Below, in pieces: positions 1 to 64,000 of a DNA stretch of 64,000 nt. This DNA is from an uncultured Bacteroidia bacterium (GTDB lineage Bacteria; Bacteroidota; Bacteroidia; Bacteroidales; UBA932), in contig CADAAA010000003.1 in assembly GCA_902785785.1 (NCBI GenBank), positions 1 to 64,000 of the forward strand. The letters are read 5' to 3'. Within the stretch, counting starts at the first letter, position 1. Each line of letters begins with the position of its first letter. Under the pieces are notes generated by a model. The model saw nothing but the letters and a program-made list of their open reading frames with translations, did not search any database and was not told where the DNA came from. The translations under genes and the position numbers were made by a program.

Positions 1-200
<200 letters not shown>

Positions 201-291
201 TGAGCAGGAAATTGAAGCCAGGATGGAATTGTAAAAGTGATCGAAGACGAGAAAGTATCTCGCAGTGAATCTCTCTCAAGTAATATATTGC

Positions 292-1343
<1,052 letters not shown>

Positions 1344-1345
1344 GG

Positions 1346-1921
1346 CTACTGCTCGTCGGGGGTGTTGTCGTTCTGGCGGAGATCCGCGAAAGGATTGCGG
1401 GACGGGATATTGCGCGAAAGGATGGCGGAAAGAACCGTTCCGAAGATGAAGCAGTAAACGAGGTTGGTGAAGAAGGACACCTGGCCCATGTTGATTTCCT
1501 GCATCGCCTCGAGGCTCTCTGCAGGAAGCATGGAACCGTATGCCTCAGTGGCCGCTTCGATGGCCTGCGAATAAGTGTCAGGGGCAATCCATGTGACATA
1601 TGCGAGATCGAACGCCGCGAAGATCAGCGCGGACAGGAATGCAGTCACCATTCCGAAACGGAAGGTGTCGGAGTTGTCAAGTCCCGGATGGGCAGCCGCA
1701 TACTTGGTCATGAACAGTTTCATGAGATAGATGCATCCTCCGAACTTCGCCGCCCACAGCAGGAAATTCAGCAGTGTTACGAGCAATGCGGTGCCCGTAG
1801 ATCCGGAGACCTTGGCCAGCAGGTAGGTGATGACCACGTAAGCACTTGATACAAGCCCTAGGACCAGCCCGGCCTTGCCGGCGCTGTCCCAAAGGTCTTT
1901 GCGGGGGATGCGGTTTTCCAT
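1346..1921 (-). CDS. DUF4199 integral membrane protein
   Basis: A 191-residue protein with about four predicted membrane helices (near residues 15-35, 40-65, 88-110 and 150-172). Length, helix pattern and position directly upstream of a GT2 gene match the Bacteroidetes DUF4199 family, which is commonly paired with this type of glycosyltransferase. Its function is unknown; a partner role in polyprenyl-linked sugar transfer is only inferred from the pairing. ATG at 1921 follows a 75-bp divergent intergenic region shared with thrS. The stop lies 2 bases before the GT start, so the two are almost certainly cotranscribed. Confidence 0.8.
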   Translation of the reverse strand: MENRIPRKDLWDSAGKAGLVLGLVSSAYVVITYLLAKVSGSTGTALLVTLLNFLLWAAKFGGCIYLMKLFMTKYAAAHPGLDNSDTFRFGMVTAFLSALIFAAFDLAYVTWIAPDTYSQAIEAATEAYGSMLPAESLEAMQEINMGQVSFFTNLVYCFIFGTVLSAILSRNIPSRNPFADLRQNDNTPDEQ

Positions 1922-1944
1922 TTACAATATCGTTTGTCCGAATA

Positions 1945-1973
1945 CAAAGATATAAAAAAAGTTCGTACCTTTG
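1945..1973. promoter_or_regulatory. Divergent -7 elements between DUF4199 and thrS
   Basis: TACCTTTG at 1966-1973 on the plus strand and TATCTTTG at 1945-1952 on the minus strand both match the Bacteroidetes sigma-ABfr -7 consensus TAnnTTTG and sit within 25-31 bases of the two start codons. No clear -33 TTG is seen at the expected distance for either, so the calls rest on the -7 boxes and the divergent arrangement. Confidence 0.5.
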
Positions 1974-1996
1974 TAAGCTTATAATTTTTTAGAGTT

Positions 1997-3955
1997 ATGA
2001 TTAACATCACGTTTCCTGACGGCAGCGTCAGGGCCTACGAATCGGGAGTTACCGGTTATGAGATCGCGCAGAGCATCAGTCCGAGGCTCGCTGCGGAAGT
2101 TTTGGCAGTATCCGTAAAGGCAAAGGGCGACACGTCCGTCGGCAAGGGCGTTACATACGACCTCATGCGTCCCATCACCTTCGATGCTTCCGTCAACCTC
2201 CTCAAGTGGGAGGATGACGAGGCCAAGCGCGTATTCTGGCACTCCTCCTCGCACCTCATGGCTGAGGCGCTCGAGGCCCTCTATCCCGGCGTCAAGTTCG
2301 GCATCGGCCCCGCCGTCGAGAACGGTTTCTATTATGACGTGGACCTTGCCGGTCATCAGATCACTGATGCCGACTTGCCCAAGATCGAGAAGAAAATGCT
2401 CGAACTCGCCAGGACCAAGGAGACCTTCACCCGTATCGACGTCTCCAAGGCGGCAGCCATGAAACATTTCCAGGACAAGCAGGATCCGTACAAGTGCGAA
2501 CTCATCAGCGAGCTCGAGGACGGAACCATCACCTACTATACCAACGGTGCTTTCACCGACCTCTGCCGCGGACCTCACCTCATGAATACCGAGGTCATCA
2601 AGGCCGTAAAACTCACCGCCATCGCCGGAGCATACTGGCGTGGTGATGAGAAGCGCCAGCAGCTTACCCGTATCTACGGTATCACCTTCCCCAAGAAGTC
2701 CATGCTGGACGAGTATCTCCAGCTCCTTGAGGAAGCCCGCAAGCGCGACCACCGCAAGCTTGGCAAGGAGATGGAGCTCTTCACCTTCTCGCAGCGCGTC
2801 GGTCTCGGCCTGCCGCTGTGGCTGCCCCGCGGCGCCGTCATGCGCAACATCCTCGAGAACTTCCTGCGCAAGAAGCAGGCTGAGCTCGGGTATCTCCCTG
2901 TCGTCACACCTCATATCGGCGCCAAGGACCTCTATGTCACTTCCGGGCACTATGCCAAGTACGGCAAGGATTCGTTCCAGCCCATCCGCACCCCTCAGGA
3001 GGGAGAGGAGTACATGCTCAAGCCGATGAACTGCCCTCACCACTGTGAGATCTTCCGTTCGTCGCCCCATTCCTACAAGGACCTCCCTCTGCGCTATGCC
3101 GAGTTCGGCACCGTATACCGCTATGAGCAGAGCGGAGAGCTCCACGGACTGACGCGCGTCCGCGGTTTCACCCAGGACGACGCGCACCTCTTCTGCCGCC
3201 CCGACCAGCTCCAGGAGGAGTTCGAGAAGGTCATCGACCTCATCCTCTATGTCTTCAAGACCTTGAAAATGACGGAGTACATGGCCCAGATATCCCTCCG
3301 TGACCCTCACAACAAGGAGAAGTACATCGGTTCCGACGAGAATTGGGCCAAGGCCGAGCAGGGCATCATCGATGCAGCTGCCAAGAAGGGCCTCAAGACT
3401 GTCGTCGAATACGGCGAGGCTGCATTCTACGGCCCCAAGCTGGACTTCATGGTCAAGGATGCCATCGGCAGAAGATGGCAGCTCGGCACCATCCAGGTCG
3501 ACTACAACCTCCCCGAGCGTTTCCAGCTCGAGTATACCGATGCCGACGGCTCCAAGAAGCGTCCAGTCATGATCCACAGGGCCCCGTTCGGCTCCATCGA
3601 GCGCTTCACCGCCGTCGTGCTTGAGCACACTGCTGGACACCTGCCGCTCTGGCTCGCGCCGGATCAGGTTAAAGTGCTGCCTGTCAGCGAAAAATATTCG
3701 GAATATGCGGAAAAAGTTTGCGATTTGCTGAAAAATTCCGATATTCGCGCTTCGATTGATGGCAGGAACGAGACGCTCGGCAAGAGGATCCGCGAGGTCG
3801 CTCTTCTCAGGGTCCCGATTCTGGTCATCGTCGGTGAAAAGGAAGTTGCCGATGGCACCGTCTCTGTGAGACAGGAGGGCGTCGACAAGGGAACTATGAC
3901 GATTGACGGATTCACGGACTTCTTCAAGGCCGCCGTGGCTGAGGAGCTGTCCTGA
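1997..3955 (+). CDS. thrS: Threonyl-tRNA synthetase
   Basis: Charges tRNA-Thr with threonine in the cytoplasm. The 652-residue length is typical of full-length bacterial ThrRS. An N-terminal TGS domain (residues 1-60) is followed by the editing domain with '[11 protein letters not shown]' near residue 75, then the class II core with 'MNCPHHC' near residue 345, which includes the zinc-ligand cysteine. A C-terminal anticodon-binding domain starts with '[14 protein letters not shown]' near residue 550. It is the first gene of the conserved thrS-infC-rpmI-rplT translation cluster. ATG at 1997 precedes 'INITFPDGS', the normal N-terminus. No leader resembling a T-box is seen. Confidence 0.98.
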
Positions 3956-3988
3956 TCCGCATGCATATATTATTTGTTGAATTTTAAT

Positions 3989-4006
3989 TAGGAGGACACT
4001 TTTATC
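3989..4006 (+). promoter_or_regulatory. Strong Shine-Dalgarno and AUC start of infC
   Basis: AGGAGG at 3990-3995 lies 8 bases before an ATC codon at 4004. The infC frame is open from just after an in-frame TAG at 3989-3991. It contains no ATG or GTG, and no TTG until 4100, so ATC is the only start matched to the SD. Strong SD sequences are uncommon in Bacteroidetes, and IF3 is known in E. coli to repress its own AUU-started mRNA by rejecting non-canonical starts. An equivalent loop here is inference. Confidence 0.75.
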
Positions 4007-4603
4007 GCAGCACCTTACAAACCGGCCCCAAGGCCTACGGGGTCCAGACCTAACGGTCAGAGATCAGGCTATGGCCCTCAACGCAAGGAAGAGGGTGAAT
4101 TGAACATCAACGAGGAGATTACCGCGCCCCAGGTGCGTCTCGTCGGTGACAATATACCCGAACCGGGTATCTATCCCATCGCCAAGGCATTGGCCCTGGC
4201 CGATGAACTCAGTCTTGATCTGGTGGAGATAAGCGCAAAGGCCGATCCTCCCGTGTGCAAGATACTCGATTACCAGAAGTTCCTGTACCAGCAGCGCAAG
4301 AAAGCCAAGGAGATGAAGGCCAATGCCGCCAAGGTGGTTATAAAGGAGATCCGTTTCGGTCCCAACACCGACGAGCATGACTTCCAGTTCAAGCTCAAGC
4401 ATGCCAAGGAGTTCCTTTCCGAGGGCTCCAAGGTCAAGGCTTCGATCTTCTTCCGCGGTCGTTCGATCCAGTTCGCCGACCAGGGCGAGAAGCAGCTTCT
4501 CCGCTTCGCGGTAGAGCTCGAGGAGGTCGGAAGGGCCGAGAACATGCCGGTGCTCGAAGGCAAGAGGATGACGATGATGCTTGCACCCCTCAAGAAAAAA
4601 TAG
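4004..4603 (+). CDS. infC: Translation initiation factor IF-3, AUC start
   Basis: IF3 binds the 30S subunit, keeps it apart from 50S and proofreads start codon and initiator tRNA. The core runs from '[18 protein letters not shown]' through '[14 protein letters not shown]' to '[15 protein letters not shown]' and '[17 protein letters not shown]', covering the N domain, linker and C domain. With the ATC start at 4004 it has 199 residues, including a basic, Pro/Gly-rich N-terminal extension of about 32 residues such as other Bacteroidales IF3 proteins carry. A shorter product starting at TTG 4100 (167 residues) is the alternative. It lies between thrS and rpmI in the standard order. A small GCCTGC/GCAGGC hairpin (4605-4619) follows the stop. 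Confidence 0.95.
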
Positions 4604-4649
4604 CCTGCGTGGCAGGCCTGTATAATATTAACTTATTAAAAACAAAAAA

Positions 4650-4844
4650 ATGGCAAAGCTTAAGACCAACTCCGGTGCCAAAAAGCGTTTCACGCTTACC
4701 GGATCGGGAAAAATCAAGAGAAAGCACGCTTACCACAGCCACATTCTCACGAAGAAGACCAAGAAGCAGAAGAGGAATCTCGACCATTTCGCCATCCTCT
4801 CGAAGGTGGACGAAGGCCGTGTAAAGGAGCTCCTTGTTCTTTAG
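4650..4844 (+). CDS. rpmI: 50S ribosomal protein bL35
   Basis: A 64-residue, very basic protein of the large subunit. '[36 protein letters not shown]' is split here as N-terminal '[11 protein letters not shown]' and the '[11 protein letters not shown]' motif, both diagnostic of L35. It follows infC by 46 bases and precedes rplT by 79 bases, the conserved infC-rpmI-rplT order. ATG at 4650 is preceded by an A-rich leader without a clear SD, normal for this phylum. Confidence 0.97.
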
Positions 4845-4923
4845 TATCATTAATGTCAAACTTGGATGAGCAGTAGAAGAAGTACCTCACGAGAGGTCAC
4901 TGCCTCCAGAAAAAAAACGTATT

Positions 4924-5268
4924 ATGCCAAGATCAGTTAATTCAGTCGCCTCCAGGGCGCGCCGCAAGAAGATCCTCAAGAGAACCCGTGGTAACTTCTT
5001 GTCGAGAAGGAATGTTTGGACGGTTGCGAAGAACACCTATGAGAAGGGTCTCACCTACGCATACCGTGACCGCAGGACCAAGAAGCGCAATTTCCGCGCT
5101 CTCTGGATCCAGAGAATCAATGCTGCCGCACGTCAGTACGGCCTCACGTATTCTCAGTTTATGGGTAAACTCGCCAAGCAGAACATCGGTCTCAACCGCA
5201 AAGTGCTGGCGGACCTTGCCATGAATAATCCTCAGGCATTCGAGGCTGTCATCAACTCTGTAAAGTAG
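4924..5268 (+). CDS. rplT: 50S ribosomal protein bL20
   Basis: L20 is an early assembly protein of the 50S subunit that binds 23S rRNA. The 114-residue protein starts '[19 protein letters not shown]' and holds '[20 protein letters not shown]', both family signatures. In other phyla L20 represses its own operon by binding mRNA. The 79-base rpmI-rplT spacer has a short hairpin (ACCTC-acga-GAGGT) but nothing I can identify as an L20 site. The lepB GTG start lies 6 bases after the stop, so lepB is probably cotranscribed. Confidence 0.97.
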
Positions 5269-5274
5269 TTTGAT

Positions 5275-6612
5275 GTGAGCTGGAAGGAGTTCTACCACAA
5301 CCGTTGGACAAGGTTCAGTTTCTGGGCTCTGCTCTATGTGTTGTGGGTCGTCTGGCTCGGAAGTTACTGGTGGCTCCTCGGCCTCGTCGTCATCTTCGAC
5401 ATGTTCATCACCAAGAAGGTGAAATGGACATTCTGGAAGAAAGACTACAAGGAGGGAGAGAAGCACAATGTCTGGCTTGACTGGCTCGATGCCATCATCT
5501 TCGCCGTCATCTTCGTGACATTCATCAATATCTTCTTTTTCCAGGCGTTCAAGATCCCTTCATCCTCCATGGAGAGTACGCTCTATACCGGAGACCATCT
5601 CTTCGTAAGCAAGCTGGCATACGGCCCCAGGGTCCCCGAGACCCCGCTGACCATCCCTTTCACGCACAATGTCATCTTCGGAAAGGAGTCCTATTCCACT
5701 CTGATCCACAACAAGTACAGAAGGCTCAAGGGTTTCGGTCACGTCAAGAGAGGCGATGCGGTCGTATTCGGATTCCCGAACGGTGACACCGTTCTGAAAA
5801 AGGCCCCGGTCGAAGACTACCACGCCCTCGTGAGGGTGAACGGCAGGGAACTGGTGGAAAGCAGGCTCGGTCCGATCATCGTCCGCCCGACGGACAAGAA
5901 GGACCACTACGTGAAGCGCTGCGTCGCCCTTCCGGGCGACACGCTCACGGTCAAGGACGGCCTGGTCTACATCAATTCAGTCCAGCAGGAAGTCTATCCC
6001 GGCATCCAGCTTTCCTACAAGGTCGTGACCAACGGACAGCGTATCAACTCCAAGGTCCTCGAGAAGCTTGGGCTCAACATCGGAGAGCTTTACTATGATC
6101 CCGCTCTTCCTGGATACCCCGAGATGCCCCTTACGGCGGCGATGCTCGAAAAGGTGAAGGACATGCCGGGCATAGTGAGCGCCGAGCCCAACATAGAGAC
6201 TTATCCGTCGGTCGATGCCTATGGCATCTTCCCGTTCTCTCCGGATTACCGCTGGACGCGTGACTGGTTCGGTCCGCTCTGGATTCCGAAGAAAGGCGAA
6301 ACGGTCGAGCTTGACACGGACAACCTCCCGCTGTATGAGCGCATCATCACCGCCTACGAGAAGAACGACCTGAAGGTCAATGACGAAGGCATGATCTTCA
6401 TCAACGGAAAGGAGGCATACAGCTACACCTTCCAGCAGGATTATTACTTCATGATGGGAGACAACAGGCACAATTCCCTGGACTCCAGGTACTGGGGATT
6501 CGTTCCTGAGGATCACATAGTCGGGAGACCGTCTGTGATATGGCTCTCAACCAACCGGAACGCGAAGTTCCCGAAAAACATAAGATGGCGCAGATTCCTC
6601 AAATTTGTGTAG
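5275..6612 (+). CDS. lepB: Signal peptidase I
   Basis: Membrane serine protease that removes signal peptides from exported proteins at the outer face of the inner membrane. Two N-terminal hydrophobic segments (about residues 12-45 and 68-90) precede the catalytic-serine motif 'IPSSSMESTLYTGD' (Ser near 98). The lysine motif 'YVKRCVALPGDTL' follows (Lys near 213), with the conserved late box 'FMMGDNRHNSLDSRYWG' near residue 395. At 445 residues it is longer than E. coli LepB (324), as usual in Bacteroidetes, with an insert between the Lys box and the final box. The start is GTG at 5275; the ATG two bases earlier is out of frame and runs straight into TGA. Confidence 0.96.
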   Translation: MSWKEFYHNRWTRFSFWALLYVLWVVWLGSYWWLLGLVVIFDMFITKKVKWTFWKKDYKEGEKHNVWLDWLDAIIFAVIFVTFINIFFFQAFKIPSSSMESTLYTGDHLFVSKLAYGPRVPETPLTIPFTHNVIFGKESYSTLIHNKYRRLKGFGHVKRGDAVVFGFPNGDTVLKKAPVEDYHALVRVNGRELVESRLGPIIVRPTDKKDHYVKRCVALPGDTLTVKDGLVYINSVQQEVYPGIQLSYKVVTNGQRINSKVLEKLGLNIGELYYDPALPGYPEMPLTAAMLEKVKDMPGIVSAEPNIETYPSVDAYGIFPFSPDYRWTRDWFGPLWIPKKGETVELDTDNLPLYERIITAYEKNDLKVNDEGMIFINGKEAYSYTFQQDYYFMMGDNRHNSLDSRYWGFVPEDHIVGRPSVIWLSTNRNAKFPKNIRWRRFLKFV

Positions 6613-6617
6613 AACAT

Positions 6618-6648
6618 TTGGATTTGCGAAAAATTTGAGCGAAATTTG
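6618..6648 (+). promoter_or_regulatory. Probable promoter of rpmB-rpmG-DUF4295
   Basis: TTG at 6618-6620 is followed after 20 bases by GAAATTTG at 6641-6648, one mismatch from the Bacteroidetes -7 TAnnTTTG. It lies 43 bases before the rpmB ATG in the only sizeable gap between lepB and the ribosomal protein genes. Confidence 0.55.
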
Positions 6649-6690
6649 CAGCCCCGTAAATTATTTAGAATCAATTAAAAGTATAAAGAT

Positions 6691-6933
6691 ATGGCAAAGG
6701 TTTGTCAAGTTACCGGTAGAAAGAGAATGAAAGGCAACAACGTTGCCCATTCCAAGCTGCGCACCAAGCGCGATTTCTCCCTCAACCTCAAGACCAAGAA
6801 GTTCTGGTCCGAGGAGGAGCAGAGGTTCATCACTTTGAAGGTTTCCTGCAAGGGCATGAGGATCATCGAGAAGAACGGTCTCGACGCCACCCTCCGCGAG
6901 GCCCGCGAGAAAGGATTGGTTAACCTTGTTTAA
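6691..6933 (+). CDS. rpmB: 50S ribosomal protein bL28
   Basis: An 80-residue basic protein of the 50S subunit. '[21 protein letters not shown]' (N-terminus) and '[21 protein letters not shown]' are typical of Bacteroidetes L28. It lacks the paired CxxC motifs of zinc-binding L28, so it is of the zinc-free type. rpmG starts 11 bases after the stop. The block rpmB-rpmG-DUF4295-ftsY is a familiar order in this phylum. Confidence 0.97.
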
Positions 6934-6944
6934 TTTTAAAGACT

Positions 6945-7133
6945 ATGGCAAAGAAAGCTAAAGGAAACAGGGTGCAGGTCATCCTCGAGTGCACCGAGCA
7001 GAAGGAAAGTGGTGTCCCTGGAATGTCCAGGTATATCACCACCAAGAACAAGAAGAACACCCCCGAGCGTCTTGAGCGTAAGAAATACAATCCTTTCCTC
7101 AAGAAGGTCACTGTTCATCGTGAAATCAAATAA
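6945..7133 (+). CDS. rpmG: 50S ribosomal protein bL33
   Basis: A 62-residue basic protein. '[21 protein letters not shown]' followed by '[20 protein letters not shown]' is the L33 signature. Only one cysteine is present, so this is the zinc-independent form. It sits between rpmB and the DUF4295 gene with gaps of 11 and 18 bases, clearly one transcript. Like L28 it would not depend on zinc supply, whereas L32 at 19.7 kb keeps four cysteines. Confidence 0.97.
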
Positions 7134-7151
7134 TTGATAGGAGATTAAACT

Positions 7152-7310
7152 ATGGCAAAGAAAGCCGTCGCAACGTTTGCTGCCAAGGCCGGTGCTAAGA
7201 GCATGGTCAAGTGCATCCGCATGGACAAGTCCCCCAAGACTGGTGCCTATGTCTTCACCGAGCACCTCGTGGAGGAGTCCAAGGTCAAGGAGTATTTCGA
7301 CAAGAAGTAA
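7152..7310 (+). CDS. DUF4295 small basic protein
   Basis: A 52-residue protein beginning 'MAKKAVATFAAKAGAKSMVK' and ending 'VKEYFDKK', rich in Lys and Ala. This matches DUF4295, a Bacteroidetes-specific family regularly encoded after rpmG. I recall that a phylum-specific large-subunit protein called bL38 has been described and may be this family, but I have not verified that. Location between ribosomal protein genes and ftsY, and the charge, fit a ribosomal role. ATG at 7152. An intrinsic terminator follows 22 bases after the stop. Confidence 0.85.
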   Translation: MAKKAVATFAAKAGAKSMVKCIRMDKSPKTGAYVFTEHLVEESKVKEYFDKK

Positions 7311-7331
7311 TCTCCGGTTCCGATTTATTGA

Positions 7332-7366
7332 GGGACGGGGTCCGATTTGGGCTCCGTCCTTTTTTT
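7332..7366 (+). terminator. Intrinsic terminator after rpmB-rpmG-DUF4295
   Basis: Stem GGACGGGG (7333-7340) pairs with CTCCGTCC (7352-7359), allowing one G-T pair, around an 11-base loop and is followed by seven T (7360-7366). It separates the ribosomal protein unit from ftsY. Confidence 0.8.
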
Positions 7367-7411
7367 AGTTCATCGTTTTTGATTATATTTGTCAGTTAAA
7401 GGAATCGTGCC

Positions 7412-8341
7412 ATGGGAATATTTGACAAAGGTACAGCAAAGACTAAGCAGAGTTTCTTCCAGAGGCTTTCCAGGGCCGTCATGGGCCGTTCGAAGGTTGA
7501 TGACGATGTGCTCGACGCCATTGAGGAAGCCCTTGTCTCGTCCGACATGGGAGTGGATACCACCCTCAAGGTCATAGACCGGCTGGAAGAGCGTGTGGAG
7601 AAGGACAAATACATGTCTTTCGATGAGCTTGTGGCATTGCTCAGGGATGAGATCTCCAAGCTCATCGACCTTGACGGTACCGAGGAGGTAGTTCCCTTCG
7701 ATTTCTCGCACAAGCCTTACGTGATCATGGTCGTCGGAGTCAACGGCGTGGGCAAGACCACCACCATCGGCAAACTCGCCGCCATGCTCCGGGAGCAGGG
7801 CAAGAAGGTCATTGTCGGCGCAGCCGACACCTTCCGCGCGGCGGCCGTGGACCAGCTGCAGGTCTGGGCCGACCGGGCCGGCGCGGACATCGTCCGGCAG
7901 AACATGGGCTCCGACCCGGCCTCCGTGGCCTTTGACACTGTCAAGGCCGCCGTAGCCCGCGGGGCCGACGTCGCCATCATCGACACCGCCGGCCGCCTGC
8001 ACAACCGTATCGACCTCATGAATGAGCTCACCAAGATACGCAATGTCATGCGCAAGGTCATCCCCGACGCTCCGCATGACGTGCTCCTTGTCCTGGACGG
8101 TTCTACCGGCCAGAATGCCTTCCAGCAGGCCAAGGAGTTCTCCCGCGCTACCGACGTGACTTCCCTGGCCGTTACCAAGCTTGACGGCTCCGCCAAGGGC
8201 GGCGTAGTCATCGGTATCGTTGACCAGTTCAAGATACCGATCAAATTTATAGGCATCGGCGAGGGCATAGACGACCTCAAGGTCTTCGACCGTCAGGAGT
8301 TCGTCACCTCACTCTTTACACCCGAAGATTTGAAGAAATAA
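7412..8341 (+). CDS. ftsY: Signal recognition particle receptor FtsY
   Basis: SRP-type GTPase that receives ribosome-SRP complexes at the inner membrane for cotranslational insertion. The 309-residue protein has a short N domain and a G domain with P-loop 'GVNGVGKTTTIGKLA' (about residue 109), 'DTFRAAAVDQL', 'DTAGR' (about 190) and 'TKLDGSAKGG' (about 255). The acidic A domain of E. coli FtsY is missing, as is usual in this phylum; the start 'MGIFDKGTAKTKQSFFQRLSRA' offers an amphipathic basic helix for membrane contact. pheT starts 15 bases downstream. Confidence 0.96.
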   Translation: MGIFDKGTAKTKQSFFQRLSRAVMGRSKVDDDVLDAIEEALVSSDMGVDTTLKVIDRLEERVEKDKYMSFDELVALLRDEISKLIDLDGTEEVVPFDFSHKPYVIMVVGVNGVGKTTTIGKLAAMLREQGKKVIVGAADTFRAAAVDQLQVWADRAGADIVRQNMGSDPASVAFDTVKAAVARGADVAIIDTAGRLHNRIDLMNELTKIRNVMRKVIPDAPHDVLLVLDGSTGQNAFQQAKEFSRATDVTSLAVTKLDGSAKGGVVIGIVDQFKIPIKFIGIGEGIDDLKVFDRQEFVTSLFTPEDLKK

Positions 8342-8356
8342 ACACACATATACGAT

Positions 8357-10801
8357 ATGAAGCTGTCTTACAATTGGCTCAAGGACTATCTTGAGTTCGA
8401 TCTCACTCCCGCCCAGGTGGCGGATGCCATCACCTCGATAGGCATCGAGGTGGACTCGGTCGAAGAACAGGAAGAGATTCCCGGCGGTCTCGCCGGCGTA
8501 GTGGTCGCCGAAGTGCTCGAATGCGAGCCGCATCCGGATTCCGACCATCTCCATGTCACCAAGGTGGATGCCGGTAACGGCGAGCCTGTCACCGTGGTCT
8601 GCGGCGCTCCCAATGTCGCCGCCGGCCAGAAGGTGCTCTTCGCCACCCTCGGTACCGTCCTTCCCGGCGATTTCAAGATCAAGAAATCCAAGATCCGCGG
8701 TGTCGAGTCGTTCGGCATGATCTGCGCGGCCGACGAGCTCGGCATCGGCGATGACCATTCCGGCATCATGGTGCTCGAGCCCGATGCCGTCGTCGGCACC
8801 CCCGCCAAGGACTATCTGCACCTCAAGACCGAGGCCGTCATAGAGTATGAGATCACCGCCAACCGCGTAGATGCTGCATCGCACATCGGTGTCGCCCGTG
8901 ACCTTTATGCATGGCTGAGGCTCAATGATATCCCCTGCAAGTTCCATATGCCCGACGTCTCCGCTTTCCGCGAAGGCGAGGGAGAGGGGATTCCCGTCGA
9001 GGTCCTCGACTCGGAGGGCGCTCCGCGTTACACCGGCATCACCGTCAAGGGGGTGAAGGTCGGTCCTTCCCCGGAGTGGCTTCAGAAGAAGCTCATGTCC
9101 ATCGGCCACAATCCCATCAACAATGTCGTTGACATCTCCAATTTCATACTCTTCGAGATCGGCCAGCCGCTCCATACCTTCGACGCCTCCAAGATTGTGG
9201 GCGGCAAGGTCATTGTCCGCAGGGCCTTCAAGGATGAGCCCATACGCACCCTTGACGGCATCGACCGCAAACTCTGCGACCGTGATATGGTGATAGCCAA
9301 TGCCGAGGGCCCCATGTGCATCGCCGGCGTGTTCGGCGGCGAGGACTCCGGCGTGACCGAGGCTACTACCGACGTGTTCATCGAGAGTGCCTATTTCGAT
9401 CCCGGTTCCATACGCAAGACAGCCAAGAGCCAGACCCTCCAGACCGACGCATCATTCCGTTATGAGCGCGGCGCCGATCCCGAGGCTGTTCCCTTCGCCC
9501 TCAGGCGCGCCGCCCTCCTTATCCAGGAGCTGGCCGGAGGAGAAATCGTCGGCAAGGTCCAGGAGGTCTATCCCAACAGGATCGAGCGCAAGCGCATCGA
9601 ACTTGATTATGGCCGTATCCAGCGTTTCATCGGCAAGGAGATAGGGACCGAGACCATCGAGAAGATACTTGAGTACCTGAACTATGAGTTCGTTGAAAGG
9701 ACAGACGGCGGTGCAGTCGTCGCCGCGCCTACATACATGGTCGACGTTACACGTGAATGCGATGTGGTGGAAGAGATCCTCCGAATCTACGGTTACAACA
9801 ATGTCGACCTGCCGCAGCATATGAAGATGTCGGTCAACGCTTCGCCGTCACCGGATCCTGAGGCGGTCCGCAACTCCATTTCCAACTTCCTTGCTGCCAA
9901 CGGTTTCGTCGAGACCATGAACAACTCCCTCACCAAGGGAGAATATTATGACAAGCTTGAGACCTTCCCGGCTGCAGCCTGCGCCCGCGTGGTCAATCCT
10001 CTGAGCATGGACCTCAATGTCATGCGCCAGACCCTGCTTCTCGGCGGGCTTGAGGTTGTCGCTTACAATGCCAACCGCCAGACTTCTTCCATGAAGTTCT
10101 TTGAATATGGTTCTGTCTATGCCCGCAAGCCTGAGACCGAGGGCACTACCCTCGCCGGGTATGAGGAGCATCCGTGCTTCGCGTTGTTCATCACCGGTAC
10201 GCCGGACAAGTCATGGCGTAGCGAGGCCGGCAAGAGCGATTATTTCCAGCTCAAGGGCTATGTCGAGCTGTTGCTGAGGCGTTATGGAGCCAGGCTTTCC
10301 CAGATGCGTTGCACATCCGCCCCTTCCGATATCTTCTCCGAGGGCATGACGTACAGCATTCCCGGAGGACGGGAGCGTAAGCTTCTCAGCATGGGTACCG
10401 TCAATCCGGCCTTGGCCCGCCGCTTCGGTGTGAAGCAGCCGGTATTTGCCGCTGAGATCGACTGGAATGCACTGTTCGAGCTTGTCAAGCGCGACAAGGT
10501 CGCTTTCAAGGAGCTTCCCAAGTTCCCTGAGGTCCGCCGTGACCTGGCCCTTCTCCTGGATGAAGATGTCAAGTATGCTGACCTCCAGGCCAGCGCGGAG
10601 CGTGTCGCAAAGAAGCTCCTCAAGCAGGTCACCCTGTTCGACGTTTACCGTGGGGACAAGATCCCTGCCGGAAAGAAGCAGTATGCCTTGGGCTTCGTGC
10701 TCCAGGATACGGAGAAAACCCTGACCGACGCCGATGTAGAGCGTGTCATGGACAAGCTCCTTTCCACGTTCACCAACGAATTCGGAGCTGTCCTGCGCTA
10801 G
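8357..10801 (+). CDS. pheT: Phenylalanyl-tRNA synthetase beta subunit
   Basis: Beta chain of the heterotetrameric PheRS. The 814-residue protein shows 'MKLSYNWLKDYL' at the start, a tRNA-binding OB domain (about 40-150, 'HPDSDHLHVTKVDAG'), the B3/B4 editing domain with 'ANRVDAASHIGVARDL', the B5 domain, a class II-like core, and a C-terminal anticodon-binding FDX-ACB domain ('KFPEVRRDLALLLDEDVKYADL'). pheS is not in this window, a frequent split arrangement. The DUF4296 gene starts one base after the stop. Confidence 0.97.
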   Translation: MKLSYNWLKDYLEFDLTPAQVADAITSIGIEVDSVEEQEEIPGGLAGVVVAEVLECEPHPDSDHLHVTKVDAGNGEPVTVVCGAPNVAAGQKVLFATLGTVLPGDFKIKKSKIRGVESFGMICAADELGIGDDHSGIMVLEPDAVVGTPAKDYLHLKTEAVIEYEITANRVDAASHIGVARDLYAWLRLNDIPCKFHMPDVSAFREGEGEGIPVEVLDSEGAPRYTGITVKGVKVGPSPEWLQKKLMSIGHNPINNVVDISNFILFEIGQPLHTFDASKIVGGKVIVRRAFKDEPIRTLDGIDRKLCDRDMVIANAEGPMCIAGVFGGEDSGVTEATTDVFIESAYFDPGSIRKTAKSQTLQTDASFRYERGADPEAVPFALRRAALLIQELAGGEIVGKVQEVYPNRIERKRIELDYGRIQRFIGKEIGTETIEKILEYLNYEFVERTDGGAVVAAPTYMVDVTRECDVVEEILRIYGYNNVDLPQHMKMSVNASPSPDPEAVRNSISNFLAANGFVETMNNSLTKGEYYDKLETFPAAACARVVNPLSMDLNVMRQTLLLGGLEVVAYNANRQTSSMKFFEYGSVYARKPETEGTTLAGYEEHPCFALFITGTPDKSWRSEAGKSDYFQLKGYVELLLRRYGARLSQMRCTSAPSDIFSEGMTYSIPGGRERKLLSMGTVNPALARRFGVKQPVFAAEIDWNALFELVKRDKVAFKELPKFPEVRRDLALLLDEDVKYADLQASAERVAKKLLKQVTLFDVYRGDKIPAGKKQYALGFVLQDTEKTLTDADVERVMDKLLSTFTNEFGAVLR

Positions 10802-10802
10802 T

Positions 10803-11297
10803 ATGGAAAGGTTCATCCGGATTGTCCTTGCGGTCCTGGTTTCGGCCGTCTGTCTCTGCTCCTGCGGCAGGGACGGGAAGGTCATACCCAGGTCCAAGCT
10901 TTCAAGGATCTATGCCGAGATGTTCCTTGCCGACGCGTGGTTGAACACCGCTCCCATGGAGGCCAAGGAGCGGGCTGACACCATGGCTTTCTATGAGCCT
11001 ATCTTTGAGAAATACGGCTATACCGTAGAGGATTACTGGGCAAGCGTATCGTATTACCTTCAGGACCCCGACCGTTTCTCCCGGATACTGAACAAGTCCA
11101 ATGTCATGCTTGAGACCGAGTTCAATGCGCTTGAGAAGCAGCGGCAGGCCGCGTTTGATGCCGCCTCCAATTCGGGAACCCGTATCAAGCCTAAGCTGTT
11201 CCATCCCGTATACGGGGTTGACGGCGCTCCCATAGATCCCGGTGCTCCCGCACTTGTCAAAGCGACTCCTAAACGTTTGGTAGATCGTTCGTTATGA
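10803..11297 (+). CDS. DUF4296 lipoprotein
   Basis: A 164-residue predicted lipoprotein: hydrophobic N-terminus 'FIRIVLAVLVSAVCLCSCG' with a lipobox cysteine near residue 21. The middle 'LSRIYAEMFLADAWL' and 'FEKYGYTVEDYWASVSYYLQDPDRFSRIL' are characteristic of Bacteroidetes DUF4296. Function unknown. ATG at 10803 lies one base after the pheT stop, and the gene overlaps the following radical SAM gene by 4 bases (ATGA), so all three are probably translationally coupled. Confidence 0.85.
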   Translation: MERFIRIVLAVLVSAVCLCSCGRDGKVIPRSKLSRIYAEMFLADAWLNTAPMEAKERADTMAFYEPIFEKYGYTVEDYWASVSYYLQDPDRFSRILNKSNVMLETEFNALEKQRQAAFDAASNSGTRIKPKLFHPVYGVDGAPIDPGAPALVKATPKRLVDRSL

Positions 11298-12049
11298 TGC
11301 GTGAAGAGATAGTATTCGGGCCCATCCACAGCCGTCGCCTCGGGTCATCGCTCGGCATAAACGTCCTGCCGGAAAAGGGTAAACTGTGCAATTTCGACTG
11401 CATCTACTGCGAGTGCGGATGGAACCGTGACGGACGTGGAGACACACGCCTGCCATCTTCCTCAGACCTTCACAATGCTTTGGAAGCCAAGCTTTCCACC
11501 TGTGCCCGGGATGGGATCGGGATAGACTCCATAACCTTCTCCGGTGACGGAGAACCTACGCTCAACCCCGATTTCCCCGAGATGGTGGACATTACGCTTG
11601 AGCTTCGCGACCGATATTTTCCTGCCGCCCGGGTGTCCGTGCTTTCCAATGCAACGATGGTACACAAGGACGCTGTATTCAATGCCCTGCGCAAGGTCGA
11701 CAATCCAATTCTCAAGCTGGATGCTCCTACAACGGAGCTTGCCAGGCTCATCAACCGTCCTGCTCCAGGATACCGGGTTGAGGATATAGTTGAGGCCCTC
11801 AAACGTTTCGAGGGAGATTTCGTGCTCCAGACCATGTTCCTCAGGAGTGACGGTTTCGATTCTTCCGCACCCGAGGTCATCCGTGGCTGGATGGACATAG
11901 TCCGGACCCTCCGTCCGCGTGAGATCATGGTCTATACCATAGACCGGGCGACTCCGCAGGCAGGGCTGTTAAAATTCACGGTCGGGGAGATGCGTGAACT
12001 GCTCGCCCCCTTGGCCGAAGAAGGATTCAATTTGCAGATAAGAGGATAA
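11294..12049 (+). CDS. Radical SAM protein (COG0731-like)
   Basis: A 251-residue radical SAM enzyme of unknown substrate. The 4Fe-4S/SAM motif CxxxCxxC is 'CNFDCIYC' (Cys 32, 36, 39), preceded by 'FGPIHSRRLGSSLGINVLP', which is typical of the COG0731 group. 'TFSGDGEPTLNPDF' near residue 80 is the usual GGEP-like SAM contact. Relatives of this group have been compared with TYW1-type tRNA wybutosine enzymes, but the extra domains are absent and I do not assign that function. It overlaps the DUF4296 gene by ATGA and is followed by deoC after 14 bases. Confidence 0.87.
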   Translation: MMREEIVFGPIHSRRLGSSLGINVLPEKGKLCNFDCIYCECGWNRDGRGDTRLPSSSDLHNALEAKLSTCARDGIGIDSITFSGDGEPTLNPDFPEMVDITLELRDRYFPAARVSVLSNATMVHKDAVFNALRKVDNPILKLDAPTTELARLINRPAPGYRVEDIVEALKRFEGDFVLQTMFLRSDGFDSSAPEVIRGWMDIVRTLRPREIMVYTIDRATPQAGLLKFTVGEMRELLAPLAEEGFNLQIRG

Positions 12050-12063
12050 TCATTCTATACATT

Positions 12064-12957
12064 ATGGATACATTGTGCAAGAAATACGGGTATACCCCGG
12101 ACAAAGAGAAGATTGACAGAAGCCTTGAAATCATCGCCGCCAATCTTGAGAACGTCATCTCTCCCGATGTCCTGAAGGAGTGTTTCTCCATCATGGACGT
12201 TACGACCCTGCACACCGATGATACGGTCGCTTCCGTATCCCGTCTGGTGGACAAGGTCAATTCTTTGGCGAAGGATTTCCCGGAGTACCCGCGTCCGGCA
12301 TCCGTCTGTGTATATCCCAATTTCGCCTCGGTCGTCGCTGAGCGCCGTGCTGATCCCCGGGTTCACGTCACGGCGGTCTCGAGCTGTTTCCCTACGGCCC
12401 AGAGTTTCCTCGAGGTGAAGGTGCGCGAGTGTGAACTCGCCGTGGAGGCAGGTGCTGACGAGATTGATATCGTCCTGGCACTCAATTCTTTCCTTGCCGG
12501 TGACTACGACTCCGCATCCCGCGAGATCCGCGAGATGAAGGCTGCGGTCGACCGCAAGGCTGCCGAGGCCGGACGCACCGTGATACTCAAGGTCATCCTT
12601 GAGACCGGACTCCTTGTGACACCCGAGAAGATCGCTGAGGCATCCTTCCTTGCCATGGAGGCAGGGGCGGATTTCATCAAGACCTCGACGGGCAAGGTCA
12701 GCGTCAACGCTACACCGGTGTCGGCCTATGTCATGTGCGAATGCATCAAGGCATTCTATGAAAAGACCGGCCGCAAGGTCGGTTTCAAGGCTGCCGGAGG
12801 CATTTCCAATGCCATGGATGCCGTATGCTATTACTCGATCGTTTCTTCAGTGCTTGGCCGCGAATGGCTTGACAGCCGCTATTTCCGCTTCGGAGTCAGC
12901 CGTCTGGCCAACGCCCTCATGTCCGCCATCGAACAGAAGACGGTCAACGTGTTCTGA
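12064..12957 (+). CDS. deoC: Deoxyribose-phosphate aldolase
   Basis: Cleaves 2-deoxyribose-5-phosphate to glyceraldehyde-3-phosphate and acetaldehyde in deoxynucleoside catabolism. The class I aldolase core shows 'CVYPNFASV', 'EIDIVLALNSFLAGDY', 'VILKVILETGLL' and 'ADFIKTSTGKVSVNATPVSA', with the Schiff-base lysine near residue 206, then 'VGFKAAGGISNAMDA'. At 297 residues it is about 40 longer than E. coli DeoC because of an N-terminal extension seen in other Bacteroidetes versions. A strong bidirectional terminator follows. Confidence 0.95.
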   Translation: MDTLCKKYGYTPDKEKIDRSLEIIAANLENVISPDVLKECFSIMDVTTLHTDDTVASVSRLVDKVNSLAKDFPEYPRPASVCVYPNFASVVAERRADPRVHVTAVSSCFPTAQSFLEVKVRECELAVEAGADEIDIVLALNSFLAGDYDSASREIREMKAAVDRKAAEAGRTVILKVILETGLLVTPEKIAEASFLAMEAGADFIKTSTGKVSVNATPVSAYVMCECIKAFYEKTGRKVGFKAAGGISNAMDAVCYYSIVSSVLGREWLDSRYFRFGVSRLANALMSAIEQKTVNVF

Positions 12958-12991
12958 TTTTTCCCGGTTTTTGACCGGAAGTGATTGAATA

Positions 12992-13026
12992 AACCGGCCC
13001 TGCACATCGCTGCAGGGCCGGTTTTC
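12992..13026. terminator. Bidirectional intrinsic terminator after deoC
   Basis: A perfect 11-bp stem CCGGCCCTGCA (12994-13004) / TGCAGGGCCGG (13011-13021) with a CATCGC loop, extended by A-T pairs and followed by TTTT. It closes the pheT-deoC transcript. Confidence 0.88.
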
Positions 13027-13104
13027 CATTTTAAGCATTTCCTTTTTGTGAACATGGATGATTCTTTGTCACTTTGCAACAGGAAAACATATGGAACTTG
13101 GACT

Positions 13105-14679
13105 ATGAAAACTTCTTTGCAATTCCTGATGCCCGTCATCGCCCTGTGCGCGTGCTCCGCCCTTGACGACGGAGCCGCGCCCGGGGCATCGGTGACGGCG
13201 GAGAATGTGCCGCACGACATGATCGTGCTCGGCGACCGCCTGGAGGATCCGTACTCAGTATCCAACATAGAGGCGGCGCTGGTCTCACTCTATCCCTCCA
13301 AGGCCGGGCGCATAGACCTGAAACCTACCGACATCTATGTCCGTTTCCTTCCCAGGAACGAGACGGAGTACGACAGTCTGGTCTCTTCTGGGATCCATCT
13401 TACGGACCATCCACTTGACTATGAGATAGTCAGGGAGGGAGACTATTACCATGACCCGGCGCTGGACGAGGACGCCATCACCTGGCAATATGCCGTCTTG
13501 AAACCGGATTTCAACATCCCGAAGGGTATTCCTTATGAACTGCTGGATGAGTGCTATATATCCGATGCCGCCGTGACCCGCGCAGAGGATATCGACTGGG
13601 AGGCGGTGGAACAGGAGGCTTTCCGGCTGACGGGCAACGATGCGCTGCTGCCGCCTCCTGTACGGGGCGGAAAGACCAGCGCCAAGCCCTCGGGCCGCCT
13701 GCTCGTCGTCGACGGACGCGTGGAGGGCGAAGGAGAAGGCATAGCCGGAGTCAAGGTCTCTTGCAACACTTTCGTGAAATTCGCCCACGCATATACTGAT
13801 TCCCAGGGGTACTACGCCATGGACAGGGAATTCTCGACCGAACTGCGCTACCGCATCGTATTCCAGAACGAGAAGGGCTTCGGGATAGGCCTGAACAAGA
13901 TACTTGTCCCGGCATCGTCGTCGACGCTGGGCAAGGCCGGCCCGGAGGGTGTAAGCCTCACCGTCGACAAGGACTCGGACCGCAGGCTTTTCACCCGCTC
14001 GGTGGTCAACAATGCTGCCTGGAACTACTTCGAGTCCTGCTCAGAGCGGGACAGGAAGATCCTCCCGCCTCCCGCCAACACCAGGATCTGGCTGTTCCAG
14101 GCGCTTGACGTATGCAGTACTCCCATGCTCCAGCAGGGTGTGCTCATTGATGACACTGCCATAGGCAATTTCCTCGGCGATTTCAGGAAGACCGTCAAGA
14201 TGTTCCTCCCGGACATCACGCTGGGAGTCAAGGATATCGAGGATTATTCCACACTCTATGCGGGGACGGTACACGAACTCGCCCATGCCAGCCATTTCGC
14301 GCAGGTGGGTAAGGAATACTGGAATGAATACATTTCCTATGTCCTGCGTTCATTCGCCGAATCGGGCGGGCGCATGTACGGTCTTGGAGCAGGAGAAGGT
14401 TCGGGGCACTGTGAAGTAGGTGAGATGTGGGGCTACTATGTCCAGAACCGCATGTACAAGGAACGCTATGGCGACGATGCGCATACTTTCGGCACTTCAT
14501 ACTGGTTCCGACCGCATGTCCTGCTGTATCTGGACGAACGCGGTATCAACCGCTCCGGCATCTTCAAGGCATTGCAGCCGGAAGTGACCGACAAAAAACT
14601 GCTTCAGGACAAACTCAGAAGCCTGTACCCGGAATACGGTACCATCATAGGGCAGGCTTTTGAAAGATATGACGATTGA
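13105..14679 (+). CDS. Secreted lipoprotein with HELAH zinc-protease-like motif
   Basis: A 524-residue predicted lipoprotein ('LMPVIALCACSALDDG', lipobox Cys near 18). I do not recognise the family as a whole. A carboxypeptidase-regulatory-like stretch ('VEGEGEGIAGVKVSCNTFVKFAHAYTD', split here) lies near residues 210-260. The C-terminal third has 'HELAHASHF' (His390, Glu391, His394) and, 46 residues on, 'GEMWGYYVQN' (Glu440). This spacing would suit a gluzincin-type metallopeptidase with Glu as third zinc ligand. The DUF3575-like gene follows after 3 bases. The ATG at 13105 is chosen over in-frame upstream codons because it gives the lipoprotein signal. Peptidase activity is inferred from the motif only. 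Confidence 0.72.
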   Translation: MKTSLQFLMPVIALCACSALDDGAAPGASVTAENVPHDMIVLGDRLEDPYSVSNIEAALVSLYPSKAGRIDLKPTDIYVRFLPRNETEYDSLVSSGIHLTDHPLDYEIVREGDYYHDPALDEDAITWQYAVLKPDFNIPKGIPYELLDECYISDAAVTRAEDIDWEAVEQEAFRLTGNDALLPPPVRGGKTSAKPSGRLLVVDGRVEGEGEGIAGVKVSCNTFVKFAHAYTDSQGYYAMDREFSTELRYRIVFQNEKGFGIGLNKILVPASSSTLGKAGPEGVSLTVDKDSDRRLFTRSVVNNAAWNYFESCSERDRKILPPPANTRIWLFQALDVCSTPMLQQGVLIDDTAIGNFLGDFRKTVKMFLPDITLGVKDIEDYSTLYAGTVHELAHASHFAQVGKEYWNEYISYVLRSFAESGGRMYGLGAGEGSGHCEVGEMWGYYVQNRMYKERYGDDAHTFGTSYWFRPHVLLYLDERGINRSGIFKALQPEVTDKKLLQDKLRSLYPEYGTIIGQAFERYDD

Positions 14680-14682
14680 ACC

Positions 14683-15246
14683 ATGAAACACTTCAGATTG
14701 CTTTTGACGATCCTGCCGCTTTTGCTTTGCGGCAGGGGTTTTGCCCAGGAACTGTCCCTTTCTACCAATGTCCTGGACTATGTGGATCTCGGGACCATGA
14801 ACCTTGACGCCGCCTGGGGTTTTGCAAGACACTGGTCGGCCCATCTCGGCGTGCGCTACAATCCTTTCACCTTCCCCGGAAGGGAAGGGGTGGCCGACCA
14901 GATGCAGGCGCGTCAGCGCACGGTGTCCCTTGGCGGGCGTTATTGGCCATGGCATATCCATTCAGGCTGGTGGCTGTCAGGAAAGGCCCAGTATCAGGAA
15001 TACAACAGGGGAGGACTGACAGAGCCGGAGACTTCCGAAGGGGACCGTATCGGAGGAAGCCTGGGTGGAGGATATACGTACATGCTGTCTCCAAGCCTGA
15101 ACCTTGAGATCGGGGCCGGGGTATGGGCCGGTTACGAACGCTATACCACCTATGCCTGTCCTGAATGCGGTAGGGTCGTAGGCCAGGGAGAACGCCGTTT
15201 CGTGCTCCCGAACGACTTCCTGCTCGGTCTCGTATATGTCTTCTAG
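14683..15246 (+). CDS. DUF3575-like outer membrane protein
   Basis: A 187-residue exported protein with signal peptide 'FRLLLTILPLLLCGRGFAQE'. 'LSTNVLDYVDLGTMNLDAAWGFARHWS' followed by alternating hydrophobic strands and a final aromatic 'LGLVYVF' suggests a small outer membrane beta-barrel of the DUF3575 type, a family often next to Mfa2-like genes. Near residue 159 an extracellular-loop-like segment holds 'CPECG', a CxxC pair unusual for a barrel loop. It starts 3 bases after the zinc lipoprotein gene and overlaps the next gene by 11 bases, so the three form one operon. Confidence 0.7.
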   Translation: MKHFRLLLTILPLLLCGRGFAQELSLSTNVLDYVDLGTMNLDAAWGFARHWSAHLGVRYNPFTFPGREGVADQMQARQRTVSLGGRYWPWHIHSGWWLSGKAQYQEYNRGGLTEPETSEGDRIGGSLGGGYTYMLSPSLNLEIGAGVWAGYERYTTYACPECGRVVGQGERRFVLPNDFLLGLVYVF

Positions 15247-16063
15247 GTCGTGGACCGTACCGGCGGTTCCGGTGAATGCTGCTGCGGTGCTGTGCGCCAT
15301 TCTGCTTCTCTCGTGCTCGGTCAAGGAGGACAGGACGGAATGCCCTTGCTTCCTCACACTTGACCTGGGAGGGATCGAGACGGCCGCACTGATGCATCAG
15401 GGATTGGATTCACTTGTGGTTGGGGTAGTAGCCGGAACGGATTTCTACGAGAAGGCTGGTCTCGCCCTGAGAGACAATGTGCAGGAGTACAATCTGGCAG
15501 TCCCGAAGGAACAGGTGGACGTGATGGTCGCTTGTGGGATAGGACGCGGAGGGCTCTCTGCCGGAGGTTTTAAGATCCCGGAAGGAGATGAATGCCCGGC
15601 TGTCTACCTGTTCACGGACTCCTTCATGGCTGATGAGGGTGAGTTGCGTCGTACCGTCTCCCTTCACAAGGACTACTGCGTACTCTCGGTGAGCATGAAG
15701 ACATCCTACAATGCCCATGCGAGACCCTACCGCATCCATCTGGAAGGGAATGTCTCCGGTTGTTTGATGGACGGGTCGCCGGCGGAGGGGTTTTTCAGTT
15801 GCTTTTCTTCCCCTTCTTCCGGCGGCCTGTGCCATCTGAACATCCCAAGGCAGCGCGACGGCTCGCTGATGCTTGAGGTCCACTTCCAGGATTCCGGGGA
15901 GATCCGGAGTTTTCCGGTAGGGGAGTACATCCTCGAAAGCGGTTATGACTGGAGCGCTCCTGACTTGGAGGATATCCGGTTGGAGATGGATTTCTCAAGG
16001 TCCGGACTGACGTTCAACATCTCCGGTTGGAAGAAAACCCTGACGTTTGAAATAACTTTTTAG
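15236..16063 (+). CDS. FimB/Mfa2-family lipoprotein
   Basis: A 275-residue lipoprotein with 'VLCAILLLSCSVKEDRTECPCFLTL': lipobox Cys followed by the KEDR..CPC signature of FimB/Mfa2-family fimbrial anchor or accessory subunits. Downstream 'VSLHKDYCVLSVSM', 'FPVGEYILESGYDWSAPDLEDI' and 'DFSRSGLTFNISGWKKTLTFEI' also match that family. In known systems the protein anchors or caps a Mfa1/FimA-type fimbria. No fimbrillin gene is next to it here, so the partner is either elsewhere or the upstream proteins replace it. The start overlaps the DUF3575-like stop by 11 bases. Confidence 0.82.
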   Translation: MSSRSWTVPAVPVNAAAVLCAILLLSCSVKEDRTECPCFLTLDLGGIETAALMHQGLDSLVVGVVAGTDFYEKAGLALRDNVQEYNLAVPKEQVDVMVACGIGRGGLSAGGFKIPEGDECPAVYLFTDSFMADEGELRRTVSLHKDYCVLSVSMKTSYNAHARPYRIHLEGNVSGCLMDGSPAEGFFSCFSSPSSGGLCHLNIPRQRDGSLMLEVHFQDSGEIRSFPVGEYILESGYDWSAPDLEDIRLEMDFSRSGLTFNISGWKKTLTFEITF

Positions 16064-16068
16064 GATTC

Positions 16069-16098
16069 TTGGTAATTCCGAAAGTTTTCGTAAATTTG
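16069..16098 (+). promoter_or_regulatory. Promoter of tRNA-Leu
   Basis: TTG at 16069-16071, 19 bases, then TAAATTTG at 16091-16098, a full match to the Bacteroidetes -33/-7 pattern, 14 bases upstream of the tRNA. Confidence 0.8.
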
Positions 16099-16112
16099 CA
16101 GTCCACTTCTGA

Positions 16113-16195
16113 GCGCGGGTGGCGGAATGGTAGACGCGCTAGTTTCAGGAGCTAGTGCTGTAAAAGGCGTGTGAGTTCGAGTCTCATCCCGCGCA
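16113..16195 (+). tRNA. tRNA-Leu (anticodon CAG)
   Basis: Acceptor GCGCGGG (16113-16119) pairs with CCCGCGC (16188-16194). The anticodon loop TTCAGGA gives CAG, reading CUG. A long class II variable arm (TGCTGTAAAAGGCGT region) precedes the T arm 'gagttcgagtctc'. CCA is not encoded. It is flanked by its own promoter and terminator. Confidence 0.96.
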
Positions 16196-16198
16196 CAA

Positions 16199-16231
16199 AA
16201 CAGGTCCCAGATTATTCTGGGACCTGTTTTT
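16199..16231. terminator. Terminator after tRNA-Leu
   Basis: CAGGTCCCAG (16201-16210) / CTGGGACCTG (16217-16226) with loop ATTATT and five T. Flanking A-run on the other side lets it also end the convergent dehydrogenase transcript. Confidence 0.88.
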
Positions 16232-16232
16232 A

Positions 16233-17165
16233 TTATACTCCGAAAGTGTCGCGGATGTTCGCGGCGATGGCGGATACCAGACGGGTGCGGGCTTCGACGC
16301 TTGCCCAGGCCGTGTGCGGGGTGAAGCGGAACTTTTCCGGGTGCCTGGTGTGCAGGAGCGGGTTATCGGCAGGGAGCGGCTCGCGTACGTAGACGTCCAG
16401 CGCTGCACCGCCGATGCGGCCGTCGTCGACGGCCTGCGCGAGCGCGGCCTCGTCGATGATGCCGCCCCGGCCCATGTTGACAATGAAGGCAGTCGGCTTC
16501 ATGAGAGACAATTCCTTCGCGCCGACCAGTCCGGCAGTACGCTCATTGTAAGGGGCATGTATGCTGATCACATCGGCTGTCGCCATGAGTTCGTCAAGGG
16601 GCAGGCTCGGATAATCCTTGTTGTGGGAAGTTCCTGACGTAGAGTAATATACCACCTTCATCCCGAATGCTTCCGCCACATGCGCCACCTTCGTGCCTAT
16701 CGTTCCCAGTCCGATGATGCCCATGGTCTTGCCGGTCAGCTCGTAGAACGGCCGGCTCAGGTCTGTAAAGATGGGACCGGCGGAATAGCCGCCTCCTTTC
16801 ACGGCTCCGTCGAAATAAGGACCGTTCCCGGCAAGGGACAGGATGTGCATGAAGGTCTCCTGAACGACTGAATCGGTGGAGTATCCCGCAACATTCTTTA
16901 CGGGTATGCCCCGCGCTTCCGCAGCCTTCAGGTCGATATTGTTTACGCCGGTAGCCGCTTCACAGATGAGACGCAGTGCGGGTGCCGCCGCTATCAGTTC
17001 TGCATCGACTACTATCTTGTTGATGATCAGTACTTCACAGTCTTCGACACGCTTCAGCGCCTCCTCGTGGGTCGAGGTGGGGAAACATACCAGCTCTCCA
17101 AGGGCTGCAATCTCATCCAACGGAGTGTCGCCTACGGTCGAGGCATCCAAAAATACGATTTTCAT
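16233..17165 (-). CDS. D-isomer-specific 2-hydroxyacid dehydrogenase
   Basis: A 310-residue NAD(P)-dependent oxidoreductase of the D-2-hydroxyacid family. The Rossmann motif 'GIIGLGTIG' is near residue 150. The catalytic set appears as Arg in 'NMGRGGIIDEAALAQA', Glu in the 'DVYVREPLPADNPLL' region and His in 'FTPHTAWASVEAR'. Substrate could be hydroxypyruvate/glycerate or a 2-oxoacid such as pyruvate; the sequence does not settle it. It is a single-gene minus-strand unit convergent with tRNA-Leu and divergent from typA. Confidence 0.9.
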   Translation of the reverse strand: MKIVFLDASTVGDTPLDEIAALGELVCFPTSTHEEALKRVEDCEVLIINKIVVDAELIAAAPALRLICEAATGVNNIDLKAAEARGIPVKNVAGYSTDSVVQETFMHILSLAGNGPYFDGAVKGGGYSAGPIFTDLSRPFYELTGKTMGIIGLGTIGTKVAHVAEAFGMKVVYYSTSGTSHNKDYPSLPLDELMATADVISIHAPYNERTAGLVGAKELSLMKPTAFIVNMGRGGIIDEAALAQAVDDGRIGGAALDVYVREPLPADNPLLHTRHPEKFRFTPHTAWASVEARTRLVSAIAANIRDTFGV

Positions 17166-17272
17166 GACATCAAGTATTGTGATCTACACAAAAATAAAAC
17201 AAAAAATTCGTATTGTGCCTGAAAAAGCGTAATTTTGCAAGATTCAGTTAGTTTAGTAGTTCAGATTTGATT

Positions 17273-19074
<1,802 letters not shown>

Positions 19075-19081
<7 letters not shown>

Positions 19082-19104
19082 TAGGAAATTTTTTACTAAC
19101 TTTG
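19075..19104 (+). promoter_or_regulatory. Promoter-like element overlapping the typA stop and DUF177 start
   Basis: TTG at 19075-19077, 19 bases, TAACTTTG at 19097-19104, a full match to the Bacteroidetes promoter pattern. Transcription would begin near 19110, downstream of the best-placed DUF177 start codon (TTG 19102), so either the gene starts further in or this promoter serves mainly rpmF. Confidence 0.6.
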
Positions 19105-19635
19105 CAACCCTTTATTGTACCGTTAAGCGGTTTGGCGTCCGGAAAGACGCATTTCCGCTGGCAAGCTGAAGGACAGTTCTTTAGCGGTTTTGAGAATTCG
19201 GAGATACTTGATGCAGACTTGGTTGTCGACGTCGAAGTGGACAAGTCCGGACGCTTTACCGGTGTGGATCTCGGTATCAGGGGCACTGTGGTCGTAGCAT
19301 GCGACCGTTGTCTGGGAGACCTGATCCTTCCGGTGTCCGTACGCCAATCGTTCAGTGTGAAGTTCGGTGAAGTCCCTGAGGGAGAGTCCTCTGCGGATGA
19401 GGGAGGAAGGGAGATCATCCTGCTGCCCGAGACCGACGCTGACATGGACCTCGGCCAGATCGTATACGATTATGTCTGCACTTCGCTTCCGCTCTCACGG
19501 GTACATCCCGAAGGGGAGTGCGACCCGGAGACGGTCAAGTACCTGAACTCTGAGGACAATGGTGACGCGGAAGAGTCCGACTTGACTGTCGAGAGCCCGT
19601 TTGCCGCGCTGAAGAATTTATTGGATGAAAGATAA
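19102..19635 (+). CDS. DUF177 (YceD-like) protein upstream of rpmF
   Basis: A roughly 177-residue protein of the YceD/DUF177 family, which is encoded next to rpmF in most bacteria and has been linked to 23S rRNA accumulation. 'VACDRCLGDLILPVSVRQSFSVKFGE' carries the CxxC of the family, and 'LGQIVYDYVCTSLPLSRVHPEGEC' the conserved late motif. There is no ATG or GTG ahead of the domain: candidates are TTG 19075, TTG 19102 (chosen; gives MQPFIVPLSGL), ATT 19114 or TTG 19132. rpmF follows after 20 bases. Confidence 0.85.
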   Translation: MQPFIVPLSGLASGKTHFRWQAEGQFFSGFENSEILDADLVVDVEVDKSGRFTGVDLGIRGTVVVACDRCLGDLILPVSVRQSFSVKFGEVPEGESSADEGGREIILLPETDADMDLGQIVYDYVCTSLPLSRVHPEGECDPETVKYLNSEDNGDAEESDLTVESPFAALKNLLDER

Positions 19636-19655
19636 AATTTTAAAGATAGTTTAAT

Positions 19656-19838
19656 ATGGCACATCCGAAACACAAACTCTCCAAGCAGAGAAGAGACAAG
19701 AGAAGAACTCACGATCTCGCTCCTGTTCCGACCCTCGCCACCTGCCCTAACTGCGGTGCGACCGTCATGTACCACAGAGTATGCCCTGAGTGCGGCTACT
19801 ACAGAGGTCGTCAGATCATCGAGAAGAGCGCCGAGTAA
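19656..19838 (+). CDS. rpmF: 50S ribosomal protein bL32
   Basis: A 60-residue basic protein: 'MAHPKHKLSKQRRDKRRTHD' at the N-terminus and a zinc-ribbon 'CPNC...CPEC' with four cysteines. This is the zinc-binding form, in contrast to the zinc-free L28 and L33 in the same window. It is cotranscribed with the DUF177 gene, the standard pairing, and precedes tRNA-Arg by 18 bases, so the tRNA may be on the same transcript. Confidence 0.97.
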   Translation: MAHPKHKLSKQRRDKRRTHDLAPVPTLATCPNCGATVMYHRVCPECGYYRGRQIIEKSAE

Positions 19839-19856
19839 TCGCCCTCTTCCATTGAT

Positions 19857-19931
19857 GGTCCCATAGTTCAACGGATAGAACGAAGGTTTCCTAAACCTTA
19901 AATACAGGTTCGATTCCTGTTGGGACTACCA
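19857..19931 (+). tRNA. tRNA-Arg (anticodon CCT), CCA encoded
   Basis: Acceptor GGTCCCA (19857-19863) pairs with TGGGACT (19921-19927) including one G-T pair; discriminator A, then encoded CCA at 19929-19931. Anticodon arm AAGGT-TTCCTAA-ACCTT gives CCT, reading AGG. T arm 'caggttcgattcctg'. Confidence 0.96.
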
Positions 19932-19968
19932 AAACGGCTCTACACTAATGTGTAGGGCCGTTTTTTTT
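19932..19968 (+). terminator. Terminator after tRNA-Arg
   Basis: AACGGCTCTACAC pairs with GTGTAGGGCCGTT (one T-G mispair) around TAAT, followed by a run of T up to 19968. It ends the DUF177-rpmF-tRNA transcript. The next 145 bases up to 20113 contain only AT-rich leader. Confidence 0.88.
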
Positions 19969-20113
19969 GCCGTTCTTCTTGACACCTGTCTGAGGCGGAT
20001 TGCCGTGACATCCTCATCGGAATGATTGATTGATGCGGGACCAATATGTTTTTTTCGGTTTTATTTTGTAAATTTAGACTGTTTGAAAGATTATTAGTTT
20101 TTTTGTATTGGAT

Positions 20114-22999
20114 ATGAGAGTGATAAAATGCTTTGGCCTTCGTAGCCTTCTCTGTGCTATGCTGGTACTACCTTTTGCCACAGGGTCTTGCACGAAGCCT
20201 GAAACGGAAAAACCTGTATCAAATGTCAGTATCAGTCCTGTGACATTGTCTCTGGAGATAGGCGCTACCGGGAAATTGGAGGCGACCGTCAGTCCTTCCG
20301 ATGCTACCGACAATACTGTATCATGGAATTCGTCCAATCCTGGAGTCGCCACGGTCAGTTCTGATGGTACCGTCACAGGTGTTGCAGAAGGAACGGCCTC
20401 CGTGACAGCGTCGGCAGGCGGGAAACGTGCTTCCTGCCAGGTGACGGTGAGTAAAAAAGTCATCGCAGTTACTTCGGTCACTCTAGACAAAACCGAGGGT
20501 GAGTTATTGGAGGGAGAGACCCTGCAACTGACTGTGACGGTCAAGCCTGACGATGCTACGGATAAAAGCGTGGTATGGTCGACTGACAAAAAGGATGTAG
20601 CAAAGGTCAGCGATTCAGGTCTTGTCACGGCAGTGTCAGAAGGCGAAGCTACTGTGACTGCTTCGGCCGGAGGCGAGTCCGCCACGTGTGTCGTCACAGT
20701 GAGAGAGCCGGAGTACAAGGCCAAGGAACGTGCCGCCCTCGTGGCATTCTACAAGGCCAATAACGGAGACAGCTGGGAAAGAAATGACAACTGGTGTACC
20801 GACTCTCCTCTCAAAGAATGGTACGGCGTCAAAATGTCGCAGGATGGCAGGCACGTGACCGGAATCGGTTTGTCCTATAATGAGGTCGACGGTTATATCC
20901 CCAGGGAAATAGCCGATCTCACGGAGCTTGAGTCTTTGTCCATACGGAACTATTATCACCTTGCTTCAGCATCTTCTCCCTTGCCGGCCGAGATCGGAAG
21001 CCTGAGCAAGCTCAAACATCTGGAATTGCAGAATTATTCCTTGAGTGGTAAGCTGCCGGAGACGTTGTACGACCTTGTTGGTCTGGAGTTCCTCCGTATC
21101 GTCTATGCTGAAGACATGCAGCCTGCTCCCCTCTCTCCCTCGTTGGGCAAGCTTGTTAACCTTACTACGCTCAACCTCAGTAAAATGAACCTGACCGGGA
21201 AGATCATTCCCGAGATCGGGAGCCTGACGAATCTGACCAATCTCACCATGTTTGGCAATGAGCTCACGGGCAGCATTCCTGAATCTTTCGGTGGCCTCGT
21301 CAACCTGGAAACCCTGGATTTGTCCACAAACTATCTTTCCGGCGAAATCCCCGCTTCTTTCTATAGGGTAAAGAATTACTGGAAACTGTGGACTAACCTT
21401 GTTTGGCAGAATGACTTCACCCAGGAACAGATAAGAAATGCGAAGATTCCCGCTCCCAAGTCTCCTGTCATATATGATCTTGACGGAGAGCCTATCGACT
21501 TGGAGGAAGAGTTTTCAAGGAACCAGTATACGGCTCTCCTCAGAATGACCCCGTTTACCGAATCAATGCAGATTCTGCCCGAGCTTGCTGATCTTTACCG
21601 TGCCAAGAAAGACGAAGGTTTCGGCGTGATAGCCTATTATGACAACAATATCCAGGATCCAGCATTGAAAAAGAAGAGGACGGATGAGTTCGTAAAGGCA
21701 ATGAAAGACAGTGGTGCAGGATGGAAGTCTTTCGTAAGATATGTGTATGAGCACACCGATACGACTCCTTTCTTTGGTGAATACGGGCGTGGATTATACC
21801 CTTACGCCAGTACTGATGACATGATAGTTATCGGCCCTGACAATACCATATGCTATACGACACTTATTGACGATGAGAGTGAGGATAGAGACAGGATGCT
21901 GAATGCAATGGATTACTTGAGGGGTGTTTTCGACTCTCCTGTGCACAGATACGAGTCAACCGACTACTCTGCAGACGGTAAGGTATCGGTACTGCAGAAA
22001 GCTACTGTCGGGAACGGTATCGATATCGTCATTACCGGAGACATCTATTCGGACAGGATGATTGCCGACGGAACCTTCAGGTCTGCTGCGACTCAGGCCA
22101 TGGAAGACCTTTTCTCCGAGGAACCCTTCAAGTCGATGCGTAGCAGGTTCAATGTCTATCAGGTGGATGCAGTGTCCAAGAATGAGGATATGTTCAACGG
22201 GATGTCGTCGGCCTTCTCCGTCAAATTCGTCGGCGCTACCGCAATGACAGGAGACGATTCGAAGGTACTGGACTATGCTTTGAAAGCTGTTGGATCCTCC
22301 AGGATGGATAATGTGTTGGTGTTGGTACTGGTAAACAGCAGTATGAGCGGAGGAATTGCCTTTAACTACTCCCCGGTAGATCCGGACGACTATGCCGGTG
22401 GTCCTGCTGTCACCTATGTCCCTTACAAGGGTATAACCAAGTCAGACGGAGTCTCCGACAAGGTTGGTACCGTACTCCATGAAGCCGGAGGGCATGGATT
22501 CGGCAAACTTGCCGATGAATACTCGATCCGTTCAAATGGAAGGATCACAGACGCTGTCATTTATTCTCTCAAGCATGGCTTTCAGGCGATGGGATGGTTC
22601 CTTAATGTCGATACGACGAATGACCTCAGCAAGATTCTTTGGAGCAAGTTCATTGGTGACAAGCGTTTCGAAAGCGAGAAGATCGGTGCCTACCGTGGAG
22701 GATATACTTTTGCCAACGATATTTGGAGACCGACCGAACAGAGCGTCATGAATGACAATTTCATGCATTCCGAGTTCAATGCCCCTTCCCGCGCTTTGAT
22801 CTATTCACGCATCATGAAGTTGTCCGAGGGAAGGTCTTGGGAGTTCGACTACGAGACTTTCGCGGAATGGGATGTTGCCCACAGGCCTTCCAAAGCTTCC
22901 CGCAGGCCGATGGTATTGAAAGATGCGGCTGGGGACCGCACCCACTTTGCTCCGGTCATCGTACCCAAGACCTGGAGGCAGGTGGTTGAGGGCAGGTAG
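20114..22999 (+). CDS. Secreted M64-like peptidase with Big2 and leucine-rich regions
   Basis: A 961-residue predicted lipoprotein ('LVLPFATGSCTKPETEK'). Two bacterial Ig-like Big2 domains (about residues 33-115 and 118-202, 'VSNVSISPVTLSLEIGATGKL' and 'VTSVTLDKTEGELLEGETLQL') are followed by a leucine-rich stretch (about 215-425, with 'LTNLTNLTMFGNELTGSIPES') and a spacer. The C-terminal catalytic region carries 'LHEAGGHGFGKLADEYS' at 788-804. The family match is IgA-peptidase M64, secreted metallopeptidases. The zinc motif here is HExxGH (His789, Glu790, His794), one residue longer than the usual HExxH. Likely exported to the cell surface and acting on host or dietary glycoproteins, which is inference. 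Transcribed alone between two terminators. Confidence 0.82.
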   Translation: MRVIKCFGLRSLLCAMLVLPFATGSCTKPETEKPVSNVSISPVTLSLEIGATGKLEATVSPSDATDNTVSWNSSNPGVATVSSDGTVTGVAEGTASVTASAGGKRASCQVTVSKKVIAVTSVTLDKTEGELLEGETLQLTVTVKPDDATDKSVVWSTDKKDVAKVSDSGLVTAVSEGEATVTASAGGESATCVVTVREPEYKAKERAALVAFYKANNGDSWERNDNWCTDSPLKEWYGVKMSQDGRHVTGIGLSYNEVDGYIPREIADLTELESLSIRNYYHLASASSPLPAEIGSLSKLKHLELQNYSLSGKLPETLYDLVGLEFLRIVYAEDMQPAPLSPSLGKLVNLTTLNLSKMNLTGKIIPEIGSLTNLTNLTMFGNELTGSIPESFGGLVNLETLDLSTNYLSGEIPASFYRVKNYWKLWTNLVWQNDFTQEQIRNAKIPAPKSPVIYDLDGEPIDLEEEFSRNQYTALLRMTPFTESMQILPELADLYRAKKDEGFGVIAYYDNNIQDPALKKKRTDEFVKAMKDSGAGWKSFVRYVYEHTDTTPFFGEYGRGLYPYASTDDMIVIGPDNTICYTTLIDDESEDRDRMLNAMDYLRGVFDSPVHRYESTDYSADGKVSVLQKATVGNGIDIVITGDIYSDRMIADGTFRSAATQAMEDLFSEEPFKSMRSRFNVYQVDAVSKNEDMFNGMSSAFSVKFVGATAMTGDDSKVLDYALKAVGSSRMDNVLVLVLVNSSMSGGIAFNYSPVDPDDYAGGPAVTYVPYKGITKSDGVSDKVGTVLHEAGGHGFGKLADEYSIRSNGRITDAVIYSLKHGFQAMGWFLNVDTTNDLSKILWSKFIGDKRFESEKIGAYRGGYTFANDIWRPTEQSVMNDNFMHSEFNAPSRALIYSRIMKLSEGRSWEFDYETFAEWDVAHRPSKASRRPMVLKDAAGDRTHFAPVIVPKTWRQVVEGR

Positions 23000-23022
23000 T
23001 TCACAATCCGCATAATATGGAG

Positions 23023-23058
23023 GAGAGGTTGACTGAAAGGGTCAACCTCTCTTCTTTT
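23023..23058 (+). terminator. Terminator after the M64-like gene
   Basis: GAGAGGTTGAC (23023-23033) / GTCAACCTCTC (23041-23051), loop TGAAAGG, followed by TTCTTTTT. Confidence 0.85.
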
Positions 23059-23116
23059 TGGAAATAATGACGGTAATTGTTAAATTTGTTTTTAATATGC
23101 ATCAAAGTGCGCAGCA

Positions 23117-25363
23117 ATGAACAAGAAAACCTTGATCACCCTCATCGCAGTGGCGTCCATCTTCCTGCTCGGAATCGCGGCAGGTGTCATTTATCTCTAT
23201 AGAGGAGATACAGGCAGGAGGAGTTCCTCTGCTGCCGGCAAGGTGAATGTCAATGCCCAGTTCCCTCTGCTGCGCGCGGTCCCTTCCGATGCTATCGCAA
23301 TCCTCTGCATGGACGATACGCGCGATTGCGCCGCTCTGTTGAATGACGGGACCAAGGCCTTCTCCGCTTTTGTAAAGGACGGCCGTAAGGACTCCTGCGC
23401 CACTTTTGTCAGGAGACTTGGCGAGGCGGTCGAGGGCGGAAGGCTCGCTGCATTGCGCTCGGAGCCGATGGCCCTCTCGCTGCACTACAGCGGCTCGCTT
23501 GCCCCGCTCCTCCTGCTGGGCATGCCCGCGGCTGTCTCCGACTCCACGGACATGGTGCTCCACATCCGCGGAATGGCAGATGCGTGTGGCCTTTCAAATG
23601 CTTTCTACAGTACCGACGGCGTCAATATGCTGCTTGTGTCGGCTTCGGAGACTCTGGTCAATTCCTCGCTCCGGCATCAGGGCGAAGGCCTGTCCATACA
23701 GGCTAACAAGGAGTTTACCAACTGCCTGCAGGGAACTTTGGGCAAGGACGTCCTGTTCCTTTCGAACCTTTATGCTTCCAGACTTCTGCAGGGTTTCTTC
23801 CAGCGTCCCGTCTACCGCCACGCAGACTTTTTCAAGACTGTCGCTTCCTGGACCGTGATGTCTCTGAACACGTTGAGCGATGAGACGTTCTCCGCCAAGG
23901 GCTACCTGTCCTCGGGCCGGAGCGCCGATACTTTTGCCGGCGTCTTCTCTTCAGCGCGCATGGAGACTCCCGGGTTTACAAAGGCAGTCCCATCGGGAAT
24001 AGTCTTCGCCGTATCCATTCCCATGGCCGACCAGGCCAATTATCTGGAGTCTTACAGGAAGTATCTTGATGCCTGTTCCAAACTCGGGCCTAACGAGGCT
24101 GCGATATCAAGCCTCGGGCGCTCCGCCGGCAGGAATCCCAACGACTGGGCCAAGGGCTTGGCCCTCAAGGAAGTGGCCAAGGCCCAGTGGCGCTCCAAGG
24201 ACGATACTTTCGAAGCTCTTTTCGTGCGTGTTGGCAGGAAGGATTATTCCCTGATATTCAAGGGACTGGATATTTCCGGCGAGAAGGATTACGTCATGTC
24301 CGCACAGCCTTATGCCTTCGGCGGATTCGCTTCTGTCCTCTTCGGCAATTTCTTTTCCCTCGCAGATGAGAGTACCTTCGCCTTTACGGGCGAATGGATC
24401 GTGAGCGGCAGCCGCGCAGCCGTGTCCGACTATGTCGAACGCTACGCTTCCGGCGATGTGCTCCAGGCCTTGCTGACAGATACGGCTTCCGCTCCGACTG
24501 CGCTTGGCAGGGACTGTTCCATGGCCGCCTATTTTTCCGCCGGAGCGGCTCAGGGCGAAGCCTTGTTCACGCCGGCAATGCTCTCTGCGGTGAGTTCCAC
24601 TCTGGACGGCGCCGCATTCGAGCCTTGCTTCCTTATCTGCAACGGCGACAGTTTCCAATTCGATGTCGTCAGGGTGCCTTTCATCAACCGCAGCAGCACT
24701 CCTGCCGTAGTCTCCGATGCCGCGATCGTGATCCCTTCGGGACCGTTTGAAGTCCAGAATTCCGGCACCGGCGGCACCAATCTCCTGGATCAGCAGTCCA
24801 ACTATTACCTGAGTTTCAAGGAGAAGGACGGCAAGGGCATATGGAGCGTCCCGTTCAGCGGTCCGCTTTGCGGCAGGGTAGAGAGCATCGACTACTATGC
24901 CAACGGCAAGATACAGTTCCTGTTCGCGTCCGGATCGCAACTGTGGCTGCTGGACCGTCTGGGACGGTTCGTTTCCGGATTCCCTGCCGAACTCGGCAAG
25001 GAGGTCCTTCTCGGCCCGGCTGCATATGATTTCACAGGGGCTAAGGGATATACGGTGATGGTCCTCCATACAGACAATACTATAGGAATGTACAATCTTC
25101 ACGGCGCGAAGCCCGACGGATGGAAGGGTATCTCGTCCGATGAGAAAATCATATCGCTCCCTGAGCTGGTCACCGTGGACGGCGTCAATTACTGGGCCGT
25201 CCGTACTGCGGTGCAGACGCAGATCTTCCCCTTCGACGGAGGGGATCCCGTTTATCGGCAGGAGGGAGCCAAGTCCATCCGTCGCGACAGCGAGCTCGAG
25301 GTCGACGGCAAGACCCTCAAAGTGACCTGTAACGACGGTAAAACCAGAAACATCAAACTTTAA
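23117..25363 (+). CDS. Membrane-anchored protein of unknown function
   Basis: A 748-residue protein that I cannot assign to a named family. One N-terminal membrane segment ('LITLIAVASIFLLGIAAGVIYLY', residues 5-27) leaves the rest outside the cytoplasm. The middle (about 45-530) is a mixed region with no motif I recognise. The C-terminal 200 residues contain repeated beta-rich segments such as 'IQFLFASGSQLWLLDRLGRFV', reminiscent of beta-propeller blades. The acyl-CoA ligase starts 3 bases after the stop, so the two are very probably translated from one mRNA, together with the deaminase and S41 protease. An envelope role is inferred from topology only. Confidence 0.75.
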   Translation: MNKKTLITLIAVASIFLLGIAAGVIYLYRGDTGRRSSSAAGKVNVNAQFPLLRAVPSDAIAILCMDDTRDCAALLNDGTKAFSAFVKDGRKDSCATFVRRLGEAVEGGRLAALRSEPMALSLHYSGSLAPLLLLGMPAAVSDSTDMVLHIRGMADACGLSNAFYSTDGVNMLLVSASETLVNSSLRHQGEGLSIQANKEFTNCLQGTLGKDVLFLSNLYASRLLQGFFQRPVYRHADFFKTVASWTVMSLNTLSDETFSAKGYLSSGRSADTFAGVFSSARMETPGFTKAVPSGIVFAVSIPMADQANYLESYRKYLDACSKLGPNEAAISSLGRSAGRNPNDWAKGLALKEVAKAQWRSKDDTFEALFVRVGRKDYSLIFKGLDISGEKDYVMSAQPYAFGGFASVLFGNFFSLADESTFAFTGEWIVSGSRAAVSDYVERYASGDVLQALLTDTASAPTALGRDCSMAAYFSAGAAQGEALFTPAMLSAVSSTLDGAAFEPCFLICNGDSFQFDVVRVPFINRSSTPAVVSDAAIVIPSGPFEVQNSGTGGTNLLDQQSNYYLSFKEKDGKGIWSVPFSGPLCGRVESIDYYANGKIQFLFASGSQLWLLDRLGRFVSGFPAELGKEVLLGPAAYDFTGAKGYTVMVLHTDNTIGMYNLHGAKPDGWKGISSDEKIISLPELVTVDGVNYWAVRTAVQTQIFPFDGGDPVYRQEGAKSIRRDSELEVDGKTLKVTCNDGKTRNIKL

Positions 25364-25365
25364 AG

Positions 25366-27021
25366 ATGGAATACAAATCAGTAAACAAGCTCCTCGAGGA
25401 GAGTTTCAAGAAGAATTGGGAGCGCCCTGCGCTCTCCAACTACCATGGTGTAACCCTGACTTACGAGACAGTTGCCAAGCGTATCAAGCACTTGCATATA
25501 ACTTTCGAGAAATGCGGCCTCCAGAAGGGCGACAAAGTCGCCATCTGCTCGCGCAACCAGGCCAACTGGGGAGTATGCTTCCTCGCCGCATTGACATACG
25601 GCGCGGTTCCCGTACCCATCCTGCACGAATTCAAGCCAGGCAATATCCATTATCTCGTGAACCACTCCGAAGCCAAGGTTTTCTTCGTGGACGAAGTCCT
25701 TTGGGAAAGCCTGTCCGAGGCCGAGATGCCGGGACTGTACGTCATCGTCCAGATGAATACCCTCAAGTACCTTTATTCGCGTGCGGAGGACCTTCAGGAC
25801 GTGCGTGACAACCTGCCGGAGACATTCGCCGCCTTGTACCCCAACGGATTCACCCCCGACGATGTTTCCTATTATGAGGACAAGCCGGACGAGCTGGCCA
25901 TCATCAATTATACTTCCGGTACTTCCGGCTTCTCGAAGGGCGTGATGATTCCGTACAGGGCTCTCTATGCCAACATCAAGTTTGCGCATGAAACCGCCGA
26001 GCCGCAGATGACCGCCGACTCCGAGATGGTGTCGATGCTGCCCAGCGCCCATATGTACGGCATGATGTTCGAGTTCCTCTTCGAGATGACCATCGGTGCG
26101 CACGTCCATTTCCTTACCCGAGTCCCCAGCCCCAAGGTCATCCTTAACGCTTTCCAGGAGATTCGTCCCGACGTGATCATCGCCGTACCTCTGATTATCG
26201 AGAAGGTGTACAAGTCACAGCTTAAACCTATCGTGGACAGGAACAAGACATTCTTCAAGATCCCTATCCTCAATCAGTTCCTTCTCAAGAAGATCCGCAA
26301 CGGCCTCATCGAGGCCTTCGGCGGCCGCTTCGAGGAGGTTATCCTAGGCGGCGCCGCCTTCAATCCGGAGGTGGAGAAATTCCTCAAGAAGATCAATTTC
26401 CCGTTTACCGTGGGGTACGGTATGACCGAATGCGCCCCTCTGATCACTTACGCCAAGTGGTACAAGGGTAAGCTTGGCTCCTGCGGCAAGCCCATTACCG
26501 GCTGTGAGATACGGATCGACTCCGAGGACCCGCAGAACATCCCCGGCGAGATCCAGATCAAGGGAGACAATGTATTCCTTGGCTACTTCAAGAACGAAAA
26601 GGCTACGAAGGAGTCGTTCACGGAAGACGGATGGTTCCGCACCGGAGATATGGGCGTTATCGACGAGGACGGCTACCTGTTCCTTCGCGGGCGTTCCAAG
26701 TGCATGATCCTTGGCGCTAATGGCCAGAACATCTATCCGGAGGAATTGGAAGCGGTCATCAACAATATCTCTTATGTGGTCGATTCGCTGGTAGTCGAGG
26801 AAGATGGCGGTCTTACCGCATTGATCTATCCCGACCATCATCAGGCCGACCTGGACGGCATGACGCGTTCCGAACTCGAAAAGCGCCTGCTGGACGCTCT
26901 TCCCGAGATTAACAAGGAGATCCCTAACTACGCCAAGATCCGCAAGATAGAGTTCATGCCCGAGGATTTCGAGCGCACTCCCAAGAAGAGCATCAAGCGT
27001 TACCTTTATCAGAGAAGTTAA
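25366..27021 (+). CDS. Long-chain acyl-CoA synthetase / AMP-binding protein
   Basis: A 551-residue member of the ANL superfamily that would activate a fatty acid as acyl-AMP and transfer it to CoA. Visible motifs are the A3 phosphate loop 'YTSGTSGFSKGVMIPY' (about residue 181), 'YGMTECAPLITYAKW' (A5), 'GWFRTGDMGVIDEDGYLFLRGR' (A7/A8) and a C-terminal domain ending 'RTPKKSIKRYLYQ' with the conserved lysine. It lies between the membrane-anchored unknown and the dCMP deaminase with 2-base gaps on both sides. Exogenous fatty-acid use or lipid remodelling is the likely role; exact chain length is not readable. Confidence 0.93.
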   Translation: MEYKSVNKLLEESFKKNWERPALSNYHGVTLTYETVAKRIKHLHITFEKCGLQKGDKVAICSRNQANWGVCFLAALTYGAVPVPILHEFKPGNIHYLVNHSEAKVFFVDEVLWESLSEAEMPGLYVIVQMNTLKYLYSRAEDLQDVRDNLPETFAALYPNGFTPDDVSYYEDKPDELAIINYTSGTSGFSKGVMIPYRALYANIKFAHETAEPQMTADSEMVSMLPSAHMYGMMFEFLFEMTIGAHVHFLTRVPSPKVILNAFQEIRPDVIIAVPLIIEKVYKSQLKPIVDRNKTFFKIPILNQFLLKKIRNGLIEAFGGRFEEVILGGAAFNPEVEKFLKKINFPFTVGYGMTECAPLITYAKWYKGKLGSCGKPITGCEIRIDSEDPQNIPGEIQIKGDNVFLGYFKNEKATKESFTEDGWFRTGDMGVIDEDGYLFLRGRSKCMILGANGQNIYPEELEAVINNISYVVDSLVVEEDGGLTALIYPDHHQADLDGMTRSELEKRLLDALPEINKEIPNYAKIRKIEFMPEDFERTPKKSIKRYLYQRS

Positions 27022-27023
27022 GC

Positions 27024-27428
27024 ATGGAAAAATTCGATCACAGCTACATCGAGATGGCCTCTATCTGGGCCAGGAATTCCTATTGCAAGCGCCGTCAGGT
27101 CGGCGCCCTGCTTGTAAAGGACCGTATGATCATTTCCGATGGATACAACGGCACCCCTTCGGGGTTCGAGAATATCTGCGAGGACGAGAATGGCGTTACA
27201 AAGCCTTATGTCCTTCACGCTGAAGCCAATGCCATCACCAAAGTTGCCAAGTCGGGCAACAGCAGCGCCGGGGCGACCCTCTATGTGACGGCTTCACCTT
27301 GCATGGAATGCTCCAAGTTGATTATCCAGTCCGGCATCAAGCGTGTCGTATACAGGGACGAGTACCGTCTGACCGACGGTATCGACCTGCTCAGGAAGGC
27401 CGGGATCGAAGTGGAAAAAGTCGATTGA
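27024..27428 (+). CDS. dCMP deaminase family protein
   Basis: A 134-residue zinc-dependent deaminase converting dCMP to dUMP, the precursor for dTMP. The zinc and catalytic motif is 'LHAEANAI' (His and Glu), followed by 'ASPCMECSKLIIQSG' with the two zinc cysteines. 'GALLVKDRMIISDGYNGTPSGFENI' is typical of the dCMP deaminase/ComEB group. The start is 2 bases after the ligase stop. The S41 protease ATG lies 2 bases after its stop, so these genes form one operon although their functions differ. Confidence 0.94.
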   Translation: MEKFDHSYIEMASIWARNSYCKRRQVGALLVKDRMIISDGYNGTPSGFENICEDENGVTKPYVLHAEANAITKVAKSGNSSAGATLYVTASPCMECSKLIIQSGIKRVVYRDEYRLTDGIDLLRKAGIEVEKVD

Positions 27429-27430
27429 GA

Positions 27431-29032
27431 ATGTCTGAAAAGAGAATATCCTCGATCTGGGTGGCGGTATTGGGCATAGTCCTCGGGGCTCTGCTGGTCT
27501 TGACTATCCAGAAAGTGACGGAAAACAACCGTCGCTTGAAGACCCGTTACGAAGACTGGCGCAAGCTCAACCTTGTCTTGGAGAAAGTGGATGAGATGTA
27601 TGTCGATATGGTTGATTACAAGAAGGTTACGGATGCGGCTATCTCAGCCGCTCTATCCGGATTGGACCCGCATTCCGTCTACATGCCTCCGGCAGAGCTG
27701 GAGGAGTCCGAGACTGACCTTGCCGGTAATTTCGACGGCATCGGCATACAGTTCAACGTTCCTAACGATACGGCCATCGTGCTTGAGGTCATTCCGGGAG
27801 GCCCTTCCGAAAAGATAGGCATGTTGCCCGGAGACCGCCTCCTGAGTGTGGACGACAAGGTGATAGCGGGCGTAAATTTCCCGCAGGACAGTATGGTCAG
27901 GCGCATGAAGGGCCCTGCCGGCACTAAGGTGACGGTCACAGTCCTTCGTGACGGCGTAAAGATTCCTTTTGAGATAACCCGCGGCAAGATTCCGGTCCAC
28001 AGCATAGATGCTTCGTTCATGGTGAACGACACTACGGGTTATGTCCGGCTTTCCAAGTTCTCCCGCACAACCTACAACGAATTCCTGAATGCCTCGGTGG
28101 AACTTCTGTCTTCGGGCATGAAGCACATGGTCTTCGATATCAGGGACAATACCGGCGGTTATTTCGACCAGGCCTTGCTGCTGTCCAACCTTTTCCTGGA
28201 CAAGGGAGATCTCATCGTCTACATGGAAGGCCTTCATCGTGACCGCGAAGACTACAAGGCTGACGGAAGGGGTATACTCAAGAATGTAGGCCTTACCGTC
28301 CTGATCAACGAAAGCAGTGCGTCATCCAGTGAGATCGTCGCAGGAGCCATCCAGGACAACGACAGGGGAGTGATCGTCGGGCGCCGCTCTTTCGGCAAGG
28401 GACTTGTCCAGGAGCCGGTATACTTTACCGACGGCTCCGGCATCCGCCTGACTGTCGCACGTTTCCATACTCCTTCTGGCCGCTGCATACAGAAGCCTTA
28501 TTCCGATGATTATCAGAACGATATCATCAACAGGTACAATGATGGCGAACTTACCGGAGCCGACAGCATCAAGGTGAACAAGTCCGAGGTGTACTATACC
28601 ATAGGAGGGAGGAAGGTGTACGGAGGAGGAGGTATCATCCCCGATGTTTTCGTTCCATTGGACACAACCCTTGCCACCCGATTCTACGTGGATTGCAACC
28701 GCAAGGCTACGGCCATGCGTTTCGCCTCGAACTACTTCGATACCCACAAGGCTGAGCTTTCCGCAATTGACGACTATCAGGCGTTGCTGAAGTATCTTGA
28801 ATCTTCATCGATAGAGTCGCGTTTCCTCGCTTTCGCCAAGGCGAAAGACGGTTTGGAGCCTTCCTCGGATGAGGAATGGGCAGAGACGCGGTCATACCTC
28901 ATGCCTCAGGTCAAAGCCCTTGTAGGACGTTATTCAAAGTTGGGGGACAAGGCTTTCTATCATCTTTACCTCGACATAGACGATACCTTCAAAGAGGCGA
29001 TGAAACCGCACGAGATCGTCACTGTGCGATGA
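27431..29032 (+). CDS. S41 family C-terminal processing peptidase
   Basis: A 533-residue CtpA/Prc-like serine protease anchored by an N-terminal membrane helix ('WVAVLGIVLGALLVLTIQK'). A PDZ domain ('GIGIQFNVPNDTAIVLEVIPG' to 'GDRLLSVDDKVI', about residues 95-180) precedes the peptidase core, with the catalytic Ser in 'INESSASSSEIVAGAIQDN' (about 298) and Lys in 'RRSFGKGLVQ' (about 323). Such enzymes trim envelope proteins from the C-terminus in the periplasm. ATG at 27431 is used; a longer reading frame upstream overlaps the deaminase and is not expected. The 3' end overlaps the convergent TonB-like gene by 14 bases. Confidence 0.95.
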   Translation: MSEKRISSIWVAVLGIVLGALLVLTIQKVTENNRRLKTRYEDWRKLNLVLEKVDEMYVDMVDYKKVTDAAISAALSGLDPHSVYMPPAELEESETDLAGNFDGIGIQFNVPNDTAIVLEVIPGGPSEKIGMLPGDRLLSVDDKVIAGVNFPQDSMVRRMKGPAGTKVTVTVLRDGVKIPFEITRGKIPVHSIDASFMVNDTTGYVRLSKFSRTTYNEFLNASVELLSSGMKHMVFDIRDNTGGYFDQALLLSNLFLDKGDLIVYMEGLHRDREDYKADGRGILKNVGLTVLINESSASSSEIVAGAIQDNDRGVIVGRRSFGKGLVQEPVYFTDGSGIRLTVARFHTPSGRCIQKPYSDDYQNDIINRYNDGELTGADSIKVNKSEVYYTIGGRKVYGGGGIIPDVFVPLDTTLATRFYVDCNRKATAMRFASNYFDTHKAELSAIDDYQALLKYLESSSIESRFLAFAKAKDGLEPSSDEEWAETRSYLMPQVKALVGRYSKLGDKAFYHLYLDIDDTFKEAMKPHEIVTVR

Positions 29033-29738
29033 AAGCGTAGACTATATTTCCTACTTGACGTGCAGGAGCGGTGGGGGAGGCCGAGAATTTGGCCGAACGC
29101 GCCGCTCTTATTGCGAAATTGCGCAGGCAGGTATCGCTCGAGGATATGTTGTCATCTATCTTGGCTATCAGGACATTGCCTGCGTTGTCGACCGTGATGA
29201 TTACCGTGACTTCTCCCGAGCCCATGCAACGGTATGCGGGAATGGGCAGGCGGCTGGCCTTGCGGCCGTCGAGGCTGTAGGAGACCACGGAAGGGCCGGA
29301 ATACACTTCTTTCTGGGTCTTCTTATCCGAGCCCTCCGTACTTGGCGGCGGAGCTATCGGTACGTATTCCTCGGGATTGTCCTCGCGGTTGAAGGTGTTG
29401 TTCAGGGCCTCCTGTAGGCGTTCCGCATCCTTGTACAACTGCTCTGCATCGGTATTCCGGTCATCTTTCAGCGCTCCCCGGTCCACGACGACGTTGCGTA
29501 TGGGGGTGCTGCCCTGGGCGGAAATGATCTCGTCCAGGTGGCGGCTCACTTCCTCCTTGAATGCCAGTTCCTTTTCGAGTTTCTCGATGGTCTCCTGGCG
29601 GGTGAAGTCCAGGACGAAGGAGTCCTCCTTCCTGAGCGCCAGGCTGAGCTGGCTGGCCAATAAAACAATAATCACCGTGAGATGGACTATCACGGTGATG
29701 TAGAGTCCGGCGCGGTCTTCTTTCTTCAGCCTTTTCAC
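29019..29738 (-). CDS. TonB-like energy transducer protein
   Basis: A 239-residue protein with one N-terminal membrane helix ('LYITVIVHLTVIIVLLAS'), a charged and coiled periplasmic stretch, a Pro-rich patch ('EEYVPIAPPPSTEG') and a C-terminal domain ('GSGEVTVIITVDNAGNVLIAKI' ... 'GNIVYAFIAQ') resembling the TonB C-terminal fold common in Bacteroidetes. It would link an ExbB/ExbD motor to outer membrane receptors. The start is GTG at 29738. It follows udk by 12 bases as the last gene of asnS-udk-tonB-like, and an ExbB/ExbD unit lies just beyond asnS. Confidence 0.72.
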   Translation of the reverse strand: MKRLKKEDRAGLYITVIVHLTVIIVLLASQLSLALRKEDSFVLDFTRQETIEKLEKELAFKEEVSRHLDEIISAQGSTPIRNVVVDRGALKDDRNTDAEQLYKDAERLQEALNNTFNREDNPEEYVPIAPPPSTEGSDKKTQKEVYSGPSVVSYSLDGRKASRLPIPAYRCMGSGEVTVIITVDNAGNVLIAKIDDNISSSDTCLRNFAIRAARSAKFSASPTAPARQVGNIVYAFIAQ

Positions 29739-29750
29739 CGGACGCAGGAT

Positions 29751-30371
29751 CTACTGTTTATTCACCAGCGATTTCTCGATGGTGGCTGAAATGACGTCGA
29801 TAGCGACCTTGTTGTGCCCTCCCTGCGGGATGATGATGTCCGCGTAACGCTTGCTGGGTTCGATGAACTGGAGGTACATGGGCTTGACGGTATTGGTGTA
29901 GCGCTCGATCACCCAGCGGACATCCTTTCCGCGCTCGGTGATATCCCTGGCCATGACCCGCATCAGGCGGTCATCGTCATCTGCATCAACGAATATCTTG
30001 ATATCCATCTGGTCGCGCAGTTCCTTGCAGGTGAAGATGAGGATGCCTTCGATGATGATGACGTCGGCGGGCTCCACCGTGACCGTCTCGGTCTTGGAGC
30101 GTGAGCAGGAGATATATGAGTAGACCGGCTGGTGGATGGTCTTGCCGGCCTTCAGATCGGCAAGCTGCTCGCAGAGCAACTCCCAGTCGATAGCGTCGGG
30201 ATGGTCGAAGTTGTGGTGGCGTTTCTCCTCGTCGGTCAAGTCGCTGGAGTCCTTGTAGTAGGAGTCCTGCGGGATGATGACGACTTTCTCGCCCTTGATG
30301 TTTTCCGAGATGGCCTTGACCACCGTGGTCTTGCCCGAGCCGGAGCCTCCGGCGATACCGATTACCAGCAT
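29751..30371 (-). CDS. udk: Uridine kinase
   Basis: Phosphorylates uridine and cytidine with ATP or GTP in pyrimidine salvage. The 206-residue protein starts 'MLVIGIAGGSGSGKTTVVKA' (P-loop), then shows 'IIPQDSYYKDSSDLT', 'NFDHPDAIDWELL' and 'DVIIIEGILIF', the standard uridine kinase series. Length is typical. It lies 6 bases after the asnS stop and 12 bases before the TonB-like gene, on the same strand. Confidence 0.97.
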   Translation of the reverse strand: MLVIGIAGGSGSGKTTVVKAISENIKGEKVVIIPQDSYYKDSSDLTDEEKRHHNFDHPDAIDWELLCEQLADLKAGKTIHQPVYSYISCSRSKTETVTVEPADVIIIEGILIFTCKELRDQMDIKIFVDADDDDRLMRVMARDITERGKDVRWVIERYTNTVKPMYLQFIEPSKRYADIIIPQGGHNKVAIDVISATIEKSLVNKQ

Positions 30372-30377
30372 AATATT

Positions 30378-31784
30378 TTAGAATTCAGCGTTCTTGGGAG
30401 TGCGGGGGAACGGGATGACGTCACGGATGTTGGACATGCCGGTGACGAAAAGCAGCAGTCGCTCGAAACCAAGGCCGAATCCGCTGTGGGGGCAGGAACC
30501 GAAACGCCTGGTATCGATGTACCATTCGAGGTTGTTGCGGCTCATCTGGAGCTCGTCAATGCGCTTTTCAAGTTTCTCGAGGGACGCTTCGCGCTCGGAG
30601 CCTCCGATGATCTCGCCGATCTTGGGGAAGAGGACGTCCATGGCGCGTACGGTCTTGCCGTCCTCGTTCTGCTTCATGTAGAAGGCCTTGATATCCTTGG
30701 GATATCCGGTGAGGATGACGGGCTTGCAGAAGTGTTTTTCCACAAGATAGCGCTCGTGCTCGCTCTGCAGGTCGACTCCCCAGTAGACGGGATACTCGAA
30801 CTGCACGCCGTCCTTGACGGCCTGCTCGAGGATCTTGATGCCTTCAGTGTACTCCAGACGGACGAATTCGGTACCGATGACGCCGCGCAGGCGCTCGATC
30901 AGTTCAGGATCGTAGCGGTCGTTGAGGAACTTGATGTCGTCGTAGCAGTTGTCGAGAGCGTACTGCACCAGATGCTTGATAAAGTCCTCCGCGAGGTCCA
31001 TGTTGTCATTGATGTCGTAGAAGGCCATCTCAGGCTCTATCATCCAGAACTCCGCGAGGTGGCGCGGGGTGTTGGAGTTCTCGGCACGGAAGGTCGGGCC
31101 GAAGGTGTAGATCTCGCCCAACGCGGTGGCGCCGAGTTCGCCTTCGAGCTGTCCGCTGACGGTCAGGCTGGTCTGCTTGCCGAAGAAGTCCTTGGAGTAG
31201 TCTATGTCGCCCTTCTTGTTGCGGGGGAGAGGCTGGTTGAGGTCCAGCGTCGTCACCTGGAACATCTGGCCGGCGCCTTCGCAATCGGACTCGGTGATGA
31301 GCGGGGTATGCAGATATACGAATCCCTTGGAGTGGAAATACTCGTGGATGGCGAATGCCATCTGGTTGCGTATCCTCAGGACCGCTCCGAAGGTGTTGGT
31401 GCGCATGCGCATGTGTGCGACCGTGCGCAGGTATTCGAAGGACGTGTCCTTCTTCTGGAGAGGGAAGCGCATGGGGTCGCATTCGCCGTAGATCTCTATC
31501 TCCCTGGCCTGGATCTCGACTGCCTGCCCGCTGCCGACAGAGGCCACGAGTGCACCGGTGACGCCTATGCAGGCACCAGTGGTGATGCGGCCGAGTATGT
31601 CCTCCGCGAAAGCGGTCTTGTCTACTACGATCTGGATATTGTTGATGGTCGAACCGTCATTGAGCGCGATGAACGCTACGTTCTTGTTACCCCTCTTGGT
31701 CCTTACCCAACCTTTGGCAAGGACATCCTTTCCCGGCTCGCTCATGAGCAGGTCTTTGACCTTGGTTCTGACTATTCTTTCCAT
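30378..31784 (-). CDS. asnS: Asparaginyl-tRNA synthetase
   Basis: Class II synthetase charging tRNA-Asn. The 468-residue protein begins '[13 protein letters not shown]', has an N-terminal OB fold ('[21 protein letters not shown]') and the catalytic core, with '[22 protein letters not shown]' (motif 2, split across the class II signature) and '[18 protein letters not shown]' (motif 3). The start at 31784 is preferred because the upstream in-frame ATG at 31826 falls inside the -7 box of a well-formed promoter. Presence of AsnRS indicates direct charging. It heads the asnS-udk-tonB-like unit. Confidence 0.97.
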
Positions 31785-31823
31785 AAATGAAGTGAAAATG
31801 ATTATTGTTTCTGTTTCAATCAA

Positions 31824-31854
31824 CAAAGATAACTCTTTTCACCCTATTTGACAA
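31824..31854 (-). promoter_or_regulatory. Promoter of asnS
   Basis: On the minus strand TTG (31854-31852), 20 bases, then TATCTTTG (31831-31824), a full match to the Bacteroidetes consensus, about 40 bases before the asnS ATG. Confidence 0.8.
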
Positions 31855-31887
31855 TAAAAAAGCAGTCCCGGATGGAACTGCTTTTTT
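31855..31887 (-). terminator. Terminator after the ExbB-ExbD unit
   Basis: AAAAAAGCAGT (31855-31865) / ACTGCTTTTTT (31877-31887) around TCCCGGATGGA. Read on the minus strand it follows the second exbD stop by about 22 bases and ends in T, separating the Exb unit from asnS. Confidence 0.82.
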
Positions 31888-31908
31888 ACTTATGGGGATA
31901 GGAAAGGG

Positions 31909-32379
31909 TTAGTTCTCCGCTTTCCTTGCCATGTACATGATCTTAAGCGCGGAGCAGCGACGCAGCTCCTGCTTAACATCCGTAATGATACCCATTCTGA
32001 CATCCTCGTCAGCCCTGATGACCGTGGTCATGAACTGGCGGTCTGCCTCACTCAGGCTTTCACGCTCTGCAGCGATGAAGTCGCGGATGTCTTCAGTGGT
32101 CTTGAAGGAGTCGTTCAGCTGGATACGGGCGTCGGTACCGTACTGGCCCTGATACTGGCGGGTCGGGGTGCCGATGTTGATGTACGAGGAGAGGTCCTTC
32201 CTTTCCAACTTGGTGACCTCGGAGGCTTCAGGCATCTTTACGATGACCTTATTCTCCGTCTCACGCATCTGCGTGGTGACCATGAAGAAGAACAGGAGCA
32301 TGAACACAATATCCGAAAGGGAACCGGAAGAAATACCGGGAACGTCTTTCTTACTGTTGCTTCCACCGAATTTTGACAT
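31909..32379 (-). CDS. ExbD/TolR-family protein (second)
   Basis: A 156-residue inner membrane protein with a short cytoplasmic N-terminus, one membrane helix ('LSDIVFMLLFFFMVTTQM', about residues 20-40) and a periplasmic domain, the ExbD/TolR layout. The Asp at the start of the helix (SD-IVF) matches the proton-conducting aspartate of ExbD. It is the last gene of an ExbB-4TM-ExbD-ExbD cluster. Two different ExbD proteins per cluster are the rule in Bacteroidetes, where they energise TonB-dependent uptake. Confidence 0.92.
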   Translation of the reverse strand: MSKFGGSNSKKDVPGISSGSLSDIVFMLLFFFMVTTQMRETENKVIVKMPEASEVTKLERKDLSSYINIGTPTRQYQGQYGTDARIQLNDSFKTTEDIRDFIAAERESLSEADRQFMTTVIRADEDVRMGIITDVKQELRRCSALKIMYMARKAEN

Positions 32380-32396
32380 AATCTTATCCTCCTGTT

Positions 32397-32975
32397 TTAT
32401 CGTTTGGATACATCCTTAGGCTCGGCCTCGGAGATGTTCTGGGGGATCGCTTTCTTGACGATCTCCTGCTGCTCTTCAGTGAGCCTTGAGAAAGGTTTTC
32501 CGTAATTCCTGTTTGAGAATTCGTCGCGGAGTTCGTTGACAGCCTTCACCAGCTCGTTCTGAACGGCGATGTAGGCGTGGTAGCTGGTACCACGGTCGTT
32601 CTGCAGGGAGATAACACCCTGGGAAACCGGATACTGGCCATAACCCTCGATGTCCGTCATCTTCTTTTCGGGAAGGTTGGGATCATCCATGGGATTGGAG
32701 AAGAACTCCTTGACTTTGTCCTTGAGCAGAGAGATGTCCATAGGCTCATTACCTGCGAGCAGCCTGTCAGCGGAGTTAATCTTCACAACGATGATATTGC
32801 GGCGGTTAACTTTCTGGTCCTCGACCTTCTGGTTGGGGTCAGGCATAGGAGGCAGACGACGGGACAGACCTGTCTGCGATCCCATGGTGGTAGTCATGAG
32901 GAAGTAGCAGAGGAGCAGGAATGCGATGTCGGCCGTAGAGCTCGAATTGATAGCAGGTGTTTTCTTTTTGCCCAT
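32397..32975 (-). CDS. ExbD/TolR-family protein (first)
   Basis: A 192-residue ExbD-like protein. 'INSSSTADIAFLLLCYFLMTTTM' (about residues 9-31) holds the membrane helix with its conserved Asp. 'GSQTGLSRRLPPMP' after the helix is typical of this Bacteroidetes subgroup. The longer periplasmic domain distinguishes it from the second ExbD, 17 bases downstream, and suggests that the two form an asymmetric pair within the ExbB pentamer. The upstream gene is a four-helix membrane protein 8 bases away. Confidence 0.92.
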   Translation of the reverse strand: MGKKKTPAINSSSTADIAFLLLCYFLMTTTMGSQTGLSRRLPPMPDPNQKVEDQKVNRRNIIVVKINSADRLLAGNEPMDISLLKDKVKEFFSNPMDDPNLPEKKMTDIEGYGQYPVSQGVISLQNDRGTSYHAYIAVQNELVKAVNELRDEFSNRNYGKPFSRLTEEQQEIVKKAIPQNISEAEPKDVSKR

Positions 32976-32983
32976 AGCACTGA

Positions 32984-33436
32984 TTATTTATTGCGAATGG
33001 CCATTATGATCTCACCGAAGATGATGGCAACGATAGCTGCAGCACCGGTGAAATAGGTAAGGTTCAGAATGGTGTCCGTGAATTTGAGCTCTCCCGCAGA
33101 CGGGATGGGAGCGGTCGGGCTGAGGCCGTGGGCCATCTCTCCCTTCGCGAGCAGGTAGCAGACAAGGCAAAGTGCGGCGGCTCCGACAAGGATGAGACCA
33201 TATCTCACGAGTACCTTGGGGTTGTTCTTGATGGCAATGCCCAGGCCGATGATGAGAATGGCGAACAACGCCAGACCAATCATGATGTAGGCCCAGAACA
33301 GGAGCGGGTCGACCGTGCCGTTGTCATCAGCAACCGTCGCCGGGAATCCCTTGACGAAACCCCAGACGAGGATAGCAACACTGATGAGAATCAGTACCAG
33401 CTCGATTATTCTGATGATTAAACCGTATTTTTTCAT
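32984..33436 (-). CDS. Four-helix membrane protein in the ExbB-ExbD cluster
   Basis: A 150-residue protein with about four membrane helices (near residues 7-28, 46-68, 78-98 and 122-146) and no catalytic motif. Proteins of this size and topology are regularly placed between exbB and exbD in Bacteroidetes, but their function is not known to me. It is 21 bases downstream of exbB and 8 bases upstream of the first exbD, so a structural or assembly role in the motor is a reasonable guess. Confidence 0.75.
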   Translation of the reverse strand: MKKYGLIIRIIELVLILISVAILVWGFVKGFPATVADDNGTVDPLLFWAYIMIGLALFAILIIGLGIAIKNNPKVLVRYGLILVGAAALCLVCYLLAKGEMAHGLSPTAPIPSAGELKFTDTILNLTYFTGAAAIVAIIFGEIIMAIRNK

Positions 33437-33457
33437 TATGATTGCGATTAAGCCCGA

Positions 33458-34240
33458 TTATTTCTTGTTGTATTCTACCAGAGCGTCCACGAGAGCGATG
33501 GAGGAATCCTCCATGTCGATGGAAATGGAATCGATCTTGGCGAGGATATAGTTGTAGAACACCTGAAGGATGAGGGCGACGATGAGACCACCGACGGTGG
33601 TGATAAGGGCGACCTTCATACCTCCTGCAACAACGTTCGGGGAGATGTCACCGGCAGCCTGGATGGCGTCGAAGGCCTGGATCATACCGATAACGGTACC
33701 AAGGAATCCGAGGGACGGGGCAATGGCGATGAAGAGGGAAATCCAGGAGAGACCCTTCTCCATGTTGCTCATCTGGACGGAGCCGTAGGAAACGATGCTC
33801 TTCTCGACCACGTCGAGACCCTGGTCGTAACGGTCAAGACCCTGATAGAAGATGGAAGCGACAGGACCGCGGGTATTGCGGCAGACATCCTTGGCCTTCT
33901 CGATACCGCCGTCAGCAAGGGCTGCTTCGACTTTCTCGACGAGTTTCTTGGTGTTGGTCTTCGAGAACGAGAGATAGAGTATCCTTTCGATAGCAAGTGC
34001 GAGACCGATGATCAAGCAGATGATGATGAGGGCCATGAAGCCGGCGCCACCCTCGATGAACTTGGTCTTGAGCTGCTGGTGGAGAGGCTCTTCGCTCTTT
34101 GTGTTGAACGGGTCGATGTCACCGCTGGCAACCTGCTCGGTAGCGGGGGCGGGAGCAGCCTGATCGTTCTGGGCGGATGCGACGTGAGCAGATATGACCA
34201 TAAGGGTCATTGCTGCCAGAACCATGAAAAACTTTTTCAT
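33458..34240 (-). CDS. exbB: ExbB/TolQ/MotA-family proton channel
   Basis: A 260-residue inner membrane protein forming the proton-driven motor with ExbD. It starts with a cleavable-looking signal ('MVLAAMTLMVISAHVASAQ') and a Pro/Ala linker, followed by three membrane helices (about 70-90, 165-190, 208-235). 'ISLFIAIAPSLGFLGTVIGMIQAF' and 'VALITTVGGLIVALI' are the MotA/TolQ/ExbB signatures. The extra N-terminal signal is common in Bacteroidetes ExbB. First gene of the unit, with a promoter about 95-125 bases upstream. Confidence 0.94.
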   Translation of the reverse strand: MKKFFMVLAAMTLMVISAHVASAQNDQAAPAPATEQVASGDIDPFNTKSEEPLHQQLKTKFIEGGAGFMALIIICLIIGLALAIERILYLSFSKTNTKKLVEKVEAALADGGIEKAKDVCRNTRGPVASIFYQGLDRYDQGLDVVEKSIVSYGSVQMSNMEKGLSWISLFIAIAPSLGFLGTVIGMIQAFDAIQAAGDISPNVVAGGMKVALITTVGGLIVALILQVFYNYILAKIDSISIDMEDSSIALVDALVEYNKK

Positions 34241-34334
34241 AATCGTTTCTGAATGTGTTTTTAATTAATAAAGTATTAAATAGTTATAATTATGCTTCCA
34301 AACGGGTACAATGCACCTACCCGTAAAAACCGTT

Positions 34335-34364
34335 GCAATTTAGCAAAAAAAAATCATTTGACAA
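34335..34364 (-). promoter_or_regulatory. Promoter of the exbB operon
   Basis: Minus strand TTG (34364-34362), 19 bases, TAAATTGC (34342-34335), close to the Bacteroidetes pattern. The 22 bases at 34330-34351 recur exactly upstream of the GH9 gene at 61421-61442 on the plus strand. It leaves a leader of about 90 bases before exbB. Confidence 0.65.
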
Positions 34365-34367
34365 TAC

Positions 34368-35426
34368 TTATTCGGAGATTTCTCCTTTGAGATTCTCTTC
34401 CAACCTTGATTTTACCCAGGCATTGTCCCGGCTGATTCCCATGAGGTGGAAAAGCTTCGCAAGCATGCTTTCCGTTGTGCTGTCGCGGCCGGAAACCACC
34501 CCCGCTTCCTTAAGCCGGCGTCCGGTGGCGTAGATGTCCATGTTGACGCTTCCGTACAGGCACTGTGTCACGTTGACGAGGATCTTTCCCATGTCGCCGG
34601 CGACTTTAAGGAGATTGATGAACCAGTCCTTGGAGATGGCGTTTCCGGATCCGTATGTCTCGATGATGACCGCCCTTGTCTCCGCTCCGAGGAGGATGTT
34701 ACTGACGACCTGTGGCGTAATGCCGGGGTGCACTTTCAGGATGGATACACGTGTATCCAACTCGGGCATGACCTTGAGCGGGTGCCCGAAAGCAGCCGGA
34801 CGCCGTATGATCCCTGTGTTGTACCTGATGTTGATTCCGGCCTCGGCGAGGGGAGGGAGGTTGGGGGAGCGGAACGCGTCGAAATGCTCGGCGTTCACCT
34901 TGGTGGTGCGGTTGCCCCTGAGCAGCCTGGCGTCGAAATAGACCGTCACCTCCGGCACCAGGGCATGCCCGTCCGCATCCTTCGCTGAGGCTATCTCGAC
35001 CGCGGAAACGAGGTTTTCCTTGCCGTCGGTCCTGGGTCGTCCTATCGGCAGCTGGCTGCCGGTGAATACGACGGGCTTCTCCAGGCCGTCGAGCATGAAA
35101 CTCAGGGCGGAAGCCGTGAATGACATCGTGTCCGTGCCGTGCAGGACCACAAAGCCGTCGTATTCGTCATAGCTCCTGCCGATCAGGCCTGCGAGCTCCT
35201 GCCACATGGCAGGCTCCACGTCAGAGGAGTCGATCAGCGGGTCGAAGGTATATGAGTCGATGCGGCATGCGAACTTGCGCAGTTCGGGAACCTCCTCCAT
35301 TATCTGGCTGAAGTCGAAAGGCTTGAGCGTCTGGTCGGCCGGGTCCTCCTTCATGCCGATGGTCCCTCCTGTGTAAATGATCAGGATGGAGGATTTGTCC
35401 TGTGCTTTCAAGGTGTTGTCAGTCAT
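34368..35426 (-). CDS. ansA: Type I L-asparaginase
   Basis: Hydrolyses asparagine to aspartate and ammonia. The 352-residue protein lacks a signal peptide, which fits a cytoplasmic type I enzyme. 'IIYTGGTIGM' holds the first catalytic Thr (about 22), 'VVLHGTDTMSFTASALSFML' the second Thr-Asp pair, and 'FTGSQLPIGRPRTDGKENL' follows as in the AnsA group. It is separated from tatD by 4 bases on the same strand and lies downstream in that unit. Confidence 0.94.
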   Translation of the reverse strand: MTDNTLKAQDKSSILIIYTGGTIGMKEDPADQTLKPFDFSQIMEEVPELRKFACRIDSYTFDPLIDSSDVEPAMWQELAGLIGRSYDEYDGFVVLHGTDTMSFTASALSFMLDGLEKPVVFTGSQLPIGRPRTDGKENLVSAVEIASAKDADGHALVPEVTVYFDARLLRGNRTTKVNAEHFDAFRSPNLPPLAEAGINIRYNTGIIRRPAAFGHPLKVMPELDTRVSILKVHPGITPQVVSNILLGAETRAVIIETYGSGNAISKDWFINLLKVAGDMGKILVNVTQCLYGSVNMDIYATGRRLKEAGVVSGRDSTTESMLAKLFHLMGISRDNAWVKSRLEENLKGEISE

Positions 35427-35430
35427 GTGG

Positions 35431-36198
35431 TTAAATGTTAAAGAGCCTCCGTGCGTTCCCGGTGGTGACCTGCGCCACTTCGTCGACGCCGGTGCCTTTG
35501 AGCTCGGCTATCTTGGCCGCGATAAGCGGTATGTATTTGCTTTCGTTGCGTTCTCCTCGGTGGGGGACCGGGGTAAGGTATGGACTGTCGGTCTCGAGCA
35601 GTATGCACTCCAGGGGGATGTGCCTGACAGCTTCGGCCAATGAAGCTTTCTTGAAGGTGACCACGCCTCCGATGCCGACATACCAGTCTCCGTATTTCCT
35701 TACCCTTTGGAATGTCTCGTAGCTCCCGCTGAATGCATGCAGGCTGCCCCGGACATGGAGATGGGCGCAGTCGTCCATGATGCGGAAGAAATCTTCGGTG
35801 GCCTCGCGCAGGTGGATGTTGACCGGCAGGTCCATCTCAGCCGCGAGTTCCATCTGGATGCGGAAAGCCTCGCGCTGCTCGGCCGCGAACTCGGCGCCGT
35901 AATGGTAGTCAAGCCCGATCTCTCCCAGCGCGACGACCTTGCGTCCGCGGTAGCGGAGCATGGCGTCGATCTCGTCGCGCCATCCCTTGTCCACCGATCC
36001 GGGATATAGACCAAGCATGGCATGCAATTCATCAGGATGCCTGTCCACGAGGGCGAACATCGCATCCCGCTCCCGCGAATCGACGTCGGGCTGGAGCATC
36101 ACGGTGACGCCGGCCTGCCTGGCACGCTTGATGACCTCGTCCTCCTCTCCGGCGAAAGCCTCGTCGTAGATGTGGGTGTGTGTGTCGATGAATGTCAT
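35431..36198 (-). CDS. tatD: TatD family metal-dependent hydrolase
   Basis: A 255-residue TIM-barrel hydrolase of the TatD group, known as 3'-5' DNase or D-aminoacyl-type repair enzymes. Metal ligands appear in 'MTFIDTHTHIYDEAF' (HTH), 'ALGEIGLDYHYG' (Glu), 'LPVNIHLREA' (His), 'SLHAFSGSYE' (His) and 'LLETDSPYL' (Asp). Length and all motifs are normal. TAAATTTG on the minus strand just upstream (near 36222-36229, at the dprA 3' end) could be its promoter. Asparaginase follows after 4 bases. Confidence 0.95.
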   Translation of the reverse strand: MTFIDTHTHIYDEAFAGEEDEVIKRARQAGVTVMLQPDVDSRERDAMFALVDRHPDELHAMLGLYPGSVDKGWRDEIDAMLRYRGRKVVALGEIGLDYHYGAEFAAEQREAFRIQMELAAEMDLPVNIHLREATEDFFRIMDDCAHLHVRGSLHAFSGSYETFQRVRKYGDWYVGIGGVVTFKKASLAEAVRHIPLECILLETDSPYLTPVPHRGERNESKYIPLIAAKIAELKGTGVDEVAQVTTGNARRLFNI

Positions 36199-36225
36199 GC
36201 GTCTTACGGTCTGTATTCTGCAAAT

Positions 36226-37395
36226 TTAAGAAATTTTGACATTAATCGTACATCTTTGGAGCAGGTCCATGGAGATGAATCCGTCGCTCTCAAGCATCCC
36301 GACAAGACGGATGACACGTGCATAGGGGAGGCAGGCCTCGGGGCAGATATCGTCCGGAGTGATGCCACGGTTGTGCCTGATTACCGCGGCCACTGCAGCC
36401 ATGTCGGAGAGTTCGGCCGGGTCCAGGACAGCCTCATACCGTTCCTTGACCTCCGCTTCGAAGTCGGGTATCCTGCGCCGGGCCGGACTGCCGAGCCCGA
36501 GGACGTCCAGGAAGTGGACGGTATCGGTAACGGGCTCGGCGAGCTTTTCCCGTAGCAGGGCGTTGCAGCCCTGTGACCTCGGATCGTCCGCCCTGCCCGG
36601 CAGTACCATCAGGTCCCGGTCGTACGATGCTGCCAGCCGGGCGGTGATCATGCCGCCACCCTTCGTCTTTGATTCGATAAGGACGGTCCCGGAGCAGATA
36701 CCGGCTATGATGCGGTTCCTCCTGATGAAGTTGATGGCCTTGGGTTCCGTGCCGGGAGGATAGTCGGTGACGAGGGCGCAGCCCTCCGTGGCGGCCAGCG
36801 TCCCGGCGAAGCTCCTGTGCCGGGAAGGGTAGACGTCATCTATCCCCGTCGGGAGTACCGCCACTGTGGGCAGGCCGCCTTCCAGGGCCGCAAGATGGGC
36901 GGTGATGTCCACTCCCAGGGCGAAGCCGCTGACTATCATCGGCTTCAGCCTGGCGCCGGCCATCGCTCCGACTATCTTGCGGCACCATTCCTTGCCGTAC
37001 AAGGATACATCGCGGGTACCTACTACGGCTATCTGTGGCCGCAGGTTGAAGACCGTCTCCGGCGGGAAAGCGCTGCGGTAGTAGAGCCCGAGGGGCGCGT
37101 CCGGGCACTCCCGCAGGAGGGCGGGATAGCCGGGCTCGTCCATAGTGATGAACGAGCAGCCGGCATCCTGCAGGCGGCGGAGTTCATCATCGGTGTGCTC
37201 AAGTTCGCTTTGGTTGATACGTGCCGCAATACCGGTGTACGGCCCGAACATCGCGGCCCTTTCATCGGCAGACATGCCGAAGACCGCCGAGGCCGAACCA
37301 GCGGCCCCGACAATCCTGTGCGCCACCTTCGGCTCGTAACCGAAGATCCGGTTCAGGGCGCACAGGCAGACATTTTCGCTGTAATTCCTTTCCAT
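36226..37395 (-). CDS. dprA: DNA processing protein DprA
   Basis: Binds incoming single-stranded DNA and loads RecA in natural transformation, and is also conserved in non-competent bacteria. The 389-residue protein has an N-terminal helical region, the Rossmann-like DprA core with 'IAVVGTRDVSLYGKEW', 'SGFALGVDITAHLAAL', 'LPTGIDDVYPSRHRSF', 'NRIIAGICSGTVLIESK' and 'GRADDPRSQGCNALL', and a C-terminal winged-helix domain. It is followed after 27 bases by tatD on the same strand. Confidence 0.96.
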   Translation of the reverse strand: MERNYSENVCLCALNRIFGYEPKVAHRIVGAAGSASAVFGMSADERAAMFGPYTGIAARINQSELEHTDDELRRLQDAGCSFITMDEPGYPALLRECPDAPLGLYYRSAFPPETVFNLRPQIAVVGTRDVSLYGKEWCRKIVGAMAGARLKPMIVSGFALGVDITAHLAALEGGLPTVAVLPTGIDDVYPSRHRSFAGTLAATEGCALVTDYPPGTEPKAINFIRRNRIIAGICSGTVLIESKTKGGGMITARLAASYDRDLMVLPGRADDPRSQGCNALLREKLAEPVTDTVHFLDVLGLGSPARRRIPDFEAEVKERYEAVLDPAELSDMAAVAAVIRHNRGITPDDICPEACLPYARVIRLVGMLESDGFISMDLLQRCTINVKIS

Positions 37396-37420
37396 GCCCT
37401 AAATGTATGGAAAAGAAACG

Positions 37421-37459
37421 ACGGAGGCCTTCAAAAAGATATCTTTCGAAGGCCTCCGT
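37421..37459 (-). terminator. Strong hairpin after queA
   Basis: A 12-bp perfect stem ACGGAGGCCTTC (37421-37432) / GAAGGCCTCCGT (37448-37459); the loop holds the palindrome AAAGATATCTTT and can extend the helix. On the minus strand it follows the queA stop by about 26 bases, with CGTTTCTTTT after it, a modest U-tract. Probably the queA terminator. Confidence 0.65.
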
Positions 37460-37485
37460 ATGAATCTGTATGCCGGCGTATGTTT

Positions 37486-38535
37486 TTATATGATCAGCAT
37501 GGCGTCTCCGTAGGGACCGAAACGGTAGCCCTCCTGCAGCGCCACTTCATAGGCATGCATGACATTCTCGAATCCGCCGAACGCGGCGACGCACATCAGC
37601 ATGGTGGACTCTGGCATGTGGAAATTGGATACCATGGCATCCGGGATGGAGAAATCGTAGGGAGGGAAGATGAATTTGTCGGTCCATGTGTCGGCGGGGA
37701 CAACCTTCTTGCTCGGGGTGACGTTGTTCTCAAGGGCGCGGACGACAGTCACTCCTACGCCCACTACCTTGTGGCCGGCCTCCTTGGTGCGGTTGATGGC
37801 CTCCGCGGCCTCTTCACTGATGATGAGGCGCTCGGCGTCTGTACGATGCTTGGAGAGGTCCTCGACATCTACCCTGCGGAAATGCCCGATGCCCATGTGC
37901 ACGGTGATGAACGCCTTGTCAATATCCTTGAGGATCATCCGGTTGAACAGCTCGCGGCTGAAATGCATGCCTGCGGCGGGAGCGCTGACCGCGCCCTCGT
38001 GTGCCGCGAAGATGGTCTGGTAGTTCTCGCGGTCCTCGGGAGTGACATGGGGCTTGACCCAGAAGGGGACCGGAGTCTCTCCAAGGCTGAACAGCGTCTT
38101 CTTGAAATCCTCATAGGGACCGTCGTACAGGAAGCGGAGCGTCCTGCCGCGGGAGGTGGTGTTGTCGATGACCTCGGCCACGAGGCTCTCATCCTCTCCG
38201 AAATAGAGTTTGTTGCCGATGCGGATCTTGCGCGCGGGCTCGACGATCACGTCCCAAAGCCTCTGCTCACGGTTCAGCTCCCGCAGGAGGAAGACCATGA
38301 TGTCGGCGCCGGTCTTCTCTTTCTTTCCGAAAAGCCTGGCGGGGAAAACCTTGGTGTCGTTGAAGACGAAGGTGTCACCCTTGCCGAAATAGTCGATGAT
38401 GTCCTTGAAGAGCCTGTGCTCGATCTTGCCGGTCTTGCGGTCGAGGACGAGGAGCTTGCACTCGTCTCGCCACCGGGGAGGTTCCTGTGCCACCCTGTCC
38501 TTGGGAAGGATGAACTGGAATTGGGAGAGTTTCAT
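37486..38535 (-). CDS. queA: S-adenosylmethionine:tRNA ribosyltransferase-isomerase
   Basis: Penultimate step of queuosine synthesis: transfers and isomerises the ribosyl part of SAM onto 7-aminomethyl-7-deazaguanine at tRNA position 34. The 349-residue protein begins 'MKLSQFQFILPKDRVAQEP' and shows 'DTFVFNDTKVFPARLFG' and 'HEGAVSAPAAGMHFSRELF', with 'ITVHMGIGHFRRVDVEDL' next, the standard QueA series. The ATG at 38535 is chosen as the family N-terminus; an in-frame ATG at 38547 would add four residues. It is a single-gene unit between the NUDIX gene and the hairpin. Confidence 0.96.
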   Translation of the reverse strand: MKLSQFQFILPKDRVAQEPPRWRDECKLLVLDRKTGKIEHRLFKDIIDYFGKGDTFVFNDTKVFPARLFGKKEKTGADIMVFLLRELNREQRLWDVIVEPARKIRIGNKLYFGEDESLVAEVIDNTTSRGRTLRFLYDGPYEDFKKTLFSLGETPVPFWVKPHVTPEDRENYQTIFAAHEGAVSAPAAGMHFSRELFNRMILKDIDKAFITVHMGIGHFRRVDVEDLSKHRTDAERLIISEEAAEAINRTKEAGHKVVGVGVTVVRALENNVTPSKKVVPADTWTDKFIFPPYDFSIPDAMVSNFHMPESTMLMCVAAFGGFENVMHAYEVALQEGYRFGPYGDAMLII

Positions 38536-38597
38536 ATTCTGGATCATTCTGTAAAAAGCGTCACGTAAATATTATACGGTGGAATCCGGAAAAAGTT

Positions 38598-39212
38598 TCA
38601 AATCCTTGCATCACGGAACACTTCTACTATGGAAGGGTAGGTGTTCTTGAGGAAGGGGGGCAGGCTGGACCTTGCCACCCAGGCCGCCTTGGAAATATCT
38701 TCCTCCCTCTGCGGGGTGAGATCCACGGGGTCCGTATACAGCATATCGTACCACCATGTATGCTTGAGATGCCAGATGCCTTCGCGGCGGTAGCAGTGGT
38801 CCGTGATGCATATAAGGTCCCGCAGCTCCAGCTGCATGACCCCTGTCTCCTCCTGCACTTCGCGCATGGCCGTGGTGCGGATGTCCTCTCCTGCTTCCTG
38901 ATGGCCTTTGGGGAGGTCCCAGAGGCCGTTCCTGTTGATGAGGAGGAAATCGCCCCGGCGGTTGGAGACCAGTCCCCCCGCGGCGTTGACTTCCTTGAAT
39001 TCGGAGCACACCCGGCGGTACGTCATCCCGGTATCTTCAGCCGGGATGTATATCCTGCCGAGGGTGCCGGAAGCCTCGAACATACCAACGAGCGTATGGA
39101 GGTCCAGCTTGTCCCCGATGTGGAACTCCACGGCGTTGGGGTCCGCGAGGGCTGCATCATCCGGAGGGCAGATGACTATGCAACGCTTCTCGAAGTAGAT
39201 CTTGTGAATCAC
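38598..39212 (-). CDS. NUDIX hydrolase
   Basis: A roughly 204-residue NUDIX protein. The NUDIX box is 'GHQEAGEDIRTTAMREVQEE' followed by TG (Gx5Ex7REUxEExGU complete), near residue 115. An N-terminal region of about 90 residues without a known motif precedes it, a layout seen in other Bacteroidetes NUDIX proteins. Substrate unknown. The chosen start is GTG at 39212, giving 'VIHKIYFEKRCIVI', with AAGGA just upstream, though very close. The longer alternative starting at 39248 would begin inside likely promoter sequence. Confidence 0.85.
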   Translation of the reverse strand: MIHKIYFEKRCIVICPPDDAALADPNAVEFHIGDKLDLHTLVGMFEASGTLGRIYIPAEDTGMTYRRVCSEFKEVNAAGGLVSNRRGDFLLINRNGLWDLPKGHQEAGEDIRTTAMREVQEETGVMQLELRDLICITDHCYRREGIWHLKHTWWYDMLYTDPVDLTPQREEDISKAAWVARSSLPPFLKNTYPSIVEVFRDARI

Positions 39213-39274
39213 AATCCTTGTAAAAAATGTTATATTTGCATTTTGCATTGCAAATTTAGCAAATTAAAGGAAAT

Positions 39275-39736
39275 ATGACATCGAAGTTTGACAGCAAGCA
39301 CGGGATCGTGTCCCGGCCTCCTTTCGATCTCTATATGGCTTTCACCGACATGCGCAACTTCGTGCAGATGCTGCCGGAGGACAAGCGCGAGGGTGTGACG
39401 GCCGATTTCGACACCCTGCAGGCCAATGTGCAGGGATATAGCATCGGCGTGAAGGTGTATGAGCGTCAGCCGTACTCGAAGATCACGCTTGTGGATTACG
39501 GCGCCCCATTCGCTTTCCAGGTGGAGTTCCATTTCGACCCTACCGGTGTCCAGGGGCAGACGGAGTTCTACATCGAGGTCCAGGCCGAACTCAACCTTAT
39601 GATGAAGATGATGATTGGAGGCAAGGTCCGGGAAGGCCTTGACAAGATCGTAGATTCACTTGTAGACATCTCCAACGGCGTCATGCCCGAGGGTTTCGAC
39701 CCCTCCAGCTTCCGCGGCAGTCCTTTCAACTTTTAG
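39275..39736 (+). CDS. SRPBCC/START-like small protein
   Basis: A 153-residue protein beginning 'MTSKFDSKHGIVSRPPFDLYMAFTDMRN'-like sequence (given in part: 'SRPPFDLYMAFTDMRNFVQM'), with alternating strands ending in an amphipathic helix ('GKVREGLDKIVDSLVDISNG'). The pattern fits the polyketide-cyclase/START-like SRPBCC fold found as short orphan proteins in Bacteroidetes. It would bind a hydrophobic ligand, but none is known. It lies 2 bases upstream of the methyltransferase gene and probably starts this five-gene plus-strand run. Confidence 0.75.
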   Translation: MTSKFDSKHGIVSRPPFDLYMAFTDMRNFVQMLPEDKREGVTADFDTLQANVQGYSIGVKVYERQPYSKITLVDYGAPFAFQVEFHFDPTGVQGQTEFYIEVQAELNLMMKMMIGGKVREGLDKIVDSLVDISNGVMPEGFDPSSFRGSPFNF

Positions 39737-39738
39737 GC

Positions 39739-40983
39739 ATGAAACAGTTTCCCTCCGAGTTCATTTCTTCGCTTGAGTCCCTTCTAGGAAAGGACGGTGC
39801 CGCCAGGGCAGTCGAAGCCATGGCCGGCGAGACTTCCGTTTCGGTCCGCCTCAACCCTTTCAAACGGCTGCAAGGCAGTACCTTGCCCATCCTGGAAGGT
39901 TCTTCTCCTGTCCCTTGGAGTCCATATGGACATATCCTTGTCACCAGACCGGTTTTTACCCTGCATCCTTTGTTCCATGCCGGAGTCTATTATGTCCAGG
40001 ACAGTTCGGCGATGTTCGTCGGATGGGTGTTCCGCAGGCTCCTCGAGCGTTTCCCCGAGCGTCCGCTCCGGGTGCTGGACCTTTGTGCTGCTCCGGGAGG
40101 CAAGACCACAGACCTCGCCGCTTCACTTCGCGAGGCCTGCGGAGATGATTTCCTGCTGGTGTCCAATGAAGTGATGCGCCAGAGGGCTTCCGTCCTGTCG
40201 GACAATGTCGCGGTCTGGGGCGATCCCCGTGTGGCCGTGACTTCGGTCGACCCCAAGGCGTTTGCATCCCTGCCTGGATTCTTTGACATCATACTCGCAG
40301 ACGTCCCCTGTTCGGGAGAGGGCATGTTCCGCAAGGATGAGACGGCGGTGGAGGACTGGTCCCCGGAGACCGTGGAGCTCTGCGCCTCCCGCCAGAAACG
40401 CATCCTCGCCGATGTGTGGCCTGCCCTGCGGGAAGGTGGAGCGCTGCTTTATTCGACCTGCACCTTCGAGGATGCCGAGAATGACTCGAACCTCGAATGG
40501 GCTGCGCAGGAGCTGGGTGGAGCGATACTTCCTCCGGAAGAAGCCTTCGGCCTCCGTACCACCCGTCACGGACATCTGCTGGTCCCGGGAGAAGTTCCCG
40601 GGGAGGGCCAGTGGGTCGGCGCGCTCATAAAGGATGGCTCCGGACGGACCTGTGTCAGCGGTTCAGGGATAGATGCGCTCAAGCATCTCAGGCCGCTGCG
40701 CTCAGGCATCGTGGAAGGAGAGTGGAAGGGCAAGGATTTCGTCCCTGATTCCGACTGGGCGCTCAGCATCTCCTTCGACCGTTCCCGTTACCCCGAGACC
40801 CCTGTCGACAAACAGACGGCACTGCATTACCTGCACAGGGATACTATCGTTTTGGAAGACGCCCCTTTGGGGTATAACGTGTTGACTTACCGCGGCGTCC
40901 CGCTGGGATTCGTCAAGAATCTCGGGCGGAGGTGCAACAACCTCCATCCCCAGTCCCGCCGCATTAGAATGGATATCGTATGA
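39739..40983 (+). CDS. RsmF/RsmB-like RNA (cytosine-5) methyltransferase
   Basis: A 414-residue SAM-dependent m5C RNA methyltransferase of the NOL1/NOP2/Sun family. 'VLDLCAAPGGKTTDLA' (Cys116 region) binds SAM. Motif IV 'ADVPCSGEGMFRKDE' gives Cys191 and motif VI 'YSTCTFEDAEND' gives catalytic Cys241. The C-terminal part resembles the RsmF group, with a PUA-like end, so 16S rRNA is the likely target. It overlaps the next gene by ATGA (40980-40983). Confidence 0.92.
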   Translation: MKQFPSEFISSLESLLGKDGAARAVEAMAGETSVSVRLNPFKRLQGSTLPILEGSSPVPWSPYGHILVTRPVFTLHPLFHAGVYYVQDSSAMFVGWVFRRLLERFPERPLRVLDLCAAPGGKTTDLAASLREACGDDFLLVSNEVMRQRASVLSDNVAVWGDPRVAVTSVDPKAFASLPGFFDIILADVPCSGEGMFRKDETAVEDWSPETVELCASRQKRILADVWPALREGGALLYSTCTFEDAENDSNLEWAAQELGGAILPPEEAFGLRTTRHGHLLVPGEVPGEGQWVGALIKDGSGRTCVSGSGIDALKHLRPLRSGIVEGEWKGKDFVPDSDWALSISFDRSRYPETPVDKQTALHYLHRDTIVLEDAPLGYNVLTYRGVPLGFVKNLGRRCNNLHPQSRRIRMDIV

Positions 40984-41912
40984 AAAAGAAACTCTTGATC
41001 CTCCTCATGGCAGTTTGTGCGGGCATGACGTTATACGCACAGGACAGCTCTGAGGCTTTCATATCCCGGTATGACGCCCTCGTAAAGCGTGTAGGCTATT
41101 CCGGTGTCGGAGTTGAGACCCTGCTCGACAGGTGGGAGAAGGCTTTTCCGGATGATCCGGACATGCTGATAGCCCGTTTCAACTATTATCTGGAGAAATC
41201 CGCATCCACCCGGGTCGTGGCCAAGTCCCAGGACCGCTTCCTCGGCGCAAAGCCCGTAATTGTACTCAAGGATACCCTCGGCGCGGACGTGAACTATTTC
41301 GAGGAGACATTCTATGAGGACTCGCTGTTCGCACTTGCGTCCTCTGCCATCGACAGGGCTGTCAAGGCCTGTCCCGACCGGCTCGACCTCCGCTTTGCCA
41401 AGATCACTTCTCTCATCGCATATGAGAAAGAAAGCCCCGACATGGCCACTGCCGCGCTTTCCGCGTTGATAGACTATGACGGCACCTCCCACCCTGCCTG
41501 GAAATTCGGTGACGAAGCGGCCGATGCTGACGATTTCAAGTCCGGTATTCAGGAATACTGTGCGAGTTTATATGCCATCGGCAGCCCTTCCTCCCTCGAG
41601 TCGTTCAGGGCTCTCTCGGAGAAGATGCTCAAGTACGATCCGAAGAATACCATGTTCCTCTCAAATATCGGTACGTATTACTTCATCGCCCGCAAGGACA
41701 ACAAGAACGCCAGGAAATACTATGACAAGGTTCTCAAGCTGGATCCTTCCGACTATACCGCCATCAAGAACAGCGTACTGATGGCAAGGCGCGAGAACAA
41801 TGTCAAGCTCGAGAAGAAGTATCTGCCGATGCTGGCGCAACATGGGGCTGACGATGCTGAGAAACTAGCTGCCCAGGCACGCCTCCAGGCCTTGAATACC
41901 AAGAAGAAATAA
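40980..41912 (+). CDS. Exported TPR-like protein
   Basis: A 310-residue protein with signal peptide 'LLILLMAVCAGMTLYAQD' and a helical remainder. The C-terminal part 'LSNIGTYYFIARKDNKNARK' with 'YYDKVLKLDPSDYTAIKN' is a recognisable TPR pair (about residues 225-270). No catalytic motif; probably a periplasmic scaffold. It overlaps the methyltransferase by 4 bases and precedes the M13 peptidase by 17 bases, so it belongs to the same transcript. Confidence 0.78.
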   Translation: MKKKLLILLMAVCAGMTLYAQDSSEAFISRYDALVKRVGYSGVGVETLLDRWEKAFPDDPDMLIARFNYYLEKSASTRVVAKSQDRFLGAKPVIVLKDTLGADVNYFEETFYEDSLFALASSAIDRAVKACPDRLDLRFAKITSLIAYEKESPDMATAALSALIDYDGTSHPAWKFGDEAADADDFKSGIQEYCASLYAIGSPSSLESFRALSEKMLKYDPKNTMFLSNIGTYYFIARKDNKNARKYYDKVLKLDPSDYTAIKNSVLMARRENNVKLEKKYLPMLAQHGADDAEKLAAQARLQALNTKKK

Positions 41913-41929
41913 TCCAAATCACAATAACA

Positions 41930-43942
41930 ATGAAAAAGATCATCCTTATGTTCATCCCTCTGATGGTGCTCGCCTCCTGCTCCCAGAAGCAGGCAGGCGT
42001 TCCGGCCATTAATCCCGCCGACATGGATCCGTCCGTGAAACCCGGCGACAATTTCTTCATGTATGCCAACGGCGGTTGGATCAAGAACAACCCCCTCAAA
42101 CCGGAGTATGCCCGCTACGGCTCTTTCGACGTGCTGCGTGAGCGCAATGTCGAGGACCTCAACGCGCTTTTCTCCGAGATGACCACGATGAATCCCGAGG
42201 CCGGCAGCATCGACCAGAAGATCGTCGACCTGTACAAGCAGGGCCTCGATTCCGTCCGCCTCAACGCGGAGGGAGCCGCCCCGCTGAAGAAATACCTCGA
42301 TGAGATCTACGCCATTCCCGACAAGGCTGCACTTGCCGCCCATCTCGGCAAAATGAACCTCGTGGGTGAGGGCGGCTTCTTCGGAGGCGGCGTCGACGCC
42401 GACCTCATGGACAGCAAGACGCAGATTTTCTACCTTGGCCAGGGCGGCCTCGGCATGGGTGACCGTGACTATTACGTGGACCCGGCCAATGCCGAACTCC
42501 GCAAGGGCTATGAGGCCATGCTTGCTAAGTTCTTCGCGCTCGCCGGTATGGACAGGAGCGCCGAGCGCGCCGCCAACGCAGCCGGAGTCGAGGACCGTCT
42601 CGCGGAATTCTCCTGGACCAGCGTCCAGAACCGTGACATCGAGAAGCTTTACAACCCCATGAGTTCCGCCGACATCTACAAGGCATATCCCGGTTTCGAC
42701 TTCAAGGGATTCGCAGCGGCCATGGGCCTTCCCGAAATGGACAAGGTCATCGTCGAACAGCCTTCCTTCTTTGAAGGCTTCAGCAAGCTCTTCAAGGACA
42801 CTCCTCTGGACGTGCTCAAGGACTATGTCGCCGCCCAGCTCATCAGCGGAGCTGCAAGCTCCCTGTCCGATGACTTCTACGCCGCATCCTTCGACTTCTT
42901 CAGCACCCAGATGAGCGGTGTTACCGAGCAGAAGCCGCGTTGGAAGCGTGCCATGAGCGTCCCGAACAGCATCCTCGGCGAGGCCGTAGGCAAGATGTAT
43001 GTCGAGAAGTACTTCCCCGAGGCATACAAGGAGAAAGTCCTTGCCCTCGTCAAGAACCTGCAAGTCTCCCTCGGCCAGCACATCGACGAACTCGAGTGGA
43101 TGTCCGACGCCACCAAGGCAAGGGCCCGCGAGAAACTTTCCGCCTTCACGGTAAAGATCGGATATCCTGACAAATGGAAGGATTACAGCACCCTGAAAGT
43201 GGATCCCGAGTTGAGCTACTACGAGAATCTCCGTGCCGCCAGCGCATGGTATGTCGCCGACAACATGTCGAAGCTCGGCAAGCCTACCGATCCCACCGAG
43301 TGGGGCATGACTCCCCAGACTGTCAATGCCTACTACAATCCTACCACCAACGAGATCTGCTTCCCGGCCGCCATCCTGCAGCCGCCGTTCTTCAACGCGG
43401 ATGCTGACGATGCCGTCAACTACGGCGCCATCGGCGTGGTGATCGGCCACGAGATGACCCACGGCTTTGACGATCAGGGCAGCCTGTTCGACAAGGATGG
43501 AAACATGAACAACTGGTGGACCGAAGAGGACCGCGCCGCATTCGTCGAGAAGACCAAGGTCCTCGTCGACCAGTTCGGCGAGGTTGAGGTCCTGCCCGGT
43601 GTCAAGGCCAACGGTGAGCTCACCCTCGGTGAGAACATCGCCGACCACGGTGGCGTTAGCGTCGCCTGGACCGCTCTCCACAACGCCCTCGGCGGCGTGG
43701 AGCCCAAGCCCATCGACGGCTTTACCGCAGCTCAGCGTTTCTTCCTCGGCTATGCCCACGTATGGGCACAGAACATTACAGATGAGGAGCGTGCCCGTCT
43801 GACCAAGCTCGACGTCCACTCGCTTGGCGACAACCGTGTCAACGTGACGCTCCGTAACTTCGGTTACTTCTTCGACGCCTTTGGCATCAAGGAGGGTGAT
43901 CCGATGTTCCGTCCGGAGTCCGAGCGCGTGCACATCTGGTAG
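41930..43942 (+). CDS. M13 family metallopeptidase (neprilysin/PepO-like)
   Basis: A 670-residue zinc endopeptidase exported as a lipoprotein ('MFIPLMVLASCSQKQAG', lipobox Cys near 18). The zinc site is 'VIGHEMTHGFDDQGSLFD' (His507, Glu508, His511) with the third ligand in 'LGENIADHGG' (Glu568). 'NAYYNPTTNEICFPAAILQPP' is the conserved NAYY substrate-binding segment. Length and both domains are normal for the family. Likely digests peptides in the periplasm or at the cell surface. The FtsX-like gene starts on the last base of its stop codon. Confidence 0.97.
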   Translation: MKKIILMFIPLMVLASCSQKQAGVPAINPADMDPSVKPGDNFFMYANGGWIKNNPLKPEYARYGSFDVLRERNVEDLNALFSEMTTMNPEAGSIDQKIVDLYKQGLDSVRLNAEGAAPLKKYLDEIYAIPDKAALAAHLGKMNLVGEGGFFGGGVDADLMDSKTQIFYLGQGGLGMGDRDYYVDPANAELRKGYEAMLAKFFALAGMDRSAERAANAAGVEDRLAEFSWTSVQNRDIEKLYNPMSSADIYKAYPGFDFKGFAAAMGLPEMDKVIVEQPSFFEGFSKLFKDTPLDVLKDYVAAQLISGAASSLSDDFYAASFDFFSTQMSGVTEQKPRWKRAMSVPNSILGEAVGKMYVEKYFPEAYKEKVLALVKNLQVSLGQHIDELEWMSDATKARAREKLSAFTVKIGYPDKWKDYSTLKVDPELSYYENLRAASAWYVADNMSKLGKPTDPTEWGMTPQTVNAYYNPTTNEICFPAAILQPPFFNADADDAVNYGAIGVVIGHEMTHGFDDQGSLFDKDGNMNNWWTEEDRAAFVEKTKVLVDQFGEVEVLPGVKANGELTLGENIADHGGVSVAWTALHNALGGVEPKPIDGFTAAQRFFLGYAHVWAQNITDEERARLTKLDVHSLGDNRVNVTLRNFGYFFDAFGIKEGDPMFRPESERVHIW

Positions 43943-45108
43943 TGAACGCTTCGTCTTTCATAGCGAAGAAACTCCGTTTCAAGGGGAGGATTGCGATGGT
44001 ATCCGTCGCAATTTCCTTCCTTGTCATGATCATAGCCGTATCCGTGTCTTCCGGCTTCCGCCGGGAGATACGGAGCGGCATTGCATCAGTCAGCGGGGAC
44101 ATCCAGTTGACCCCCGCGGACATGAATTACATAGGGGAGGAATCCCCGGTCTCATCCGAGCCGCCGTCTCTCGGCCCGATAAGCGCCGTGCAGGGGGTAA
44201 AGTCCGTGCAACCTGTCATCTACCGTGCAGGCATCGTCAAGAAGGAGGACAACATCCATGGCGTTATCTTCAAGGGTGTCACGGACCGTGATTCCCTGGC
44301 TGACCTCGGCATCAGCATCCCTGACCGTCTGTCAGAGATACTTGACCTCGGGGAAGGAGATGACCTCCAGGCTTATTTCGTAGGGGAACGCGTCAAGGTG
44401 CGTCGTTTCCATATCCGTTCCGTTTACCGTTCCCCGGTCCGTGCCGATGACAATCTCGTGGTACTTGCCTCCCTGGAGGACATGCGCCGTCTGAACGGAT
44501 GGGAAGAGGATGAAGTGTCGGCTTTGGAGATCACTCTGGAAGATGCATACAGGGACGCTCCGCTCATGCGTGCAAAGACCGACGAGATAGGCACGCTGGC
44601 CCTGATGCATGCCTCGGACACGGACGACTCGCTTGTCGCCAGTTCTATCATGGACAAGTATCCCCAACTCTTCGACTGGCTCAACCTCATTGATTTCAAC
44701 GCCTTGGCCGTGCTTATCCTGATGACGGTCGTGGCTGGTTTCAACATGATTTCCGGTCTGCTGATCCTGCTTTTCCGGAGCATCTCCACCATCGGGACGC
44801 TCAAGGCGATGGGCATGAACGACAAGTCAATTTCGGCCGTGTTCATGCGGGTGTCTTCAAACCTTGTGCTGAAAGGAATGCTGATAGGAAACGCCTTGGC
44901 GCTGGCGCTCTGCGCATTTCAGAACGCGACCCATTTCCTGAAGCTCGATCCGGACAACTATTTCATTTCTTATGTGCCGCTGAAGGTCAACATCCCTCTG
45001 ATCCTCGTGGCAGACCTGGCGGCGTATGCCGTCATCATGCTGCTCCTGCAGATACCGGTGAGGTTCATTTCGAAAGTGGATCCCGCCCTGACGGTGAGGG
45101 CGCAGTAG
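43942..45108 (+). CDS. FtsX/LolE-like ABC transporter permease
   Basis: A 388-residue integral membrane protein of the FtsX/MacB/LolCE type: one N-terminal helix ('IAMVSVAISFLVMIIAVSVSSGFRR'), a periplasmic domain of about 200 residues, then three C-terminal helices (about 250-275, 300-325, 345-370). No ATPase is encoded next to it, so it must pair with an ATP-binding subunit from elsewhere. LolCE-like lipoprotein export is one possible role. GTG start at 43942, overlapping the M13 stop by one base. The stop abuts the convergent transglycosylase gene with no spacing. Confidence 0.88.
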   Translation: MNASSFIAKKLRFKGRIAMVSVAISFLVMIIAVSVSSGFRREIRSGIASVSGDIQLTPADMNYIGEESPVSSEPPSLGPISAVQGVKSVQPVIYRAGIVKKEDNIHGVIFKGVTDRDSLADLGISIPDRLSEILDLGEGDDLQAYFVGERVKVRRFHIRSVYRSPVRADDNLVVLASLEDMRRLNGWEEDEVSALEITLEDAYRDAPLMRAKTDEIGTLALMHASDTDDSLVASSIMDKYPQLFDWLNLIDFNALAVLILMTVVAGFNMISGLLILLFRSISTIGTLKAMGMNDKSISAVFMRVSSNLVLKGMLIGNALALALCAFQNATHFLKLDPDNYFISYVPLKVNIPLILVADLAAYAVIMLLLQIPVRFISKVDPALTVRAQ

Positions 45109-46164
45109 CTAGGGACTGATGGTCTTGAAGTCCTCGAACAACGAGAAAACCCTTTTTACATAGGATATTGTCTCCGTGCCCTGGAAGGTACCGAGCCTGA
45201 TGACGCTGTCTACCTGGATGGTGGTCTCGTCACGCATCTCAGGTATGACTGAGACTATGCCGTCCCATGTCCCGGAATCCGCCCCGACGGATTCAGCATA
45301 TCGGATGCAGTCCATGATCCGCCCTTCTCCGGCATTGTACGCGGCCAGGGTGAATTTGTAAAGCTCGTTCTTGTCAGCGGCCTTGCCTCGGAACATGTTT
45401 TGGAGCAGGAGCAGGTACTCCGTTCCGGCCTTGATGCTTTCTTCGGGATTGAAAAGGTCCGTGTAACCCATTTTCGCGGCGGTCGACGGCAGCATCTGCA
45501 TCAGGCCCTCAGCGCCCCTTCTGGAACGCAGTTCGATATGGAATTGAGATTCCTGGTAAATAAGGGCGGAGAGCAGCCGCCAGTCCCAATCGAGCCGCTT
45601 TGCTGCGGCTTTCATCAGGCTGTCGTAGGGTGAGACATGACTTACTCCGCGTTTCCATTCCGCCCTTTTGGACGGGCTGTACCTCAGGAGGAAAACGTCC
45701 CGGACGGGCTCATGCTCCTCGGAATCCAGGAATGATCCGAGCCATCCGTCGATCTCCTTCAGGCCGGTTTCACAGTCCTGGCGGACCGCCCAGACCGTAA
45801 GGCTGTCCACTGGACGTGAGATCAGTATGCTGTCCGATTTCGGTATTTCGGAGCAGGGGAGTACAACAATATCGACCTTGCCCCGAAGGAGGGAATCGAT
45901 CCACGATGATCCTCTGCGGGCGTTGACTATCGAGACCAGGCTGTCTCCCATGCTTGCGGAGAAGCGTTGGAGGAGTTCGTAATTGTAGCCTACTGTCAGA
46001 CCGGGAAGATGCCTCTGGGAGTTGTCAAGCTGGATGGCGCAACGCAGGGGCATATTCCGGAAAGAGATGGAGTGGTGCTCTTCGTGCAATCCTGCACGTA
46101 CGGAAGCCCAGATGACGGCTGCGGCCAGCAGGGCGAATACCGCCCGAGTGATACCCGTACGCAT
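45109..46164 (-). CDS. Membrane-bound lytic transglycosylase (MltF-like)
   Basis: A 351-residue exported enzyme that would cleave peptidoglycan with formation of 1,6-anhydro-MurNAc. After an N-terminal signal ('AVFALLAAAVIWASVRAG') a solute-binding-like domain (about 40-165) precedes a GH23 SLT domain with 'LLSALIYQESQFHIELRSRR' (catalytic Glu205), 'GAEGLMQMLPSTAAKMG' and 'FTLAAYNAGEGRI'. This two-domain order is that of MltF. It may share a transcript with the porin gene upstream (1-base gap). A peptidoglycan-sugar kinase gene lies across the porin, which is functionally suggestive. Confidence 0.94.
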   Translation of the reverse strand: MRTGITRAVFALLAAAVIWASVRAGLHEEHHSISFRNMPLRCAIQLDNSQRHLPGLTVGYNYELLQRFSASMGDSLVSIVNARRGSSWIDSLLRGKVDIVVLPCSEIPKSDSILISRPVDSLTVWAVRQDCETGLKEIDGWLGSFLDSEEHEPVRDVFLLRYSPSKRAEWKRGVSHVSPYDSLMKAAAKRLDWDWRLLSALIYQESQFHIELRSRRGAEGLMQMLPSTAAKMGYTDLFNPEESIKAGTEYLLLLQNMFRGKAADKNELYKFTLAAYNAGEGRIMDCIRYAESVGADSGTWDGIVSVIPEMRDETTIQVDSVIRLGTFQGTETISYVKRVFSLFEDFKTISP

Positions 46165-46165
46165 G

Positions 46166-48895
46166 TCAGTTGCCCCTGGACTGTCTTCTGCCTCCGTCCT
46201 CGGAATTTGCCGGCAAATCCTTGCCGGGCTGGGTATAGAACGGCCAGAATACGCCTAGCTTGACCATGCGCTGTGTCACGATGTAACGGTCTGCGGAGAA
46301 GTAGTCGTTCTTTTTCATCGGCCAGCCCTGTCCGGCATTCTCGAGCTTGACAAAGATGGTCGCACGTTTCCACTGCATGTTGACGAATGCGTCGAAATAC
46401 GGACCGTTAGTGTACTTGTTCTCGGTTTGGTTGTGGAATACTCCGAGTGCAGGATTCCATGCCGGAGAGTTCCATGCGGTGTTGTACAGACCATTGGCAC
46501 CGATCTGCATGAGCATGACTCCTCCGGAGACTTTGAACTGCAGGTAATACTTGAGATTGACGGCAAGTCTGGGCAGCGGAACCACTTCAGGGTTGGATGT
46601 GAGTTGGAACAGCACCCTGTTGTCCAGGTGCAGGACGCCCAGCACGAACTCCTTGTGGAGGTCTGCGGAAAGGATGCTCATCGGAGTGGCATTCTGCCTG
46701 ATCACTCCTAGGGTGTCATAATAGATGTTGTTGGCGAGCAGGGCGTAGCCTGCCCCGGCATCGAGTTTCCAACGGGGTATCGACAGCCTTCCCTGCACCC
46801 GCGTCACCGACTGCTTGGAGAAATCGTTGTCCCATTTGAAATGGTTGGAGTAGACATGCTCGTGGTAGTATTCCGGCTCGTCCAGGCTGGTGTCGAAATG
46901 CAGGTCGACGGTCAGGGGACTCTTCCTCGCCCTGCGGAAGGGATAGATGCTGAATCCGAGGTTTGCGTCAATGCTCATGTCGTTGATCTCGTCCCCCAGG
47001 AACACATACTCGCCCTTGGCATCCCAATGTATGTAGTTGCGCAGGCTTCCTTCGACTCCGGCATAGAGGTAAGCCGAGTTCCATACGACATTGTTGCGTT
47101 TCCTGGTAAATGTCGGATCGAATGAGTAGTACGAGAGCAAACGGTCTCCGACTCCGACATTGAGCTTGGAGACTATGGCATCTTCAGCCCAAGGCTGCAG
47201 CCTCAGGAATACACGGTTCTCCAGACGCGCCACCCGCATGGAATCCGCAGAGGCGGAGGGATGGATGTAATGTTGATTGTGGTAGAACGCGTCCTCAATG
47301 GGATTGGAAGGACTCACTGCATCCTTGTAGAGGCGACGATATGAGGAGTATTCGGTGCTGTGTCCGATAAAGGCAGTCGTGATGTTTGAATCGCCCAGCG
47401 TGTCCGCCGCCGCCCTTATCTCCCGCTTTTCGGCGAGATACCCTTCAAGGGCTTCCATCGACAGGGAGTCTCCTGCGGCGGCGATGCTGTCCCGGTATGC
47501 AGCCTCAAGTGCCTTGTCTGCCTTGCGGTCCTTCATCCTGTTTATGAAGCTGAAGGGTATCCTGTACTGCTGGTCAAGGAACAGGGTGTTTTTCTTGACC
47601 TTGCTGGAGGCGCTGTTGAGGATGACGTCCAGTTCCCTGGCGTTCACGGTCGTGTCCCTGATGCCTCCCAGATCGACTATACCGCCGTTTTCGGTACGGC
47701 TGACGCCGTTGAATAGGTATCCGGCGTGGGCCATGTAACGACGGCCAAGATAGTTGACCGTTACCTGGGTATTCTTGTTGGTGGTGGTCTCGTTGTTGAG
47801 TATGCCTCCGCCTCCGAAGCGGTCGTAGACCAGGGTGAAGTTGAACTCAGGCGTAATGTTCTGCGTGGTCAGCAGGTGCAGGTTGTCCGACTCCCTGTCC
47901 TGGCCGGCCAGGAGCGTCCCGAAATAGCTGAGTTCCGTATACGGGGTCTTGGTATTGTACATGACAACGTCGGAAGGGGTGTGGCTCCAGCTCTCCAGGG
48001 CCTCGTAGAAAGACACCTTGTCTTTCGACTTGCGGTTGAACCAGTTGTAATACTGTACCGGCGATCCCGCCACGCCTAGCCATGTGGCGTTGACATCCTT
48101 CCTCAGGAAAGGATAATCGTGGAAACGGTAGTTGAAATCCGAGTCGACAGGAGCGATGGCAAGTTTGTGGAACTCCTGCTCGTGCGTCCACTTCAGCAGT
48201 CGCTTGTATTGCAGTGAATCGGCAAAGGCAAAGGTGTTCAGGATGCGGGGAGTACTGGTGAGGATACTGTCCCTGACCACCTTGAGACTGTCCTTGCGTA
48301 CCTTGTCGCGGTTCATCTTGGCAATCTTCCGCTGGGTGAGTTCCTCCATGCGGAGCTTCTTCCTTTCCTGCCTGGAAAGCCCGGCGTACCAGCGCTCGTA
48401 TTCGAGCTTCTCGCGCAGCAGGGAGTCTGACAGGTAAAGCGAGTCAAGTACCGGCCAGTCGAGCGAATCACCGGCCGCTATGAGCGAGTCGCGTACAAAA
48501 TCGTATGTGGGACGGTCGCGCAGTGCGACATAGTACTTGTAGCGGAAAGGATCGGTGAGACGGAGCGAATCCGGGACTGGGATGGTATCCCTCGCGGTGA
48601 GCTTGGGAATGGTGTCCAGAACGGCAAGGGTATCGGCAGTCCCGAGACTGTCAATGTCTGTGAAGAGAGAGTCTTCCAGGGGATTGGCATCCATACGGAA
48701 ATCCTCCTCGGTCCATCCGCGCTTGTACCCGTCGGGTGGATAGATGACGGTGTCGGGCCGCTCCGATATCACTGGGACGGATATGCCGGACAGGCGCATG
48801 TCTGCATTCACACCGGGATCCGAAGCGACGGTGTGGACGGCTGCGATGGCGGTCACGGCGACCGGGAGCCAAAATCTGGAAACCAAACTCTTCAT
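46166..48895 (-). CDS. Bacteroidetes putative porin
   Basis: A 909-residue protein with signal peptide ('FWLPVAVTAIAAVHTVAS') and a long outer membrane beta-barrel. 'FYEALESWSHTPSDVVMYNT', 'LSYFGTLLAGQDRESDNLHLLTTQNI' (in part) and the C-terminal 'KLGVFWPFYTQPG' match the 'putative porin' family of this phylum. An N-terminal extension of about 200 residues is rich in charged, R/K/D/E-heavy helices ('RQERKKLRMEELTQRKIAKM') that would be periplasmic. Substrate unknown. TAACTTTG on the minus strand just upstream (48911-48918) is a likely -7 box. Confidence 0.87.
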   Translation of the reverse strand: MKSLVSRFWLPVAVTAIAAVHTVASDPGVNADMRLSGISVPVISERPDTVIYPPDGYKRGWTEEDFRMDANPLEDSLFTDIDSLGTADTLAVLDTIPKLTARDTIPVPDSLRLTDPFRYKYYVALRDRPTYDFVRDSLIAAGDSLDWPVLDSLYLSDSLLREKLEYERWYAGLSRQERKKLRMEELTQRKIAKMNRDKVRKDSLKVVRDSILTSTPRILNTFAFADSLQYKRLLKWTHEQEFHKLAIAPVDSDFNYRFHDYPFLRKDVNATWLGVAGSPVQYYNWFNRKSKDKVSFYEALESWSHTPSDVVMYNTKTPYTELSYFGTLLAGQDRESDNLHLLTTQNITPEFNFTLVYDRFGGGGILNNETTTNKNTQVTVNYLGRRYMAHAGYLFNGVSRTENGGIVDLGGIRDTTVNARELDVILNSASSKVKKNTLFLDQQYRIPFSFINRMKDRKADKALEAAYRDSIAAAGDSLSMEALEGYLAEKREIRAAADTLGDSNITTAFIGHSTEYSSYRRLYKDAVSPSNPIEDAFYHNQHYIHPSASADSMRVARLENRVFLRLQPWAEDAIVSKLNVGVGDRLLSYYSFDPTFTRKRNNVVWNSAYLYAGVEGSLRNYIHWDAKGEYVFLGDEINDMSIDANLGFSIYPFRRARKSPLTVDLHFDTSLDEPEYYHEHVYSNHFKWDNDFSKQSVTRVQGRLSIPRWKLDAGAGYALLANNIYYDTLGVIRQNATPMSILSADLHKEFVLGVLHLDNRVLFQLTSNPEVVPLPRLAVNLKYYLQFKVSGGVMLMQIGANGLYNTAWNSPAWNPALGVFHNQTENKYTNGPYFDAFVNMQWKRATIFVKLENAGQGWPMKKNDYFSADRYIVTQRMVKLGVFWPFYTQPGKDLPANSEDGGRRQSRGN

Positions 48896-48976
48896 ATATA
48901 CAATTCACAAAGTTAAGCACTTTTTGCGAGATTACTCGGAATAAATTCGTAAATTCGTATCCTCAAAGCGTTTGGT

Positions 48977-50392
48977 ATGGACCGTCTGACAGCGTTATTC
49001 CGCTCATATACAGGAAGGGATGCAGAAAAATGCGTGGCCTTGTCACCGTCCGGCAGCCGGAGGAGGTATTTCCGGCTCTCTGCCGGTGACGTTTCGCTCA
49101 TAGGCGTCCATGGGACTGACCTGGACGAGAACCGGGCATTCATCGCACTTTCCGGCCATTTCCGGTCAAAGGGCTTGCGCGTACCTGAGGTGCTGGCCGT
49201 CAGTGACGACGGAATGTATTACCTGCAGCAGGATCTTGGGGACGTCCTTCTCTATGATACCCTTGCAGATGCGCGCAGGACCGGCGACTACGGCCCTGCC
49301 GAACGCGCCCTGCTGCTGCGCGCGGTCTCCGAACTGCCGGCGATCCAGGTTGAAGGCGCCCGGGGTCTTGACTTCTCCGTCTGCTATCCTTCCGATGCGT
49401 TCAACGCCAGGATGGTCGACTTCGACCTCAATTATTTCAAGTACTGCTTCCTGAAGCCCACTTCGGTGGAGTTCAACGAGGAGATGCTACAGGACGACTT
49501 CGAACGTCTGAAGGAAGATCTGCTGCAGGATGTGCCCGATGCATTCATGTACAGGGATTTCCAGGCCAGGAACATCATGCTCCATGACGGAGAACTCTGG
49601 TACATAGATTTCCAGGGAGGACGACGCGGCCCGCTTGAATACGACCTCGCGTCGTTCGTCTGGCAGGCACGCGCACGGTATCCGGAGGATCTCAGGCGCG
49701 CGCTGGTGGACACCTACATGGATGCCCTTGGTAAATATATGTCCGTTGACAAGGAAGCGTTCCGGGAGAGGCTCCGCACTTTCGTGCTGTTCCGCACGCT
49801 CCAGGTCCTGGGCGCATACGGTTTCCGCGGTCGCATCGAGAAACGTTCGCACTTTCTCGAAAGCATCCCCTATGCGCTGGAGAATCTCAGGGAGCTGGTT
49901 TCCACTCCTTTCGAGCGCTACCCCTATCTATCTGCTATCCTGGAAAAACTTGTACGGACCGGCCCCGGGCTGCCTCAGCAGCCGGACGGATTGCTGCATG
50001 TCCATATCTACAGCTTTTCTTACAAGAAAGGCATCCCCGAAGACCTGTCAGGCAACGGCGGAGGCTATGTCTTCGACTGCCGTTCCGTTCACAATCCAGG
50101 CAAATACGAGCGTTTCCGTACCATGACCGGCCTCGACAGGGAGGTGCAGGATTTCCTGGAGGAGGACGGCGAGATCATCACTTTCCTGGGACACGTATTC
50201 CCGCTCGTCGACGCTCATGTGGAGCGTTTCGTCAGCCGGGGATTCACGCATCTGCAGGTGTCTTTCGGCTGCACCGGCGGCCAGCACCGCTCGGCGTACA
50301 GCGCCCAGAAGCTCGCGGAGCATCTGGCAGGCCGCCCGGGAGTCAGGGTGCATCTGCACCATCGTGAACTCGGAATAGAACGGACGCTATGA
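48977..50392 (+). CDS. AmgK-like amino-sugar kinase fused to RapZ C-terminal domain
   Basis: A 471-residue fusion. Residues 1-330 are an aminoglycoside-phosphotransferase-like kinase with catalytic 'YRDFQARNIML' (Asp194, Asn199) and metal-binding 'YIDFQGGRRGPLEYDLASF' (Asp211), the pattern of AmgK, which phosphorylates MurNAc/GlcNAc at C1. Residues 338-465 match the RapZ C-terminal domain: 'YVFDCRSVHNPGKYERFRTM', 'TGLDREVQDFLE' and 'SFGCTGGQHRSAYSAQKLAE'. The RapZ N-terminal P-loop ATPase domain is absent. In E. coli the RapZ C domain binds glucosamine-6-phosphate and small RNAs. The next gene, overlapping by ATGA, is MurU-like, supporting a peptidoglycan-sugar recycling role. Sensing by the RapZ part is inference. 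Confidence 0.86.
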   Translation: MDRLTALFRSYTGRDAEKCVALSPSGSRRRYFRLSAGDVSLIGVHGTDLDENRAFIALSGHFRSKGLRVPEVLAVSDDGMYYLQQDLGDVLLYDTLADARRTGDYGPAERALLLRAVSELPAIQVEGARGLDFSVCYPSDAFNARMVDFDLNYFKYCFLKPTSVEFNEEMLQDDFERLKEDLLQDVPDAFMYRDFQARNIMLHDGELWYIDFQGGRRGPLEYDLASFVWQARARYPEDLRRALVDTYMDALGKYMSVDKEAFRERLRTFVLFRTLQVLGAYGFRGRIEKRSHFLESIPYALENLRELVSTPFERYPYLSAILEKLVRTGPGLPQQPDGLLHVHIYSFSYKKGIPEDLSGNGGGYVFDCRSVHNPGKYERFRTMTGLDREVQDFLEEDGEIITFLGHVFPLVDAHVERFVSRGFTHLQVSFGCTGGQHRSAYSAQKLAEHLAGRPGVRVHLHHRELGIERTL

Positions 50393-51171
50393 AAGCCATG
50401 ATATTCGCGGCCGGCCTTGGAACCCGCCTGAAACCCATTACCGACACTCTCCCAAAAGCACTTGTGCCTGTCTGTGGCGAGCCTCTCCTCAAGCATATCG
50501 TAGACCGTCTGAAAGATGCAGGTATAGACGATATTGTCATCAATGTCCATCATTTCGCGGACAAGATCGTGGCTTATATCGCAGAACAGGACGGTTTCGG
50601 TATAAAGGTCGCCGTTTCCGACGAGTCGGACCGCCTGCTGGAGACCGGCGGGGGTATCCTCCATGCGCGTGACCTTCTCCTGCGTGACGAACCGGCTGAC
50701 GGCCGTTTCCTCGTCCACAACGTGGACATCCTGTCCGACCTGGACACACGCGCCTTCATGGACGCATGGCGTCCCGGCGCGCTGGCGTCACTGCTTGTCA
50801 GCCCCCGCAAGACGCAGCGCTACCTGCTCTTCGACGATGACATGCGCCTTGTCGGCTGGACCAACCTTGCCACAGGCGAAGTGCGTTCCCCGTGGCCGGA
50901 TCTCGATCCGGCATCGTGCCGCATGCTCGCATTCTCCGGCATCCATCAGATTTCGAATACTGTATTCGGCGTGATGGAGTCCGAAGGGATGGGGGAGCGT
51001 TTCCCGATAATGGATTTCTACCTGAAGGTATGCGACCGGTATCCCATATACGGCGTCGAGCCTGCGTCCCTCGAATTGATCGACGTCGGCAAGCTCGACA
51101 CCCTGGCGGTAGCGGAAGATTTTATTCTGAGACGATCTCTGCGCAGCTGCCCTGCGGGTCGAGAGGCTTGA
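50389..51171 (+). CDS. MurU-like sugar-1-phosphate nucleotidyltransferase
   Basis: A 260-residue nucleotidyltransferase: 'MIFAAGLGTRLKPITDTLPKA' is the G-x-G-x-x-R nucleotide loop with the conserved Lys, 'ETGGGILHARDLLL' and 'FLVHNVDILSDLD' (metal Asp) follow. This is the short single-domain type to which MurU (UTP:MurNAc-1-phosphate uridylyltransferase) belongs. Translationally coupled (ATGA) to the AmgK-like kinase, which would supply MurNAc- or GlcNAc-1-phosphate. Its last 50 bases overlap the convergent CPBP protease gene. Confidence 0.87.
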   Translation: MKAMIFAAGLGTRLKPITDTLPKALVPVCGEPLLKHIVDRLKDAGIDDIVINVHHFADKIVAYIAEQDGFGIKVAVSDESDRLLETGGGILHARDLLLRDEPADGRFLVHNVDILSDLDTRAFMDAWRPGALASLLVSPRKTQRYLLFDDDMRLVGWTNLATGEVRSPWPDLDPASCRMLAFSGIHQISNTVFGVMESEGMGERFPIMDFYLKVCDRYPIYGVEPASLELIDVGKLDTLAVAEDFILRRSLRSCPAGREA

Positions 51172-52045
51172 TCGTCTGGAACTTCTTTACGAAATAGACT
51201 ATGAAGGCGACGCAGAATGCGAGTATCGCCCAATAAAGGGGACCCGGCAGGACTTCCTTCATGTTATCAATCTCCTTGAGCGAATCGATATTGCTCAATA
51301 CCAACGCAAATGTGTTGTTGGCGAAGTGCATGAGCATCGTCAGCCAGATCGATCCGGTCCTGTAATACACAAAACCGAATACCAGTCCCATTGCGAATGC
51401 GGCGATGCCCTGCCAGGAGTTGAAATGTATCAGTGCGAAGAAGGCGGCGGAGATGACGATGGCCCATACGGGCTTCAATCCTCTGACGGTCTCTCCTGCC
51501 TTGTTCTTGTGTTCATAATTCAGCAGGCCGCGCAGGACTGTACCGCGGCAGAGCCATTCTTCGAAGAATGGGGCGAAGATGCTGACACACAGGAAGTTGA
51601 TGAATATGTTCCCTTGGGTTATGCTGGAAAGCATAGCCTCGAGCCATTCCGGCATGGGAGGCAGCAACGAGATGACGGAGTCGGATAAGAAGGAAACGGC
51701 CAGGGTGACGATTACCACCAGCACGGCGCATAATGCAAGTCCGAGAGGGGAGTAGTGCTTGTTGGACAGCTTGTATCCCTTTCCGAAGAAGGAATTGCCC
51801 CGGCTCTTGTACGAAGCGTATATCATCGGCGGGATGAACATGATCGGATAGGATATGAGCATCGCATACGTCTGCGCATCGGGATTGTCCTTCAGGAACA
51901 GTACGAAGGGGGCCGAGATAAAGCCTCCCAGAAGGGCGCCGGCAAGAAGGAGGCAGAGCAAGATGACCATTCCCCCGGGACCGGGGATGTAATAGTCGTA
52001 GTTTGAGAAGAACTCGTAGTTCTTTTGGATCTTTCTATGTGCCAT
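51122..52045 (-). CDS. CPBP family intramembrane metalloprotease
   Basis: A 307-residue polytopic membrane protein with about eight helices. The CPBP/Abi signature is intact: 'FFEEWLCRGTVL' (EExxxR), 'AAFFALIHFNSW' (FxxxH) and 'LTMLMHFANNTFAL' (HxxxN). Related to CAAX prenyl endopeptidase Rce1; substrates in Bacteroidetes are unknown. It is the last gene of tmk-BT_3928-CPBP on the minus strand (4 bases after the BT_3928 stop) and its 3' end overlaps the MurU-like gene by 50 bases tail to tail. Confidence 0.92.
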   Translation of the reverse strand: MAHRKIQKNYEFFSNYDYYIPGPGGMVILLCLLLAGALLGGFISAPFVLFLKDNPDAQTYAMLISYPIMFIPPMIYASYKSRGNSFFGKGYKLSNKHYSPLGLALCAVLVVIVTLAVSFLSDSVISLLPPMPEWLEAMLSSITQGNIFINFLCVSIFAPFFEEWLCRGTVLRGLLNYEHKNKAGETVRGLKPVWAIVISAAFFALIHFNSWQGIAAFAMGLVFGFVYYRTGSIWLTMLMHFANNTFALVLSNIDSLKEIDNMKEVLPGPLYWAILAFCVAFIVYFVKKFQTIKPLDPQGSCAEIVSE

Positions 52046-52049
52046 TGGA

Positions 52050-53243
52050 TCAGAGTATTAGCAGTAAAGCGAGAGAGTAGAGGACGACACCCTGGAAAGC
52101 TATGCGCCGGCGGGATGACCTGCCTACCAGCTGCTCCATGGGGTTGCGCGAAGCGACTTTGGAAAGCTCTTCCGCATCCGGAAGCTTTCTCAGTGGCCAC
52201 TTGCAGATGATCTCACCATCGGCGAGGTAGGTAGCTCCGCCGTTCGAGCGGTTGAAAGTGATGATCTTCTTGAAATCGGACATGTACGCATCGAGCCCGG
52301 GGACCGGCTCGCGGGCGACGGCCAGGGCCGTGAAGCCCGCAGCCTCCGCGTCGCGGAGCAACTGCTCCGCGCGGGCCATGTCCTTGAAGCCGGGGACGTC
52401 GTATATGGACAGGACCATGACTTTCCCTTCAGTCAGGAGTTCGTTGTGGTAATTGCCGTCGGAGTCCGAGATATAGAAAACGGGCACGGACTGCTCATAG
52501 TCGGAGATGCTGGTTTCCAGGTTCTCCACACGGACGAAGGTCCAGGTGGAGTCGGGAAGGTTGTCCAGAGTGAATGCGCCTTCCTGTCCGTTCTTCTCGT
52601 AGATCACGTAATATTCCTGCTTGGTGTCGTTCTCCCCTCCGAGGGATATGCCGCTGTCCACGAACTCCTCGTCGGCGTCAGCTGCCAGCGAAGCTCCCGG
52701 GGCGAATTCGGTGAAATCCATGAGCGGGACCGATATGAGCGACATCACGGTGAACAGGATCACGGTCACGGCCACCAGACAGAAGGCAATGGCCTTGGAC
52801 TTGCGGGTCCGGCCGTAGTCGCGGACAGGCAGGAACGCACCGGCGCAAAGGAGGCAGAGGAAGAGATTCTTGAGGAAGGTCTGCATGTGCGTGAGATGGA
52901 CGGCTTCGCCGAAACATCCGCAGTCCATTTCCGGATTGAAGATGACGAGCAGCAGTGTCAGGAAAGTGAATCCCAGCGTAAGTATGCTGGTGATGGCGGC
53001 CACCTGCCTGCGCCAGACGCCGGCGATCAGCGCCGCACCCGTAAGGGTCTCGACCAGAGCCAGTATCACCCCGATCCATTTCGCGGCGAAAGCCAGGCCT
53101 CCGACATGGAAGAATTCGAGATACTCCTCCACCACCAGCCCCGATCCCACGGGATCCATGAGCTTCAGCATTCCCGCGATGAAGAATACCAGACCGAGCA
53201 ACACCGAGCAAAGCCGCCTCAGTCCTATGTGAAAGCCTTTCAT
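52050..53243 (-). CDS. BT_3928 family (DoxX/MauE-like) membrane protein
   Basis: A 397-residue protein. The N-terminal half has four to five helices of the DoxX/MauE type: 'LCSVLLGLVFFIAGMLKLMD' and 'FNPEMDCGCFGEAVHLTH', the latter with the CGCFG motif of MauE-like redox-linked proteins. A further helix (about 150-170) leads into an extracytoplasmic region with a degenerate thioredoxin-like fold ('KVMVLSIYDVPGFKDMARAEQ'), and a last helix closes the C-terminus. This layout matches the Bacteroidetes BT_3928 family. Role unknown, possibly disulfide or quinone linked. Overlaps tmk by 4 bases. Confidence 0.85.
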   Translation of the reverse strand: MKGFHIGLRRLCSVLLGLVFFIAGMLKLMDPVGSGLVVEEYLEFFHVGGLAFAAKWIGVILALVETLTGAALIAGVWRRQVAAITSILTLGFTFLTLLLVIFNPEMDCGCFGEAVHLTHMQTFLKNLFLCLLCAGAFLPVRDYGRTRKSKAIAFCLVAVTVILFTVMSLISVPLMDFTEFAPGASLAADADEEFVDSGISLGGENDTKQEYYVIYEKNGQEGAFTLDNLPDSTWTFVRVENLETSISDYEQSVPVFYISDSDGNYHNELLTEGKVMVLSIYDVPGFKDMARAEQLLRDAEAAGFTALAVAREPVPGLDAYMSDFKKIITFNRSNGGATYLADGEIICKWPLRKLPDAEELSKVASRNPMEQLVGRSSRRRIAFQGVVLYSLALLLIL

Positions 53244-53926
53244 ATCCGTTCCAAGTATTTGTCTACTATAAGTTTGATCCTTTTGAAAATACCGTCTGGG
53301 CCGAGCATGGCACCCTTTTCATCCATGCAGTCCACCACCTTGAAGCTGCTGTCAAGCGAGGCTTGCCTGAGATAGATGTCGCGTACGCGTTTCTGGAAAG
53401 CGATATCCGCTTCGTGGATGTCGCGCCCTCCGGAAAGGTAGTTGCGGTCGTCACCCTCACGCTGTGAAGCGAGGTTGGCTTCTACGAAACCGATAGGGAC
53501 ATCCAGGAAGAGATTGAGGTCGGGCTTCGGAAGGTTGAAGTCGCCGTATTCGGTATCGAATATCCATTTCCGCAGGGCTTCCGCCTCTTCATCCGTATGG
53601 AGCTTGGCGCACTGGTAAGCTATGTTCGAGTATACATAACGGTCGAGCAGGACGGTCTCGCCGCGCTCGAGGCGTTCGCGCATCTCCGGGGCCGCGCCGT
53701 GCCTGTCCTCAGCGAAAAGCAGGGCGACGAGCTGGGGATGGACGGTGTCATTGGACCCGAAATCCCCCCTGAGGAAGCGGCTGATGAGGTCTCCGTACAC
53801 CGGAGCGTCATAACGCGGGAAGTGTATGTATTCGAGACCGCCGCAGACGGACTCCAGATAGGTTCTGAGTTTCTTGACCTGCGTGGATTTGCCGGCGCCG
53901 TCAAGTCCTTCCAATACAACAAGCAT
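53240..53926 (-). CDS. tmk: Thymidylate kinase
   Basis: Phosphorylates dTMP to dTDP. The 228-residue protein starts 'MLVVLEGLDGAGKSTQVKKL' (P-loop), with 'YIHFPRYDAPVYGDLI', 'LDRYVYSNIAYQCAKL' (DRY/H motif) and 'LNLFLDVPIGFVEANL'. The ATG at 53926 is the normal N-terminus; the open frame extending upstream crosses the divergent promoter region. Plus- and minus-strand -7-like boxes lie at 53947-53976 between tmk and folP. It heads the tmk-BT_3928-CPBP unit. Confidence 0.96.
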   Translation of the reverse strand: MLVVLEGLDGAGKSTQVKKLRTYLESVCGGLEYIHFPRYDAPVYGDLISRFLRGDFGSNDTVHPQLVALLFAEDRHGAAPEMRERLERGETVLLDRYVYSNIAYQCAKLHTDEEAEALRKWIFDTEYGDFNLPKPDLNLFLDVPIGFVEANLASQREGDDRNYLSGGRDIHEADIAFQKRVRDIYLRQASLDSSFKVVDCMDEKGAMLGPDGIFKRIKLIVDKYLERI

Positions 53927-53996
53927 AGACAACGTGTATATCGGTACAAAGATATTCAAAAAAATCCATACTTTTGTATCAGATAAACGCCAGGCA

Positions 53997-54773
53997 ATGA
54001 CAGATCCCGCCAGAACAGTCAGAATTATGGGCATCCTCAACCTCAACGGGGATTCCTTCTACGCACCCAGCCGTTACAACATGTCGGTCATGGACGCCGG
54101 TCCCGACATCGTGGACATCGGAGCGGTTTCCACCCGCCCCGGAGCCGGCGAGGTTTCTGAGGAGGACGAGTGGTCGCGGCTCAAGCCTGTCCTGCGGACG
54201 CTTGACACCGGCGTCGCCGTGTCGATAGACACCACGCGCGCCGGCATCATAGAGCGCGCCTGCGACCTTCTCGGCCGCCCTGTCATCGTCAATGACATCT
54301 CGGCCGGCGAGGACGATCCGGCCATGCTTTCCACCGTAGGACAACTGGGCCTGGAGTACATCGCCATGCACAAGCGCGGGACTCCCGCGACGATGCAGTC
54401 GCTGTGTGATTATGACGATGTGGTCGGTGAGGTGGAGGAGTATTTCCGTGGCTTTGCCCTGAAGGCTGAGGAGAACGGGATTTCGGACTGGATCCTCGAT
54501 CCCGGCTTCGGCTTCGCCAAGAACGTGGAGCAGAACTACCGGTTGATGGAAGGCCTTGGACGTTTCGCATCCCTTGGCCGCCCGATACTGGTGGGAATTT
54601 CACGCAAGAGCTTTATATACAAGCCGTTGGGCGTAGGGCCGGAGGATGTCCTGACTGCCACCCAGGTGATGCACATGGCAGCATTGGAGCGCGGCGCCGA
54701 CATCCTGCGCGTACATGATGTCGCCGCCGCACGCGAGACAGTCTCGTTATACCGTATGCTTCACGGGCGTTAG
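53997..54773 (+). CDS. folP: Dihydropteroate synthase, divergent loop 1
   Basis: Condenses pterin pyrophosphate with p-aminobenzoate in folate synthesis. Recognisable boxes are 'DIGAVSTRPGAGEVSEEDEW', 'NDISAGEDDPAML', 'YIAMHKRGTPATMQ', 'WILDPGFGFAKNVEQNY', 'LVGISRKSFIYK' and 'LRVHDVAAARE'. At 258 residues it is about 15 short. The first strand and loop read 'MGILNLNGDSFYAPSRYN' where the family has MGIxNVTPDSF, and the helix after it is shortened. ATG at 53997; the upstream extension would overlap tmk. The stop overlaps the convergent nuclease gene by 4 bases. Confidence 0.9.
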   Translation: MTDPARTVRIMGILNLNGDSFYAPSRYNMSVMDAGPDIVDIGAVSTRPGAGEVSEEDEWSRLKPVLRTLDTGVAVSIDTTRAGIIERACDLLGRPVIVNDISAGEDDPAMLSTVGQLGLEYIAMHKRGTPATMQSLCDYDDVVGEVEEYFRGFALKAEENGISDWILDPGFGFAKNVEQNYRLMEGLGRFASLGRPILVGISRKSFIYKPLGVGPEDVLTATQVMHMAALERGADILRVHDVAAARETVSLYRMLHGR

Positions 54774-55597
54774 CGCTCCCTGATACCCCAGTCCCTGAGA
54801 CGCAGCTGCGACTCGACTTCTTCCTCTACATCGTCTGGCAGCAGGGGGAAGAAATCCATGCCTACCATGGCTTCGAGCCCGTTGACGGTCACAGCGCATT
54901 CGTCAAGCCAGTAACGTCTGTCATCATTGTCCATCACGAAGGCGATCGACCGGTATTTCCCGTTCTTCTCGGCCATGACGGCCTTGAAGAAACTGTCAGG
55001 TACCGTGATCCCGCGGTCTCCGATGACACCGTAGCGGTTGGATCCGATGATCGGTCCGGTGACCACCCAGACTTTGCCGAAGTCCCTTGCCCATCTCCGC
55101 ACCTGTTTCTCAAGGTAGTTCCAGTCGCCCTTGTTGAGCTCTTCGTCCTGGGGACAGATGTTCGTGAGGTAGAAAGTGTCGTCCATGGCTTCACCGTCCC
55201 ATTGGAAATCAGCTGCGCAGGCCATATGTCCGCGTGTCCATCCGGAATCGTAGTAGTCCTCCCGCATGGCCTGGGTACCCTTGTAAGTCGGATCCATACG
55301 GAATACCGACTCGTCCCTGGTGGCATCTCCGTACGTCTCCTCGGCAGTAAGCTCGTATGCCACCCATTCGGGCAGGCGTGCTTCTGCATTGTATGAGATG
55401 ACGAATCCCTTGTGAGTGAGGATGATATCATCGTCAGAAGTGTAGGGGAGCTCCATCAGCCCCTCCGGGACCGGGTCATTCGATCCAGCCAGCGACGGTA
55501 TGAGTTTGGAAACCAGTCCGGTCTCTTCCTGCAGGAGATAAATGACGCATAAAAGTACGAGTAATGCTCCGGCGATATATGAGGTGCGTTTTTTCAT
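54770..55597 (-). CDS. DNA/RNA non-specific endonuclease
   Basis: A 275-residue exported or membrane-anchored nuclease of the NucA/EndA type. An N-terminal helix ('SYIAGALLVLLCVIYLLQEE') is followed by the nuclease fold: 'YYDSGWTRGHMACAADFQWD' carries the RGH catalytic histidine, 'FYLTNICPQDEELNKGDWNY' the Asn that holds Mg, and 'VVTGPIIGSNRYGVIGDRGI' is typical. It probably degrades extracellular nucleic acid for nutrition. The ATG at 55597 is preferred over 55660 because it places the basic residues just before the signal anchor. Confidence 0.93.
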   Translation of the reverse strand: MKKRTSYIAGALLVLLCVIYLLQEETGLVSKLIPSLAGSNDPVPEGLMELPYTSDDDIILTHKGFVISYNAEARLPEWVAYELTAEETYGDATRDESVFRMDPTYKGTQAMREDYYDSGWTRGHMACAADFQWDGEAMDDTFYLTNICPQDEELNKGDWNYLEKQVRRWARDFGKVWVVTGPIIGSNRYGVIGDRGITVPDSFFKAVMAEKNGKYRSIAFVMDNDDRRYWLDECAVTVNGLEAMVGMDFFPLLPDDVEEEVESQLRLRDWGIRER

Positions 55598-55677
55598 CTG
55601 TCGGGGTGTTTTTGCAAAAATAATCATTATATTCGCAATAATGCGTCGCAAGTTCAACAATCTAAAATTAATAGCTT

Positions 55678-56376
55678 ATGTCAGAAGAGTTCGAGAACAT
55701 CAAGGAGAACGTCGAGGAGATCAAGGATGATATCCGCGACGAGGTGAACCAGGCCGCCGACGCAGTCGAGGCCGGTGTCAACGAAGCCGCCGAGGCGGTC
55801 GAAGCCGAAGTGAAAGAAGCCGCCGAGGCGGTCGAGGCCGAGGTGAACGAGGCTGAGCAGGCGGCAGAGGACAGGAAGGAGGAGTTCAAGCAGAAGGTTG
55901 AGGAGATGAAGTCCGATGTCAAGGAAGCCTACGAAAGCGTGAAAGACAAGGCTCAGGATGTCTTCAATGATGCCAAGGAGGGAGCTGCGGCCGCTTTCGC
56001 TACCGCCAAGGAAAAAGCCCAGAGCACAGTTGAGGATATCAAGAAGGAGATCGACGACTACTCCGACGAGATGGATTCCGAGGATGTGTCCAAGAACAGG
56101 CTCATGGCCGTCCTTGCCTACATCGGCCCGCTTGTGATCGTTCCGCTGCTGGTCGCCAAGGACTCCAAGTTTGCCAAGTTCCACACCAACCAGGGTCTGA
56201 TCCTTTTCCTGCTCGCCATTGTCTGCAGCCTCCTTGCCAAGCTCAAGGTCATCGGCTGGTTGTTCAGTGTCTGCGGTGCCGTCGTGTTCATCCTCGCCGT
56301 CGTCGGTATCATCTATGCCTGCCAGGGCAAGGCCAAGGAACTCCCGGTCGTCGGCAACTGGCAGATCCTCAAATAA
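55678..56376 (+). CDS. DUF4870-type membrane protein with 11-residue helical repeats
   Basis: A 232-residue protein in two parts. Residues 1-135 are Glu/Ala/Lys-rich and helical, with 11-residue repeats of the type AAEAVEAEVKE (residues 26-69), resembling apolipoprotein or LEA-like amphipathic helices. Residues 140-225 hold three membrane helices with 'KFAKFHTNQGLILFLLAIV', the DUF4870 signature. Function unknown; the surface-active repeat may lie along a membrane or bind envelope components. Single-gene unit closed by a bidirectional terminator. Confidence 0.82.
   Translation: MSEEFENIKENVEEIKDDIRDEVNQAADAVEAGVNEAAEAVEAEVKEAAEAVEAEVNEAEQAAEDRKEEFKQKVEEMKSDVKEAYESVKDKAQDVFNDAKEGAAAAFATAKEKAQSTVEDIKKEIDDYSDEMDSEDVSKNRLMAVLAYIGPLVIVPLLVAKDSKFAKFHTNQGLILFLLAIVCSLLAKLKVIGWLFSVCGAVVFILAVVGIIYACQGKAKELPVVGNWQILK
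55753..55884 (+). repeat. 33-bp in-frame tandem repeats (four units)
   Basis: Units 55753-55785, 55786-55818, 55819-55851 and a degenerate fourth 55852-55884 encode the 11-residue periods of the DUF4870-type protein. Units 2 and 3 differ at only a few bases, suggesting recent duplication and possible copy-number variation. Confidence 0.85.
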
Positions 56377-56396
56377 TTGACAGGATGTTTACGAAG

Positions 56397-56424
56397 AACG
56401 GCCGCCCTGATGGACGGCCGTTTC
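56397..56424. terminator. Bidirectional terminator between DUF4870 and PAP2 genes
   Basis: AACGGCCG (56397-56404) / CGGCCGTT (56415-56422), loop CCCTGATGGA, followed by T. It lies between the two convergent stops. Confidence 0.72.
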
Positions 56425-56426
56425 CA

Positions 56427-57248
56427 TTATCTGAGGCCCAGACGGGCCAGCTCTTTCCTGGCTTTCTTCATGTCTTTCTGGAACTCCTTGTCGGAGTGCA
56501 TGACGGCCACTGCGCCTGATGCGGCGGTACGGGCGGCCTGGACGTCGGTCTCATAGTGGAAGCCGACGATGACACGGCTGGTCCCGTATTCATATCCGAC
56601 CTTGAGGATTTCCGATGCCTTGTCCGGGAGCAGCTCGGAGAGAACGAGCGCTACGGTCCATCCCCTGGTGGTGTGACCTGATGGATATGACGCGGAACGT
56701 CTGGATCCGCGCTCTTCCTCGGGAACACCGGTCGGCTCGTCGAACTCCACGTAAGGCCGGGTCCTCTTGTAGAAGTCCTTGGCCTTGCGGTTGGCGTTGT
56801 TGGCCGTCGTCATGGACTTGGACAGCAGCCTGTAGAGATTGGGGGTCTGTTCATTGCTGATCCTCAAGCCCACTGCCGGTTCAAGGATCTGGGCGAGGTA
56901 GTCGAGCGAGCTCTTGGCGTCATCATGCGCCCTCTGGCCTCTCTCCGTGGGGCGCATGCTTTTGCCCCACTCGTAGTAGACCAGGTCACTGTCGAACAAC
57001 GGATCTCCGGGTTTGGGAGGTGCAGGGAGGAAGACGGATGCGTCGGGCATCTCGTCTGCATCGATATAATCTGTGCGGACTGACGCCTTGCCGGCGTCCT
57101 GCCCCTGCGTCTGTGTCCGGCTCGCTCCCTGAGGGGGAACCGGAGGCCTTCCGGCATTTTGGGAGAATGCCGGAATCTGGGCGGAGATGAGCAGCAGGGC
57201 GAGTGCTGTCATCAACCTGAGGGTCTTGATGGAAGTTTTCATTGTCAT
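56427..57248 (-). CDS. PAP2 / class A acid phosphatase
   Basis: A 273-residue exported phosphatase ('LMTALALLLISAQIPAFSQN' signal). The three-part PAP2 motif is complete: 'KDFYKRTRPY' (KxxxxxxRP), 'SASYPSGHTTRGW' (PSGH) and 'GTSRVIVGFHYETD' (SRxxxxxHxxxD). Size, soluble form and the 'YPSGHT' context match PhoN-like class A nonspecific acid phosphatases rather than lipid phosphatases. Probably a periplasmic enzyme releasing phosphate from organic esters. It overlaps the stop of the nucleotidyltransferase gene by 4 bases. Confidence 0.93.
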   Translation of the reverse strand: MTMKTSIKTLRLMTALALLLISAQIPAFSQNAGRPPVPPQGASRTQTQGQDAGKASVRTDYIDADEMPDASVFLPAPPKPGDPLFDSDLVYYEWGKSMRPTERGQRAHDDAKSSLDYLAQILEPAVGLRISNEQTPNLYRLLSKSMTTANNANRKAKDFYKRTRPYVEFDEPTGVPEEERGSRRSASYPSGHTTRGWTVALVLSELLPDKASEILKVGYEYGTSRVIVGFHYETDVQAARTAASGAVAVMHSDKEFQKDMKKARKELARLGLR

Positions 57249-58177
57249 TTGTATAAGGGTGATGGATAGACTCCGGTGTCCGCGAGTTCCTTGAACTTCG
57301 CGACGACGGCGGGACGGTCTTCCTTGTAAGTGACTCCGAACCAGTGCGATGGGGTGGAGAGTACTTCGGTGCGCGCCTGTCCGGACTTGACCAGGCAGTC
57401 GACCGCATAAGGGATGTAATATTCCTTCTTGAGCTCGCTGATGTTCTTCTCGAGGAAATCATCGAAGATGGCAGCGCTGCCGGCGAAATAGTCGGGGGTG
57501 AATCCCCACATGTTCATCGAACATAGGGCCTTACCCTCAAGGATGACGCGCTCCTCGGTGTTGGAATTGTCGCCACGGATGAGGCCGTCGGTCCCGCGGA
57601 GGATGTTGAGATGCTCGACGATGTCGGTGAGGCGGCGGTTCTCGTCGTAAGAGCAGATGCCGCGGCTCACTCCGCCGGATTCGGAGAGGGTGTTCTCAAG
57701 CTCGAAACCTACGATGGAATACACTCCGCGGCTGTTCTCGTGCTCGCGGAGCCAGTCACCGAGGATGCGGAACGAATCCTTGCCGTAGTAGTCGTCTCCA
57801 TTGATGACGGCGAAAGGCTCATGGATGACCTCGGCGGCCATGAGCACCGCATGCGCGGTACCCCAGGGCTTCTGGCGATCCGGATTGAGCGTGAAGCGGG
57901 AGGGAATCTTGTCCAGCTCCTGCGTCACGAAGACGAACTCAAGCGGCTCCCCGTCGATGCAGCGCACTCCGGAGTATTTCTCCCTGACAGTCTGCTCCAT
58001 CTGCTCGCGGAAATACTCCCGTACGATGTAGACGACCTTGCCGAATCCGGCCTGGACAGCGTCGAAAATGGAATAATCGATGATAGTTTCTCCGTTCGGC
58101 CCCAGGCCGTCCATCTGTTTGAGCCCGCCGTACCGGCTGCCCATCCCTGCGGCGAGGACCAGCAATGTAGGTTTCAT
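57245..58177 (-). CDS. Sugar-phosphate nucleotidyltransferase family protein
   Basis: A 310-residue NTP-transferase: 'LLVLAAGMGSRYGGLKQMDG' is the nucleotide loop, 'VINGDDYYGKDSFRI' holds the metal Asp, and 'EFVFVTQELDKIP' and 'KPWGTAHAVLMAAEVI' are standard substrate-side boxes. The Bacteroidetes subgroup with 'GSRYGGLKQ' has no assigned substrate known to me. It is the first gene of a two-gene unit with the PAP2 phosphatase (ATGA-type overlap 57245-57248) and divergent from divIC. Confidence 0.9.
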   Translation of the reverse strand: MKPTLLVLAAGMGSRYGGLKQMDGLGPNGETIIDYSIFDAVQAGFGKVVYIVREYFREQMEQTVREKYSGVRCIDGEPLEFVFVTQELDKIPSRFTLNPDRQKPWGTAHAVLMAAEVIHEPFAVINGDDYYGKDSFRILGDWLREHENSRGVYSIVGFELENTLSESGGVSRGICSYDENRRLTDIVEHLNILRGTDGLIRGDNSNTEERVILEGKALCSMNMWGFTPDYFAGSAAIFDDFLEKNISELKKEYYIPYAVDCLVKSGQARTEVLSTPSHWFGVTYKEDRPAVVAKFKELADTGVYPSPLYK

Positions 58178-58243
58178 TTATCTGTGATTTTGCATTTATC
58201 TTCGCAAATTTAACTATTTTTGTAGAAATACGACTGAATCGCA

Positions 58244-58567
58244 ATGGGCAAGTTCGACAAAATCTGGAACAGGTCTAAGGACGGGGCGAACCGCGAGGAG
58301 CGCTCTTTCATCCGCTATGTCCTGATCTCTACGGCGGTCTTCCTGCTGTTCATCTGCGTCATCAAGCGTGACAACCTCTTCCGTTGGATAGAGGCCGGCT
58401 TCAACGTACGCAGGCAGGAGAAGCAGATGGAGTTCTACGAGGCTGACATTGCGCGTCTCAAGGACGAGGTCCGGAGTCTCACCACCGACAAGGACACGCT
58501 CGAAAAGTTCGCCCGCGAGAAGTTCCTTTTCTCCGAACCGGGGGAGGATGTGTATGTAATTGAATGA
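58244..58567 (+). CDS. FtsB/DivIC-like septum protein
   Basis: A 107-residue bitopic protein: one membrane helix ('YVLISTAVFLLFICVI', about 22-38) followed by a coiled coil ('RRQEKQMEFYEADIARLKDE') and 'KFAREKFLFSEPGEDVYVIE', the closing motif of FtsB/DivIC proteins. It would join the FtsQ-FtsL complex at the division septum. TATTTTTG around 58214-58221 is a candidate -7 box. The sugar transporter start overlaps its stop by 4 bases. Confidence 0.92.
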   Translation: MGKFDKIWNRSKDGANREERSFIRYVLISTAVFLLFICVIKRDNLFRWIEAGFNVRRQEKQMEFYEADIARLKDEVRSLTTDKDTLEKFAREKFLFSEPGEDVYVIE

Positions 58568-59781
58568 TTCCGAATATGAAAACGATTGAGAAAAAGTATC
58601 TGGTCCCGTTCATACTGGTGACCCTGCTGTTCCTCCTCTGGGGTATTGCCAACAATATGACGGACACGCTCCTGAGCGCGTTCAAGAAGATCATGGCGAT
58701 GTCCGATACGCAGACTTCGCTCATCCAGCTGGCTTTCTACGGATCGTATTTCTGCTTTGCACTTCCGGCAGCCATATATATCCGCAAGTATTCGTACAAG
58801 AGCGGTGTTATCCTCGGTCTGGCACTGTATGCGGCGGGAGCCATCCTTTTCCTCCCGGCCGCCAAGGCTGCATCTTACGGCTTCTACCTGATAGCCATCT
58901 ATATCCTTGCCGGCGGCTGTTCCGTGCTTGAGACCACGGCCAATCCCTATATCCTGGCAATGGGCGCTCCGGAGACGGCTACGCGCCGCCTCAATGTCGC
59001 GCAGGCATTCAATCCGCTTGGCTCCATCACCGGCATCCTCCTGAGCAAGTACTTTATCCTCAAGGATATATCTCTCTATTCTGTGTCCGGGACATATATG
59101 ACGCTCGGCATCGTGCTGCTGGTCATCCTGACCGTCATGCTTTTCGTCCGGATGCCCGAAGGCCGTGATGACGGCTCTGCGGATTCGCTTGGTGCGACTT
59201 TCCGCCGCCTGTTCAAGAACAAGGCCTATGTCTTCGGCGTAGTGGCGCAGTTCTTCTATGTAGGAGCGCAGATCGGTGTCTGGTCCTTCACCATCCGTCT
59301 GGTGATGAAGGAGCTTGGCATCGTCGAGGCCCAGGGTGCGACGATCTACCTGATCAGCATCATCTGCTTCAGCGCCGCCCGGTTCCTCTTCACATGGCTC
59401 ATGAAGTACTTCCGTCCGGCGAAGCTTTTGCTCATCGCCGCTGCGGCTGATATAGTATGCACTCTCTTCGTCGTGGTGCTCGGCGGTACCGGCTGGCCTT
59501 GCGTCATCGCCCTGATCGCGGTCAGCTTCTTCATGTCCCTCATGTTCCCGACCATCTACGGCCTTGCTCTCGACGGCGTGGAGGATCCTGCCAAGGGCGG
59601 TTACGCCGGCGATGCCAAGATCGGCGCTTCCGGCCTGATCATGGCCATCCTCGGCGGTGCCCTCATCACCCCTCTCCAGGGAATGGTGTCCGACGCTTTC
59701 GGCATCAATCTGGCCTATCTGGTCCCGCTGGTATGCTTCGTGGTGGTCTTCGCCTATGCCATGAGCGTCCGTAAGGCATAA
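58564..59781 (+). CDS. FucP-like MFS sugar transporter
   Basis: A 405-residue major facilitator with about twelve helices, of the fucose/glucose/galactose:H+ symporter (FucP) group. 'LLFLLWGIANNMTDTLLSAF' at the N-terminus and 'VLETTANPYILAMGAPETAT' with 'RRLNVAQAFNPLGSITG' are family signatures. ATG at 58564 overlaps the divIC stop (ATGA); an ATG at 58576 would shorten it by four residues. Sugar specificity is not readable. An EamA transporter gene follows after 12 bases. Confidence 0.92.
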   Translation: MIPNMKTIEKKYLVPFILVTLLFLLWGIANNMTDTLLSAFKKIMAMSDTQTSLIQLAFYGSYFCFALPAAIYIRKYSYKSGVILGLALYAAGAILFLPAAKAASYGFYLIAIYILAGGCSVLETTANPYILAMGAPETATRRLNVAQAFNPLGSITGILLSKYFILKDISLYSVSGTYMTLGIVLLVILTVMLFVRMPEGRDDGSADSLGATFRRLFKNKAYVFGVVAQFFYVGAQIGVWSFTIRLVMKELGIVEAQGATIYLISIICFSAARFLFTWLMKYFRPAKLLLIAAAADIVCTLFVVVLGGTGWPCVIALIAVSFFMSLMFPTIYGLALDGVEDPAKGGYAGDAKIGASGLIMAILGGALITPLQGMVSDAFGINLAYLVPLVCFVVVFAYAMSVRKA

Positions 59782-59793
59782 AATCCGCATTCC

Positions 59794-60714
59794 ATGGTTT
59801 TCCTCATCCTGGCCATACTCTGCGGGTCCCTGTTCTCGATCATCTTCAAGCTCTGTCAGCGGCATGACGTGGACGGCAGGCAGGTTACGTTGTTCAACTA
59901 TGCCGTAGCTTTCCTGTTCACGCTGCTGCCTATAGTGGCGCGGACGGTGTTCGATCCGGGTACATCGGCTTCAGACTATATCCCAGGTGCTTCATCATGG
60001 TTGCTCGCCGTAGTGCAGGGTCTGCTGTTCACCTTCGGCTTCATAGTCATGGACCGCAGTACGCAGCGCTCGGGAGTGGCCCTTACCACGGTCTGCGCTC
60101 GCGCTTCGCTTATCCTGCCAGTGCTGCTGAGCTGGATACTCCTTTCCCAGCCTGCCCCGTCCTGGCTCCCTGTGATCCTGGTCGTCGCCGCCATGGCGCT
60201 GATCATCGGCCCGACCGAGACACGTCCTGCCGGACGCGCTGCTACGGGCGGTCCGGGGCGCCATGCCATAATGTTCGCGCTTCTGGGGGTGTTCCTTGTG
60301 TTCGGCTGTTCCGATTTTTTCCTGAAAGTTGTGCAGCACACTGTGGACAAGGGCCATTCCGGCAATCCCGTCCTCATCGAGCGACAGCTCTCGGCGTTGA
60401 CCTGCATCATCTTCCTGATGGCATCGGTCGCTTCGCTGGTAGTGTGCGCCGTTTCCGGCTCGTTCCGCAAGCACCGGGTCAAGTGGAGCACTGTCGGCTG
60501 GGGGGCATTGCTGGGCTTTGCCAATATCGGATGCACCTCGTGCATGCTCCGCGCCCTGGCCGCCATGCCGACAGGCCTTTTCTACCCTTTATACAATATC
60601 GGAATCGTTATAGTAGCCACCCTGGTCGGCCTGCTCTTTTTCGGAGAAAGGTTGAAGTGGGTCCAGGTCGGCGGCCTCGTCCTGGCTATTGCGGCCATAG
60701 CCTTGTCTTTCTAG
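59794..60714 (+). CDS. EamA/DMT family transporter
   Basis: A 306-residue membrane protein with about ten helices in two homologous halves, the drug/metabolite transporter (EamA) layout. 'LILAILCGSLFSIIFKL' opens the first half and 'LYNIGIVIVATLVGLLFFGE' closes the second with the typical Gly-rich helix and 'FFGERLKWVQVGGLVLAIAA'. Substrate unknown. It lies 12 bases after the sugar transporter and is tail to tail with the nitroreductase gene. Confidence 0.88.
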   Translation: MVFLILAILCGSLFSIIFKLCQRHDVDGRQVTLFNYAVAFLFTLLPIVARTVFDPGTSASDYIPGASSWLLAVVQGLLFTFGFIVMDRSTQRSGVALTTVCARASLILPVLLSWILLSQPAPSWLPVILVVAAMALIIGPTETRPAGRAATGGPGRHAIMFALLGVFLVFGCSDFFLKVVQHTVDKGHSGNPVLIERQLSALTCIIFLMASVASLVVCAVSGSFRKHRVKWSTVGWGALLGFANIGCTSCMLRALAAMPTGLFYPLYNIGIVIVATLVGLLFFGERLKWVQVGGLVLAIAAIALSF

Positions 60715-60735
60715 TCGTCCTGTCGGACTTGGAGT

Positions 60736-61362
60736 TTAGTAAAATTTTACTATCTCGTCGATAGGCTTGCGGTCCGGGCGGCGGGGGTCCGAAGCGCGCT
60801 TGCCAAGGCTGATGACCGCCATGACCTGCTCGTTGTCGGGGATGCCGAAAAGAGTCCTGAGGGCATCGGAGTCGCGCATGCCCATGATGAGCGTGTCAAA
60901 GCCCTGCTCGCGAGCCTTCAGGATGAAGTAGGCGTTGCTGAGTCCGTTGTCGTAGGCTCCCCAGCCGTCTCCGACTTCATTGGCCTGGTTACCGCGTCCG
61001 AACCCGGACTGGCCCTTCACGAATGTGGAAACGATCATGACGGGAGCGTTGGCGGTGTTGCGGGCGTTGCCCTGGCCGATGTATTCCTTGACTGCCGCCA
61101 CCTTCTCTTCGCTCATGGCGACATAGTAGCGTGTGGTCTGGGTGTTGGCCCATGTAGGCGCCTCCATGGCCGTGGCTATGAGGGTGCGAACCTGAGCCTC
61201 GGTGATAGTGGTGCCGGCTTCGTAGTCGCGTACACTGCGGCGCGAGGCTACGATGTCGTCGAAAGACTGTGCGGATACCTCCGCATTCTTGCTGCCGCCG
61301 CAGGCCGGCAGGAGGACTAAAGCGGCCAATGCCGCGGCAATGAATGAGATACCGTTTTTCAT
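60736..61362 (-). CDS. Nitroreductase-fold lipoprotein
   Basis: A 208-residue FMN-dependent nitroreductase-family protein. 'SFDDIVASRRSVRDYEAGTT' is the N-terminal FMN-binding Arg/Ser motif, and 'MEAPTWANTQTTRYYVAMSE' and 'GFDTLIMGMRDSDALRTLFG' continue the family pattern. Unusually it begins with a lipoprotein signal ('AALAALVLLPACGGSKNA', Cys near 21), which would place the flavin enzyme outside the cytoplasm. Length after the signal is normal. Reaction partner unknown. TATATTTG on the minus strand (61398-61391) is a probable -7 box. Confidence 0.9.
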   Translation of the reverse strand: MKNGISFIAAALAALVLLPACGGSKNAEVSAQSFDDIVASRRSVRDYEAGTTITEAQVRTLIATAMEAPTWANTQTTRYYVAMSEEKVAAVKEYIGQGNARNTANAPVMIVSTFVKGQSGFGRGNQANEVGDGWGAYDNGLSNAYFILKAREQGFDTLIMGMRDSDALRTLFGIPDNEQVMAVISLGKRASDPRRPDRKPIDEIVKFY

Positions 61363-61420
61363 GGTTTCTGGGATATTGACTTGTCTGAAGCAAATATAGC
61401 GATTATTTTCTTTTGTGCTC

Positions 61421-61442
61421 TTTTTTTGCTAAATTGCAACGG
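61421..61442 (+). promoter_or_regulatory. Promoter element upstream of GH9, shared with exbB
   Basis: The 22 bases are identical to the reverse complement of 34330-34351 in the exbB promoter and include TAAATTGC (61430-61437) as a -7-like box. No clear -33 TTG lies at the usual distance here. The divergent nitroreductase gene starts 59 bases away. Confidence 0.5.
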
Positions 61443-61509
61443 GAATGGACTTTATATATTCCTGCATTGAAGACACTGAGACTATTAATCAATCCAATAT
61501 AGCCTATTT

Positions 61510-64000
61510 ATGAGAAACCTTTCTTTCATTGCAGTGGCGGCCTTGTCCGCCGCGGTGGCCTTGAGTGCGAATGCTCAGAGCTTGAAAATGAATGACCTCG
61601 ATTATTTCGAGGCGAGGGGCACCAACGTGCTCGTGTACAACAACCTCTATAACGGCGGTTTCTACGACGAGAAGTTCGCCGGTTTGGAGATCATCCAGAG
61701 GGGTGAGCGCATCTGCACCGGCGGAGGCGTCCGTCTGATGAACACTCCGGAGCAGTGGGATATCTTCGGCGAGATTACCGCCAGGGAGGTGAACCACGCC
61801 GACAGCAGCGTCGAAGTCGAAATGACCTACAGGGACTATGACTTCGCTCCCAGGCTCAGGGTCACTCCCAAGGACAAGGGCGTCCTCGTCCAGATCATCC
61901 TGAGCAAGCCTGTGCCTCAGACCCTGGTTGGCAAAGCCGGTTTCAACCTAGAGTTCTTCCCCGCCTCTTATTTCGGCAAGAACTACCTGGTGGACGGTAA
62001 GGCCAGGATCCTCCCCAAGTATCCCATGCATGATACCGAGGTCCATCCCGTTTCGGAGAAGATCACCCAGTATTTCGGCGAGTCCACCTTCGATGACAGG
62101 GGCAGGGGAGACTTCCTCGTCCCGCTCGCGATGTCTACCGGACACCAGATCGTCCTGGCCCCGGAAGACGATGCCCTCAGGGTAGGTGTCACCTCCGAAA
62201 GCGAGGTCAGCATCTATGACGGACGTCATCTTGCCCAGAACGGCATGTTCGTCCTCCGTTCACTGCTGCCTGGTGGCAAGACCGGCGTCGTCCTCGAGTG
62301 GTATCTCGAGCCCAGCATCTCCAAGGACTGGATCCGTCCGGCCAACATCGGCTTCTCCCAGGTCGGTTATTCCCCCGCCCAGAAGAAGGTCGCCGTGGCG
62401 GAGCTTGACAAAAACGACACTCCTGCCAAGACTGCAAAGCTCTTGAGAGTCAATCCCGACGGTACCAAGTCTGTAGCCAAGGAGATTCCGGCGAAGTTCT
62501 GGGGTGAGTTCCACCATCGTTACAATTACGTGCAGCTCGACTTCTCAGATGTCAAGGAGCCCGGCCTCTACTGCATCGATTATCAGGGAGTTGAGACCAA
62601 TGCGTTCCCTATCGACAAGAATATCTACAGCGACAAGTGGCATCCTTCGATGGATATCTCCCTCGTCGTCAACATGGACCACATGGAGGTCAACGAGGCC
62701 TACAGGATCTGGCACGGACGCGCCAACATGGATGACGCCCTCCAGGCTCCCGCCAATGTACGACTGCACGACGGTTATACCCAGGGCAGCGAGACCAATA
62801 CCAAGTATCAGCCGCTTGAGCACATTCCCGGCCTCGCAGTCGGCGGATGGTACGATGCCGGTGACTTCGACATCCAGGCCAACTCCGTACTTACCACCAC
62901 TACCGACCTCGGCCACATCTGGACCGACTTCCGTCCTATGAGGGACCAGACCCTCATCGACGAAAAGACCCAGTATGCGGATATCCACGTTCCTGACGGC
63001 ATTCCCGACAATGTCCAGCTTATCATGCACGGTACCCTGAACATCAATGCCCAGATCGAGAACATCGGCTTCGTGGCGCAGGTGATCGGTCAGCCCGACA
63101 TGCACCACTACCATCATCTCGGAGACGCCATGACCCTGACCGACGGAAAGATCTATGACCCTTCGCTTGCCCGTTACGAGGTCAAGGGCGACCGCTCCGG
63201 TACCCCGGACGACCGTTTCGTCTTCACCAGCCGCTTCAGCCCTGCCGGAGTGATGTCTGACATCGTTTCCCTCGCCTCCGCTTATCCTGCACTCAAGGAG
63301 TACTTCCCCGAGGAGGCCGAGCGTTCCCTCAAGAATGCCTTGATGCTGTGGAACAAGTACTTTGACGCAGCTGCTCCCAATGCCAATGCCGCCCCTGCAG
63401 CCGGCAGAAGGGGAGGTATGGGCGGAGATCCCAGGCTCAATGCCGCCATCGAGCTCTGGTTCGCCACCGGCGACCAGAAGTACAAGGATTTCTTCCTGCC
63501 TCTGGTTGAGGCGCAGCTCGAACCCAGGCCTGCTGCAGCGGCTCCCGCCGGTGCCCCTGCCGGCTTTGCACCTGCAGCCAATCTCACTAACGCCCTGAGG
63601 ATCTATCCTTACATGGACAAGAAGTTCCAGGACAAGGTCAAGGCTCTCGTTCCCGACTATGTCAAGAACCTTACCACCAACGGCCGTGACAACCCTTACG
63701 GCGTAGCCATCACCGGTGCCACCTGGGCAGGAAACGGCGGAGTCATCAACACCGCGTACAACTGCTACAAGATCTGGAAGCTCTTCCCTGACATGATCGA
63801 TCCCGAGTTCGTCCTCGCAGGACTGAACTACATCTTCGGATGCCATCCTTACACCAACGTCTCGTTCGTCACCGCAGTAGGTGTCAATACCAAGAAGGTA
63901 GCCTACAGCAACAACCGCGCTGACTATTCCGTCATCCCCGGCGGTATCGTCCCCGGTCTCCTCGTCAAGGAGGACTTCTACGAGAACAAGGACGACTATC
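61510..64000 (+). CDS. Glycoside hydrolase family 9 protein (3' end outside window)
   Basis: The open frame runs 830 codons to the window end without a stop. Signal peptide 'FIAVAALSAAVALSANAQS'; about 235 residues of unassigned beta-rich domain; then a CelD_N-like Ig domain ('PANIGFSQVGYSPAQKKVAV', about 280) and a GH9 catalytic domain with 'GLAVGGWYDAGDFDIQANS' (Asp449, Asp452, the DAGD base motif) and the late 'GCHPYTNVSFVTAVGVNTK' segment. GH9 enzymes are inverting beta-glucanases or exo-glucosidases. Two Ala/Pro/Gly-rich inserts occur near residues 619-642 and 676-693. The C-terminal catalytic Glu would lie beyond the window. Substrate likely a plant or cell-wall beta-glucan, by inference. 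Confidence 0.9.
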   Translation, partial: MRNLSFIAVAALSAAVALSANAQSLKMNDLDYFEARGTNVLVYNNLYNGGFYDEKFAGLEIIQRGERICTGGGVRLMNTPEQWDIFGEITAREVNHADSSVEVEMTYRDYDFAPRLRVTPKDKGVLVQIILSKPVPQTLVGKAGFNLEFFPASYFGKNYLVDGKARILPKYPMHDTEVHPVSEKITQYFGESTFDDRGRGDFLVPLAMSTGHQIVLAPEDDALRVGVTSESEVSIYDGRHLAQNGMFVLRSLLPGGKTGVVLEWYLEPSISKDWIRPANIGFSQVGYSPAQKKVAVAELDKNDTPAKTAKLLRVNPDGTKSVAKEIPAKFWGEFHHRYNYVQLDFSDVKEPGLYCIDYQGVETNAFPIDKNIYSDKWHPSMDISLVVNMDHMEVNEAYRIWHGRANMDDALQAPANVRLHDGYTQGSETNTKYQPLEHIPGLAVGGWYDAGDFDIQANSVLTTTTDLGHIWTDFRPMRDQTLIDEKTQYADIHVPDGIPDNVQLIMHGTLNINAQIENIGFVAQVIGQPDMHHYHHLGDAMTLTDGKIYDPSLARYEVKGDRSGTPDDRFVFTSRFSPAGVMSDIVSLASAYPALKEYFPEEAERSLKNALMLWNKYFDAAAPNANAAPAAGRRGGMGGDPRLNAAIELWFATGDQKYKDFFLPLVEAQLEPRPAAAAPAGAPAGFAPAANLTNALRIYPYMDKKFQDKVKALVPDYVKNLTTNGRDNPYGVAITGATWAGNGGVINTAYNCYKIWKLFPDMIDPEFVLAGLNYIFGCHPYTNVSFVTAVGVNTKKVAYSNNRADYSVIPGGIVPGLLVKEDFYENKDDY

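Follow-up and report, generated by a model that had tools for sequence, protein, structure and literature searches.

What does the C-terminal domain of RapZ, a protein so far studied for its GlcN6P sensing and its role as RNA adaptor, do when it is joined to an AmgK-like kinase? This question is raised by two overlapping genes in the window, that is, the whole stretch of 64,000 nucleotides analysed here from an uncultured Bacteroidia bacterium. A sequence-only reading had described the first gene as a kinase with the AmgK-type catalytic residues Asp194, Asn199 and Asp211, fused to a RapZ C-terminal domain (RapZ_C) that carries GCTGGQHRS at residues 431-439 and comes without the RapZ ATPase domain; the second gene, coupled through ATGA, had been described as MurU-like. 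Profile searches and alignments have confirmed each of these points, and the features of the locus are the following.

48923..48957, + strand: possible promoter, TTTG and TAAATTCG separated by a 23-base gap (weak match)
48977-50392, + strand: kinase and RapZ_C fusion gene, an open reading frame of 471 aa
48977..49909, + strand: AmgK-like kinase domain of the APH fold, residues 1-311 (Pfam APH, NF045759, invariant residues, PDB 3csv)
49910..49993, + strand: variable linker, residues about 312-339 (alignment of fusions)
49997..50371, + strand: RapZ C-terminal domain, residues 341-465 (Pfam PF22740, 114.1 bits, cut-off 27)
50054..50065, + strand: NGGG, residues 360-363, within a five-residue Gly-rich insertion (domain alignment)
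50099..50101, + strand: Gly375, at the position of His190 of E. coli RapZ (domain alignment)
50267..50293, + strand: GCTGGQHRS loop, residues 431-439, with the phosphate-binding loop Cys432-X5-Arg438 (domain alignment)
50389-51171, + strand: MurU-like nucleotidyltransferase gene, 260 aa, its start overlapping the fusion stop (ATGA)

The two genes form a separate unit, flanked by a porin gene upstream (46166-48895) and a CAAX-protease-like gene downstream (51122-52045), both on the opposite strand. The gap of the possible promoter is wider than the 19-21 bases that separate promoter elements in Bacteroidota. A profile search of the whole genome gave one RapZ_C match. In the fusion protein, Pfam APH matches residues 49-252 with 39.8 bits (cut-off 23.2), the kinase part covers positions 30-308 of the 324 of profile NF045759, the three catalytic residues show no variation among 37 aligned fusions, and PDB 3csv is retrieved for the kinase part in a sequence search of solved structures; a Pfam search gave no match to the RapZ N-terminal (P-loop ATPase) domain and none to HAD. 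The NCBIfam AmgK models reach 60.7 of 550 and 30.2 of 500 bits on the fusion, both under the cut-off. For the 260-aa protein the top NCBIfam models are those of MurU, also under the cut-off (119.9 of 250 and 109.3 of 370 bits) and covering its first half only. Among solved structures its best match is 4y7t, presumably the MurU of P. putida, with a second stretch that corresponds to the C-terminal part of 4y7t at only 19 bits; 8hhd, labelled MurU, ranks third over the stretch 1-120, with other sugar-nucleotide enzymes close behind. Because these scores fall below the NCBIfam cut-offs, 'AmgK-like' and 'MurU-like' are the right words for the two proteins.

The arrangement is not confined to this genome. 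A profile survey of 395 genomes sampled from the phylum Bacteroidota found RapZ_C (PF22740) in 49, among them the genome of the window. The kinase and RapZ_C are fused at 37 of these loci, and at eight others kinase, RapZ_C and MurU are three adjacent genes. At the remaining four, RapZ_C has no kinase nearby and the kinase lies elsewhere in the genome, more than 500 kb away in G271 and G331 and on a separate contig in G306 and G180. Stand-alone RapZ_C proteins measure 133-165 aa, and the loop is intact both in the split RapZ_C of the eight loci and in the four genomes with a distant one. A MurU-like gene stands at 39 of the 49 loci (30/37 fused, 8/8 split, 1/4 distant), a count that for the 10 others refers to the locus and not to the rest of the genome. 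A second set was formed by the best 80 of at least 591 confirmed stretches from a pattern scan of named genomes, which with the window make 81 loci, largely Bacteroidales by title and including Parabacteroides, Phocaeicola, Bacteroides and Tannerella. Here MurU is present in the fetched stretch at 81/81 loci, in 68 of them on the same strand at -80 to 600 bases. Of the remaining 13 loci, seven show a longer overlap of the MurU frame; MurU lies 1.1 kb downstream in L146, and farther away or on the opposite strand in L092, L117, L135 and L153; and in L157 kinase, RapZ_C and MurU share a single 760-aa frame, known from one MAG in which an assembly indel is possible. A survey of this linkage had been proposed beforehand by the sequence-only reading, and the association it expected is the one found. 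When neighbours were clustered over both locus sets, MurU appeared in 106 loci and the second most frequent family in 18. The fusion with MurU is also found at three loci (L107, L118 and L119) whose titles give Tannerella sp. Since the order kinase, RapZ_C, MurU recurs throughout the phylum, it is not due to chance, and the kinase-RapZ_C pairing is old. In a tree of 52 kinase domains (midpoint root, bootstrap not settled, some long branches), the split family f6 nests in the fused family f5, and the split locus L049 adjoins the fused L048; the simplest account is that fusions gave rise to split genes on more than one occasion. Both the operon and its wide occurrence have good support. No description of the fusion was found among the papers listed from the open-access library that was searched.

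Which sugar would such a unit handle? The kinase domain would place a phosphate on C1 of MurNAc, as AmgK-type enzymes do, and the second protein would convert MurNAc-1P into UDP-MurNAc in the manner of MurU, so that MurA and MurB are skipped. Evidence for this substrate comes from an 80-genome panel made up of 49 genomes with RapZ_C and 31 without it (G001-G039, leaving out those with RapZ_C). All 49 RapZ_C genomes match the kinase profile at 1e-73 or better; among the 31 others there is a strong match in G009 and a weak one in each of seven genomes, all of family f19. MurQ, called at over 250 bits (a few matches lie under the curated cut-off of 302), was found in 23/23 kinase-less genomes, 20/49 RapZ_C genomes and 0/8 kinase-only genomes (Fisher p 2e-8, kinship ignored), that is, in 20/57 kinase-bearing genomes in all. 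The pattern was repeated in 80 fresh genomes (MurQ at E 1e-40 or better), with MurQ in 69/70 kinase-less genomes, the single exception (G056) being an f19 genome, and in 0/10 kinase-bearing ones, which belong to f19. Over both sets, MurQ is present in 92/93 genomes without the kinase and 20/67 with it. This inverse occurrence ties the kinase to MurNAc salvage, and the same inverse pattern with MurQ has been described for the proteobacterial AmgK-MurU (PMC5371407). The same paper reports that MurNAc-6P builds up in a murQ mutant of E. coli K-12. In f19, NamZ stands beside the kinase-MurU pair in 6/7 panel genomes, the seventh kinase being at a contig end, and these kinase-MurU-NamZ clusters occur without RapZ_C. 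The family name of NamZ is exo-beta-N-acetylmuramidase. As NamZ is found in 76/80 panel genomes overall, its mere presence does not discriminate. Another pertinent case is that of T. forsythia, described as having neither MurA nor MurB, whose murK mutant accumulates MurNAc and UDP-MurNAc-pentapeptide (PMC5790795) and for which an AmgK/MurU route has been assumed by its authors (PMC5790795, PMC7670621).

The two proteins might also act on something else: the substrate of the kinase could be GlcNAc, GlcN or a sugar of the capsule, with a different UDP-sugar as the product of the MurU-like enzyme. Their scores, far under the cut-offs for AmgK and MurU, point this way, as does the half coverage by the MurU models. 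Such activities are unlikely in view of the inverse occurrence with MurQ, the NamZ neighbours in f19 and the weak match of a second stretch to the C-terminal part of 4y7t. MurNAc salvage is very probably the role of the kinase-MurU module, and the recycling function proposed from the sequence alone is supported for MurNAc. The accompanying proposal that GlmS, GlmM and GlmU are bypassed was too wide: a MurNAc route bypasses MurA and MurB, and the genome keeps a protein of 614 aa that contains SIS and glutamine-amidotransferase domains, read as GlmS or GlmS-like, as well as MurA (423.7 bits). The same genome has, at L209, an MFS transporter read as AmpG-like, adjoining NamZ and a SpoIID-domain protein, and a MurK-like protein at C2:195194-196021 (36% identity over 2-278, direct MurK query). 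AnmK and MurQ were not found in it by profile searches at a completeness of 96%, and for MurNAc-6P formed by the MurK-like protein a phosphatase would be the only outlet known.

The third element of the unit, RapZ_C, is better conserved than the kinase. Among the 37 fusions its mean pairwise identity is 56%, versus 46% for the kinase, and the linker (311-339) has 22% and zero invariant positions. For residue counts, 129 Bacteroidota domains were aligned, namely the 49 of the profile survey and 80 from near relatives. The latter were retrieved by means of two patterns, of which one contains the loop, and the survey's 49 are the independent part of the 129/129 counts. Cys432, Thr433, Gly434, Gly435, His437, Arg438 and Ser439 are present in 129/129, as are Asp367, Arg369, His462, Gly361-363 and Gly375; Asp387 is present in 128/129. 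A further alignment compared six Bacteroidota domains, all with the loop GCTGGxHRS, with 12 RapZ_C of other phyla taken from plasmid and phage records. The loop Cys, both later Gly, His, Arg and Ser are found in 12/12 of the latter too, together with the counterparts of Asp367, Arg369 and His462. Two features set the Bacteroidota domains apart, a Gly-rich five-residue insertion near the pocket that is missing from 12/12 of the others, and Gly in 129/129 at the position of E. coli His190, where the others have His, Tyr or Phe (12/12). Five of the six E. coli residues considered, the pocket residues H190, T248, G249, H252 and R253 plus C247, are therefore kept, H190 being Gly.

These residues bear on what the domain may do. 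Control of glmS or salvage mRNAs through RNA binding, as in E. coli, had been suggested as one option and would follow from homology to an RNA-binding domain. In the alignment, however, the basic RNA-binding C-terminal tail of E. coli RapZ is absent from the Bacteroidota domains, E. coli K251 is replaced by Gln (Q436) in 121/129 of them, and RapZ-like_N was found in 0/80 panel genomes by profile search. The RNA-binding part is, moreover, said to be restricted to Enterobacteriaceae in the account given in PMC7073468. With both the tail and the RapZ N-terminal domain missing, RNA control has been rejected as extremely improbable. RapZ_C could instead be merely an oligomerisation module for the kinase, given that E. 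coli RapZ_C dimerises, that D182A has been tested as a dimerisation mutant (PMC5737377) and that the counterpart of Asp182 is conserved here (Asp367); but the loop residues are just as invariant and unfused RapZ_C persists, so that this reading is improbable.

A catalytic role is suggested by the loop itself. Its form, Cys-x2-Gly-x2-Arg-Ser, is that of cysteine phosphatases in 129/129 domains, and the closest solved structure outside RapZ in a sequence search is the LMW tyrosine phosphatase YwlE, at a non-significant E of 0.67. The residue that precedes the Cys in tyrosine phosphatases is His, whereas here it is Gly, which counts against a phosphatase, as does the fact that this reading has no assigned general acid. 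The possibility that RapZ_C is an enzyme has been raised in print and left open (PMC7199280). There, Khan and Gorke pointed to homology between the RapZ pocket and the cysteine tyrosine phosphatase loop, and suggested hydrolysis of GlcN6P (PMC7199280). In E. coli RapZ, C247S abolishes activity, and in a crystal with GlcN6P the density has been called a likely chemically transformed product (PMC9841335). Phosphatase activity has also been stated for YvcJ, the RapZ homologue of B. subtilis (PMC7525490), although it may sit in the N-terminal ATPase domain of that protein, which again counts against the reading. The resemblance to a phosphatase loop is thus already published, and what is new here is the genomic context, which names a candidate substrate.

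The close rival of a phosphatase is a pure ligand sensor of GlcN6P, MurNAc-6P or MurNAc-1P, with which RapZ_C would tune the kinase and split MurNAc between breakdown and UDP-MurNAc. GlcN6P sensing had been part of the original proposal, and it stands to the extent that the Cys-X5-Arg phosphate loop is intact and that E. coli RapZ_C, which on its own binds GlcN6P, acts as a regulator (PMC7073468), a point that also weighs against the phosphatase; covalent fusion to the kinase in 37/49 loci agrees with a sensor as well. It is not simply transferable, since His190 is Gly with the Gly-rich insertion nearby, and H190A abolishes the function of E. coli RapZ (PMC9841335). Full conservation of the Cys speaks against a sensor too, and a kinase-MurU pair exists without RapZ_C (G009). 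Finally, RapZ_C persists as a gene separate or far removed from that of the kinase. This is more easily reconciled with an enzyme than with a sensor built into the kinase, and these unfused and distant genes tip the balance to the enzyme. The sensor is nevertheless a real possibility.

Both readings can be confronted with the distribution of kinases acting at C6. In the panel, AnmK and the kinase occur together in 31 genomes, each of which has RapZ_C (one of them, G216, with a partial match at a contig edge), and AnmK without MurQ occurs in 15 genomes of six families, every one with RapZ_C. Among the 18 RapZ_C genomes without AnmK, five (G000, G230, G347, G351 and G394, E 2.5e-51 or better), including the window's own, have a MurK-like protein. 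The other 13 have a BcrAD_BadFG protein of 296-331 aa (85-144 bits), a broad-family match whose substrate may be GlcNAc, or which may be no sugar kinase at all. The eight kinase genomes without RapZ_C have zero matches to AnmK, MurK-like proteins or MurQ; one of them, G024, has a BcrAD_BadFG protein of 225 bits and is a doubtful case. As these eight represent two lineages only (f19 and G009), the contrast has little independent weight. A simple dependence between AnmK and RapZ_C was discarded, AnmK being in 31/49 RapZ_C genomes versus 21/31 others, and only C6 kinases in general, with G024 doubtful, follow the RapZ_C pattern. The location of AnmK about 10-16 kb from RapZ_C in G005, G271 and G306 was likewise set aside, the intervening frames looking unrelated. 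The C6-kinase pattern is what a MurNAc-6P phosphatase predicts and, equally, what a sensor of 6-phosphate sugars predicts, and is suggestive only; against the phosphatase, 20/49 RapZ_C genomes have MurQ, which is another outlet for MurNAc-6P.

On balance, a salvage operon in which RapZ_C is a cysteine-type sugar-6-phosphate phosphatase is cautiously favoured, at somewhat less than an even chance. RapZ_C would then be a second active site and not only a sensor. Cys432 in the Cys-X5-Arg phosphate loop would most likely dephosphorylate an amino-sugar phosphate at C6; the most probable substrate is MurNAc-6P supplied by AnmK- or MurK-type kinases, and the MurNAc produced would be passed to the kinase. 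We infer both activities, the substrate and the nucleophile. RapZ_C would in this way take the place in the pathway of MupP, a HAD phosphatase of Pseudomonas unrelated to RapZ_C. A broader version, in which RapZ_C is at heart a cysteine-dependent amino-sugar-6-phosphate phosphatase, the MupP of Bacteroidota, and the E. coli sensor and RNA adaptor is a later re-use, is conceivable yet doubtful. The question is of biological significance because the Bacteroidota RapZ_C, devoid of RNA tail and ATPase, is joined to a salvage kinase whose counterpart pathway in Pseudomonas needs a phosphatase. If RapZ_C is a MurNAc-6P phosphatase, a gap would be closed in the wall salvage of common gut and environmental bacteria, the original purpose of the RapZ pocket would be hinted at, and public records that name these proteins 'RNase adapter RapZ' would be misleading. 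The stand-alone versions of RapZ_C are directly assayable.

Three known systems can be compared with this operon. It shares with the AmgK-MurU and MupP pathway of Pseudomonas the AmgK-like and MurU-like pair and the inverse occurrence with MurQ, and differs from it in that the kinase bears RapZ_C and both proteins score under the curated cut-offs; the comparison of MupP, a HAD protein, with RapZ_C, which is not, concerns only their place in the pathway. With E. coli RapZ and B. subtilis YvcJ it has in common the C-terminal domain with the GCTGGxHRS loop. In contrast to these proteins, an APH kinase is attached here instead of the N-terminal ATPase, His190 is Gly, a Gly-rich insertion is present and the basic RNA tail is absent. 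Another likeness is that to the MurT-MurK-MurQ-AmpG cluster of T. forsythia: the window's own genome has a MurK-like protein, and the relative G230 a similar cluster plus NamZ. In that cluster, however, MurK and MurQ lead to breakdown, whereas the genome studied here has neither a MurQ nor an AnmK match.

Two genes on the opposite strand lie upstream of the kinase–RapZ_C/MurU-like operon:

window 45109–46164, strand opposite to the operon: lytic-transglycosylase (SLT) gene
window 46166–48895, strand opposite to the operon: Porin_10 gene

Operon-proximal homologues of SLT were found in 15 loci and of Porin_10 in 18, all of these loci belonging, apart from the window itself, to the near-relative set of 80 pattern-fetched loci. 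In a Bacteroidaceae MAG (JAFYVX010000232.1), kinase, RapZ_C and MurU share a single 760-aa frame (L157:8001–10283), which is either a genuine triple fusion or an assembly indel. In public records, the kinase–RapZ_C fusions of Parabacteroides distasonis (L203:3984–5414) and Bacteroides finegoldii (L204:3981–5411) are named "RNase adapter RapZ," a misleading label; both records are also labelled plasmids, and the sequences may be chromosomal despite this.

RapZ-like genes have been found in phage records as well:

L200:1498–1827, Rhizobium phage RHph_TM16: stand-alone RapZ_C-like protein, 109 aa, loop CYGGRHRS
L201:997–3356, record Microcystis phage MaAM05: RapZ-like gene, then a gene named gluconeogenesis factor

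The former adjoins a 390-aa protein, for which no Pfam match was obtained, followed by an epimerase gene. The latter pair resembles bacterial rapZ–yvcK pairs, and the record is possibly bacterial sequence.

Another arrangement is that of the Bacteroidota family f19, where a divergent AmgK-like kinase, the MurU-like gene and NamZ are clustered in six loci (L180, L181, and L183–L186; the MurU-like gene was not called in L186), in what is apparently a compact MurNAc salvage cluster. RapZ_C, MurQ and AnmK had no matches in the f19 genomes carrying it. Further gene groups lie in the window's own genome (L209) and in relative G230 (L208):

L209:3203–9576: DUF4922–SpoIID protein, AmpG-like transporter and NamZ, mutually adjacent
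L208:4589–5464: second MurK-like gene
L208:12426–18568: cluster of MurQ, MurK-like, likely MurT, NamZ and AmpG-like genes

This last cluster resembles that of T. forsythia.
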